This document shows, piece by piece, positions 1-64,000 of a stretch of 64,000 bases of DNA. Both the position numbers and the translations under genes were made by a program. The notes beneath the pieces are model-generated. The model did not search any database. It was given only the letters and a program-made list of their open reading frames with translations, and was not told the origin of the DNA. Source of the stretch: Membranipora membranacea (taxonomy: Eukaryota > Bryozoa > Gymnolaemata > Cheilostomatida > Membraniporidae); assembly GCA_914767715.1 (NCBI GenBank), contig OU612072.1:806001-870000 (forward strand), written 5' to 3'. Numbering within the stretch: position 1 is the first letter of the stretch; each line of letters starts with the position of its first letter.

Positions 1-174
1 GACCTAATAAGACATTGACTCAATGATTGATCAAGAAGAATTGGCATCTCACAATCTCCCATGTAAGTAGTTTGAAATAGTTCCAGGGTCATGGCAGGTA
101 TGGTAGTGGTGTAAGTGCCTATCACAAAGCCAATCTTTGATAATACAGTCATTACCCAAAACAGGTTTAACCCG

Positions 175-289
175 AGTTAGTGAGTTAGCATGTTAATTAA
201 TGCGCATTAGCGAGTTAGCGAGTTAGCATGTTAACTAATGCGCATTAGCGACTTAGCGAGTTAGCATGTTAATTAATGCGCATTAATAA
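175..289. repeat. Short tandem repeat, ~38-49 bp unit
   Basis: About 2.5 imperfect copies of a unit made of GAGTTAGC blocks followed by ATGTTAATTAATGCGCATTA. A 78-codon ORF starts in the last copy, but nothing in it resembles a protein. The rest of positions 1-900 shows no gene I can support. Confidence 0.7.
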
Positions 290-1999
290 AGGTGCTACGG
301 GCCGCCATATAATAGCAGATTGCACCTTCTGCCTGGGGAAAAAGACAAAATATAATTCGGATGAATATTCAGCCAGAATTCTTGCGAAACATTTCTTCCA
401 TCAGGTACTCAACCTCAGCTTAAAGAGAATACCACATAGCAGTTTCCTGTTCCTGTTATTATTTAGCCTGTGCTCTATAATTATTACAGCAAAGTCTTGG
501 AACCTCCCCTAAACTGAAGTGTTTCCCAGCTTAGAGTCAGCAACTACTTTGAGTTTTGTATCGCGTAATACACAAAGCTGATGCTGCCCAGCATATTATT
601 TGCTACCCATTAATGCATTGCTGCGAAACCTTGGTTGTCCTTTACGTGAGTTTACTATATAAACAAGAGTTCCTAGGTGATAGTAATACAACATTCCTGA
701 CAAACAATGACAATAAATTCTGCGTTTTTTTTATCATGCTGGTTTTTCATATAAATGCTTAGCTAAACATTTATAATACAACTTCTTTTATTTTAAATCC
801 TCATGGCCTATTCATTGTGCTTTTCTTCTAGAGGAAGGCACTTGACACATTCATCCGATGACTTTGACTTCATATTTGTAGCGATGATACAATATCAAGA
901 ATATGTAATTTATATTTACACAGTACCACCAAGGAACCTTATGATCTCTTTAGATAAGGACCCTGTAGTGGAGAATGAGACTATCACTGTCAGCTGTCAG
1001 TCAGACTCTCCTAAAAGTTCCTACATATATGGTAACTATACACAAACCAACACTCAGAACAACTATCATTGTTTTCTTTCCTATAACTTAAAGTCCGATC
1101 AACACCACATTAATATATTGTTTGGCAGACAGGGTAATAGCCACTTTTTTAGATGCTGCCAACTGATGCAGAATTTGTGAACAAATGAGCATTATAAGTA
1201 ACTTAGTGAAAGGGAGGGGAGATTGGCCGAATTTCTGTTTCCAACCGTCTGTCTGTCTGTCTGTCTGTCCGTCTGTCCTGTATGACAGGGTCCAGGAGAA
1301 TACCTTATAAGTGGTAAATGGGAAATAGAGATGCAATAAATATGTAAGTGCTATTCACAGCAGGTTAGTGTTACCTTTCAGCAAGTAAGACTTTTAAGCG
1401 TGTCTGCATCAAACAATAACCATAGTCCGATGGTCATTATAGAATTAGTGAAAGAATCTGGAGAGGTGATTCCATTACCTGATGGATCACATACTACAAG
1501 CCCTGCGGACAGGGCTGGGTTTACTTAACGCTGCACAGATCAAGAAAATACTGATTGGCCCGTGATATGGTCAAGACAAAGGAAATCAGGCCCAGATGTG
1601 AGTTGATACTCATTTCATATCAGAACTTCCTTCCTACTTAACTTTGGGTTAGCTGACCATTGCTATGGTGGTAATTTGATGATGCTGATTTTGTTATACA
1701 TGACCTTATGCAAGCCAATGTAATTTGTATTTGTGCCACTATTCTAGATATCACTCGTAACTGGGTTCATAAATCATCAAGATTGGAGGACAACAGTCCT
1801 GAATCACCAACTCCACTGATGTGTAATATAGAGGATGATCCAATGCCGTCTTACTCCTGGACATCAGATTTGACAGATATCAGCACTACAGAAACTAGCT
1901 AACATACATTCAGAGAAAACTCTAGAAGGAATGGAGATGTCGAACGAATAACTTGTCAAGGAACAGTTGATGGAGTCGGTGAGTGTCAGCTCTTGTAAT

Positions 2000-3035
2000 T
2001 CGTATTAGTCAACATGATTCTAAACAACAAAACCCTTATTCATATGCTTTAAATGTATTTAAAGTTACCACCAGTGCTGATTATACACATACATACATTC
2101 ACATACCTTTTTTCTTTCTGTTTTCATAATATTTTCTTGAAAATTGCTTTACATTTGACAGCTTTTTTGTGATCAGTTTTTAAGTTGTTTCCCTTCAAAA
2201 CACCTTTTAAGGTGAAAATTGATATGAGACTAATCACGACGAACTCCATTATTTATCACAATTTTCAAACTCAATATTTGCAATTGGTTGAGTTTTATGG
2301 GTATGTGAGCTAAACTTAAAGTCCATGCTATCGCCAAATATTATACATAATTCAATGACCTAACATCATCCACAATTAAATGTCCTATTGCCTGAATGAT
2401 AGTGATCCACATAGTGCCCTGTTGAGGTTTATTTTTAACCTGAAATATCAGATATCACTCAGTGAATTATACTTCTCAGTCCATAAATGACCCTTAGGAG
2501 TTGTCTTTCCAACTTAGTTTAATTTCCTACATCAAAGTTAGCCTCTCTCGTTCACAACTTGTTCTGTGTGAACTTTAGAGTTCATTAACATGATAGTTGA
2601 GGGTGGACAGTGTCCACCAATCAATTCTTCAACAAACAAATTTATTATCTTGAACAAAAAAGTAAACGGTGATGTCCCTCAAAAATTCACTATTGGCTGG
2701 AAGTGAACGCTTACTTTTTGCACTAACTATTTAGTCCATCCGGCAGAATTATATTAACAGGAATTATTCAAACTGATTAGTAAGTTGGTTATAATCAATC
2801 ATAATTTAAATGTCTCCAAATATCACTGGTTGTAGAGCAACTTTCCTCGATTGAATAGTATAAAACCTATGCACTTTCCTGAAAGTCAGATATTTGACAA
2901 AGTTCCAAATCCTGAGTTGAATTTGCTGTGGATCCAAACTTTATCCTCATGTGACAGGGATAAACTAGCTCAATATCTTAGGCATATACATGGAAATTAC
3001 AACTATTCTATACATGGATAAACTTAAACATTAAA
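2000..3035. other. Intronic/intergenic sequence, nothing recognised
   Basis: AT-rich sequence between Ig3 and the LINE relic. I see no coding exon, RNA gene or clear repeat here. Confidence 0.5.
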
Positions 3036-3039
3036 AAAG

Positions 3040-3710
3040 TCATTCAAAAATCCTGCGCCAAATGCATCACAGGTACGAACCACTATTCATCAGCCACTGA
3101 AGCCAGAGTTAAACTGCGCTGGCTACCCATCATGTCCCGATCAAAATTCAAGTTATCAATCATGGCTCATAAAAACATCCATCATACCAATCTCATCCCT
3201 TCCTACATTTCTCAATCTTTCACAACTTTTCAGCATGCCCGAACCACTCGTTTCAACTGAGCCAACACTCTTGTGAGCAATTTTAAATGTAGGCTAACAA
3301 CAGTGGGTGCTCGATCCGTTAATTCCACTTTACCATATGTATGGAACTCCCTACCATCTTACCTCCTCATTTAAATCACAGTTAAAAACCTATCTCTTCC
3401 GGGACGTATATACTTCATATATGTAGGTTTAATAGTGGATTTTTAGGTGCTGGGCAGTTGGCACGTGTAGGTTTTAATTATCTTAATTATCTTATCGCTC
3501 ATCATTTTTTTCTCATCTCATTGATTATTTTAATGAAAACAAAATTTTAATCAATTTTATTTATATTACCAGCAGGCTTTTTTCATAGTATATGTTTCTA
3601 TTTTAACCTTTGATCACATGTACAACGCTTAGAAATCATTGTTTCTAAACAATTTTATTAAGCGTTACATAAATAAACTTTATTATTATTATTGTTATTG
3701 TTAAACATTG
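3040..3710 (+). mobile_element. 3' end of a CR1/L2-like LINE (RT C-terminus relic)
   Basis: Translated on the plus strand, 3054-3200 reads like the C-terminal part of a non-LTR retrotransposon ORF2: KLRWLPIMSRSKFK, then HKNIHHTNLIPSYIS, later VWNSLPSYL and TVKNLSLPGR. These match the family pattern LHWLPV..R..FK, P.YL, WN.LP..L and FK..LK..LF. Stops and frameshifts interrupt it, so it is dead. It ends at about 3690 with an AATAAACTT plus TTATTATT-type microsatellite tail, typical of CR1/L2-type LINE ends. The insertion lies in an intron of the broken Ig gene. Confidence 0.75.
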
Positions 3711-3916
3711 AAATAAGATGGGAAACAAATTTAGGACCAATTGTGCCTAAGACTTATTTTCACTTTTGATTTTTCCTGTTGATTTTTCTGCTGAATTACT
3801 GAATTTGAATCAGCACCATTTATAATTCATTTCATGAACACAATATTACGTAAGATGTAGTATGAACAATTTGGAATCTTTGGTATTAACAGTATTAAGC
3901 TCCCTGTAGAGGATTA

Positions 3917-4497
3917 ACTATCACATACTGCTGTTTCACGGTTTTAGGTAGGTTATACTACACTTCTTACTATCACATACTGCTGTTTCACGTTTTTAGA
4001 CAGGTTATCCTACACTTCTTACTATCACATACTGCTGTTTCACGTTTTTAGGTAGGGTATCCTACACTTCTTACTATCACATACTGCTGTTTCACGTTTT
4101 TAGGTATGTTATCCTACACTTCTTACTATCACATACTGCTGTTTCACGTTTTTAGGTAGGTTATCCTACACTTCTTACTATCACATACTGCTGTGTCAGG
4201 TTTTTAGGTAGGTTATCCTACACTTCTTACTATCACATACTGCTGTTTCACGTTTTTAGGTAGGTTATCCTACACTTCTTACTATCACATACTGCTGTTT
4301 CACGTTTTTAGGTAGATTATCCTACACTTCTTACTGTCACATACTGCTGTCTCACGTTTTTAGGTAGGTTATCCTACACTTCTTACTATCACATACTGCT
4401 GTGTCAGGTTTTTAGGTAGATTATCCTACACTTCTTACTGTCACATACTGCTGTGTCATGTTTTTAGGTAGGTTATCCTACACTTCTTACTATCACA
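3917..4497. repeat. Minisatellite, 52-bp unit, 11 copies
   Basis: A highly regular 52-bp tandem repeat starting ACTATCACATACTGCTGTTT. Copies begin every 52 bases at 3917, 3969, 4021 and so on to 4437, with a partial copy at 4489. Copies differ by a few substitutions and share GTTTTTAGGTAGGTTATCC. It sits in the intron before the membrane exon of the broken Ig gene. Confidence 0.95.
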
Positions 4498-5939
4498 TCT
4501 GTGAAGAGAATATAACGTCAACAAGTAAATAGATATCCAACACGGTTAAATAGTAAATCGTCATAAAAAGACTTGGCACATATCAAAGAGTATAATTTCA
4601 ACACATTGGCAGACACTTTGTTTAATTTGTTTCACTTAAATGATATCGTACTTGAAAAGGCAGATGTATTTATTGGATAGTATCTGTTTTATGTACGAAG
4701 CACTCTGTAGCTCCATGTAATCAGCGATAATTCCATTATCCCTGATGATATTTAACTCTTCCTTTAAGCTTCCTAAGAGTAATTCAACATGATCACAATC
4801 AATAAATCACAAACATACATTTCTCTGCCATCTGTGGTCCTTCTTATACCTTCAATTTCTGTTGCAATATTTGAGCTTCAATGACGATAGCAAACAACAG
4901 TAAAAAATTAAACTAAATTGATGCAGTTAAATGTTATTTTTCAATCATCGTCTCTTTTTTATTATAGGGCTAAGCCCATTATCTATTACATGGCATATCA
5001 AATGGGATGACCTGTCTTTGTTATTATTGGTGTCTGGTACTGGCAAAAACAAAAAGGTGAAAGATGTTGGTTTAGTTTTTTCTCATTCAATCAGCACCCA
5101 CTTCGTCTATTGCTTACTTTCCCCTTGCGTTCAACTCAACGCTTCTCTTCAAATCCTCTAGCCAACAACTAACATCAGTGAACCATAAATTTTGATTTAA
5201 CTAAATAGTAGATTTGGGGTTCATCACAGTTAATATCTATGCAAAGTGAACATCCATAATATGCCTCTGACATACTTGTTGCATGTCAACAAAACACAAA
5301 ATCCAAATCACAATATATTGTTGCAGGTGTAAACAATTTATCTGCTGCTGACATTTTCGATGCACAACATCATAATGCCATATTATATGATATTTTGTAG
5401 GCCAACAGAACCATCAAATGAGTAAGTACAGTTTGATTTTTCAGAGGACTGTTTCTAACAATTCGCTGACAAAGTTGAGAATATACAAGTGCTGCTTCCA
5501 TCGATTAATACTTTTGTTACTTTGTTGTGTTGATATCAATCTGAATAAAATTTCAAATGTATATGATTGGTCTTATTTACAATAAAACAATAAATTAGCG
5601 CTGGCATACAGTTATAAAATTCAGCGGCTGATTAACATTGTCATAAATCATAATAGCAATTAGCCTTACTTAACAAACAGTCATTATTGCTAGCAATAGA
5701 GGTGTGTATAGAATTGAAGATATGAGCATATTTTAGGGGAGAGGATGAATCAAAATGTTGACTATTTTCTGTTGCTTGCAGAACCAGCTAATGTCCCCCA
5801 TCAGCCTGAAAGAAAGCATCACCGTCGTCACAAACGGCGAACGACAAGGAGTGTTGTACCTACAGGAGATCCATCATCCGCACAACCACCCAAGACCACC
5901 AAAGCTCTTGGAATACCTCTTACCGGTCACGCATAGATG

Positions 5940-7030
5940 ATGTCAGAGTGGGCTTAAGGGATGAGATACTGATGAAGAACAGATAAATTTCTTGTGTCAT
6001 CATCAAACAATTAAACATTAGCATCAATAAGTTTTATTAATTTTGTGAGCCAAGATAATTTTTTTACAAGGTTTGTGAGTTATCATTTCCCAAAACACCC
6101 AAACAAATGTAACCTTAACTAGCAATCGGCTTAATTGTCACTTCTCACTTGTCATTTATTAGTCAATCAACATAGGCAATGTAGCTCTCACTAAGTTGAC
6201 AAAAATACAAGCTTAAACTGCATATAAAGGACTTCAACGTTTTATTGAAACATTTCGCTTTAACTCTAAGGCTTTCCCCTTGACATCTAACTTAATTCCA
6301 GGTTATACATGAGACAATTGAAGTAATATATTCAATACCTTTCAGAAACATTACCAATAATGTACCATTATATCATAACCTGCAAATATCTTACTGTGAT
6401 TTGATGCGCTGTTGCACTTTCAAAATGAGTACAGAAAAAAGTGTCACACATTGTCATACATTGCTTATACCTTGAAGAAACTTTCTCTGACTTTTGAGTA
6501 TCTTATAATCTGAGTACTACCATCAACACAGGGACATTCTTTGAGTACGAAATGCTATTTATTGTTACATGACTATGTCCCGGCGCAGAATTCATAAAGG
6601 AATTCAGGTATTTCAAAAACAGTAAATCATGAAGTATGTATATGTTGTTAACTTGCGGCCCAGCACAGCCACTTAACTGAAGGACCAAACGACTTTTAAA
6701 GCAAGGTGAGTAAATTTTCAATTTTCCCTAGAATGAAGTTACTAAATATTATCTATTGTAAAAGATGGCGAATAGTTCATCATTTTGTAGATATCATAAA
6801 TTTATATTGATATACACATATCGCATATCACACATACACTATTGAGAATGTCTCCCTCCAGCAAAACATCTCCCTCTATTCAATTTCCTCGTTCTTCTCT
6901 GACGAGAAATGTTTTTTTAGTAAGAATTGCAGTGCTCAAAGTGTCATCTCACATGCCAGAAAAATAAACAACCTACCTCAATAGTTGTATAATTATTAAC
7001 TTAACTGTCCTTTTAGACTTTACTAAGCAG
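5940..7030. other. Spacer between the two Ig gene copies
   Basis: No gene seen. This should hold the 3' end of the first copy and the promoter of the second. I could not identify a convincing promoter motif. Confidence 0.4.
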
Positions 7031-7037
7031 GCAAAAT

Positions 7038-9658
7038 ATGGTAGCATGTATTTGGTCATTGAGGTGGGCGGCAGTGATATGCACTTCGGTAATGACTCTA
7101 CTGCAATCGTCAGCTACAGGTGAGTTACAATTTTCCCTACAGATACTACATTTATGATAAAATATCTTAATCAACTAGGATGAGAAATATACACCTGAGG
7201 GTGCTTAAGGCTGGAATCATCAGTCGTGAAAACTCTTCCAAGCATGCGAACTAACAAATCTCGCTCCTGGCAGTAGAGCTCCCTGACTGATTGCACCATC
7301 CCACCATTCCCAATCTAGAATGGGTTGATGGTGTTGTCTAGTCAGAAATTACTAGTCATAAGTTTGATATATCCCGCATCAATTTTTAACAGCTCTTCCA
7401 TCCCTCTGAAACTTGTTCATCATCCAGAACTTTTATGATCACAAATGATATTGACACTATAAATGATGTTTCACATTCTTGATGCAGGAAATGAGATGAA
7501 ATTTTAGAGGTGCTTACTCTAAATAGTGCCACAACTACTGGTGAAAGCTTTTATCTCGGAGAACCACTCACAATAACATGTCAAACCTCAGAGATTCCTG
7601 CTGGGAAACCATATACTTTGTATATCAAAGTAGGGACAGAAACAGTACAATGTTTTCGTCTAGCTGGTACTTGGAGTTTCAGTAAATATTTGCTGGTTCT
7701 CATCGACCCACCTGTTGTTGGGGATGATCAGTGCAACTTACCAAAGCATGATAACACAATGACAATCAAACTAGAAATCACCCAGCAGCTTTCTTCTCAA
7801 CCGATAACATGTCTCAGTGCAAAATATGAGACACCAACCTCTCCAATTGAGGTCAAACCTATATTAAGTGAGTGAGTGAAATAATATCATCAAATGTAGC
7901 ATATTAATCACCAGAGCTGCAAGGACTGCCCCCAAACAAGATTGGTGTCAGTTCACTGTAGAAGAAAATGTTGAATCTCAGTGTCTGCAAACAATTAGGT
8001 AACAATGCCGAGATTTAGGCCTTATTTTTTTACCATCAAACTATATGAATATCAATGGGCAAACATTTTCCCAGTAATTATATTTCATTTATACAGTACC
8101 ACCGAGGAATCTCATGATATCAGTAGATAAGGACCCTGTAGTGGAGAACGAAACTATCACTGTCAGCTGTCAGTCAGACTCTCCTAAAAGCTCTTACTTA
8201 TATGGTAGCTTTAAATTACATTACAGACACTACTGCAGGTTTATACAACATGTTACCCATCAACTTGTCAGAAATCATCAGAAATTGCGATGCATTTATT
8301 TGTAACACATAATATAACGGAAAAACCTTACCAAGAGAACTGTACACTGTGGAAGATGTTATATAAGAATCTACAGACAGTCGATGACTTATATATATGA
8401 GAATTAGTATTGGCCACAATTCATTATTATTTTGATGTCTAACACAGCATTGATCAAAGAATCTGGAGGAATGATGTCATTACCTGGTGGATCATACACT
8501 ACAAGCCCAGCAGACAGAGATGGTTTTACTGTACGCTGTACAGAACGAGGACATAGTGACTGGCCCCACAAAGATGATTTGGTTAAGACAAAAGAAATCA
8601 GACCTCAATGTAAGTCCCATTAAGCTTGGTTACATGTGCATGGAAAAGCTTAGCTAAAGCTGTCTCAATTATTCATGACCTAAAGCTGGAATTCTCAAAT
8701 TTATGCCTAGAAACGATGGAAATCTTTTTATTAGTTTAACTGGTATTCCTGCTTCGATTTCAGATATCACCCGCAACTGGGATCATACAGAATCAAGATC
8801 TGTAGATAATAACCCCGAATCTCCAACTCCACTGAAATGCGATATAGAGGGTTATCCTACACCCACTTACTCCTGGAGATCTAGTTTAACAGATATCACC
8901 TCAACAAAGACAAGCACGCTAACTTTCAGCAATATCTCTAGAAATAAAGGAGATGAAGAAGAAATTAGATGTATTGGAACAGTTCAAGTAGGTGGTGAGT
9001 TAAATTTACAAAACTAATAATCTGAATTTTCTCCTTTCAGCTTATTGATTCAACTCTTCTGTAACTTTGTTATAGCTTTATTGTCACAAATTGATATCAA
9101 GATAGCCTGAGACGTGTATGGTAATCCTTTATCAGAACCTCATCTTGACTTGACAGCCAAAGTTTGTTTAGTTTGATATGCATCATAGTTATCATTGATT
9201 GGTATTTTGAGCTATTGTGAGAAATGGCCAATTTTCTTGTCTAAATAACTTTATTTATTTTCTCCACCTGTGGTAGGACTGACCAACAGGGAATTTTGTT
9301 TTTAATCAGAAAATCTTAGTTATATTTTGGGAATTAGTTATCAATAGATTTGGGAATGGGTTTTCAAACCAGTTGTGAAATATAAAAATGTGGTTTAATT
9401 TGTCTCGAATTTGAAATACGCAATTCAATGTTATCACCTATTATTGAACCCCAGTTGATGCAGGTAGGCTGGTAATTTTCAATATCTCTTTTTTCCTCTC
9501 TTTTAGGTTTAAGTCCATTATCTATTACCTGGCATATCATATGGAAAGACACCAGATTAACTAACACTAATCCACCAATTGGAGCAGTTATAGGGGGAGC
9601 TTTGGGAGGAGTAGCTCTGCTTCTCATTGTTATCATTGGTATCTGGTATTGGAAATAA
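7038..9658 (+). CDS. Ig-superfamily single-pass membrane protein, 364 aa, 6 exons
   Basis: Exons: 7038-7119, 7508-7867, 8097-8204, 8448-8609, 8764-8994 and 9507-9658. All introns are GT-AG and phase 1, and the spliced frame is open throughout. Exon 1 encodes a signal peptide (residues 1-27, starting MVACIWSLRW). Residues 28-147 form a first Ig-like domain with paired cysteines (TITCQTSE, PITCLSAKYE). Residues 148-237 form a second, split over two exons (VSCQSDSP, FTVRCTE). Residues 238-314 form a third (LKCDIEGYPTPTYSW, IRCIG). Residues 339-363 are a membrane helix with small-residue motifs (GAVIGGALGGVALLL). The TAA comes one codon after the helix. The broken upstream copy continues into a basic tail at this point, so this copy has probably lost its tail; a remnant tail exon lies at 9873-9893. 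The likely role is cell-surface recognition or adhesion; no ligand can be inferred. Symmetric phase-1 exons are typical of shuffled Ig domains. Confidence 0.82.
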
Positions 9659-9872
9659 CAGAAAGGTAAAATATATATTATTTTTATTATTGTTCATCCA
9701 TGCTAAATAACTGACACCAATGGATCTGAGATTTTGATAGTAGATTTCCTGTATATATATATATATTTTTGTGACAAACATGTGTTAACTGTTACTGCTG
9801 CAAACATATATTGCAAGCACAAAAAAATGTTCGAGCCCCTTTGTAATAACTTTAGATGTATAATTTGTTGTA

Positions 9873-9893
9873 GGTCAACATAACCATCAGTTG
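9873..9893 (+). pseudogene. Orphaned 21-nt cytoplasmic-tail exon
   Basis: Matches the 21-nt tail exon of the upstream copy (5401-5421), flanked by TTGTAG and GTAAGT. It lies downstream of the stop codon at 9656-9658, so it can only be 3' UTR or unused sequence unless that stop is bypassed. Confidence 0.6.
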
Positions 9894-10111
9894 AGTAAGT
9901 ATATTCAAATTTCACTTTTCTCACCATTTCTTTCAGATCAGCAACAATGTTTTGGTACAGTTCCAAATGAAGTTGTCACTTCAATGATAAGTTGATTTCA
10001 GTTAGGCCACTCCAAACTAATTCCTTGATCTAGATGAACGCCTCACTGCGTTTCATACCCAAGAATTGTCTGACAATTCTGTACAATTCTAGAATTGTCA
10101 TAAAATGACCT

Positions 10112-11805
10112 ATATATCATTACCCAACCAGCAACCATTATTGTGTAATTAACCCTGCCTGCTAAATAAATTACTTTCAATATTGATATTGTATAGCCAT
10201 AGTATAAGCCTTTACAGTCCTAGTCAATATCATACAATCGGATATGCTGTACTAATGAATAGATATTGCTGTACAAGGTAGCATCATAATCTATATTGCG
10301 GGAGGCCCAGGTTCAGATCAGAACTTTGCTACTAATAAAAATGTACAACATTGCTCCCCAGGTGAGCGAGGAATTACTTTGTATCAACTGTCCTACATGC
10401 CTAAGTGGAGAGAAGTGATATGTGAATAAGGCCATATTATCCACAGAACCACTGACTACTGAAAATATCCTGACTGATGCTAAAAAAACTCAAACTTGGT
10501 GTCACGGCAAGTAGTATGAGTACTGATTATTGCCATAGTCTAAACTACGCTTCTTGTGATTATTGAGATTGAATGGCTTTCAGCTATTTCTATTTGTTGG
10601 CCAAAGATGCTCTGAGCATGGAGTTAGCTCTGAATGTTATGGTATGTGGGCTGAGGGAGGCAAAGGTAAATCAACTATCGTAAGCCTTGTATATATTCAT
10701 TACCTGTCTACAAAGGAGCTCTTGATGTTATACTATATAATTCTCAGCCATCACAGTTATACGGTGTACAGGAAGCAATTTTGGCATATTTCTCTCTCAC
10801 TCTTGGATGGTAGTTCCCTAGTAGGTGTTGGCACTAGTACAGATAGTATTAAAATGTTAGACTAGTGGCCTCACCGTTTAAAGTAATAAATTTTATTCTG
10901 TCAGCTTGAGTGCCACAAGCAGGGAGGTTAGCCAATAACAGGCATAATAACATAATTACCTTGATATCCTTGTTGTCAAAATGTTTAATTGTACAATTAA
11001 GTATAATTAACACTGTTTGTTAATCTTTCATACACATTCCATTGCACTTGTAACAAGTCATCATGACACACTTGTGGAATCAGAGAAACAGGAGTCATTG
11101 TAAGCTGACCTAACTTCCTGTCTTTTGCTGCTGATAATGAATGCGGTGAGTTTTAAATTTCGCGAATATTCATTTTTATAATGATGGTTGTTTGGGTGTA
11201 ATTGCAATCATGATCATTCTTTGACGGAAGAGTGAGGGGGCGGGAAGTTGTAACATTTTATGCAAAATACTAGATAATTGTCCAAATTCCATTTGTATAT
11301 TTTTATCAAATTATTTCACCAAACTCTGCTTCAAAGCTCATCATTGTACAGAGTTATTATGCCAAGAATGAGATTGCCTCGCAAAAAACCTTAAATTCTC
11401 TGGCGTCCTTATTCTCCAGTATTTGCAAAAAAAGTTTCATTGATATTCCGCGCTTCTTGGTCAACTTCAAGAGTTGACCCAGCATTATATGATAATCTGT
11501 GTGTTTATCCACAGGGTTGTCCATTTTTAAATCTACTGGTACCTCATAAGTTCTGTGAAGGTCGCCTATGAATGCCAGTGTAAACAAAATTAACATTCTT
11601 ACTGGCTTATCTTGATTATGACTTCATGGGTAAATAACTTGGATACCAACAATACATCCAATTGTGCTTGGCTAAGATCTTAATGTCAATTGAAAGGTAA
11701 ACAATTGGCAAATGACACTGTGAGAATCTTGTTCAAATTCAATAAGCTAATCTCATTGAAAATGATCAGGCAGATTAAACAGTGCATTGTAGCCATTAAA
11801 CAACT
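10112..11805. repeat. Left arm of large inverted repeat (~1.7 kb)
   Basis: The reverse complement of this segment can be followed, with about 10-15% divergence by eye, through 22985-25266. Matching landmarks include TATCATTACCCAACCAGCAA at the outer end, GGTGTTGGCACTAGTACAGA at about 10827, the AATGAGATTGC block near 11366 and the GATCAGGCAGATT block near 11766. It contains no intact gene; the short ORFs at 10563 and 11357 are not conserved as protein between the arms. Confidence 0.85.
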
Positions 11806-13712
11806 AGGTGGCTCAATTTTATTCATGCATCAAATTATTCTCTGATTCTTCAGCTCCGTAATGATGTGCTTATTTAGAAAATTGGTCCACTCTTAGTGCA
11901 TTTTATATCTATCCCAGTAGAGGCCTTCCCGAAAACGCTCACATCAAGCCAGACTAACATTTTGTGACGTCAGAGAGCTGTTTGAGTGATCAGCCTATTG
12001 TAAAATCAAAACAAACAGAGCTATCTTGTATTCAATACAGCAGAAAATCCATGGTGCTGATTTTCATCTTCCACTATGAGCCTTTGCATCCACATCTCAA
12101 TTGCAACCTCATGGAAGGGCACTGGCATCCCCATCCCCAAATTTGAGATATGATGGTCTAAAAAGTCAGCTTATTTGTGTGATTCCTGCAAATGTAGGTC
12201 AACACAGAGCACTGAACTAAGGCTATATTGTGTAGTAAGGTATTCTATGAAATGCCCCCATTGGGTACAATACTCCACTGAAATCCACTGGCTAAGTAAA
12301 CAAACTTGGAATTTTATACTACAACAAGCACGGGTGTGTGTGTTCGATTGAGAATAAATGACACATGCTATAAACTGAGGTAAGACGCAGGTCAGATCAA
12401 GGATTTCTTGAAATCCTTGGTCAGATAATAAAATAATCGAGCGATAGCTGAGTCATCGGCTGCACAAAGTTGGTGAAAATAAGGCGACGACAGAAAGGAG
12501 ATCAAGAATTTTTAGACCTTAGCATTCCAATTTGTTTTAGCTTTAGACTTTAGATAAAGCTTTAGACATTAACTGTGTTACTGTTCTCACATTCTTGAAA
12601 CTGACAAGCTTATCAGTATGCCTGCGTGCCGTTATGTATAATAATGTGAACTTTACTAAAAACTTTCGGTGAGGACCTGCTGTTTGCCATCCATTGTATA
12701 TTTATATTTGGAGATTTTTAATTGATCCAACTTTATCAGCAGACAAATATTCTATGTGATGATAAAGTTCTAAATAATGTTCTGGGTAGATCGCGTGCCG
12801 AGGTAAATCCAAAAAATACTGTGCTGCGGCTAACTGTGACAAAGATTCTTTTTATTTGTTTAAATAGCCAGAAAATCAACCACATTTTTATTTACACAAA
12901 TTTTTACTGATTATGTAAATCAAAATCCATTTGTCATCAATTATTGTAATGTCCATTGATATATTATTGTCTACTTCTACATGCATGTCTTCCACGGTCA
13001 GTTCTTGGGAAGAAACCTATTCCTTCACCATCAGTTGCCTGCCCTATTCCTCCAGAATGGCCCCAGAAGCTTCATTCTCTGAATCAACAGATCTGTCACT
13101 TAGATAACATCAGTTATCTGACGACATTATTGCCATCGAAATATTTTGCACAAAACTTAGGATCGTGAATTTGATAATGTGTGTTGAATAATGTTAGACA
13201 AATTGATCGTAGCTAATAAACTCTGGCTTTGTGAATTGGGGCTTGTATCATTCCGGTAATGGATGTTTATACGATGAGCATATTTTGCAATCATCGATGA
13301 GGTAATTTATTATGAGCCACAATAATGTTTGATTTGACAGCAATGTGATAATTTATGTGGGGAGAGCCTTGTCAAAGATTATAAAACACTGGCCATGTAG
13401 ACAAAACCGCATCCACTAGGATACTGTGTGTAGTCACCAAAGATGTTGATGCGTGACCTATTTAGCTAAAGTTGTTGAATAATTTCTATCAACACAGCGC
13501 ACTAACAGCTCTGTGACGTCAAATATCACACCCTTTTCAGCGTTAATTTTATGCGAGCGTTTTTAGGAAGGCCTCTACTGCGATAGATATATAATGCACT
13601 TAGAGTGGATCAATTTTTTTAAGAAGCATATCATTACGGAGGTAAAGAATCAGAGAATAATGTGATGCATAAGTAATATTGAGCCACCTAGTGGTTTAAT
13701 TGCATGCATCAA
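11805..13712. mobile_element. Foldback/MITE-like element with ~190-bp inverted ends
   Basis: The left end 11805-11985 (CTAGGTGGCTCAAT inward) is repeated in reverse complement at about 13497-13712. Shared blocks include ATTATTCTCTGATTCTT, CAGTAGAGGCCTTCC and TGACGTCA. About 1.5 kb of AT-rich DNA without a credible ORF lies between. The left end abuts the inner end of the large arm ending near 11805. Confidence 0.7.
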
Positions 13713-13732
13713 AGAGTGTGGTATGTTAAAGC

Positions 13733-13775
13733 AGGGAGAATGGAAGGGGAGGAGCCTGCACTCGATAGGCCACAC
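13733..13775. repeat. Short segment repeated in inverse orientation at ~27183-27225
   Basis: GCAGGGAGAATGGAAGGGG followed by AGGAGC(C/T)TGCACT here recurs as its reverse complement near 27183-27225. This may be the end of a further transposon family, or a third pair of inverted copies outside the large inverted repeat. Confidence 0.6.
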
Positions 13776-13779
13776 CTCT

Positions 13780-16030
13780 TTTTATAACATGATCTTACTT
13801 ACGTTTTGGAGTTGTGCCCTCACAACGAAACCATGATTAGTGAATGGAAAAGTGTGGGTTGACAACTTCTCAAGTGACAAATCTATGACTTTCCAATGGA
13901 AAGTTCAAAAATAAAATATCATTTTTGTTGCATTGTAGAATGAAATTATTCTTTATTATTCTTCTTATGGCTGAAGAACATATGTGAAAGGGTAGTAAAA
14001 CAATTCTTAGAGCTAAAAACAATCATCTTGATAAACAAATCTTACAGGGCAAGGTACCCATAATAGTATCAATTTTTCGAGTTGTTTCATTGAGGAAAAG
14101 AAACTTAGCTTGTGAATCTGAATATTATATCAGCACATGTGGTTAGGGGGTGTTGAGAGCTGTCCAACAATATCCCATTTACATACCTACTGTCACTAGA
14201 AGGCTGGGAATCTTACAGAATGTGGTGGTTTGAGGAGCGAAATATGTCGGCATGGGCCTTTCATTGATGATTAATGAGTGTTATTAGCACAATTGTGTTG
14301 TAATAACTTGTCCAGTACATAATTCAAGTGTTCTGGATTAGTTGGTGCTCCAGGGTAATAAGGTAACTGGTTCGGAATTGCCCTCTCACGTCTAAACCTT
14401 CCAAAATGAAGAGTTGCCCTCTCTCTTCGAATTTTCACAGGCTTTGATATGATTGGCCCATTACATCTTACTTTTTTCTTATTGGCCTGTTCAATAACTT
14501 CATACTGATTACAATATCTGTGTTGGGGAACACTGAGTTAGTTATTGATATTGCTAGTAGTCAACTTTCTGAACAGCAGTCAGACTCAGTGGCACCAATC
14601 AGTTACTTCACAGACACATAAGACCACGATGAAGAGATGATGAGCCAACTCAGCTTCACAAGAAGAAGAAGAATGAAATTAGAACAGCTGTGAATGGACT
14701 TGATTGCATCAATTTGTTGTAGCTCTCAGGTAAATAAATGTTATTTAGTATTTATATTTGGTACACTACTATTCTACTACTCAGTTGTGAGTGAAAAATG
14801 AGTAGACTAACTAAGAAGCCTAGCTAGTAACTGTTAGTTACTATCACTACTAGTAGCTTTCTGTAGTTTGCCAATGGTATCAGTCCAATGTACATGTGCA
14901 GTGTAATATCAAGCAAGGAGAAGGACTCCTAAGAGTTGTAAGAGGGGGGGGAGGCTCATACAAGTCCAAGGAGTTTACTCCTTACTCCTCGCTTTGTTGT
15001 TTGTTGGTGGTGGCATGTTTAGGTGGGCAACTCTCGTGCAACTAATTGTCTAGAACTGTTATTGCTAATCTACTATGGCTACATGTAGGCCTACATACTT
15101 TACATTGTAAGGAAATGCCCCCTCTCTTTACTACAACTACACTACAGCCTATGTAGGCTGGGTCTTGTATTTGTATAAAGTGTGTGCATAGGCTTTGCCT
15201 CGGCGCAACTGACGGATCATTATTGCTTTATGTCAACCATTCCCAACTGTCTGAGACTGGTGGGGTCACCCTTAAATACAAACAGCAAAACTATATACAT
15301 ATTAGTATACACTTTATTTACTGATCAAGCATGCGCATATAAGACCAAGTGGTACATCATCATCTAGCTTAGTAGGCGAGACCTGCTTTTAGCTTCGTTC
15401 GAGAATTGGCCACTAATCAATTGAACTATGCTCACTCTTGTGTGAACTATTTGCGAACAAATTTATCTAAGGAGCGAGGATATTGAGCATTTAAGTTGTA
15501 ATGATCTTTTGGTTTACAAAGCACAGCTCATGCTAATTGAAATATTCCCTGGTCTATAATGTAATAAAGAATATACCAACCCCGATCACCAGAGGAAGGA
15601 AACCAGTGCAGACCTTGCCTTTTGCCAATGGTATTGAATTCAAATGATTTGTTGGCTGTACAGAGTCTCAACTGCATCACAGTGGTCATTTCATTATAAT
15701 AAGCAGTGATCGGGGAGGGGGGCGGATTGCATATAATATTACATGTGTGGGCTCTTTGAGTTGCAAGCATGTACTTCGCCTTAATTCAAGGTCAACCACT
15801 GACAACCATTGGTTCTAGTGGTCTGTAGTTGGAGAGTAGAGAAATTGGTTACTGAGAGAAACTAGACCATTGCCAGCTTGCACACAATTGCAAAAGTTTC
15901 CCAAATGTAAATCTTCATCAATAGAATGGTGTATTCAAGTGTTGTAGCGGTACTAGCTCTCTAGAGTATAACGCTGGTTTAATTATTCGTCTTGTTAATT
16001 TGGGAAAAAAGTAGATAGGCCTAGATACAA
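13780..16030. other. Gene-poor stretch inside the inverted repeat
   Basis: No gene recognised. A single arm (about 14773-14850) of the palindrome family found at 17938-18008 is present, and a G-rich run lies near 14945. Short ORFs at 15182, 15528 and 15918 show no protein-like conservation. Confidence 0.4.
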
Positions 16031-16120
16031 GAAATGACTCCTTTTGATTGCAGATTTTTTTGTATTTTAGTCTACATTGTAAAGCAACACAGACCGCAGA
16101 ATAGTACTGAGAACAGTACA

Positions 16121-19100
16121 ATGAAGAAGAGAGTGTTTGGGTGGTTTATAGCAGATGTGATACAACTCGTAGTATCAATAGTCGTTCAGCTTACTCAATT
16201 CAAACAGGTAAGCAGACAATCAAATTTTCAATTTCGGTTGTAAAATTTGATTAAGTTGCAGCAGGGAACTGACCCAGAAAGGCTTGAGATGGCTGGGGTT
16301 ATAAGCATCGATATCTCCACTGTTACACTTGCATCGAGCATCGTTAGTAATATAATGATATAAATGTCAGGTGATATGTGTAGGCTAACTGATGATAATT
16401 GCGTCGGTGTAATCGTTGAAGTATCATGGCATAAATTTGGTAAAAACTGCTTGAACACTGGCAGGCCTCAGCAAGAATTTTTCATTGAAGCCGGCCAGTT
16501 AGTGTAATTAGGAGTTCAGTGACTATCAGAGTTGTGCTCTTTTTTTCATGGAGGGAACAACTCATTCCATCTCGCAACATCAAGTCACCTCTTCCCTATA
16601 TTCCACCCTCCTTGCCACAGCTCATTATCTTGAATGATCATTTTAGTTACAAATTTGCTGGCGTTATGTGCTGATCAAACCTATAGATCGAGTGTTTCCA
16701 TTCCAAGACACCAGATATAAAATTACACAAACTTCTTCACCAACGGCTGGCAAATCTGTTTCCATCATAGGTCTTTAAGTGTTGTGTTATTTGTAATTTG
16801 GCAACATGCTAGAATCAGGCTCTCAATGCAGAGAAAATTGAAGGGTCCAGGGATGAACCTTGTAGCAGCAAAGCCATGTTATAAGACTGCAAATAATTTG
16901 AATGCAAATAATGTACTTAGGACATTGGAATGTATTATATTCATACTTCATCACATCATCAACTAAATATTTGTTGCAGAGAATACAGGAGAAAGACTGA
17001 TTCAGTATGGCATGATAATGGCAGAGTTACGCATCAGAACCTTTGGTGGTTTGAATTCTGTCCTGAGAAATCTTGATGTACCGAGTGAGTGTCTGAGTGT
17101 CAAATAGTTACATTATTATGATTCATGATGGGTCATGATATACTCTTCGCTACCCTGACGCAGCGATCATTTGTATTTGATTGTCCAAATCAAGGATACC
17201 ATCGGTAGCCTAATTGGTAACCATATCTCATACTCATTGAAAGACCCCCCTCCCTCCCTCCCTTCACCTGCTATCTACCTTATCAACCTAATTAGTGGTT
17301 AACTAATTAGTTTGATAAGGTAGATTGCATGTGAAGGAAGGGGGGGGGGGGGGGTGAATGAAATGATAATGAAATCTGTCTCTTAAAGTATTGTCAATTG
17401 TTCGAATGTGGTTATCATGGGGCATTTAACTTCCCAACATATGTTGGTGTGTGGGTAATTCTAGGTCACAGGCCCTAAATAAAATTAAACAGCATAAAAC
17501 TTCTTTCTAATTTATAGTCAACTAAACGTATAGCCTTGGGAGTAAGTATTAGCTAAAGTTTAGTTTAGCTAGTCTTGAGATGACTTAATGTAAGCTCGCA
17601 TTAAATTTTGGCTAGTGAAGGTTGAAGTCCATAAAAAGAAAAAAAGGGTGGGCGTATGTTTGCTACTCTTGAAGTTAGCTTTTTCAAGCCTGCGCAAAAT
17701 GAAGAAAATTTCCTCCTATGAATACTTTACTCCTCTATGGAACTTTTTATGAACATTATATCTGCTTGATTTTGATTACTGTACCTTACATTTTAGAACG
17801 TACCTGAGGCATTGGATTAGCAGGATGTTGGCACCTATTGACATTTGACTACCGGTCAAACAACTTGAAGGCAGTTAGTGTAGGAAGAACAAGTATTCAT
17901 CAGATAAAGTGGTAAGCTACTCTCACACTACTCTGTAAGTCTACTCATTCTTCACGACTGAGTAGTAGAGTAGTACTCTACTACTCAGTCGTGAAGAATG
18001 AGTAGACTAACTAAGAAGTCTAGCTAGTAACTGTTAGTTATTATCCCCTAGCAGGTATTGCTCACTCACCTGGTGAGCGATCAGATTGTGATTTTGGTTT
18101 TTAAGTGTTGTGTTATTTGTAATTTGTTAAAATGTTAGAATCCGGCTCCAAATGCAATGATCTCAGTGCCCTAACTTCATATCTAGATAGGGTGAAAGAA
18201 AGAGGGCTTACATGGTTTTCATCAGTAATAATACATCTGGTAAAAAAATCCAAAACTAAGAATTGCGAAAAAAATTCATCCTCAGCCATTCATATTTGTT
18301 GAGCCGACCTCAGCTGTTTCAGGGGAAACAATTGGTCCATAGTCAATATGTTATATAATATGTGCCGAAATGTGAGTTGCTGGCAGTCAATGTAACATTG
18401 TGTATACCCTAAGAGAGTTAAGTATTTGCAGCAGGGAAAATTCACAAATAGCTACATTTAAAGCAAGCTAACATTTGCTCTCATTTCTTCACATAGACTC
18501 CCTACTCCGCTAGAAGAGTAATTTACTGCAAATCATCTTTAGACAACTATCCTGAATATTATGTAAGATCAAGTTTATCGTCCTATTGTATTTAGAGTGA
18601 TATATGAATATCTCAAAAAACTCAATATTCACACCCGTATATATATATAATATGTGGTTTTAGATCAGAAGATGATTTGATGGTATTCAGTAGCTAATAA
18701 ACCATGGCTTCCCGCCAGAAATTGCCAGAAGATTAAACCGTGAGTTACTTCAATACCATTGGACCCCACTTTCAATGATGGGATTACTCTAGTGGAGTAA
18801 TGTTAGTTCAATAGGAAAAGTTTGCATTTCGAGAAAATGGCTTGAAGTAATAAAATTATGGCTAGCCAACATTTTCTCAACTCCGTCACTTGACATTAAC
18901 TTCCAGTGGGTGACCTCACGTTCAAAGTTTTAAGATACTTGGGTTTTAATGAGCTGATTGGATGGTTGTGACAGGGTTGTCACATCCAATTCTTGAGAAA
19001 GGCACCCAAGTGCCTTCGGAGTTCACCTCTATTACAAAAACTAAGTGCAGACAACCATTGCAGTACTAACAGTCTGCTGAATAACAATAAAAAAAGCATG

Positions 19101-20789
19101 GCTGTAAATGCTGTTGGCAAATTCCCACATGATTATAATATAAGTTGTATGTCAATTAAAATATTTTCACCCCTGCATTTCCGGTTGCTCCAATCCTAGT
19201 AAAATCCAAGTAAAACGATGTTGTCTTGTGTTGATGGCTGGAGGGGGAGCAGCTCCAAATATATGCAAATTAGATTAAAATTTTTCTTGAGGTAGAGAAT
19301 GTTTTACTTTTTGTCACCATGCTCAGTAAATAACCTAACAAAGAGTCAAGTAGATGTCGAGCACATAGTGCTTGCTTTCCAATCTAGTCAATGCAATGTC
19401 ACAGTGTATGTTATGTCATTATCCCTATCGTTTTATCCAATTTTTCTGCATTTGGATTCGCTTCTGGTGTCACCAGTAAAATGGGAGGAACTTGAAATGT
19501 AGGCATTTATCACAGAACTTGTAATGGTTCTGGATCAAAGAAAGAAGAAATATGTCTTCATCCAACCAACTTAACATTAATGATCGCCAACCACCCAACC
19601 AACGCTACTCCATATTGAAAAGTTTCCCCACTCCTGATTGCTAAAATGAATTATTCTGAGCCATGATTTTTGCGTCATATTGTGTACTCTGATCTAAACT
19701 TCAACAGTGCCTCTGTTAGAAGGGAATTAGGGGGGGGATTATTGTATGACACCTGAAGCTTTTGAACAAACCATCGGAGTGAGCATTTGCTAATGTTGTT
19801 TCACCTTGGGCCTGACACTGAGCTTATATATATTATATCTGCTTTCGCTTTGCATACTTTTGTCTTTTGTGATAGTATGGTACTTCAAAAAGTGCTGTTT
19901 TGATGTGGCCGCGTGGGCCTACATACATCTCAATTCAGAGTTTAGTGGACAGTCATAGCTTCATCATATTCTATAGACAGCATACAATAGATAGCTGTCA
20001 GGAGGTCATTTCTCACAGATATACTCATATATGGTGTCCCAAACTCCGCACATAATTTTTTTCTACAACAATCTTACCGTTTTTTTACTTCACATCATGA
20101 AATTTCTACATACAAGATTATTTTTTACAGTTTTACTATTTGGAGGAGTGAACGTAGAATGGGGACAGTGACTCAGAAGATATACGACAGAGTATCATAC
20201 TCAGCAGTTTTCTCACACCTTGTCACCCACCACCAATAACTCCAGCTTCAAAGAAGCACACTCTGCTGATGCTCTCTTTGTTACACTTGGAACTGAAGTT
20301 GTGAAGACACCAGGGACAAATACCCCCCCCCCACCCAAGGTATGTATGGGCTTGAATGATCACCAATGCTTATCTATCAATATTTTGGGAGTCACCAGCA
20401 AAATTATTATGTCAAACAATGTTATCCTCTGATTCATGATTGTTGCTACATCACTTAGACGCGTATTATATATAGTTTTTTTTGGTGATGGGTTGCGGTA
20501 AATATCGAATATACCAAATATATCAAATTGAGGATACTTTAGCCAGCGACACGTTGACACCCTCCCCCTAATTTAGCCACAATCGCTCTGAAAGTATGAC
20601 ACGGTGATTGATATACATTTTTCTTCTTTTCAGACTATAATTGAGACTCATGGTGGTATAGAGCGGACACCAGTCATGACACATCAAATATGCACCATAA
20701 GCACCTCCTCCGATAGTGAACTGTCACAAAAGTCACACTCTTATATCTGCGCAGCACTATGTTGTCACTGCACACTGTTGAATCGATAG
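16121..20789 (+). CDS. Unrecognised five-exon gene, ~195 aa, lying inside the large inverted repeat
   Basis: Proposed exons: 16121-16207, 16982-17084, 19327-19405, 20177-20339 and 20634-20789. They join in one open frame ending TAG. The first exon starts at an ATG in good context and encodes MKKRVFGWFIAD followed by a strongly hydrophobic stretch (about residues 5-27), a signal anchor or signal peptide. The frame stays open 87 bases further upstream, so an earlier start at 16034 is possible. Exon 2 encodes GERLIQYGMIMAELRIRTF. Exon 3 has a short helix-like stretch (SQVDVEHIVLAFQSS). Exon 4 is Thr/Pro/Ser-rich and ends TPPPPK. Exon 5 ends in a Cys-rich tail (SYICAALCCHCTLLNR). Junctions 2-3, 3-4 and 4-5 match in phase (1, 2, 0) with normal donors. 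Junction 1-2 needs the second AG of a CAGAG acceptor. I do not recognise the family. The last two exons are the best supported; the first two could belong to something else. Confidence 0.45.
17245..17354. repeat. Hairpin element, 110 bp
   Basis: A near-perfect inverted repeat. A C-rich run followed by CTATCTACCTTATCAACCTA is mirrored by CTAATTAGTTTGATAAGGTAG and a long G run, with an 11-base centre. It lies in an intron of the unrecognised gene. Confidence 0.85.
17938..18008. repeat. Perfect 71-bp palindrome
   Basis: Two 35-base arms around a single G, with no mismatch. The left arm begins AGTCTACTCATTCTTCACGA and the right arm ends in its complement. A diverged single arm with the same downstream flank (ACTAACTAAGAAG) is at about 14773-14850. 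Confidence 0.9.
18010..19320. other. Intron-like DNA with a short direct repeat
   Basis: The block TTTAAGTGTTGTGTTATTTG plus following bases near 18101 also occurs near 16774. No further coding exon is supported. Confidence 0.4.
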
Positions 20790-20799
20790 ATCAAAAAGT

Positions 20800-22980
20800 A
20801 GTGCCACATAAACTTTCCCCATATGATAATTGATAGGAATGGGCACATGCTCTCATTTTATCAAAGTTTCAAGCTGTTCAGTGTTCACATTTGTATTGAT
20901 ATATCAATTGACTTTAGGGCATTTCTTGCGCCTAATGGTATTTTATAATCCTGTTGACAATCGCAGGAGGCCTTCTAGGGTTGTTGATTGTGAATGCCAA
21001 TGTTTTGTGGGTTAACATATGCAAGAATAACATCTAAACTTTTTAGTATTTTCTACTGATTCAATTTTTTTTTGGACAGTTTATTGTTCTCACCTCGTCG
21101 ATTATTCATAATTTTTCATTCCAATGCTTTGCATCCTATTCAGGTATCAGTGAACTTTAGTTCAATGCAGGTATTCCTACTGTGGATTAACATGTATATC
21201 AGTTATATTTAAGAGTACAATGAGTACGACTTGTTTTTTAAAATAAACAGCTTTCAATTCATTTCCAAAACATGATCAAAAGGTTCATCATTCGACAAAT
21301 AGGCTGAGCACTAGGTTCATGTTGATGCACTGATCTTACATCTTGTCATATATCATTACATGATACATTTGGTTGTCGGTTGTCACTGAACTGTGTGGGT
21401 GAGTCCGGTTGAGGTTGGTGAGAGGGTCGGTCTACCTCTGTATGTCCGAAACAAGAAGTGTCATTTGTATAGCGCACACATACATATTGAGGTTTGATCA
21501 CAGCAATGAACTCCCTCTTCATTGATCACAGAATGGTTTCTCAGGCATTGTGTTTAGCAATGGCAGGCAAATTTACAAGTCGGTTTATCCCTGTGTTAAG
21601 CTTCTTATGGCTCATAGAGGGTTGCAGTTAGGTGGGAATCGGTGCTGCTAGTACACATTTTTTGGTTAGTGAGGTCCAAGACTACTATCCTGGTTAGAAG
21701 TTGGTACAAGGCAGTTTAATAATTTTTAGAAATTAGTACAAGGCAGCTTACCAATTGATAGAGGATTATAGTACGATGGCACTGCTTGCATAAACTTTGC
21801 TAATATTGAACCCTCCTTGCTATAATCATCACCATGGTAGTATCATTGCTCGTAAAGAGTTAGTTATTTTTTTATTTCTCATCTAAACAAAATTCCCTGT
21901 CCAGTGGTACAAATTATGATTCTGTAAGACCAGTGTGAGAGTATTTGTGTTCAGATATATACAAAATAAGTATAGTTGTACACTTTTTTGTGTGTTTCAA
22001 CACCTCATCAATCATTTCAGTTATTGCTGGGTGGTTAAAAGTTATATAGATAGATCAGGAATCTTGTTTAGAAGAAGTTTATTTAAACTTTCCTTCTACA
22101 CCCTCTAGATTTTAAGATATATCAATTTTTACAACCCCTTATCATTTTTAGGAATTTCAACAAGAATAGCTAACCAGAGGGATTATATAGATGACACACT
22201 AAGGGTTAATCTACGCTCCTTGGGATTTTTTAGCGTGGATGGCTTTCATTAGCTGTTTGTTGGATGAAGATGTTCTGGGCATGGAGCGCAAGCTCTGAAT
22301 TTTATGGAATGTGGGTAGAGAGAAGCAAGGGTAAATCAAACCAAGGAGTAACAGCTTCCCCTGTTACTTCTTGATCAAACAGACCTATAGTTCAATGACA
22401 CAATAGAACTCGTTTGTACGGAATGTCTGATGGTCACTGTAAATTCTAAATATATGAATGCAGGCGATAATATTAAGCTGATAGCTTTGAAAGATTATCT
22501 GCTACAAGACTGTCCAGGCAATTATTTATCGCTCTAAATCTTAACTGATGTAATGGCCCTACAAGCCCCTAATCTGGCAACCCAGCCGCCTGTCTAAGCT
22601 ACCGGTCTCATATATAACAGAATAAATATCAGTGTGGGTATTCCTTTGGCAGGAATTTGTTGAAATGATTGGAACAAGGAGTAAAAGTACTCCTTGATTG
22701 GAACTCCAGACTATAGCTGCATTGTGGAAATCCTGTCGTAATGGTCGAAACTTCTAGGAAATGTATTTGGTAGACCACATGGAACTGATGCATCGATGTT
22801 GTTTTGCCCGATACTAGCAATATCACTCAATTACATGCAATTGATTTGAAATTAAATGCTAAAAAAATTAAACCTTTTTAGTTGAAAATTGTATTAATCT
22901 GGAGTAGGTTAGTGAAATCAGTCTTGATATTCATTGATAAACCTTTAGGTTGATAGAACTTTCAACATACCAAACTTTTC
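20800..22980. other. Gene-poor stretch before the right inverted arm
   Basis: AT-rich, no gene seen. AATAAA at about 21242 could serve the unrecognised gene. Positions about 22200-22340 hold an extra partial copy, in the same orientation, of part of the left arm (compare 10560-10680). Confidence 0.45.
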
Positions 22981-22984
22981 AATG

Positions 22985-25266
22985 CATGCATTCAATGGCT
23001 ACAATGTACAGTTCAATCTGCCTGATCACTTTCAATGGGATTAGCTTATTGAATTGAACAAGATTCTCAGTGTCTATTTGCCAATTGTTTACCTTTTACT
23101 TGACATCAACATCTTAGCCAAGCAGCTGAGTTCAAGCATAATTGGATGTATTGTTGTTATCCAAGTTGTTTACCCATGAAGTCATAATCAAGATAAGCCA
23201 GTCAGAATGTTAATTTTGTTGACATTGGCATTCATAGGCAACCTGCACAGAACTTAAAAGGTACCAGTAGATTTAAAAATGGTTAACCCTTTGGGTAAAC
23301 ACACAGATTATCGTAATGAGCTAGCAGCAGATTATCAAGAGCTGAGCCAGATACAACCACTGTATGTTGTATCGGGCTCAGCTCTTGTAGTTGACCAAGT
23401 AGCAGAGGAAAATCAATGAAACACCGGATAATAAGGGCACAAGAGATTTTTTTGCAAAGCAATCTCATTTTTGGCGTAGTTACTCTGTACTATGATGAGC
23501 TTGGAAGCAAAGTTTGGTGAAATAATTTGATGAAAATATACAAATGGAATTTGGTCAACCATCTAGTATTTTTCATAAAAGGTTAAAACTTCCCGCCCCC
23601 TCACTCTTCTGTCAAAGAATGATCAAGATTGTACTTTCACCAAAACAACCATCATTGTAAACATGTACATTCGCAAAATTAAAAACTCACCGCATTTATT
23701 ATCAGCGGCAAAAGACAGGAAGTTAGGTCAGCTTACGATGACATCCTGTCTCTCTAATTCCACAAGTGTGTCATGATGACTTGTTACAAGTGCAATGGAA
23801 TGTGTGTGTAGGATTAACTACCAGCGACAATTAATTCGATAATTAAAAGTTTTGACAAGGAATATTGAGGTAATTAAGTCATTATGCCTGTTAAAGGCTA
23901 ACCTCCCTGCTTGTGGCACAAAAGCTGACAGCTTAAAATGTATTACTGTAAACGTTGTTGTCTTGTCACTAGCCTAACATTTAAATACTATCTGTACTAG
24001 TGCCAACACCTGCTAGGGAACTACCATCCAAGAGTGAGAGAGAAAAATGCCACAATTGCTTCCTGTACACCATATAACTGAGATGGCTGGGAATGATAAA
24101 GTTTAACATCAAGAGCTCCTTTGTAGACAGGTAATGAATGTATACCAGGTTTACAATAGGTTTACCTTTGCCTCATTTTACCCACATACCATAGCATTCA
24201 GAGCTAAATCCTTGCTCAGAGCCATTCAATCTCAAAAATCCCAAGGAGCATAGATTAAGACTATGCCAATAATCAGTATTAATACTGCATGCTTTGACAC
24301 CAAGTATGTTTTCTAGCCAGGGGCGTATATTCTAAAAAATTTCACTCACTGACTTTTTAGAGATGAGCATAATGATCGGGCACAGCCCGATCCACACGCC
24401 GTAGGCGTGGCGGGGAGGGTGTGGGAGGGGCGCTTAAGCGCCCCTCCCACCACGGAAATTTTTGCATATCGGTAGCAAAATAGTGCAAGCAGAGAGGTAT
24501 TTCAATAGCTCACTGAGCTGTTGGGTACTTTCAGAAAACAACTCAATAGCAGTAGAAGATTACGGTAAAAATGCTCCAGTTATAAAGCACCCATTTGAAA
24601 AAAAACTGACCCCGAAGGGATTCGAACCCACAACAATCTTATTAACAGTGATTATTAGGCAAACGCTCTACACACTGAGCTAATATGAGAGCTATATGTT
24701 TCTAGCATCAGTCAGCATATTTTCGGTAGTTCTGTGGAGAATATGGCCTCATTCGCATATCACTTTTCTCCACTTAGGCATGTAGGGCGATTAATACAAA
24801 GTAGATCCTCGCTCAACTGGTGAGCGATGTTGTACTTTTTTATTAGTAGCAAAGTTTTGTGATCATCCTGCTAGCATAATTTAGCTGATGTATTCTATTT
24901 ATGCAGTTGCTGCCTACATTCTCAGATTGCACAAGATATAGCTTAGGGTAGGCCTACAGTACAACACAGAAGAGTTGAACATAGGTATTTTGTGGGCTCA
25001 TCATACTCAATACTAAGAGTTGTGCTTACAAAAATTGTGAGGAGGACAATTCGAATGGAATGCTTTCATTGTAGCAGCTAACTTCCCTGGTCATCTAAAT
25101 ACAAACTCATTGAATACAATGTCAATCCAATTATATAATATTGACTAGAACTGGGCTAGAACTGTAAAGGATTATACTATAACAATACAATAGCAATAAT
25201 GAATGTAGTTTATTTGGCAGGCAGGGTTAATTATACAATAATGTTGCTGGTTGGGTAATGATATAT
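22985..25266. repeat. Right arm of large inverted repeat (~2.3 kb)
   Basis: Inverted counterpart of 10112-11805. It is longer mainly because a SINE with target-site duplication is inserted at 24317-24694. A local palindrome around 23333-23390 (GAGCTGAGCC with its complement) is also private to this arm. Confidence 0.85.
24317..24694 (-). mobile_element. tRNA-derived SINE with target-site duplication
   Basis: On the minus strand a tRNA-like head has an A box (TTAGCTCAGTGTGTAGAGCG) and a B box (GGGTTCGAATCCC). A body follows that ends ATATACGCCCCTGGCTAG. Flanks TATGTTTTCTAG (24305-24316) and TATGTTTCTAG (24695-24705) are a target-site duplication. The left arm of the inverted repeat lacks this insertion at the matching site near 10490, which confirms the element's boundaries. 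Confidence 0.85.
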
Positions 25267-25269
25267 GGG

Positions 25270-26960
25270 GCATGAAACTCAGTGTATGTCCTGAAAATCT
25301 GAGGTCTTTAGCTCAATAATTGCTTATTATGCCAGCTACAAAGGAAGCTTTCTCTAAAGTATCACAAATCAGTAAAATAATGTGTAGGCACATTTTCTTT
25401 TTAGCAGCAGCATGGCTTCGAATGGTCTGACACCACAAATTTTTATATCATTGGATTGCTCATCTTCTGAGGAACACAGTGGTTACTTTCTTTAGTAAAC
25501 AAGGAAAATATCTATTAACATATCGAAAGCTTTATGGAAAACAGTTAAAAAATGATATAAATTGCTGCCCTGCTGCCGGCTTATGTATGCAATTATTCCA
25601 CTTTCATGGGGGGCAAAGAAATTCACAGTTTGTGAGTGTGTCCTGAAAATCTGAGGTCTGTAGCTCAATAATCGCTTATGCCAGCTACAAAAGAAGCTTT
25701 CTCTAAAGCATCACAAATCAGTAAAATAATGTGTAGGCACATTTTCTTTTGAGCAGCAGCATGGCTTCGAATGGTCCGACACCACAAATTTTTATATCAT
25801 TGGATTGCTCATCTTCTGAGGAACACAGTGGTTATTTTCTTTAGTAAACAAGGAAAATATCTACCAACATATCGAAAGCTTTATGGTAAACAGTTAAAAA
25901 ATTATATTAATTGCTGCCCTGCTGCCGGCTTATGTATAAAATTATTCCACTTTCATGGGGGGCAAAGAAAAACACAGTTTGTGAGTGTGTCCTGAAAATC
26001 TGAGGTCTGTAGCTCAATATTTTCTTATGCCAGCTACAAAAGAAGCTTTTTCTAAAGCATCACAAATCAGTAAAACAATGTGTAGCCAAATTATCTTTTG
26101 AGCAGCAGCATAACCTCTAAAGGTCTGACAGCACAAAGTTTTATATCATTGGATTCCTCATCTCCCGAGGAACATAGTGTTAATTTTTTTAGTAAAAAAG
26201 GAAAACATCTTCCAACATTTCGAGAGCTTTAGTGAAAACAGTTTGAAAATGATAAAATTGCTGCCCTGCTGCCGGCATATGTATGCAACTACTCCATTTT
26301 CATGGCGGGCATTTTTTGAGTATGATCTGAAAATCTGAGGTCTGTAGCTCGACAACTTATTTTGTTTGCAACAAAAAAGGCTTCCTCTTTACAATCATTA
26401 TGATTTATAGCCATATTGAGAGTATAAAAAATTTGGCACCAATTCCAACCCAGAGCTCTGTGTTGACGAAATAGAGAATTATCCACTGAGCTACACAGAC
26501 ATGTTGTATCAAATAAGAGTGTCTGCCTTAAATTTAGTGGAGCATGAATTCTGTATTACAATAATTACATTACATTACTGATGATGAATACACACACAAT
26601 CAGCATATTTGTGCACAGCTAAATCATCGCAAATCAATAAAATAATGTAGAAGCACATTTTCTTTTGAGCAGCAGCATGACTTCAAATGGTCTGACACCA
26701 CAAATTTTTATATCATTGGATTGCTCATCTTCTGAGGAACATAGTGGTTATTTTCTTTAGTAAACAAGGAAAATATCTACCAACATATCGAAAGCTTTAC
26801 GGAAAATGGTTAAAAAATGATATAAATTGCTGCCCTGCTGCCGGCTTATGTATGCAATTATTCCACTTTCATGGGGGGCAAAGAAATACACAGTTTGTGA
26901 GTGTGTCCTGAAAATTTGAGGTCTGTAGCTTGATAACTTTTTATGCCAGCCACAAAAGAA
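25270..26960. repeat. ~350-bp tandem repeat, about four copies
   Basis: The marker GCAGCAGCATGGCTTCGAATG recurs at about 25402, 25752 and 26102 (spacing about 350), then near 26670 after an insertion. Each unit contains CTGAAAATCTGAGGTCTGTA, TGCTGCCCTGCTGCCGGC and TTTCATGGGGGGCAAAGAAA. Copies differ by a few percent and stops occur in all frames. The array directly abuts the outer end of the right inverted arm. Confidence 0.9.
26428..26512 (-). mobile_element. tRNA-derived SINE head
   Basis: The minus strand reads TGTAGCTCAGTGGATAATTC (A box region) and, about 35 bases on, a degenerate B box GGGTTGGAATTGG. It lies inside the 350-bp tandem array between the third and fourth units. Confidence 0.6.
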
Positions 26961-27394
26961 GTTTTTCGCTTTATAATTTATATGAATTTTGGCCTTTTCG
27001 AGATGTGGAGATAACTCGGGTTCACAAAATTACCTTATATGCCCTGAGTGACAATAATTGTTAATGGATTGGTATATTTCATGGCTAAAACATAAAAAAA
27101 TGAGTGTGATGTATCTATTAAAATACTTATTTCAGCCGTAATCAACATCTATTCACCAGTACTTGTCTGTGATTGGCCAATACTACTAGTGCAAGCTCCT
27201 CCCCCTTCCATTCTCCCTGGTTAAAGGTTCTATAAACCGGTAGATAGTTTATCTGATATGAACACATTCACTATAGTCCCATGCTGCGATTTCGGTTTTT
27301 GGGAGTTATTGATCCATGGAAATGACATTAAAGTCACATTCCGATTGTGACAAATGACTTTTTTGACGCGAATAGAGATACCGTGTTGAATCAA

Positions 27395-27490
27395 ATAATT
27401 TCAAATTGGTACTTGCACACATTGACTTCAAAGGGCATTGACGCGGGAGGCCGGGGTTCAAGTCACGGACGCGGCAGATGTTTTTCATGT
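27395..27490 (+). mobile_element. Possible tRNA-derived SINE fragment
   Basis: A B-box-like GGGTTCAAGTC preceded by GACGCGGGAGGCCG on the plus strand. The A-box half is not clear. Low confidence. Confidence 0.35.
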
Positions 27491-28074
27491 TTATTCCATA
27501 ATGGAAATGGTTAGCATTCATAATTCAAAGTTGGAGTGAACCACAAATTCGGGGCATGGTACCATAGTGATTCTGCAGTCACATCTACTTGTCAAAGTCA
27601 CAGATCTATTTCTCATGAACAGTTAGATAAACCGAAGTCCTTGGATTAGTGTGGTAATATAGTTATGTATATCATTTGGGCTTAAAGCGGCAAGTTGACC
27701 AGAACTACTAAATATGATCATCTCACACTCATGACTGCTTTACTCCTTTGTTGAGTGCGATGTCAGCCGACTAATCTTTGATTCTGTCTCTCTGACCAGC
27801 CTTCTGCCATGATATTAGATATAATATGGTCCATTTTCATCAGCACTGTGAATATCAGGTAGTTCACAAACCGGCTGCACTTAATCTACAGAATTCTTTT
27901 CACTCAAACATCAAATAATTGGAAAAAGAAACATAAACTTCATTGAATTCTAAGTTAAGCAGTTAACAGCAGAAAAATTAAAGAATATAAAATTCGGAAT
28001 TAACATTGAATTGTAAACAACTACAAAAGTGTGTGTGTTTAATTGTTGGTTGATATAAATAATGTGGCCATATC

Positions 28075-28302
28075 ACATGTAACAAACCGGAGCACGGGAA
28101 GCAAAATATTGTCTGCCTTAGTGTCGAGGCCGCAAGTTCTGTGCAGTTTTCTTTTGGTTTGCAGGCATGTCAAAGCACACCTGGGAGCCAAACAAACCCC
28201 AGTAGTCGACTGACTACAGCGGGATTCGAACCATTGACCTAAAACACTTGCATGCTGAAGGACCGGCGCTCGAACCAGTTGAGCCACTTCCTACTCCAGG
28301 AA
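28075..28302 (-). mobile_element. tRNA-derived SINE
   Basis: The minus strand begins GGAAGTGGCTCAACTGGTTC (A box), then TCAATGGTTCGAATCCCGC (B box), and continues into a unique body. The 82-aa ORF over it is a chance reading of the tRNA-like sequence. Confidence 0.75.
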
Positions 28303-28619
28303 AGATGGAACATTGCATGTATATACCTTGTACAATAGAATACAGGAATGGAGTTTCTCACATATGATCAGAGATATTACATTACATTACATTTAGGCCT
28401 CTAATTGTTTCAAAATGGCCAAAGCTGCATTATTACTTTCAAAAAAATCAAAAAGCATTCACTAAAATTCCCATATAAGGGTGCCTATTTTTATCCAAAA
28501 TAAACGTTGTCTGACTTGGCGCCTATATGAAGTCTAGATGATTAGATTTGGCCAGTTGGTCTATGTTTCTTGTTCCCAAATTTTTTTGAATTTTTAAGGG
28601 ATAGTAGCAAAAATGTGAG

Positions 28620-28800
28620 TGCATAGCAGGAGCTGTAGGATCAGGCCTGAAACCTATTAAAAATTGTGTTCCGCAGGGTCACATTTTGGGATCATTATTA
28701 TTCTTGATTTACATGAACTACTTATGGAAAGCTGCTCCTTCCTTGAAGTAAATACTACATACAGATGATGCACAAATATCTTCGCAACTGTTCAAAAACT
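28620..28800 (+). mobile_element. LINE reverse-transcriptase fragment
   Basis: Plus-strand translation gives KNCVPQGHILGSLLFLIY and then TDDAQIS after a stop. This corresponds to the RT motif G.PQGS.LGP.LF..Y and the catalytic (F/Y)ADD region of non-LTR elements. It is degenerate and inactive, and the D-D catalytic block is already altered. Confidence 0.7.
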
Positions 28801-29820
28801 ACTATTAAAACAATAAAAGTTGACACTTGGTGCATTGTCAACAGACTTATTATTATTTGATTTGTCAAAATATGAAATTGATCTCAGCTGTAAAGTGCAC
28901 TCGAAATTAAAAGCCACACAAACTTTTGGGCTTTATTCTTGACTCCAATATAGTATCTTTCAAGAAGAATTTTGCAGACCTATGCCAAAAGCTCATCCTA
29001 ATTTCAACCACGATGAGGGTAGCTCATCCTTATTTTGATAACAAAAGGATGGTAGACCCTTGTAACCCTTTTTTTACCCAAATCGAATTCTAGGGCCATG
29101 CCACCATCACAGATCTCGAATGAAAATGATGTTAGCATTTATACGCATTTTGTCCTATAAAACTCCTGTTTAAAACATTCTCAGCAGAGTTCTTGATAGA
29201 TCTTAGATGCTTATCTTATTACAACACTCAAATCAATGATTTAAATTTTTAAAAATTAAAAACAATCACGGTTAGAGGTCCTTGTTGTAGCATGCCATTG
29301 TACAATAAGTACCTAAAAAGAGCTTCCAGACTGCAGCTGATGGGGGCACTTGTATTGTCTGTCCTTACTGGTGTGTCTTAAATTTACCCTCAAGCTTTAT
29401 AGTTGGGCTGTCTCAACTCTAGACGCAGGCTATCAGACTGACCTTTTACCTTTTTTATATTTACTTCTGCAATTATCTACATTCTGATTTTATCTTTTTG
29501 CCTTTCTGTCACTCAATATTCTACTTTACTACATTATCCACAAAACTTCAGTTTTGTGTTTATGATAAACGCATGTGTATATAAAATAAAAGAAACCCAT
29601 ATCCAGTGCCTCATAACACTTTTTTCGAAAATGGTTATTTTGGAAAATAGAAGAAATGGCTGTATCGAAGTCCTGTCTTCAACCACACATGTGTAGTTGC
29701 GCATGTGCATGTAACATTTTGTACACATTTTTTGCCTAAAATGTGCCATTAAAGTTTGAAAACAAGAAAAATTAAACAAAATTACACTTTACCCATTCAT
29801 GTTCAAGTTAAATCTGAGAG
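28800..29820. other. Probable decayed LINE downstream sequence, no gene
   Basis: Follows the RT fragment and may hold more of it, but no further motif is secure. No gene seen. Confidence 0.35.
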
Positions 29821-29826
29821 CATCAG

Positions 29827-29912
29827 CAGGAAGGCGTGGTTGAGTTGTTAGCATGGTCCATTGCAGCACGGGAGGCACAAGTTCAAGTCCTGGTGCGGAC
29901 TGATATTTTCAC
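29827..29912 (+). mobile_element. tRNA-like SINE fragment
   Basis: GGCGTGGTTGAGTTGTTAGC (A-box-like) and AAGTTCAAGTCCTGG (B-box-like) 45 bases later. Further B-box-like fragments occur near 30012 (GGTTTGAATCCCGG) and 30190, so this may be a cluster of truncated copies. Confidence 0.5.
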
Positions 29913-30320
29913 AACTTCTCTTTTACTACTTGGTGGATTACTTTTACCCACTACCTCATTAAGTTCCTGGTTGTGACCAAAAAACAAGCAAAGAGGCGAG
30001 AGGTCCGGTTTGAATCCCGGTGAAGACGGATTTCTTTTTAATACCCTATGGCCTATTGGCATCTATATCATGTTTTGTTCCATATAATTCTACATAACAT
30101 ATAATTATATATTATATACAATTATAAAATATATGCAACTATATATAATTATACCACAATTTAATATGTTTGTTGCGCGAGAGGCCCGACTGAGTTCCAA
30201 TCCAAGACAGATTTCATTTACATATCATCTCTTTGGTACCTATTTATTGCTACTTACACCCACTACATCATTAAATTTAACCACCTGGAACATTTCGCAC
30301 TGAGCTTTGCAAGCTTAAGC

Positions 30321-30396
30321 GGCCCAGCGTGGCTGAGCGGTGGGAGTGTTTCATCTCAGCCCAAGTTAAAATTCCGGTGAGGCCAGATTAAAAAAA
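30321..30396 (+). mobile_element. tRNA-like SINE fragment
   Basis: CAGCGTGGCTGAGCGGTGGG (A box) followed by AAGTTAAAATTCCGG (weak B box) and an A-rich tail. Same family type as the fragment at 29827. Confidence 0.5.
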
Positions 30397-30399
30397 GCA

Positions 30400-31390
30400 A
30401 GGAGGGAGCAGGGGGAGGAGCCCTTATTTTTATATAATATATATGAATATACCAAAATATTAAAATGTTTGTTATGTTATATTCTATTGCTGTATTCACT
30501 GAGAATAATTGTGGGGGGAGTTCTGCCACATAATAGGACAACGAGACTCCGGCTGTCTAACTCATAGGTGGCATGGAAAGGACAGCCATTTTATTTTGCA
30601 CTTATAATGACATCGCCAATTGGCCATCCATCATAAACTCAATCGTCAACCTGAGTGAATATCATCCACGCCCTTGAAGTTTTGTGGCATTTATGATCGT
30701 GGCATTTCTAGTGTATTTTAAATTTTATCTCTAGCAATAAAGACATGTTAAAAAAAACAAAGATATATAACAATGGAAGTTTTTTTTCACCATCACAATT
30801 CAAGACCATACCTGAGACAGTGGATATTTCACATATATTTGATTCCCTAACTGTGGATTTTGCAGATATCGGTACGGAAATACTATGGATCAGTTGTATT
30901 TTGAGGTCAGTTGAATAGATGTGGTTGTTCAGAGGTGTGTGGATTTTATTGGGGCCTATTTATGGGTGAATTGCTCTGTCTGTTTGGATCATCCTTTATC
31001 AACTGTTAACTGTACATTGATGGGCCTCCAAGCAAAAAAGACAGATGGACATTTTTTATCATTTCTTGATCAATGTGCCAGTTTTTTAGCAACAATTTAT
31101 CTTGGGTATCTTCCACAAATAAGAACCATTATCTATTTTCTTCAAAATTTCTCTAGGATGAGCTAAGGTTTACCAGGGTTCTTTCAATAGAACAACTGAG
31201 TGTGAGTTTTGCCAAAACAATTTATGGTGGTCTGTAGTTTAACAGTGATCCCTATTATGTTTCAAACTTCAACTCAAAAAGTTTCTACGAATTCCGATCT
31301 ATTGCGATGTTATCTCAACAATTTACCACCTTGGGTGATGTGATGCCACAAGATACCACTCCTTTTATTTAGGAAAAGTTGATGTTTCAC
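30400..31390. other. No gene recognised
   Basis: AT-rich. An 81-codon ORF at 30921-31166 lacks splice support or recognisable motifs and was not accepted. Confidence 0.4.
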
Positions 31391-31396
31391 ATTCAC

Positions 31397-31692
31397 TAGT
31401 GATGGCAAAGTCTTGGTCGCGGTTTCGGCCTCATGAGCCTTGTACCCACGAGACACTGTCTCCTCTCATCGAGACACTGTCTCCTCTCATCGAAACAGAC
31501 ACTCTTGATATATGTTGAGACTTGTTCATCATAAACACTGTTTTTGTCACGGTTTTTGCCATGGTTTTTGGGTTTTTAAACCAAAATACAGAATCACACC
31601 ATAAAAGTTTCAGTTTTCAATTTTATTGGGACCGATATATGTCTTGGTCTCGTCCTGTCTCGGAAAAATCTGACAATTTGCCATCACTAAGT
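31397..31692. mobile_element. hAT-like MITE, ~296 bp
   Basis: The left end TAGTGATGGCAAA is mirrored at the right end by TTTGCCATCACTA. It is flanked by CATTCAC on both sides (31390-31396 and 31693-31699). The TAGTGATGG terminus and a 7-8 bp duplication fit hAT-type elements. A 26-bp direct repeat (GAGACACTGTCTCCTCTCATC) lies near 31448-31495. Confidence 0.65.
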
Positions 31693-31799
31693 CATTCACC
31701 ATTGTATGTCTGCATCTATGTAGCTTGGATCATTATAACTTATTACAACAGATTGTCTTGGTGCATCTGCCTTAGAGAACAGCTGAAGGTAAAACCTTG

Positions 31800-34165
31800 T
31801 AGGCCAGAAGCAGCCTAGCAATAAGTGCTCTACAAAAAGATGGCACGGCCGATTTTTGATGGCAGGAAAAAACAGGTGTTTCTAGGGTAAAAAAGCATGC
31901 TGAATCCTAAAATGAGGGTTTACCCAGTTGTAGTGGTCATCGTCAGCGGCAGCAGGGCAGTATAAGGCAGCATATCCCAAAATTTATACAAAATTGCTTT
32001 AAGTTAGTGAAAATCGTAGTGTATGATACAGACAACGAAGAACAATAATATTATATATGTTTCTAGGGTGAAAAAGTGTGCTGAATCCGAAAATGAGGGT
32101 GTGACCGGTCGTAGAAGTCATTGTCAGCGGCAGCGCAGCAGCATATCCAAAATTTCTCACAATATTGTTTTCAGTCAGTGAAATTTGTAACGTTTGATGC
32201 AGTCAACAGTCAACAGAGAACAAGAATACATAATGTTTCTAGGGTGAAAAAAGCATGCTGAATGCACAAATGAGGGTGTACCCAGTTGTAGTGGTCATGG
32301 TCAGCGGCAGCAGGGCAGTATATGGCAGCATATCCCAAACTTTTCACAAAATTGCTTTAAGTTAGTGAAAATTGTAGTGTTTGATACAGACATCTAAGAA
32401 CAATAATATATATAGTTATAAGGTGAAAAAGCATGCTGAATCCAGAAATGAGGGTGTACCCGGTCGTAGTGGTCATCGTCAGCAGCAGCGCCACAGCATA
32501 TCCCTAATTTCTCACAAGATTTTTTTAGCTAGTGAAAATTGTAGTGTTTATAAAGTCAATAAACAGAAAACAAGGATATGTATGATTTTTAGGATAAAAA
32601 AGCATGCTGAATCTAAAAATAAGTGAGTACCCAGTTGAAGTGGTCATCGCCATCATCAGCGGTAGCGGTAGCGGCAGCGCGGCACTGTATATGGCAACAT
32701 ATTTCAAATTTCTCACAAAATCGCTTTTACATAGTGAAAATTGTAGTGTTTGACACAGTCAAATGAGAACAAGAATAAAGATAGTTCATAATTACTGACT
32801 AAATGAGAATTTCGTTTGCGGTAACATGAAGAAGTTTTATCGCTGACATTAGATTTGAATGTGGCTTTGCAATGCTTACTGATTGTTAAAAGCACATTTT
32901 TTCAACTTTCACATGTAAGCTTCGCATCATTTCCTAACATGAGGATATGCTGCAGCGCTGTCGCTGACCAACCACCTCATACAATGATATAACATATATT
33001 ATGTAAACCCAGGCCTATAGTCTAGGCTTCTGCCAACTGCGTCACATTCTTGACTTCTCAATAATAACAACCAACAGTGTGAACTTTTGGGGATATACAG
33101 TAGTGCTGCCGCTGACCTCTTCAACTGGGTACAACCTCATATTTGGAATCCACAATATTCTAGCGAGACCTGCATCAAATTTGTCACACGCTATAAGTTT
33201 TTGAGCAGTCTTACAACTAGGCAGCTTCTAGTCTTGTTCTTGTGTGGATATACAGTGCGCTGTCACTGTCCACCTTTTGAAATGATCTGATAAACTATTG
33301 TGTCAAAGCATACATAGTTGTGTTCTCTGCTGACCATATTATACTCATAATTTTTTACTCATCGAACCACTTTTGAGAAAAATTTCTGATATGCTGCACA
33401 CCCTCACTTATGGATTCAACACATTGTTTTACCTTACAAACACCCTTATTTTAAACTCTTAACATTTCACTCATTAATATTTAAGCGAGTTTTAGATGAA
33501 TTGTGATATGCTGCCGCGCTGCCGCTAACATCATTGCTACAACTGGGTACACTCTTGTTTTTGATTCAGCGCACTTTTTTGCCCTACAAACACATTGAAA
33601 GTGATTTATTTCAGATTCCGACAGATAGGCAGTCTTTGAACTCTTAACTGTGTGTTATGCAAAAATTTCCAGATAATAGAAGACAAAAGTGGCAATTGAA
33701 ACATCAAAAATTTAGTTTGTAATTAGCCCAAGATAGTGGTCTTAGACCATACAATATTATACTAGCCTCTTGAAAAGTTTGACATTATTCGATTGAAATT
33801 TCGATTTGAGCTGATCTAACATGAGCAGACTTCTGTACGTTTATGTGGTAAATAAATTGGCATGTCAACAAACTCCCCCAAAATACAGTTTCAACCCGGA
33901 ATTCCCTGAAGATCAGAAGGTTTTGCATATGAGTTATTACATTATCATACTGTTCATTGGTTAGATTAAACAAAAAGGTCAGAATAAGGAGTTGTGCCCC
34001 ATACACATAATGTGAAAATGAAACACCTTCTAATTTCTAAATATGACCACTACAACTGGGTTCACCCGGTGAATTTTACAGAACATACACCAATGAAGTA
34101 TAAAACATGATCAGCATCCTGCCATCAAATATTGTCCGTGCCATAACAACTTATGGTATAGCTGC
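31800..34165. mobile_element. Foldback element built from ~175-bp repeats
   Basis: The outer ends are inverted copies: AGGCCAGAAGCAGC and TGGCACGG..GATTTTTGATGGCAGG at 31800-31875, against the reverse complement at about 34112-34165. The left half holds five direct copies of a 170-181 bp unit starting at AGCATGCTGAAT (31893, 32073, 32249, 32429, 32599). Each unit carries TACCCAGTTGTAGTGGTCAT, a CAGCGGCAGC block and CAGCATATCC. The right half has the same unit inverted (near 33115, 33400, 33500-33560 and 34044). This is the layout of foldback transposons, whose long inverted ends consist of internal tandem repeats. No transposase ORF is inside. Confidence 0.75.
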
Positions 34166-34276
34166 TTCCGGCCTATTGCAAACAAGATCAGAATATATAA
34201 AACTATTATGGACCTGTTTATAGGGGGTATATATACATTATATAGATTAAAATGTGACAAATGTGGCATGCTCTGT

Positions 34277-35734
34277 CTAATTCGTCAATAATGAGGGGAA
34301 GGAATATTTTGAGTTATTGTAACCACTTGATAGAGAATTTTCTACAGATTCCAAATATATCTTTATTTTATTCCTAGCACAGAAATTGGTCTTTTTAAAG
34401 CCGAAATAGTGCACCGGATTCGCGGCGCGGCATGAAACAGCATTTTGAACAATGGCCGCCCAAAGTTCACGATCACGGCAAAATTTGATGCAGTTTTGCG
34501 TACGTATTGTACTTCCTAGCAACGGAGGTGTAATTCTACGACAGATATCTAAAAAACATGTTTCTAGGACAAAAAACCATGCTGATTTGAATGGTGATAT
34601 TCTTTTATTGGTCAGACTGCTTGAAAAAATGTTAGCAAATGTCAAACTTTCAATTTTTTGAGGTGTATACCAAGCACCATTCACTTCAACAGTTGCATTG
34701 TCATTTTCTTGATAATCTGTTATTATAGTCTGATTTAATCCATTATTCCACTGTTATTTTGGTCTAGCTTTCTTAGTAGCAGGCTGTGTTTCCTCTGGTG
34801 GTTCTGGGCACACTAAGTCTCTAGTGCCTGGTGTACAAAACTCCCGTATCTCTTTAAACAGATACTTTCTGCGGGCTTCATCTAGACCTGATGGTACGAT
34901 CTCTTTAGGATGACCTGTTGGACGTTGATGGAGAACAGTGTCTGTTCTCCCTGTCTTCTCTTTGCAAAAGAGCCTGGATATCACTTTACCTGTAATAAAA
35001 GAATTGAATCCCAATGTGATAACATAAGTAGGCTCCACAATCAATACAGTCAACAGAAAACTTACAACTTTTGTTATGCCTATCATAGTCTATTGGCTTC
35101 TTCAGTATTCAGTTATGAAACAGTTTTTGTAACTAACCTTCATGTGCGTAATCACAGCGTGTACGCTTTCTCTCCCGCTCTTTGTGCTTGTGAGTTTTGC
35201 CGTGTGTGGCACTCGTGTTTATCACAACAGACACTTTACTCAAGATCATTACATCTCTCTCTGATGTAGTAAGGCTTTCATAGAAGACCATCTGATCCAG
35301 CAGACTGGAGATGTCAAAATTAGTGAGGCAGTTTGTAGCACATTTGCATCGGAAAGTTGACAGCACATTCTGCCTTTTAGAGATGGTCTCATCTCCAGTG
35401 TCACCTGAAGGACTTGAAGGTCCATCCCCACTGGATGTTGGAATAGATTGTTGGGTAGGCCTGGTAGGCTTCTTTTTGGTAACCAACACCCTTGAATCAC
35501 TACTTTTATCCCCCTGCTTTGTTTTAGTTTTGCCTTTTTGAGTTTGACTTGTGCTAGGCTTATCAGCTTCTATTTTCACTAAAACATCTTCATCCAGCTG
35601 TTCTATACCTTCTGGGTGGCCTAACTGTTCATGTTCCTCATCACTATCTACATCTCTGCTCGCAATATCAAAGAATTCAGCATCTACTTGACTCAGAAGT
35701 TCATTCAAATCAACTAATCTTCAGTGTCAGCCAT
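34277..35734 (-). pseudogene. Damaged two-exon gene, transposon-like, ~268-aa readable part
   Basis: Exon 1 is 35708-35138, the donor is GTTAGT, and exon 2 is 34989-34754 ending TAA. The phase-1 junction gives 268 readable codons. The N-terminal half is acidic then Lys/Ser/Pro-rich (KGKTKTKQGDK). Around residues 120-127 is a Cys cluster FRCKCATNC, then LTTSERDVMILSKV, a Lys/Arg-rich stretch and KVISRLFCKEKTGRTD. This Cys/helix/basic order resembles N-terminal modules of some invertebrate transposon-encoded proteins, but I cannot name a family. Two signs of damage are visible. The only well-placed ATG (35734) is one base out of frame with the long reading frame, which has no ATG of its own at the start. 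After the TAA at 34754-34756 the same frame stays open for a further 159 codons to 34277. It could instead be an expressed gene using another upstream exon. Confidence 0.5.
34452..34661 (+). CDS. Possible small ORF, 69 aa, antisense to the frame above
   Basis: Starts at an ATG in good context (AACAATGGCC) in a locally CpG-richer patch and encodes a basic, leucine-rich peptide (ILLLVRLLEKMLANVK). No homology recognised, and it overlaps the open continuation of the minus-strand pseudogene. Its part near 34558 resembles the foldback repeat, which argues against it. Confidence 0.2.
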   Translation: MAAQSSRSRQNLMQFCVRIVLPSNGGVILRQISKKHVSRTKNHADLNGDILLLVRLLEKMLANVKLSIF

Positions 35735-35759
35735 CTTTGTGTTCTTCCGGTGTGCCCTT

Positions 35760-36560
35760 AGTAACCACTTTGACACCTGATTGGACCACTTAACTTGCTA
35801 GTAGCCAATTAAAAATGTGATATTCTGAATCAGAAGATGTTGATTGGTCAGAATCAAGCAAAATATAAAAATGTAAACATTGTTCATAAAATCACATGCC
35901 CAGCTTTAGATGCTTATTACTAACAATAGTCAATGCCGCGTTATTGACAAATTAGACAGAGCATGCCACAAATGATAGATGGCTATCATCAAAATTAGGA
36001 AATGTCAGTGTATTGACCTAAGCCGCATGTAAATCTATATGAAAAAACTCATTTTACAAACCTGGATTACTCATAGCCTATGTATCCTAGCCAAAAATGA
36101 CATATGGTGTATAGCTTGAAGGTTGAACATTTCAAAAAATTTGGAAATCAGCCTTTAGGATAAATACAGAATGAATTATGACCTATCATAGGTGACTATG
36201 TCTGCATAACAAAACTCCATTGTAACTTATACAAAATATGAAATTGGCAGGTGGCCAGATTGATGACTTTCCCCCATTTGATCAAAAACTGCAGGCACTA
36301 TAGTCATCATCGAAGTGCCCCTCTGTATATCCTTACTCTGTGATATCGATAAAGCTCATAAATCACTTAGATTTTTAGCAATTACTACGGCTCATTGACT
36401 AACATGTAGAATATCATAACATAAAACAACTTATCGCTAGCTTACAAATACCTGGTATTAGATCAAGCAAGCATCAGTCTATTGTACCCAGGGCCCTCAG
36501 ACAATCCGCACTCCAGATTCAAAGAAGTAGAATTTATACAGATTACATAAAGAAAGAATC
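35760..36560. other. Intergenic, no feature recognised
   Basis: AT-rich DNA between the minus-strand damaged gene and the plus-strand synthetase-like gene. No promoter motif was convincing. Confidence 0.4.
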
Positions 36561-39500
36561 ATGGTGGTGTTAACTCAGAGCTATATGAATACCCACATAC
36601 CAGGTGTGCCTCTGCCTAAACTCAAAGATGTTTTTTGGACTGTGTGGCAGAAATCACAGCAGAGTGAGGGTACAGCATCAAAACTCATCGATCTCACATC
36701 GGGGGAACATTTATCGTGTCACAAGGTCCTCGAACAGGTATGTTTTGTTTAATTATGTGCCATACTTTCGTTACTATTAACCTTTTAAAGGATGGATATT
36801 AGAAATTAGGCAATAAACAAACTTCAAACTTAGGAAGTTTATAGGATCCAAATAATCAAATGATGACTAGAAGCTATGTTTAAAGTACAATATCAAGCTG
36901 TCACACAAGGAAAGCAGACACATGTCTGTTAGGCAGTTACTATAATATTATCATGCGAAGCAGAGACAACTGATTCCAAGGCAAAATACGTCATCATCGG
37001 ACACGATGGAAAACTAACTACTACTAAAACTAATCTTTAAATGCGTAAAAAAGATCTGGCGTCGAGTCCACTGATCTTGATTTCTTCTCTAGTGAAGTTG
37101 TGTTCTCTTGGTGTTAGTGTAAGATAACTCCACAGTCAGCTCATTTCGAAATAGCCTTAGATTTCTAGTATTTCATATTATCGAAATATAAATATATATG
37201 CCAGATGTGAGGCTGCCATGAGTTTGCTATGACCTCAGCTGACAACAGTCTAGGTAGACCTCTATTCAGGGGGGATATCTAGCTTTTAATTGTGACACTG
37301 CCAACTTTTACTATCCTGTGCAGTATAGCTGCACACCGAGGCCCTTTTAGCATTTGCTCACAAGAACAGTGTTCCTAGTCTTAGATTACATCGGACTGAT
37401 CAGTCAGCATCTGTTTATGCAAACTAACCTTTCTCTTGATGTTAACATATTTTCCAATCACTCACACCTGACATAACAATTCTTTATGATGGCACCAACT
37501 ATTGTATACTTGATTACAAAGTCATGAGAATACAGGGGTCCAATTGAATTTAAAACGCTCCAATTCATAAAATCTATGTTTGTGATCTGGCATTGCCCTG
37601 TATCCACATTGGCTTGATGAAGGGTGAACAAGTAAATCTATTAACATTTAGGATTGTCAGTAGATATTGGGGTTTCTAATAATCTGCAACATTCCTGCAT
37701 TATTCTGTTTATGCAGACACACAGCTTGAATGGCCCATTTGCAATCCAACAACCCTCAAATCTAAACATGGGTGATCTTTTCCCTTTCGCAGGTAGTTTA
37801 CAGCATGTCCGAGTGTCACCCAATCGCTATCACAAGTTCAAGTGACGATCCCAAGGAAGATGAAGACAGAATGTTATCCAAGATGAAAATTGTCCCATTC
37901 ACAGAGGTTTGGCTAATAGTTCACTAACCCTCTATCCCACCCTACTCTGAGTATAAGTTATTTAAGGATTTATGTACTATAAACTCACTCTAGGTACATC
38001 TATACCGACGAATATAAGCACAAAACAGGCCTAGGAAGCCAATCTAGATAATATAACTTTATGATGGGAGAGTAAATCTATGTAACAAATTCACAGCTTC
38101 CATGAGAGTTTACAAATTATTATCTATTTAGCCTATGTATTCCGTTTGCTAAATCTTTTGCTGTTAATCAGGCAATCAAAGTGAAACTCTCTAAACGGAT
38201 GATAAACAAACTTTGGCCGTAAGTCCCATGAAAATCGTAGACTTGGACAAAAAACTCATAACTCTTATTGCGAGACAAAGACAGACAAGAACATATACCA
38301 CATTATCAAGTGGAGAATTCAGCTCAAATGGTGCACTGGCAATTCATAATTTATATCATTTTGTTGTGCATGGCTACTGAGTTCATACTTGAACTGATAT
38401 ATTATATTCATATCGGTGCATCTTTCTATGCTGTTTGACCTTTTCTTGTAGGTTGGACTTGTGAACGAAGATTCTGGCATTGTGAGTATAGGCGATGAAG
38501 GAGAAGTACAACTGAAGAGCCCACTCTTCTTCTGTCTTGGATACAAAGGAGAACCAGAAGAGACTAAAAATGGCATGTGGACAGAAGATGGCTTCTTCAA
38601 GACGGGGTATTTATCTAGCAGCATTTCTATTATAAACGGAATTTCTGAATTAAAATCAGTTGTTGATATATTTTTCCCAGCAAACTACCAGATATCTGAA
38701 CATTACTCGAAACAATCACAATAGTCGATAAGAGATAAAGTTTTGTTAGTACAATCACTTTTTACTTTGTTGGTACAATCACTTTTTACTTTGCTTCATC
38801 TCAATTGTTTAGGCCTACAACTCCATCTAAATTTGTTGTGATATGTTTGGTCATCATTTATAGAGATACTGGGGTGATGAGTCCTGATGGTAAACTTGAA
38901 ATTTTAGGAAGATCATCTGATTCGATAAGGTTTAAGATTGATAGAAAGGTTGTGTGGCCTGCACCCATTGAGGAGGCCTTAGTAACTCATCCCTGTATAA
39001 AAGAGATGAAGGTGAGCAATAACACCCTACTCTCCGGCTTCATGTAGTTATTTTTTATGGTAGTTTGTGAGTTGATTATGTTTAACGTGAATAGGACTTT
39101 AAGATTTGATCCAGGGTGGTTATGGTAGGCTGGAACAATCAACCTTGAAAGCTCCCCCAATGGGACTCGACCCCACAACTCCTGCTGCACTTATCGCCTG
39201 GCAGTGAAAAGCAAGCGCACTAACCGATAACGCCATCTTGCCATCCCCAAAAAAAGAATGAGTTTATGCCCCTTATAAGCATGCCCACTATTCACTATTC
39301 AGAGTTGTGTTCTCTCGTCCCATAGCTTATTCCATTCCACCATTGCCACCCTATGTAACGCCAACAACCCCAACGCGTACCCTGTGCAACACAGGGTACG
39401 CGTTGGGGTTGTTGGCGTTACATGGCCCATTACTAGGCCCTTTTAGTGAGTTTTTAGCTGTCTTTCCAGCTCGTCAGCATGTCTTTCCATGAGTCAGTCA

Positions 39501-41624
39501 AAAAACCGATAGATAGAAAGTTTACAGTAATACTCTTCTTTGTGGGGCGAAATTGAATTATCTGGAAAAATGAACGCTAAAGAGAGCTTTCAAAGTTTGA
39601 GTGTTGAAAACAGCTATAATAACTGTATACACTTTTTACAATTTTAGGTCATATCCGACGCTGTGAATGACAGCTTTGGAGATGAAATCGTGTACTGTAT
39701 CAGGTATGGCACATTGAAGATGACATGGCCACACAATAGGCTATTAAACTCTCAACAAGTTGTATTTTTGTATTTTTTTTCACACCAGCAATGTAAGATC
39801 TTTTTCCAACTCATATTGGCCAAACAATGTGCATTATTACCATACAGGATCAAATTGCACACACAGAAAACATAATGCTATGAATGATAATATAAACTTG
39901 CACATAAAGAACAGTGCTATTCTTATCTGTTCATGTTTTTGTTTCTTGAAATCATTTCGATTATTAGGGAGCAGGTTTCATTAAATGCGTCATGTTTGCA
40001 TGGCTGGAGGTAATATACCTAACAAACCCTAGAGATGAAAAATAATTCGCACCTGGAGTGGAATTTTTTATGGAATCATGATGGATATTTGTCACTGTTA
40101 TGGCTCAACAAAATCCAAAGATTTGGTATGAGTAACTCAAAAAACAAGGATTGTGTTAGATTTTATAAGGGAGCAGCTTCGGTAAATCAATGTGTTATAA
40201 GAACAAACCTACAGTGTTATTAATATCGTATCTACAGTGTAACGAATTTGCTATAGCAGCGAGTGCAATACCCAACCAATGATTAAAATATGCTATCTGC
40301 TTTTGTAGTCTGGAGGCAGGCAGTTAGCAGTTTACTGAAGATTCAATTTTAAGCCACTGTAAAGAAAATGGGTAAGCAATAAATATAATATTCATTCAAT
40401 AAAGAGTACTAATTAACTGTCTGCTGTCCGTCTGCTGTCAGCGTCTCTTGTTGTTCTCTAACAAAGGTTCTGTACTCACTGTGAATACTATAGATCAAAT
40501 AAATACTATACTTGTAGCTGATGCAGTTACAGTTCCCGCACAGAGTTATGTACTTTGATGCTCTACCCGTCACTGTCAATGGGAGAAAGGTAGGTGATCA
40601 TTGTACTGTATATCACTCACCTCATCCAAACGAGTTCGGAACAATGAATCGCTGCTACCATGTTCATCTATAACACATTGTCGGATAATTTGTCCCACAC
40701 TGCCCTCTCGTTATCTCAATTCTTTGTTTGGGTTTATTATGAGTGATATGAATCTTATACAATAAGCTCACAATTTCAAGCAACTATATTAAGCTGCGTT
40801 TACACAGAGGAGATTTCTTAGTTTCTTCATGACTGCAGATTGGCAAGCAACTAGTTGAAGCTGTGTAAACATACTAGTGTCTCAAAAACCTGGTGCGGGC
40901 AACCAATCTTAGCAACAGTTTCCGGAATGCAGCAGTGCTGCATTTCAAGCAACTGTTGCTGGCAACTGGGTGTGGCATATTTATTTCACCAATCACAACA
41001 ATTCAAAAGAATCTGTCTGTTCAGACCTAGCATCAGTTTGCATTCGTTCATCACACTATAAAGCCCAGATGGTTGCATGTGTGTAAACAGATCGGAAACT
41101 GCAAGTTTCCACTACAAGTTTCCAGAGGTTTCTCAAAGCTTCCAGGTTGCGAGTCTCCAGTTGCCAGTTTCCTCTGTGTAAACTCAGCTTTAGGTAACTT
41201 CGCGACCTTGGTATCTATATTAAATAATCATTAATTATAATCATTTTCATGGGGAAATCCAACTGAATCCAACTTGAATTCAAGTTGTCTCCCTATTACC
41301 AATATTGACATGAAACTTAGAATTATCTCCTAATTGGTAATAGGGAGACAACTTGAATTCAAGTTGGATCTAGTTGGATTTCCCCATGATTATAATTAAT
41401 GATTATTTAATATAGATACCAAGGGCGCGAATTTACCTATTGTTGTTGATGATGCCAGTTTAATAATATTATTAGAAATAAACATATCCATAAAAGTTTT
41501 CTGTTTTTTGGCACACTTTGGTTTTTGTTTTTAGACTGATATAAGGAAACTGAGGGAGATGGTACACCAGATACTACAGTTATCTCCAGAGGAAGGAAGA
41601 TACTACACAAAGCCTATTTACTAA
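36561..41624 (+). CDS. Acyl-CoA synthetase-like (AMP-binding family) gene lacking the central catalytic region
   Basis: Exons: 36561-36737, 37793-37906, 38452-38606, 38864-39011, 39648-39703, 40518-40589 and 41535-41624 (TAA). Known adenylate-forming motifs appear in order: VVYSMSE (the Y-x-M-T-E motif), GEVQLKSPLFFCLGYKGEPE, DGFFKTGDTGVMSPDG, ILGRSSDSIRF (GR..D.I), PAPIEEALVTHP, LPVTVNGRK (C-terminal P..T..GK lysine region) and IRKLREM. Members activate carboxylic acids as acyl-AMP and then acyl-CoA. Exon 1 ends in phase 0 after LSCHKVLEQ and joins VVYSMSE in frame. The ~250 residues between, including the Ser/Thr/Gly-rich ATP-binding P-loop, are absent, and the 1-kb intron shows no trace of them. 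Exon 39648-39703 ends in phase 2 whereas 40518 starts in phase 0. A stretch at about 40343-40370 (FTEDSILSHCKENG) looks like the missing link but does not fit the phase either. It is probably a non-functional or neofunctionalised relic; intact exons could lie elsewhere. Confidence 0.65.
39110..39245 (-). mobile_element. tRNA-derived SINE
   Basis: The minus strand has a tRNA-like head: GGCAAGATGGCGTTATCGGT (A box region), and about 50 bases later GGGGTCGAGTCCCATTGGGG (B box). It lies in the intron after exon 38864-39011. Confidence 0.7.
39354..39422. repeat. 69-bp near-perfect hairpin
   Basis: Arm TGTAACGCCAACAACCCCAA..CCCTGTG, loop CAA, then the exact complement CACAGGG..TTGGGGTTGTTGGCGTTACA. 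GC content is well above the surroundings. Located in an intron of the synthetase-like gene. Confidence 0.9.
40792..41189. mobile_element. MITE with TTA target duplication (PIF/Harbinger-like)
   Basis: The terminal inverted repeats AGCTGCGTTTACACAGAGGA and (reverse complement of the right end) AGCTGAGTTTACACAGAGGA are flanked by TTA on both sides (40789-40791, 41190-41192). It is 398 bp long with no coding capacity. A three-base TTA duplication is characteristic of PIF/Harbinger elements. Intronic in the synthetase-like gene. Confidence 0.8.
41193..41437. mobile_element. Hairpin MITE with TA duplication
   Basis: Ends GGTAACTTCGCG and CGCGAATTTACC are flanked by TA on both sides. The two ~95-base arms are nearly perfect complements (for example CAACTTGAATTCAAGTTG in each arm) around a ~50-base centre. 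It immediately follows the previous MITE, sharing its TTA/TA border. TA duplication suggests a Tc1/mariner-type source. Confidence 0.75.
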
Positions 41625-41639
41625 GTTATCACTCGATGG

Positions 41640-42750
41640 TACAGTCGAAGTTATTGCACCACAACCCCAAATCTTTGACACCAAACAAATTCACTTTTTC
41701 AATGTTGCCTTTTGATGGAACCTTCTAGTTGAAGAGTCTTCTCTAAAAGACAATGTTCTTAGGTTTGATGTAGTCATTATTCTCCATTTCATTTATAAGT
41801 AGATTAAGTACATTAATTATCAAGATTTGTCGTATTATCAGCAAATTTACATGTAATTAAAAACGCAATATCATGGATATCAACTTGAGTATCGTTTTCT
41901 CCCTGTTCTTGATTATGACCTATGCCTAACCCTCATACTGACATCAGTGTGCTCAGCAATTCGCATTAGTGATTAAAGCAGTTTCAACTCTCAAAAATTA
42001 AACTTAGAGTAGAATATCACTTAGGACTTTACAGCTGACCCATGTAGAGACATGAGGGTCACACTCTCCTTTTGAATAAGTCATTAATAATAATGCAAAA
42101 AATAAATATGGGAAACAAAAAAACTATGAGAAATTTTATGCGAGAAACCTGTGAAAAATCAATCCAGAAACAACAAGCGGCTCAACTCAGATACAGCTTT
42201 TATGGTTATAACTTTGCTGCTCGCCTCATGGTCAGAGGAGGTTTGCACTAAACTCGGGGCTGATTCCTGCAGCATAGCCTGACTTGACTTGGCGCTAAAA
42301 CCCTGCAATGGTTATCATTTACAATCATCTACAACTGGCTTACAAGTGTGTTGTTACAAAATTTAGTGTCCATAATAAATTTCAATTTATCGAATCACCT
42401 TACATAATAGGATACTGTTAAGTGCAAACTATTAAGTTCACCGCAGGCAGAAGAAGAAGCATCTGAATCAATTTGAAAGCAGTCTAGAGCACAACTATCA
42501 AACAAATTGTGTAAATTGAAGTTGGCTGTTTTTGTAATAAGAGCGGATGACTCCGACCATATAATATTATATAAATATATATATACAATATTATAAATAA
42601 TATTATTACAATCAGTAAAACTGGTTTAGCAAATATTGCATACCGGCGAAATTGATATTCTGATATCAGTCTGTCTGGGGAGACAACTTGCTGCAGCAAA
42701 ATAAAGTAAAAAGAACATTAAAAAAATAATTTTTCATACAACTGTTACAA
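41640..42750. other. Intergenic, no gene
   Basis: 3' flank of the synthetase-like gene. Nothing recognised besides short AT-rich tracts. Confidence 0.4.
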
Positions 42751-42754
42751 TAAG

Positions 42755-42760
42755 TTTATT
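42755..42760 (-). promoter_or_regulatory. Polyadenylation signal of the small TSP1 gene
   Basis: AATAAA on the minus strand 22 bases downstream of the stop codon at 42782-42784. Confidence 0.5.
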
Positions 42761-42781
42761 CTTCATTAAATTAATTGATCA

Positions 42782-43745
42782 CTATCTCCTCTGATAGTTT
42801 GGGCAGTCATTCTTATGATGACAAATATTGCTCTCTACAATTGGTCCACGACAACCAGCCCTGGTGCTGACACCCTCACCACAGGAGATGGTACAGCGTT
42901 CCCAATCAGTCCAGCTAGTCCAACCTGATGGCCTCGAATCCTTCACTGTAGGTTCCTGTGATGGAATCACAGGAGTGGTGCTGGAAGGTTCTCTAATCAG
43001 CTCCACAGGAATTGATGGTAAAGTAGGTATTGAGTGCAGTTTGAAGTAATGAGGCTGAAATTCAACTGCGTTTGACTGAAGGCTGTCCGAATTTCTGCCA
43101 CCAGCACCTAAAGCACCTAAAACAATGGAATCAACATATTGATTATGATCATTTCTATGAATTCATAGATTAGTGGTAAAATACACAGTATGGCTATTTG
43201 TGGAGAAATGACATCAATTTTTAACTTTGAGTCAGTAATTGGATTTAGCTAAAATTCTGGCAGCTCTAACGTTATGCATTGAGTGACTTCCCAGTAAGGA
43301 CCTTTGAAAACTCAGGAAACTTACTTGACAAAAGTTCACAAGGGGTCAGCCATATCATTCCTCAACCTTTGGACCAATCAAAGATGAGAAATTGGTGAAA
43401 AAATGAGATGAAAAAATCATTGTTTGGATAAAGTGCAAAAACTTATGTAAGACGAGCACATGATGGGAAGTAAGACGAGCACATGATGGGAAGTAAGACG
43501 AGCACATGATGGGAAGTAAGACGAGCACATGATGGGAAGTAAGACGAGCACATGATGGGAAGTAAGACGAGCACATGATGGGAATACCAAAGTATCTTTA
43601 AAACCTCATCATTTTAGAGGATCATTAAAAGTAATTTGATTTACTGTAAGCGATGATCAGAAGTGTTGTAACTTACAGTAATCAGACATCAATAGATTTG
43701 TGACTTACCATGAACAATCATCAAAGTTATTACTCCAGTCATCAT
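42782..43745 (-). CDS. Small secreted TSP1-repeat protein, 123 aa, 2 exons
   Basis: Exon 1 is 43745-43709 and exon 2 is 43116-42782, with a GT-AG intron in phase 1 and an open frame. Exon 1 starts with two ATGs and encodes a short hydrophobic signal peptide (MMTGVITLMIVHG). Residues 77-123 form one thrombospondin type-1 repeat: WTSWTDWERCTISCGEGVST, then GCRGPIVESNICH, with the W..W..W array and the CxxxCGxG motif. Between lies a low-complexity Ser/Pro/Thr linker. TSP1 repeats bind glycosaminoglycans and matrix or surface proteins. The next gene (46924-47852) has the same exon plan and a closely related C-terminus (GC.GP..ESN.C), so the two are tandem paralogs. Confidence 0.8.
43448..43585. 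repeat. 23-bp minisatellite, 6 copies
   Basis: TAAGACGAGCACATGATGGG plus AAG, repeated exactly six times from 43448 (the last copy ends GGGAATACC). It lies in the intron of the small TSP1 gene and gives a misleading repetitive ORF on the minus strand. Confidence 0.95.
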
Positions 43746-44179
43746 TCTCTGCCTGCAATAGTATTAATACAGCCAGTAGATCTTCTATTAGGTTACAGCA
43801 GACATTAAATGAATGTATGGCAGTCTATGCAGATTTGAGATACTGGGTGAATGTGTTGTTGAGAATATTGTTTCATTAAGAATTCGCTCCCAGATCTTTA
43901 AAAAAAACAGGTGACCGACGCACCCAACAAACACTCAATTTGATTCAACAACTACAAAAACATCACACTAGTAACTGCAGCTTTGTGATGTCTGCCTTGA
44001 CATTCTGGTGATAAATCCGAGTGAAATGCCTTTTTCAAGGATGCAAGACTGGTAAAAGAATACAGTTGTCCTTTAGATCTAGAAAACACAGCACCTTACC
44101 ATTTTGAATTATATACTCTCACCCTATAACTAAGTCCACCAAATTTCAAAACTTACCTTCACATTATATCAGTACTTAC

Positions 44180-44263
44180 CCTTGCTTATCTTTTGGTCAC
44201 CCAAACTCTTAAACCCTAACAGCTGTCCTGAACTAATCTGCACCCTTTGCTCAACTGATCTAG
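44180..44263 (-). other. Candidate 84-nt symmetric exon, unassigned
   Basis: Minus-strand acceptor TTTTTTGCAG and donor GTAAGT bound an open 84-nt segment (EQRVQISSGQLLGFKSL) in phase 1-1. It lies 5' of the small TSP1 gene and could be an alternative exon of it. No homology seen. Confidence 0.3.
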
Positions 44264-45146
44264 CTGCAAAAAAGATTTGGGTTGAATGCCATAGTATCTT
44301 TATATTCCTACAGAGCTTTTGAATTTTTCTCTTCAAAGAGTTCATTTCTTTTATCAATTCGTTGAATTATGTATAGTATACCAATGGGTATATACAGGGT
44401 AACACAAGTCGGCGTGCGATTTGGATGCAAAGCCTCATTACACCCAACATCAGACACCTTAGTGTTATTATAATATTTCTTCTAGACTGACACCACCTGT
44501 ACTACATCAAACATTGCTTGGTGTTGTTATACAGTTTGCCATTTACAACAATGATGGAATCGGGATGAAGTTAGTTTTTGACCTTTGATGAAGGTTGCTG
44601 CTTAAATACCAATCACTGCCCATCTTGTGGAAGGAATTCATATCTAGAATCTTAGCTTGTAAAAACCTCTCCTCACTGAAATGGTTAAGAGTAGTCATTA
44701 TCAGTTTCTAGGACTTCATACAACAGAATAAGTATCGGATGGAAATACTGTTGTTATTCATTATCAGTCGTATTCTGCAGACTGAGTTTATTTAGCAGTT
44801 TTCTAGCCTGCTATGGGATAGTCACAACATTTAGCCATACTTCAAGGATTAAAAGAAGTGGAGCAATGGCCTGAATTAGATTAGCTTTCAATTAACTATT
44901 TTAATCAATTCACCGATTTAAATTTATGTTAAGCACTCCTGTTCTCCGGTAATGGAGCAAGCAAATGACAAAGTGGTTTGAAGTCTAATTTCGACTTTTG
45001 TTGTCTCATGCCGACTCCTCAAGATTATTGCATTACCCTGGCAGCAGTTGGACTATCACTCGCCTCGAGAGAATTAAACTTGGTCTCAAGTTATTAAAGT
45101 ATACTGATTTAAAAATCTTTATCAAGACATTCCCTAATCAGGCTTA

Positions 45147-45534
45147 AGCTGCGTTTACATAAGGCCGTCTCCGTCAGCTGGCCACCAACTCAAGACTGAG
45201 CAGTCTTTAACCCCAAGTCTGAGCCAGAGTCTGAGACTGGCATGTGTTTACATAGCACCGGCTTAGCCAATGTCAGTCTCAGAGAAAATAAGTGTGAGTG
45301 ATAGAACAAAGAGCAGTATTGTGATCGCTAAATTAGGAATTTGTGTTAAGACGGGCAGTCTTGAGACTGCAAAACGAGCACTGCTCCAATTGCCAGACAC
45401 AGTCTTAAAAGCCGGTCAGACAAGGTCAGTCAACCGTTTTTGTTATTCACACTACACAGCCTCAGCCTCCGTCTTAGTAATTTGTCAGTCAGACTCAAGA
45501 CTGGGCCAAAAAATGGCCTAATGTAAATGCAGCT
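45147..45534. mobile_element. MITE with TTA target duplication, same superfamily as 40792-41189
   Basis: Ends AGCTGCGTTTACATaaGGCC and GGCCtaATGTAAATGCAGCT are flanked by TTA (45144-45146 and 45535-45537). It is 388 bp. The interior carries repeated CAGACT/AGTCTG motifs. The terminus is nearly identical to that of the MITE at 40792. The 83-codon ORF inside is spurious. Confidence 0.8.
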
Positions 45535-45544
45535 TTACCCTCTT

Positions 45545-46130
45545 CTAACAGAACTTGTAATAAATGGGGTTACTATTCTCGTTTGAAAACCAATTGGATT
45601 ATATCATTTCTACACCAGCATTGTAAGCTCAGTCTTCTGCCATTTAAAGGAGATAATTAAATTTGGGTACCACGGTGAGAAGATCAATCTTATCTTGAGG
45701 CTCATAAATTATATTATAATATGCTACAATAACAATATTGTAATGTTGCAATGTTTGGTTTTCAATTTTCATGGATTGGATTGAAAGACTATCATTAATA
45801 ATGTTATCTTAGCGTCAAATTATAAAATCAAATTCATCTTAATTATGACAGGACTGTTGATTAATGAGCCTCTTTTTATAACTTATAGTTAAATTTCTCA
45901 TCTTAAGATACACATATTTTTTGAGGAAGTGAACATAAATAAACACCCATCATATTTAATGCCCTCAGCTTGATTTATAATGTTACTCTCCAGTATTTAT
46001 GGTATGTATGTACGAGACATTGTAGGGTTTGGATGGAGCCATATTGAACGTCAGGACAACCGCCCTAAATTATTGGCAGAACTTCCAATCAATACCTTGA
46101 GATGTATGTGGTTGGAGAGACGCTCGTAAC
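45545..46130. other. Intergenic, no gene
   Basis: AT-rich; no feature recognised. Confidence 0.4.
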
Positions 46131-46139
46131 AGGCACAGA

Positions 46140-46345
46140 AGCCACTAGTCAGGAGTGGGCTAATGGTTAAGGGCTGGGCTTTGGATCTATGAGGTCCAGG
46201 TTCAATTCCTGGCGCCAGCAGGCAATTCTGTTTTGGTACTGGTACACCATTTATCCTAGCCCGGTCTAAAAATACCTGAAGTTGACTGTGTGTTTGCACA
46301 CCCCACATGCAGCAAAAACAACCCTCCCCTCCCTGCATCTTCAAT
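46140..46345 (+). mobile_element. tRNA-derived SINE
   Basis: The plus strand has AGTGGGCTAATGGTTAAGGG (A box) and CCAGGTTCAATTCCTGGCGC (B box), then a body ending near CCCTCCCCTCCCTGCATC. The 97-aa minus-strand ORF over it is a shadow. Confidence 0.75.
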
Positions 46346-46923
46346 ACAAAGACTAGCCGGATTCCTAGCAGGCATGGGTATAGGGTACGGCATGAGTACT
46401 ATGGGTGCCAGTACCTATGGGACAACTCTCTTCGTTTCAAAGATGATGATACTAGCTTACTAGCACTATAACAGCCCTTATGGCTCTACACCTGTCTGTC
46501 ATGACCTAACAAGCAAAAGCAAGGTAAGGTAAGGTCGAAGGTTAAACTGAAGCGTAGTACACTGACATTGCTGTCGTTGTGTGAAGTTTGCAGCAAAAGG
46601 CGTCGCAATTTTCTTACAGCTTTATCAATTGTTATCCGTAACATATCATATTAGAATAAGCTCATCCATGAGACATATTTGGGAAGGTTGTAAGGCTGCT
46701 TTTATTTTGTTATTATAATACCTTGTAATAAATACACAAGAATGTCAGAAACAAAAAGGTGTCACTCAGTCAGTCACAAGCAATAAAACAAAACTTTGAA
46801 CTGAAATTCAGCAGCAAAATAATAACAAAACAAACTGATGGCCAACTGCCAAATAGAATAATTTAGAATCGAACAAAAAGTGGATAGAATTTACACATGG
46901 TAGACAAAACTTTGAACTGTATT

Positions 46924-47852
46924 TCAACATTGATAAGAATTACAATGATTACTCTCTATACTGGGCCCATAGCACCCAGCCATACTCGCTCCAGGACCTG
47001 AGGTGTGACACGTTCTCTCTCTGGAATGTGTACCACCTCCGCAGGTGAGTGTACACCTGCCCCAGTGTCCCCAATCTGACCATGAATTGTGTGATTCCTC
47101 TCTGGTATGACTAGGGGGATCAGAAGATCTCTGGCCTGTCCCAGGTCCATGGTGAGGCTTCTGTGGTGTTGGATGACGTGGTTTCTGTGTGGGGGGATGT
47201 GGTTTGTGTGTTGTCTGGTAGTATGGCCTTTGCTGTGGTGGGTTGTGAGGTTTTTGTGTAGGTCGGTATTGTGGCCTTGGTGTTGGTCGGTAGCGAGGTT
47301 TTTGTGTTGTTTGGTAGTGTGGTCTTTGCGGGGCTGGGTAGTGCTGTGGGTGTTGTGGGGCTCGGTGGTGTGGTGGGTATTGTGGTCGGTGTGTTGCCGG
47401 GTAAAGAGGCCTAGGGTAGTAAATTGGCCTCGCAGTGACAGGTGCAGTATACTGTCTCGGCGCAAGTGCAGGTGCCCTCAGCCAGGGAATGTGATTGTTT
47501 GAGCCGAAGGCAATCGCGTTAGAAGCATGCAGACTAGATATCTGTTGCTGTAACCAAGTCTTTCCAAACACTACGCCTGAAATCAAGAATACAAAGCAAT
47601 GCTATAGAATTTTGCAAAGTGTAGGTTGATTAAAAAATTAAATAACACAGTATCCTCTCAATGCATTTATTATGCAAAAACAGTCAACGGTAATCATAAA
47701 TCATCAAACTTTGTCGTCCTGAAAGTAATCCTGGATATGAACTATTCCATGACAGGGTGGTGAGCCGAAGGCTTTCGGAATATGAGCTGTTAGGTAAAGT
47801 GGAACTTACCAATAATTGTGACAAGTAGAGACAATTCTACCGTACACCTCAT
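46924..47852 (-). CDS. Secreted proline-rich TSP1 protein, 231 aa, 2 exons
   Basis: Exon 1 is 47852-47810 (ATG) and exon 2 is 47576-46924, with a GT-AG phase-1 intron. Residues 1 to about 20 are a signal peptide (MRCTVELSLLVTII..). Residues ~53-160 are a Pro/Tyr/His/Gln/Thr-rich region of short imperfect repeats of the type QKPxxPT/RPxYxPT, suggesting an extended, possibly O-glycosylated or cross-linkable spacer. Residues 178-231 are a TSP1 repeat (SWSDWGHWGRCTLTCGGGTH, then SRERTCH, GCYGPSIESNHC) ending the protein. It is a paralog of the 123-aa gene downstream; the proline-rich insert is the main difference. Other frames across the repeat are also open because of its periodic composition. 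AATAAA on the minus strand near 46701 could end the transcript. Confidence 0.85.
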
Positions 47853-47976
47853 GTCTAAAATAGAATAAAACAAATATCTACCACTGTCGTTATTGTTACA
47901 TTTCAATAAGATAAACAAACTCCCTCTTGTAGGAGAGGGGTAGGGAGGCAAGTCTCAACTTCTGAATCTGAGGGAT

Positions 47977-48033
47977 AACTCAAATTCAGCTGCAAAAGGA
48001 AATATTGTTTCCTTTTGCAGCTGAATTCAAGTT
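47977..48033. repeat. 57-bp hairpin
   Basis: Arms AACTCAAATTCAGCTGCAAA..GGAAA and complement around TATTG, with two mismatches. It lies just upstream of the proline-rich TSP1 gene. Confidence 0.85.
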
Positions 48034-48462
48034 GAAAAATCTTAATTAATGAAAAGATTCTATCCATAGCGCATCAGCCCGATCCCTACCATATTAAATA
48101 TTTTGCATAAAACATGTTGTACATGGTATAGTTTTGAAAAACTTTCATCAGAATATGCAAATTTTACTTACTTCTATAGAAAGCTTCTGTTAGCCACCAG
48201 CTTCTTCAGATTGCCAGATTGTAATGGCTCAGTATCATCTCTAATTAAGTCTTATAATCTCTCTCTGGTCTGTGGATGTAAGTATTTTTTGTACATTTAC
48301 AACAAACTTTTGATTTATCATTTAATTTTATTACCCCATCGTAGCGATTTATTTCCGCCTTGATTGATTGCTAGGTTTAGTTTTAACCATCTAACAATCT
48401 ATTGTACCTAATCTATTTCTGACCACAGAGCATGTCTTCCCTTACATCTAATCACTTTAATC

Positions 48463-48560
48463 TCCCTGGGTGTATAGTTCTGCCCCCTGGGTGTATAGTT
48501 CTGCCCCCTGGGTGTATAGTTCTGCCCCCTGAGTGTATAGTTCCGCCCCCTGTGAGATGT
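48463..48560. repeat. 21-bp tandem repeat, ~4.5 copies
   Basis: Unit TGGGTGTATAGTTCTGCCCC plus C. The last copies have single changes (GAGTGT, TTCCGCC). Confidence 0.9.
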
Positions 48561-48569
48561 GATGTTTAA

Positions 48570-50380
48570 CTGGATAACCTGAGATTAATGTTCGACATCT
48601 AGTGAAATGCCAATATCTCGAGAGCATATTCTACATTTATGACTTATTATAACCTTGCTGAAATAAATTCTTCTCAAAGGGCCTCTTCCAGTGGTGACCT
48701 CCAGAAATCTCAATTTGTACGCCACCCTGGCCACCTGTGCTCATTTAACTTCCTAAATTTAAGGGTTTACCTGAGTAATCAGCATTACATAAGTAGGCTA
48801 GAGTGGCTATCAGACAGAGAGTGACTAATCTTATCAGGCAAACAGCCACCCCTCGGAAGCCACTGATGGTTATGTGGCAGTTTCAGTGACAGCCTTTCTA
48901 GCATCACTAGTACTGTAAAGAACGAGACACAGGACAGACAGACAGACTGGGTCTGCTTCCTGAGATAGAGACATTTTAGAGGAAAACAAACTGAGATGCC
49001 ACAACGAGATCAAGGCAGACTTAAACAGATACATGATAATCGTTTGCGCTTCAAGCGATTCAAATATTCTGTTAGTTTGGTTCCTAGTTGGCACACAATT
49101 TTGTCTGGCACCATTCAATATTATCTCATAATTCGAGATGCCTGAGATGTGCAGATGTTGCTGAGTTTTATTTCTCAGAAAGGCTTATCTGTTTATAGAA
49201 TTTCACATAAAACAGATTAATGGCAGGATGTCAGGTAGATGTGATGATTGATTTAAACAGATTTGATTTATGCTTACTTCCGTCCATGCTTATATCTGAT
49301 ATCTGATATCTGATAGCTTATTTTCTCACGGCCATAACAGCAAGATAATTTAGTACATTAATTTTCTTTAAGCCAGTTGGGGGGGGAGCCAAAACATCAA
49401 ATATAATTAAAATTCCGTTTGTTAATAATCTGTTGCTATTAATAATCTGAATCGGAAGATCAATTACGAAAATAATATCCTAATATATCATTACCTCTCA
49501 ATATGGGTATAAAGTTTCTCCCCTTTCCTTCTTTTGTCTTAACAACTGACACCATGGTAAAGGATGTGTAATCACAGAATTGAACTGTTACCTACAGCTT
49601 ATATTAAACTATGCTTCTTGTTTTCCCAAAAGGAAATGATTTAATTTTGCCAGTTGAAAGATTATACGGAAGAGGAGTGTAGCTATTTTTGATCCAAAAG
49701 GAGTAATTGTTACACAATAAATGATAAACATGTACTTTAACATTCTACAGAACTTCGATGAGATTCAAAAATCTCTGAATGCATGCCAAGTCTCTTATTG
49801 ACGACAGAATTGTTGGTTCATGCTGAATGCGATGAAAAAATAACTCTATGTTTCAGGTTTCTAGTAATTGCACAGCACCTTAACTGGAAGTTTTTACTGA
49901 CGAAACGCCATCTAGTGAATAAAATGTAAGCGGACAGTTGAATATACAGTATCGTGTTATGGTTAGCAGTTAGCTCCTGATTTGTTATCTGAAACCTCGT
50001 ATTTCCATACTAAACTTAAATTTGCATGCCACTACGACCGATCAATAGTTTAGAGTTGTTTGCCATTTATCAATGGGGAGATGATTGCTCAGCGCCATAA
50101 ATACAGTAGCATTTCAATGAGCATCGAGGAATCGTTCGGTGCATTATTCATATTTTTTTTACTACATAGAATGAATATAAAAAAGTCTGTTAAAATAAAT
50201 AAACAAAATTTAACATTTAATAGAATCTCTTGGATAAGGCAGCTGTCGATTTGTGTTAAACGATGCAATACACAACAAACAACCAGATGCCCTTCTGTTA
50301 TCAGCTAGCTGCTGCAGATCTTCATGTACCAGTATAAGCAGTAACAGGCACCAAAATGTCAAGGTCAAAGGGCAAGTGTC
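48570..50380. other. Intergenic, no gene
   Basis: Several ORFs of 60-82 codons on both strands, none with motifs or splice support. A short ATATCTGATATCTGATATCTGAT repeat lies near 49293. Confidence 0.4.
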
Positions 50381-50385
50381 CTAAA

Positions 50386-53300
50386 CTAAGTCTGTGACTC
50401 AAGGACTTCTACATAACTAGCTTCATCTTCAATAGTAGTATACTTTCTCTCATCATCTTTATATGGTACAGGCTCCTCATAGTCAGACTTAGCACTCTGT
50501 GAGGGCTCCTCGTAGTCAGGCTTATCACATTGCGAGGGCTGACTATCGACACTCTGAGAGAGTGGGGTGGTCGGCTGAGTATCTACACAATGTGGTTGAG
50601 GAGTGGTCGGACGATGCAGTGCGGTGGGGAGATCGGTATATCGGACAGATGACTCAGGCTTTAGGTAATCGTTATTGTTGTTGTCATCATCGATTGATTT
50701 TGCATCGGAGGAGGAGAGATTCCTACAGAATGTGCTGTCTGCGTATGTGTATGTGTTATACAGGTCTGTGATTGAGGCGTACTCACAATCATCTCCTATA
50801 ATTATGATGATAATGAGTTTGTTTTCCACCGTAAGAAATGATGAAAAACATTTATAGGATATGGTTGGCTTAATAAATGCTCTCAAATAAAATTTTGAAC
50901 TGCAAAATTGAAAAAATGTATTTTGGGACTTGGTGGTCGTGGCTCTCAGAAGAATCCTTGCAGCGAGCGGAATGTTTGCGATACAAAGACTGCCTCTCAG
51001 GTACGAAAAAGTGTAAAAAGTGTTTAGGGTTACTAAAAATGGAATCATTGTCACATTGCTATAAGAACAGTACAGGGCTTGTCTCTTCTCGCCTTTACCA
51101 ACATGTTTTCTTCCGACCATCGAAATAATGATTCTGTACAACTGACTTATAATGGGGTTATTGCAGGAGTTGTCCCTTATTATAGGGGGCGCTGATCAGA
51201 TCAGATCATGAATTTGTATTTTTTATATATGTTATCATTGGACCACATCATAAAAACAAGACTTCTTAATTAAGCCACGTAGACAAAACATGTTTCAAAA
51301 TCAGTTACCCCTCTTAGAAATTTTAACACAGTTTGAGTTCTCTACTTATGAAAAATGAGAAAAACTCATAAAACCTACCAGGTTTTCTGTCGGGTAGCGG
51401 TGGTGGTCCATCAGTAAGACCGTGTAAATCAGACGGGCGGTGGTTAGATCTACCCCTCCTACTGCCTGACTTTCTATAAAAATTAATACAATACAATACA
51501 ACAATATCACACTAAATATTTTCCTGGTTAGTTTGCCGACCAGTAAGCGAAGAGGAAGGAGAGAAGAATTCTCTCTCTCTATCGATGGGGCGACGTACAG
51601 GACTAAGTCTCTCTACGTACAGGACTAAGTCTCTCTACGTACAGGACTAAGTCTCTCTACGTACAGGACTAAGTCTCTCTACGTACAGGACTAAGTCTCT
51701 CTACGTACAGGACTAAGTCTCTCTACGTACAGGACTAAGTCTCTCTACGTACAGGACTAAGTCTCTCTACGTACAGGGCTAAATCTCTCTACGTACAGGA
51801 CTAAGTCTCTGTAAATCCTCCATGCTTTATTTCAGAGCCAGTTAACAAATATAGCATGTAGCCAAAATATTTGGCTGCATCATAAATCTTCTCTTCTTCT
51901 ATGAGGGTGAATACTAAATGACTAACTAAACTAAAATCCTAATATATCATGTTGGTTAGTCCATAGGAAGTTTGATGTAAACCTACCTCACTGCAGCACA
52001 GATTCGCTTTCTCTTTAGGAAGACGACGAGACACACAGACTGTACCATGACCGCACCGACTACAGCCACCGCTATGACCAGCGTCTGATTCATTGTCTGA
52101 GATGTACCTCCGGTCCTTCCTGGTAATGTCTCTGTGGTTGACTGCTGGCTGCTCGACGATACCCGAGTCAAAGTTGGGCTGTCCACTGGTGATGTAGTCA
52201 TTGCCACCACTGTGGTTGTCACAGTGACGGCTGATGAAGCTGTTGTTGTAGCCCCTGTTGTTGTTGCTGTTGCTGCTGCTGTTGTTTCTGTTGACGTTGC
52301 CGCTGTTGTTGGTTGTGTTGTTGTTGATGTTGTTTTTGTTGTTGTTGTTGTTGTTGTTGTTGTTGGTGTTGGCCCTGGTATTGTAGTCAATATTGCTCCA
52401 GGATAGTCAATTACTGTTAGAAATATAAATGATTATTTTTTGAATTATCAGGTTTCATTTGATGACGATAATGATTCCAAATCACAGCGTGGAATATACA
52501 CCTATTAAACAGAAACGAGAAAGGATCATTGTGTTAAACTTTATAATGTGAGCTACTGTAACATTAGTGGTCAGAGGAATTTTTTCAAAATTCATATTTA
52601 GTCAGTTGATGCAAAACAAACTCAATGGCAAATAGCTGGGAATGCATTTGGTGCGGAAGACAGAAGCGCCTAAAAGTTTACGCCAAAGATAATTGAACGG
52701 GTTTTGTAGATATATCGGTTATCATTTTTGCGATCTTGACACTGCATGTAAGTGGTCTGAGTATTCTTGACTCACACTAGATGCATTCAAGTATTCCATT
52801 GGATCACTTATCTAGACACAGTTTCATAGACTGGCTCTTATGGTCTAACTAAGGGACTGTTTATAGCCTTATCATTGCACTTCTCACTGCGTTCTATTCA
52901 ATAACTCTAATAAAGCATTCTAATTTGAACTACTTACTGCCTGTTCCACATTCCCTGGTAAGATTACGCAGATAGTCCACCATTTCTCCTCTAGAGATAT
53001 CGTTCCTATCACAGGCCTGTGCTGATCCCCAGAAGTGCATTCTAGCGTAATCCTCACACTGAAGGTCTGTTATAGAAGAGTTCTGTAAGGCGGTCCTCTT
53101 CTGACTCAGACATGTCTCACCATGTGTAAACTGATAGAAGCGTGAGCATCTCTTAGCACAATCATAGTCATTACTACAAGTCTCAAAGTCTGACCAGGCT
53201 ACAAATACAAATTGAAACTTAGTGACTTTTAGTAAATTTCTGATAAATATCCGATAAATTTCCGGTATATTTCTGTATTGATCCATTACAATTGAGCGAA

Positions 53301-56300
53301 GAAATAGGTTATGCGTTTAGATGCACGTGTTGCATTGTTGGAAGATTTTGTGGAATCAATGGGCTTTATATAAGTTGTCTTCCTTATGCAAATTTTTAAA
53401 TGGGCACCCTCTTCTCATGAGAAAATTCAAGGCAAACATATCTCCTCTACTTTATGATAATATTATGTTCTTTTACAAATAAGGGAATGCGTACAAAACA
53501 TGATTCTTATAAGACTGGCTAAACCCGATTGAGTATGATTTGGACTACAATGTTGTCGTTTAAATTTTCACATTTATCAGCTACCACTCACTTTTACCGA
53601 TGCCAGCTGAACAGGTACTAAAGAAACCTCTTGATATCCTCAGAGGTCCACAGAACTCCAGATTCCCTGAGCCAATGCAGCCCTCGACAGGTCTGTTCTG
53701 TAATGATTAACAGCAATAAATAAAAGTAGCAAAGCAGACTTTCATATTCTACGCTATTTCAAGCAGGTGCATAATGCTTAGTTTCTCTTCCACGGATATT
53801 CTACTCTTCAAGGTTCGCTATAATGCATATAGTTTCTAGTGTATTAATAATGCATAGGGTTTAGAAAGCTATGGTATAGATAGATTAAATAAAAATATGA
53901 ATTTGATTTGCTATTCAGGGGCACTTTAAGGGCCAATGAGAAAATGCATAAATTCAAACCTGCAATTGTCATACCGAGGACCTCAAATCCCAACCACTAC
54001 ACACTACCCTGCTAGCCAGTACTATATGACTGATGTCATCAATCATTGATTTATATTTTTATCACTTGCTACCAAATATACACATTATAAATAACTAAAC
54101 GAGGATCACTCACTTTTCTCATACAATCAAAACACTCGTCCGAGGCTGAGAAACCAGGAATCGCTATCAAATATAGAGAAAAGCTACAGTGATGAGGTTA
54201 ACATACCGACCACTTGATATTTAGGCATTTGTGTTCAATTCAAGAAGATGATATATTATTGTCTGATGCATACTTTTCATCGTGTCAAAGTTACCACTTT
54301 TTTTGTTGCAAAACAAATTTTTCATTGCAACGGTACATACTCATCTGTTCGATCCAAGTTAACAGATAATCTCCGCCTCGCAATGAAAGTTGGAGGTAAT
54401 GTCATCTCAAATATTCAACAAACACACCCACTGTCCGCAAAATATGGGCAGTGTCTGTGTCTATTCCTCCCTAACACAGCTAATGTGATGCCATGGTGTG
54501 ATATACCTATAGTAGTTGGTTCTGTTGGTTCCGGAGTTGCTGAGGGTATTGTTGTGACGTCAGATCCAGGATAATCGATGACTGCAAAAACAGGAAAATT
54601 TTTACCATACTCTCCAATGTACAATTTCATACTTAATGGATTTGATTTTAGGGGGTCATAATTAGTTTCTAATATTTAGATGTAATTTAACAATAATAAA
54701 ATTGCACAAGTAGATAGTGCACAGGGGGAGATTCGTCTTATCTCATTATTTTAATCCACATGTAAAGCTTGCCGATCTACTGACCAATATATATGCTCTC
54801 TTGTCTCAATGTCAAGGGGTAAGGTAGGCATGTGAGCATGATTATATGTATGCTGTTTGTTATCTTAGGTGGGCTTGTCAACCTGGCTTGTCTGTAGAAA
54901 CAAATCGACTTCCTGATATATTGAGAGCTCTTCAAATATAAGTCCAGTTATCTCTACTCAGTAGAGTACATGGAACACTTGACAATGGTTTTTGAGTTCC
55001 AGAAAACCAAAATTGGACTTTTATGGATTGTTGATATCTAAATTCCAAACATCACGATACTAGATAAAATTTGAAGAGCTTTGTTTTTATCCTGAGGGAC
55101 AGACAGACAGACAGAGTAGCCACTCACTGCCGGGTTCACACTTCCTCGTTAAATTCTGTAAGTACTGAGGCATTTCTCCTCTACTGATATCGTTCCTATC
55201 GCAGGCTACACCTGATCCCCAGAAGTGCATCCTGGCGTAGTCCTCACACTGTAGATCAGTCACAGACCAGTCCTGTAGGGCGTTCCTCTTCGCGTTCAGA
55301 CATGTCTGACCTTCCTGTTGCTGGAAATACCGTGCACATCGTTTGGCGCACTCGAAATCGTTACTGCATGTCTCAAAATCACTTGCAGCTGGAACAATGT
55401 TAAAAATGTGTTAGAAATTTCTTACTGAACAATGATGATTTATCCAGGGGTCTGTTATCCATCATTCATATTCAGAAGAAATAATTGATTTCATTCAGAA
55501 TGTTTCATCCAAGGTTTCTCATTGACAAACCTTCCTATATTAGCTTTTTGACAACAAACTTTATCATTGCAATAATTAATTGTCTTCAATCATGTCAGCT
55601 CTGCACCCTTAACATACGTACTTTTTCCGATGCCGTTAGCACATAAATTAAAGAAGCTGCTTGAAAGTCTCAGCGGGCCACAGAACCTGTTACCTCCAGC
55701 CCACTCACATCCGTCCACCGGTCGGTTCTGTCAAACACAAGCTCAGTAAAACTACAGGCATAACCTAGTGAGAATGGGGGGGGGGGGAATTATGGCTCAA
55801 GAATTTTGGACCCTATTCTTATCCTGGCAAAATAATGACAAGAAATTCCAGAAGGTTAGCTCTGAAAGATTTCCTAAGTTTCACACCAAAGCTGCCCCAA
55901 ATCTTCCTCCTCCACAGACAATGCACTTTGAACAAGACATCATCACTGATGATTTACTGGCTTTTATCCTGTATGTTACCCAGAGCCAGGTTTGTTCAGA
56001 TCAAGACTATCAGTGCAGCGTGGTGGCAATGAAAGGACTTTGCAACTCAAAGTAGTGTTGCCAACAATGGTCGACAGTGGTAAATAGTCGCTACCATCCG
56101 AGACTTGTTGATGGTATGATTTAGTGATAAAAAAACAGTAATCAAGGAAACCACTGCAGATTGCAGGGTGTCGAAATTGAAAAAACATGTTGATCGCTGT
56201 TTTGATTCCATTACTGGCAGCTTCAGTATAATTATAACTCAGTAAACTTGTGATATAAACCCTGTACCCATCTCGTCATTATTCCTCACCAAACGTAAAC

Positions 56301-57046
56301 AGCTGAAACAATCGTCAGACGCACTGAACCCCTCACATCCTGTAGGTAGAAGAAAGGTTAAAATTAGCAAAATGTACTAAAACAGAGAGGTAAAGACATA
56401 TTTGTTGAAATGAAGACAATTTGACTTTGGTTCTTGAAGGAAAAAAATATCACATTAATTGAGGTCATCAGCCAATATCAATATTAAATTCTAAAAATTT
56501 TTCATTTTGAACCATACATATTTTATCTTGAGATATTTTTCCTGTCTAACCATCAGTGGATAATGCTAGCCAACACAACCCAATAACAATGTTGTACTAT
56601 TCATTTGATTTTGACTCAACATGTTTTATAAAAAATTTCCGTAAAAAATAAATGATATTTGCGAGTCACAGGGAGTCACACTTAACATGGTAGCCATGCT
56701 CGCGTGATAACTTTCAATCCACACCCAAGCTTTGGTCGCACTGGAAAGCCATTACATGCGGACTAGTAATGAATACCTGGTGGGATTAAAGGTGTTGTCC
56801 TTAAGAGTATGCATGGAATTCAAGGGAATTTGTGTTATTAAGTGTCATATCTTAATGAATACTGTAGTGACTAAACAGTTAAAGTTGATGATGAAATGCT
56901 GAAAAATTGTTCCTATCTAACTCCAATAGTTCTTACCAAACCAAACAATTGGCATTCCTAGTAAGAACGTAACACCCACCTCTCAATGAAGAAGATACAT
57001 ACAGGTATGCAATAACCAAGCATATTCCCTGTAGATTCCACGCCAT
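50386..57046 (-). CDS. Putative receptor: two i-type lysozyme-like domains, Thr-rich stalk, membrane helix, phosphotyrosine-type tail (635 aa, 11 exons)
   Basis: Minus-strand exons: 57046-56980, 56339-56290, 55727-55622, 55388-55128, 54581-54507, 54163-54114, 53697-53592, 53198-52938, 52413-51987, 51473-51379 and 50795-50386. All junctions are GT-AG and every phase matches; the total is 1908 nt. Exon 1 is a signal peptide (residues 1-22). Residues 23-161 and 187-325 are tandem copies of one domain, each split over exons of 50, 106 and 261 nt. Motifs are GFSASD(D/E)CF.C, NRPV(D/E)GC, FCGPLR(L/I)S, SDFETCSND..CAKRC and LQCEDYARMHFWGS. These match the invertebrate-type lysozyme/destabilase pattern (CGxFQI, CA.D..C...C, CE.(F/Y)AR.HNGG). 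Each copy is followed by an IIDYPG linker. Residues ~326-435 are a Thr/Ser/Ala-rich mucin-like stalk, and 436-458 a membrane helix followed by KRKR. The tail has PPPLPDRKP (491-499), VRYTDL (ITIM form, Tyr552), DYLKP (Tyr543), two DYEEP (Tyr594, 605) and YTTI/YVEV (Tyr618, 627). The likely role is surface recognition with intracellular signalling; ligand unknown. Confidence 0.85.
51595..51812. repeat. 22-bp minisatellite, 10 copies
   Basis: GTACAGGACTAAGTCTCTCT plus AC in ten near-identical copies, one every 22 bases. It lies in the intron between the membrane-helix exon and the first cytoplasmic exon of the lysozyme-like receptor. Confidence 0.95.
52245..52365. repeat. Trinucleotide-rich tract encoding the poly-Thr stalk
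   Basis: Runs of TTG/TGT on the plus strand (ACA/ACC/ACT codons on the minus strand) encode the Thr-rich stalk of the receptor. The purest block is near 52333-52362. Confidence 0.85.
53935..54030 (-). mobile_element. Possible tRNA-derived SINE fragment
   Basis: The minus strand shows GCAGGGTAGTGTGTAGTGGT and, ~45 bases later, GCAGGTTTGAATTT, weakly resembling A and B boxes. Intronic in the receptor gene. Confidence 0.4.
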
Positions 57047-57093
57047 TATCAGCACGTCTATAGCCTCTATAGCTGGGACTGAAGGCGGACAAT

Positions 57094-57104
57094 TTATATA
57101 TATA
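57094..57104 (-). promoter_or_regulatory. Candidate TATA box of the receptor gene
   Basis: TTATATATATAAATT on the minus strand about 50-60 bases upstream of the ATG at 57046, compatible with a start site about 30 bases upstream of the ATG. Confidence 0.45.
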
Positions 57105-57109
57105 ACTGA

Positions 57110-58100
57110 TTGAGCTGAGAGGGCTGCTGAATCGTCACCAGAACAGGACCCCGACTGTCAAGGTGTGAACAGGAGGGTAGTACCTGCTTGAATACAATTT
57201 TTCAACAAGTGACGAGCTGTGCTGTGGCTGCAACTATATTCCTAATAAGCTGAGTAGATCATCCTATACTCATCACAGCACATGATAGCTGCATTCAAAA
57301 AACAGAAACTGTGAGGGATTGCGGGCTTACACCAATAATTTTGTTTTGACCAATCTGAAATGGAACTCAGTCAATTCAAAAAAATTCATATCTGTCACAC
57401 TCCAGGTTGAAGTTGCTGATAGCAATCCTGCCCTCTCCTCCCCAGATGATGGGGTTGCACTCAAGTATCTGATTGTAGATTACTTTACCCAATCTGAATA
57501 GTGGTGTAAGTGGCTAATATTCTAAATTCTAAGTTGCTCCGTATTATCATATATTTTCCAGCGATTGTTTGGTAGCTTAAAACAACTTTTTATTATTCCA
57601 TTGCATTTTATCATTAGACTAGGCAATTAGATTAGATCAATCGTTTAGCCACAAAAATAATCAATAAGTTATATTCCAATATGTAAAAAAACGAGAAATG
57701 ACAAAAAGCAGTTTCAGTGTAGTAAGTGATAGTTAATGTATCATCATAAAAAAATGGTAAGAAATTCCCTCGATAAAAATCGGAAAGTATCAGAGATATA
57801 GAGATTAGACATGTAGAGAGCGTATCGATGATGAGTGAGTATAGCATGAGTACCTATAAGGAGCTATAAGGTGATATGAGGGACGGGGTACGATCCCTCC
57901 TATCGTACGGCTGACGCGTACAGGCCTCTACTATGACCCACTCCCAATAGAGAGAAAAAAGTGATAAAATTAACAACATAATACATAACCATAATACATA
58001 ACCATAACATGATCATGGCATAACGTAGATGAGCAATTACACATAACGTATAAGAATAGCAAAAACCTGGGAGCTCACGGTTAAGTAGGGAGTGGTCTCA
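57110..58100. other. Spacer between the receptor gene and the ShKT gene
   Basis: About 1.4 kb separates the two same-strand genes. No coding exon is recognised; a short CATAATACATAACCATAA repeat lies near 57978. Confidence 0.45.
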
Positions 58101-58105
58101 TTTCT

Positions 58106-58197
58106 AGTACATCCCCTGTGTACTTCAGGTCTGAGACAGAGTACATCCCCTGTGTACTCCAGGTCTGAGACAGAGTACATCCCCTGTGTACTCCAGT
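58106..58197. repeat. 34-bp tandem repeat, ~2.7 copies
   Basis: AGTACATCCCCTGTGTACTC followed by CAGGTCTGAGACAG, starting at 58106, 58140 and 58174. Confidence 0.9.
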
Positions 58198-58468
58198 TAA
58201 GTCAGTGTATAGGCCAACAGCAACTTGCCAAGTCAAGTGGTCTAGTGCCCCGACGGTTGTGACATTGGAACTGGATTTTCACAAGCTACAGTGATTATGT
58301 GAATCGATGCAATGGTAATCAGGCATCAAATCCGGGTGAGTCATTAGTGTGCCAATCACATTATCTATCACAGACTTTTAAAGCATAATCCTACTACATG
58401 AGTGATATGGTGCGAAACTTAACACTTCATTGATGAGTCAGATTACATCATTATAAAATTTGATTATT

Positions 58469-61400
58469 TTAGCACAATCCGCAAGATTTTTTACATTTGG
58501 TAGACATGAATTCCTTTCTAAGTGAGCAGTAGCCTTTCTTAGCCCAGGTTCCACAATAGTTTGTATACTGGTCAGTGCAGTCTACCTCATCTGTATTACC
58601 ATCACTGTTAGTACTGGTTCGACAGTGTCCACATGATTCTGCACAGTTACGCTTCATATACCCAGCATATAAGTCACAGCGCTTAGCTCGAGCCCACAGG
58701 TTACAGTACTTATTCTTATCTTTACAATCCGTCTGTTGTGATGAGGAGCCTGAGTTTTCACTTGTGGTACGTGAGTCACTATCAGGGCAGTGGCCGCATG
58801 TCCGAGCACAGTTAGCTTTCATGTAGTACTGACTCTTCTCACACTGTCCGACTTTTTGCCAGATACGACATCTCTCCTCACTGATATCCTCACATCTCTG
58901 ACTCTCCTGTCGACTCAGCCCCTCATTCTTACGTCTATCAGGACGAGCTATGATCACTTTGGTCGTCACTGGCCTCTCTGTCGGTCTCTCGGTCGGCCTC
59001 TCTGTCGGTCTCTCGGTCGGCCTCTCTGTCGGTCTCTCGGTCGGTTGTTGAGTTCTTCTTTGCTCTTCTGACGTGGTGCTGGTAGGGGCTTGTGTGGCTG
59101 CTGCTGTTTGTGACTGATCCCCACATACGTTACAGCTCAGCGGACAGAGAGCGTGCATGACCCGAGTACGGGAGTCACAGTATCCAGCCTCTGCCCAACG
59201 AGAGCAGTGCTCTCTCGTGTCGTCACAACTCTTCGTTTTATCAACAACCTCAACTCGAGTGGAACCGGCTGAGCTTTGTGAAGAAGAATGATCTGAGCCT
59301 TGATTAGATTCTGAGTCTCTGTCGTATCCCCGATCCCTGTTCGACTCGGACTCTTGACCTCTGTCTGTCTCTTTGCTTCTATCTGACCCTTGACCTCTGT
59401 GGGTGTCTTTGTTTCTGTCAGAGCCCTGGTGACCGTTTGACTCGTGACCAGATTCAGTCTGCCCGTCCTCTCTGTCACGCTGACTTGCGTGTGATCCCCC
59501 TGCAGAGCTGGGAGTACAGATCTTACATGAGGCCTGGCAGTAAACTTTCATATACTCAGAACGTGACTCACAGTATCCTCCGTCTGCCCAAACCTTACAG
59601 TGCTGATTACTATCCACACAAGTCGCCTCCTCCTGCTCCTGCTCCTGCCTGGTAACACCACCAGAGGTCTCTGTCAGAGCATCATCTTTGTGATTGGCTG
59701 AACCAGCATCTCTAGTACCATCATTATCTGACAGGATCCTGTTTGATATTGTCTCTCCTGTGTTGCTGGATGATTCACAAACACCTTCAATAAATAAAAA
59801 ATACGTGAGATAGAACATTAACTAACATACTTATTTACTGGCTCACTTCATTTCACAATGGATGTGGTCTCTTGAAGATCAGACATCGGAATTCAGATAC
59901 TCTAAAAGAGTAAAGTATTCGCAGGAGGAATAGTTCGCCATTCCGCACATCATTAAAATATCTTACGTTCAAGCCTAGCTAAAATCCTCTCATCCACTTT
60001 ACTTGGACTTTCATCAAACGATTTCAGCGCTAAGCAGTATCTCTTAGTCCCCTTACCGCATGATTTTCCACAGTTCTCTTTCATGTAAGCTGGTTTCTGA
60101 TCACACATGCCATACTTAGCCCAGGTATCACAGAACTCTTGAGAGTCCTCACACACCCGTCCAGACACAGCTTGGTACCGAGGCTGACATTTACCACAGG
60201 CTGAGGGACAGTATTTAGACATATATCGGGTCTTAGCTGTACATAGTCCATGTGCCGCCCATATCAGACAGTATCTGTTAAAAGATCACAAGGTCATATG
60301 ATATAAACTTTTAATGCTGTTACTCAGTTTAGATAAGCAATTGGCAATTAAGCGACAGTCGTGGTCAAAACGTAAAACACTCAAATTTACGAGCAAATTG
60401 TAACCTAAGAAAAAATTAGGGTTTGTCTTCTCTAAAATTGAGAGAAGCCCATCAATGTTTTCACTCTGAAGAATCTTGGTATAACATTTAAATTGTGTTC
60501 AATTGTTTACAAGTATCAACAAGACCTTTTTCCTGTTTTTCTAATAGTGTTTCCATCGATATCAGTGCAGCATCTGACCTTCAAACTTATAAGTTACTTT
60601 GATATTACAAGTCTAGACTGCATACATCAAATATCTACCTATCTATCTAGCCTGTCTTGACAAGCTTTGTTGGCGGGGGGATGGGGGGAGTTTCAAGAGA
60701 TACAGACACCGCTGACTTACTCGCTGCTGTCGGAGCACTTAGAGTTAGACTCATACTGAAGCTGCTCTCCGGGTTTATTGTCTGTCTGTTTCTTCACACC
60801 ACACAATCCACATGAGTCTGGACAATGTGAGAACATGTAATCCTTCCTCTCATCACACTTACCATTATCCGCCCAAGATGAACAATATTCACTGCGGTCC
60901 TACAAATAAAACAGGAAATGTTGACTGAGACTATCACCTTGCACAACTTGCATTATCTGAAAAAAATCAATTCAGGTGTTCTTTCAATACCATATTTAGT
61001 GCCGTATGAACGACTCAAACTATTTTGTAACACCACGTAGGCCTACCCTTGTGTTGCACATGCACAAATACAGGGTAATCTTGATTCAGATGACAAACCG
61101 TGTACTCACAGCGCATCCTGAGGAAGCAGCTTGATCCTTTTGGAGAGATTCACCCTCACTTCCTCCAGTATTAGACTGAGATCCTGATGCTGGTGATTTA
61201 TTACATGAGTTACAGCTGGCAGGGCAGTTCTTACTCATGTACTCAGGCCGACTCTCGCATCTTCCTGTATAAAGTAACCATGCCAACAGGTAAAAATACA
61301 GGGACGGGATACAGTGAGAGGTTATATATGTAGCCTCTAGGAGCTGTTCAATTCAAAATTATTGCTGACCAGAAGTGATTACCGACTCATGAGAAAACCC

Positions 61401-63616
61401 TTTTTATAAAGTCACAGCTGGGTACTGAGAAGGTAAAAATATAGGTAAATTTGACAAGATAGTCTTATGGGTACTGTAAATATATGAAGTTAATCTCAAA
61501 ACAACAGAGAAAGTCACCAACATTTGAATGTTTAAAATTCTCTGAGAAAAAGGGCATATAATTACCACTGGGGAGTCCAGAATGTTGTATTGTGGGATTG
61601 CTTACCAGCATTAGCCCAGGCGTTACAGTATTGATGCATATCTCTGCACATTTTGTTGTCATCTGCCCCGGTACTGCCGCAGGTGTTACAGCTCTTCTTA
61701 CAGTTCTGTCTCATGTAGTCCTGAGACTCTGAGCTGTCACAGCTACCATGCCCCGCCCACACAGAGCAGAGATGGCTACCATCTACACATACAGCAGAAG
61801 GCTGAGCCTTCATGTGCATACTCTCTCTGTAATAACAATATGATGTGCTGTATTAGGGTGTTTCATAAGAAAATGTCTGTAGTTGTCCCCTTTTTATCAA
61901 GGTGAAGATAATTATTACTTGATGGCTTTCTAACCTCAAGGATGCGACACATCCATAGTAAGATGATAACAGGGTACATTGCGGCCTTCTTTAGGGACAG
62001 CCCAAATTGCCCGCTTTTAACTTAACAGTAAGGTGGATATAAATCAACACAACACAAGTTTGTTCAACATACGAAGGACCTTCTCCCATCCCTATACATA
62101 CAATCAAAGCAATCATATGATGAGGCATTATAGGCAATCAAAAGCTTACACCGAAAAAGAAAATATTATTATTATCAATTTATTTGCTGAGTATATCACC
62201 AACAATTATCACTGACTAGCATCCATCCACACTGTTTCCTGGTCTTATATTTATTTGTTCATGGTTGACGTTGTCTGACACACAGACTTTCAGTTTTGAT
62301 ATTTATTTGGGAAATTACCAAATCACTGTGAGCACTAATTTTAAGCTTTTAATTGTAAAAATAGGCGGGAACTTCTTTAGCAGGGTATGAGCTGCTGTTA
62401 GGGAAATCATTGTAGCAAATTGAAAGGAAAAGTAAAAAGAAGCCGACACCAAATATTGCAAAGAGAGACTCCAGTTATTATCATTATATAAGCTTCACCT
62501 GGTGGTATAATTAGAAGGTACGAGGAGCCTTCAACAGATCAGACAGTAAACGCTGTGATCTCATGTGATCATGTGATAGCATGTGATGTTATATATACAA
62601 TCGCTGATAACAACGCGAAATAGGCATTCACTATGAAAAATGGACAAGGATCAAAAAACTTACAGTGAAACATTCTGTGCTACTTGAAACTTCAGGCAAA
62701 CAACTCGATACTATCAGGTGTCTATAAAGTGGTCTATTTGTGAAGAGGAGTAAAAATTTTGCAGGAGAAAAAGTTTGCCATATCGTGCAGGGTTGAAAAA
62801 AGTTAAATTTAAAGCTAGCTTATATTTACACAGCCCCTTACTATTATATAAGCTGCTGGCTAAAATTTAGTCAACCTAGAACTAACTGAACTAAATTCTA
62901 GCTAAGTCATACTTCTTGGGCGGGGGGGGGGAGGGGGAGAAGGTATTAATTGGAGATCACTGACTGATATATTCCGTATCAAACAAGAGCGACACAGGTA
63001 AGTGACACTTATTATGACAGGTGTGATTCAGTCTGACAGATGGGTGGTGACACTTACTGGCAGGTGTTGCAGGATTTGGCACAGGTGCTTGTCATGTAAG
63101 ATTTTCTCTTCTCACACATGCCATTCTTAGCCCATGTGCTACAGTGTACATTACTGTCTGTACATTCACTGTACCTACTGCTACTAAAACACACAGCGCC
63201 ACATCATGGGGGAGAATTCACAGTGCAACATAGAGGGAGAGTTCAACTCTAATGTTTCTATATCGCTAACATTGAACTACAAACAGCATCAACTCACTGA
63301 CAGGGTGTACATGACCTTGACATATGGATGATCAGGATATGGTTAGCGACACACTCACAATCCTAGTGTTACAGCTGAGGTACTAAAACTAGGTAGGCGT
63401 GCAGACGTAATAATAAGGCATGTGGAGATAAGGCTCATGTCTATAACATAATATACTGGAATTCCTAGTTTAGCTGAATTGACTCCTATGATTGGCCAGT
63501 TGCTGGATATGGACTACAGCCTGTAATACACGATTCTCACCTCTGCCGGCTGTGAGAAGAGGAGGGGGAGAGAGCTTCGTCACTTTGATAACCATCTGTA
63601 GGAACCTCTGGAATCG
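58469..63616 (-). CDS. Multi-ShKT-domain protein, at least 11 domains, 5' end outside the window
   Basis: Minus-strand exons: 63616-63541 (first visible, phase 1 start, so the signal-peptide exon is further upstream), 63180-63058, 61826-61606, 61264-61110, 60899-60721, 60274-60057 and 59784-58469 (stop). All junctions match in phase, giving about 762 codons. Eleven ShKT domains follow the pattern C.D....C..WA..G.C.....YM...C..SC..C, for example CTDSNVHC..WAKNGMC in exon 2 and CTDQYTNYC..WAKKGYC at the C-terminus. The last exon alone has five full domains plus the end of domain 6. It also has Ser/Asp/Arg/Gln-rich spacers and six PTER repeats. Several introns cut inside domains. ShKT domains are six-cysteine modules of secreted matrix, enzyme-associated and venom proteins. 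The Lys-Tyr pair needed for potassium-channel block in ShK is not present at the aligned position of these domains (the residue before Tyr is mostly S, D, A, E or G). A structural or binding role is therefore more likely than a toxin. Confidence 0.88.
58972..59050. repeat. Coding tandem repeat (PTER x6)
   Basis: A 12/24-bp alternating repeat (GGCCTCTCTGTC / GGTCTCTCGGTC on the plus strand) encodes six PTER units between ShKT domains 8 and 9. The alternating codon choice shows it grew by duplication of a 24-bp unit. Confidence 0.9.
61835..63050. other. Intron of the ShKT gene, nothing further recognised
   Basis: A 1.2-kb intron between exons 63180-63058 and 61826-61606. It contains a G-run near 62921 and a repeated CATGTGAT motif near 62565. 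No coding segment seen. Confidence 0.45.
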
Positions 63617-63619
63617 CTG

Positions 63620-64000
63620 AAACAAGTGTAATAATCAGAATTAAGAATTATATCCATATAGGAAAAACTTGAAAGATGTCTTGCTATTTGCCATGAGTTG
63701 AATTCACCAACTGTCAACAGTGAGTTCGGGGGAAGTCTAGGTGATGAGAACATAATCTCATTCTCAAGGCATACATGTGTTGATTAGTAAATATAATTGG
63801 CTCTGAACCTAACTCGTGCCGTCCATACAGGGACAGGGCACATGTACATCACAATTATGGTAAGATCAGAGACATCTGCCTTATAAATAATAATAGTAGG
63901 TTTAATCACCATAGCATAGCTGGTAAAGATAATGTAGATAAACTTTCAAAGTCAGACATAACTAGATTCTATGTTGGTGCAAATTTTTGATGCCTATTCA
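63620..64000. other. 5' intron of the ShKT gene (to the window edge)
   Basis: No signal-peptide exon is visible here, so the start of the ShKT gene must lie beyond 64000. Confidence 0.45.

Follow-up and report, generated by a model that had tools for sequence, protein, structure and literature searches.

A bryozoan gene model joins two i-type lysozyme-like domains to a membrane anchor and a tyrosine-rich tail

The known i-type lysozymes are secreted enzymes that act through a catalytic Glu and a catalytic Asp. A 64,000-nucleotide stretch of the Membranipora membranacea genome (contig OU612072.1, positions 806,001 to 870,000; hereafter the window, by whose numbering the receptor gene is described) raises the question of whether this fold has also come to stand on a signalling membrane anchor. 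A preliminary description of the window had joined eleven exons in phase into a 635-residue receptor with two such domains in its ectodomain, and had read it as a lytic fold reused to sense. We rebuilt the gene from the sequence and recovered the same layout: 11 exons on the minus strand (57046..50386), all ten introns bounded by GT-AG with matching phases and ranging in size from 233 to 640 bases, and a spliced model of 635 amino acids with a single stop codon and no phase error. An alternative exon 1 donor at 57003 was rejected because it breaks the frame. When given the 635-residue protein, a spliced aligner returned the same 11 exons, which is a consistency check and not independent evidence. 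Open frames of this kind arose by chance in 0.9%, 0.4%, 0.15% and 0.13% of shuffles for exons 4, 8, 9 and 11, respectively.

Following the gene along the minus strand, exon 1 (56980..57046) supplies the start codon and a putative signal peptide (MAWNLQGICLVIAYLYVSSSLR); residues 1–22 resemble one in being a hydrophobic N-terminus, as judged by eye and not by a predictor, and the earlier assignment of a signal peptide stands to that extent. The first domain (D1) is spread over exon A (exon 2, 56290..56339, containing CFSCLRL), exon B (exon 3, 55622..55727) and exon C (exon 4, 55128..55388), the last of which encodes the C-terminal part of the destabilase domain. A linker (exon 5, 54507..54581) leads to the second domain (D2), which repeats the arrangement as exon A (exon 6, 54114..54163, equal to exon 2 in length and phase), exon B (exon 7, 53592..53697) and exon C (exon 8, 52938..53198). 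Exon 9 (51987..52413) encodes a Thr-rich stalk, the transmembrane helix and a KRKR stop-transfer sequence. The single helix and the mucin-like stalk of the preliminary description are both borne out here: the only strong hydrophobic stretch in the protein spans residues about 437–457, is followed by KRKR, and is separated from D2 by the Thr-rich segment. Exon 10 (51379..51473) encodes the initial portion of the tail and contains PPLPDR, which we take to be a class II SH3-type motif; the tyrosine-rich exon 11 (50386..50795) carries the tail on to the stop codon. A 33-bp tandem repeat within exon 11 (50471..50540) is in frame, and its 11-residue unit doubles the sequence DYEEP. Intron 9, between the helix and tail exons, contains a 22-bp tandem repeat of 9.9 copies with 97% match (51593-51810). 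With its helix and stop-transfer sequence in exon 9, the modelled product departs from a secreted protein free of a membrane anchor; as a gene model, the locus holds as a type I membrane protein with two Destabilase domains, a Thr-rich stalk, a helix and a tyrosine-rich tail.

Other open frames in the window encode further domains. ShK domains lie on the same strand as the receptor gene (120 bits over five stretches at 58469-59821, and 45.6 bits at 61562-61852), a thrombospondin type 1 domain (33.6 bits) is found in the open frame 46924-47601 behind a long Pro/His-rich repeat, and the open frame 8679-9017 has a weak immunoglobulin-domain match under the curated cut-off.

The two ectodomains are identified by profile. 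The Pfam family Destabilase (PF05497) matches the 635-residue protein twice, at 54 bits against a curated cut-off of 26.2 (E 2.4e-14), and is the only Pfam family above cut-off in it, which confirms the destabilase/i-type lysozyme-like assignment made previously. Solved structures matched by sequence are lysozymes only (8bbu, named Lysozyme, E 9e-4; 2dqa, E 0.02); a fold prediction covering exon C of one domain only gave a mean pLDDT of 51.5. D1 and D2 show 69% identity across 145 compared residues, and an exon triplet of 50, 106 and 261 nt recurs in both with the same lengths and phases. As modelled, they are a duplicated three-exon module that arose within the gene. The duplication is an old one, because a DNA comparison aligns the 261-base exon alone and the synonymous sites are near saturation; with dN of 0.24–0.27 against dS of 1.1 (LWL85) or 4.7 (NG86), purifying selection seems to act on both copies.

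A PF05497 profile search of the organism's own genome (339 Mb, 18 contigs) returned 17 places; the window exons are absent from these and were recovered by a protein search of the genome. The nearest relatives of the window gene are five of the 17, arranged in tandem on contig C1 at 14.411–14.434 Mb and here called g1 to g5, the models of which were read by hand. Two of them repeat the plan of the window gene with one domain in place of two: g4 (399 residues, 57.9 bits) and g5 (436 residues, 51 bits) score above the Destabilase cut-off, have all splice sites in phase, and encode a long tail behind a hydrophobic N-terminus, one domain and one helix; for the first exon of g4 we selected among several candidates. 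After the domain, g2 and g3 have helix exons that are almost the same and encode a short tail. In-frame stops interrupt the lysozyme-like exon of g2 (L025, C1:14414901-14415131) and the helix exon downstream is open, and g2 is probably a pseudogene beside its near twin g3. A similar short-tailed product is conceivable for the window gene: retention of intron 9 places a stop straight after KRKRICAAVR behind the helix (51983-51987) and would give a possible isoform resembling g2 and g3. The remaining gene, g1, can be read onward into an exon whose hydrophobic C-terminal end is a possible GPI signal. Downstream of g5 lies a 553-residue open frame (L027, C1:14436661-14438319) that resembles a THAP-domain transposase-type protein.

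Relatives were also sought in the protein database. Region 20-345 of the 635-residue protein found no match there, and a profile built from four domains found three, all of them single-exon pieces. P0001 and P0002 carry the g5 and g4 exons of the same genome; P0003 comes from another source, corresponds to no match of the protein search of the genome, and is 65% identical to D2 in its domain exon. After the last cysteine P0003 reads GTDSK and D2 reads GTGSK, which fits a conserved splice donor at this point.

The other 12 PF05497 places provide a comparison for the membrane anchor. In each, the last domain exon reads on to a stop without a helix, and it is on this ground, not on signal peptides, that we label them secreted-type. 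Of the 12, 9 stop no more than about 25 residues past the last cysteine, and C6:2042928, C8:7089413 and C2:1285840 stop later; L041 and L042, the two that were read of 12 further weak lysozyme-like places, both reach a stop without a helix as well. The membrane-type genes have a phase-1 donor at the end of the last domain exon. Left unspliced, that exon too runs into a stop a few codons on (SE-stop in g3 and g4, SK-stop in window D2), so a stop after the domain was rejected as a separator of the two types, and the case for splicing rests on the donors, the phases and the downstream helix exons. We queried the 1.5 kb past each domain with a strict scan, in which an exon counted when its phase-1 acceptor had a pyrimidine tract and an open helix was followed by basic residues. 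Such an exon follows the domain in 4/6 membrane-type genes (window, g2, g4 and g5) and in 0/12 secreted-type genes; the background rate was 7/484 stretches of the fetched regions and 9/250 in the window, both counts including the genes themselves (the C1 genes in the former). The strict scan misses two membrane-type genes: g1, which is without an ordinary helix, and g3, which has a weak acceptor tract and a helix exon that nearly duplicates the one in g2.

The membrane-type domains form a group of their own by descent. We built a tree of 21 rows, comprising 18 family domains or exons and 3 solved lysozymes, with g2 and C2:1285840 omitted; the membrane-type rows fall on one side of a branch with support 100/99 that is present in 100% of 200 bootstrap trees, and the clade takes in one exon from outside this genome. 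Since the tree is rooted at its midpoint, a single origin of the membrane-type genes from a secreted ancestor is left as compatible with it and not proven. The receptor architecture put forward in the preliminary description is strengthened by this clade, by the shared plan of g4 and g5 and by the strict helix scan, and we hold the architecture and the family assignment with high confidence.

Have these domains kept the means to cleave? In the leech i-type lysozyme the catalytic residues are Glu14 and Asp26. Secreted-type and membrane-type genes have in common an exon boundary just past CxxCxxx, after which the codons align without gaps, and the catalytic Glu position is the second residue after this boundary. 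The Glu is kept in 10/11 resolved secreted-type paralogs, the twelfth, C2:1285840, being unreadable at that position; the exception, C8:12809080-12809340, has Gln, so loss of the Glu happened outside the membrane clade too. It is lost in 7/7 membrane-type domains, where Arg (D1, D2 and g5), Asn (g4) or Gln (g1, g3 and the disrupted g2) takes its place; as members of one clade, the membrane-type genes do not give independent counts. The Asp26 position is occupied by Ala in D1 (exon 3), Ser in D2 (exon 7) and other residues in g5, g1 and g3; g4 retains Asp. With neither the catalytic Glu nor the Asp present in either copy, we file D1 and D2 as members of a homologous fold family and not as active lysozymes. 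Loss of catalysis in the membrane-type domains is very probable from these replacements. The earlier notion of a lytic fold reused to sense gains its first half from the replaced Glu; that the fold now senses, and what it would bind, we infer.

The cytoplasmic tail of the window protein comprises 177 residues, 11 of them Tyr. Shuffling predicts 1.3 occurrences of Yxx[ILVM]; this tail has four (P 0.027), and the motif is not in excess in the g4 or g5 tails. Two Y[DE][EDN] sites (P 0.06) are present; one ITIM-like site shows no excess (P 0.27), and the spacing of the two C-terminal tyrosines is, by eye, unlike that of a canonical ITAM. The class II SH3-type motif, single in this tail, is no more than expected by chance alone (P 0.20). 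A PxxPx[KR] motif occurs once in each of the three long tails, about 35 to 70 residues past the helix (P 0.20, 0.10 and 0.20). The long tails align poorly with one another, the best local matches reaching E 0.01 for g4 and g5 and E 0.007 for the window gene and g4, uncorrected for composition. No relative of the exon 11 tail was found in the protein database, which is weak evidence given that the family matches there were single-exon pieces. The SH3-ligand and phosphotyrosine motifs described previously are thus present, and individually they lie weakly above or close to chance. Whether the tail signals we regard as evenly balanced, and it is the least secure step of the reading.

Against this background, the gene could be read in other ways. 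That the model is an artefact, with ectodomain and helix/tail exons on separate transcripts and the domain 2 exon ending at a stop in intron 8, we consider very improbable. Exon 8 left unspliced does meet a stop three codons on, and with intron 9 retained the protein would stop just past the helix; these observations are countered by the continuous phase at 10/10 junctions, by g4 and g5, which repeat the exon order on a different contig, and by the distribution of phase-1 helix exons among membrane-type and secreted-type genes. An equally slight probability attaches to a membrane-anchored lysozyme that is still active through shifted acidic residues, namely the Asp or Glu of NRPV[DE]GC. D1, D2, g4 and g5 do conserve an acidic residue, Asp or Glu, near the lost Glu, and the Asp retained by g4 at the second catalytic position counts against a dead receptor. 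This reading has to accommodate a Glu position occupied by Arg, Asn or Gln in every membrane-type domain, as fixed by the shared exon boundary, together with Ala and Ser at the second catalytic position of D1 and D2.

A tethered, dead lysozyme that serves adhesion, scavenging or endocytic uptake is unlikely, though less so than the two readings above; here the tail would act in trafficking through Yxx-hydrophobic motifs and in cytoskeletal linkage instead of tyrosine signalling. Yxx-hydrophobic motifs also serve endocytosis, and of the motif classes in the window tail Yxx[ILVM] exceeds chance most clearly; the mucin-like stalk and the existence of short-tailed relatives would suit such a role. 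Set against it, the doubled DYEEP and the PxxPx[KR] motif of all three long tails look more like SH2 and SH3 ligands.

On balance, we favour, by a modest measure of confidence, a non-enzymatic type I surface receptor with two i-type lysozyme-like domains, derived from an i-type lysozyme and probably no longer able to cleave glycan. As to the direction of change, we infer that the family arose most likely once from a secreted i-type lysozyme, when the last domain exon, stop-ended in secreted genes, gained a phase-1 junction with a transmembrane exon, or in one paralog with a GPI-like exon, and the catalytic glutamate was lost. The fold would have retained its ligand groove and may bind peptidoglycan, a chitin-like glycan or a protein without cutting; a glycan ligand is a tentative choice, somewhat under even. 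Tandem domains on a mucin-like stalk could lend reach and avidity, and clustering might allow a Src-type kinase to phosphorylate the tail tyrosines. The phosphotyrosines and the proline motif would then recruit SH2 and SH3 adaptors and lead to phagocytosis or immune signalling, for which the short-tailed and GPI-like paralogs may act as partners or decoys. A broader proposal, which we advance with still more reserve than the glycan ligand, is that these genes represent an unrecognised class of animal surface sensors: a non-catalytic, anchored i-type lysozyme fold, which tandem duplication diversified into tyrosine-signalling forms with long tails and others that are short-tailed or GPI-like, in the manner of paired immune receptors.

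The window gene has PF05497 and the cysteine frame in common with the secreted i-type (destabilase) lysozymes (8bbu, 2dqa, 3ab6), and the exon boundary with the secreted-type paralogs of its own genome; unlike the secreted enzymes, it has both catalytic residues replaced, the domain doubled, and a stalk, helix and tail added. Binding by lysozyme folds without catalysis has precedents in SPACA3 (sperm lysozyme-like) and alpha-lactalbumin, which resemble the window gene in this respect and differ from it in their c-type fold and in having no tyrosine-motif receptor tail. Peptidoglycan recognition proteins (PGRPs) are built on an amidase fold and bear other tail motifs. A Pfam scan found no PGRP domain in the window protein. 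If our proposal is right, the analogy with a transmembrane PGRP of the PGRP-LC type would lie in a non-catalytic peptidoglycan-enzyme fold set on a signalling anchor. Transmembrane PGRPs occur in an annelid, as one report indicates (PMC5117596). A limited search of the topical literature, by title or abstract opening, found no membrane-anchored i-type lysozyme receptor; with due caution, none is known to have been described previously.

Should the proposal hold, it would add a second route, beside that of the PGRPs, from a cell-wall enzyme to an animal receptor, here starting from what is known as a secreted effector enzyme. The change would be readable in the genes themselves, where a domain exon spliced to a helix exon and a lost catalytic residue meet in the same clade, and the secreted-type paralogs that keep the catalytic residues in the same genome would offer direct controls for binding and cleavage.
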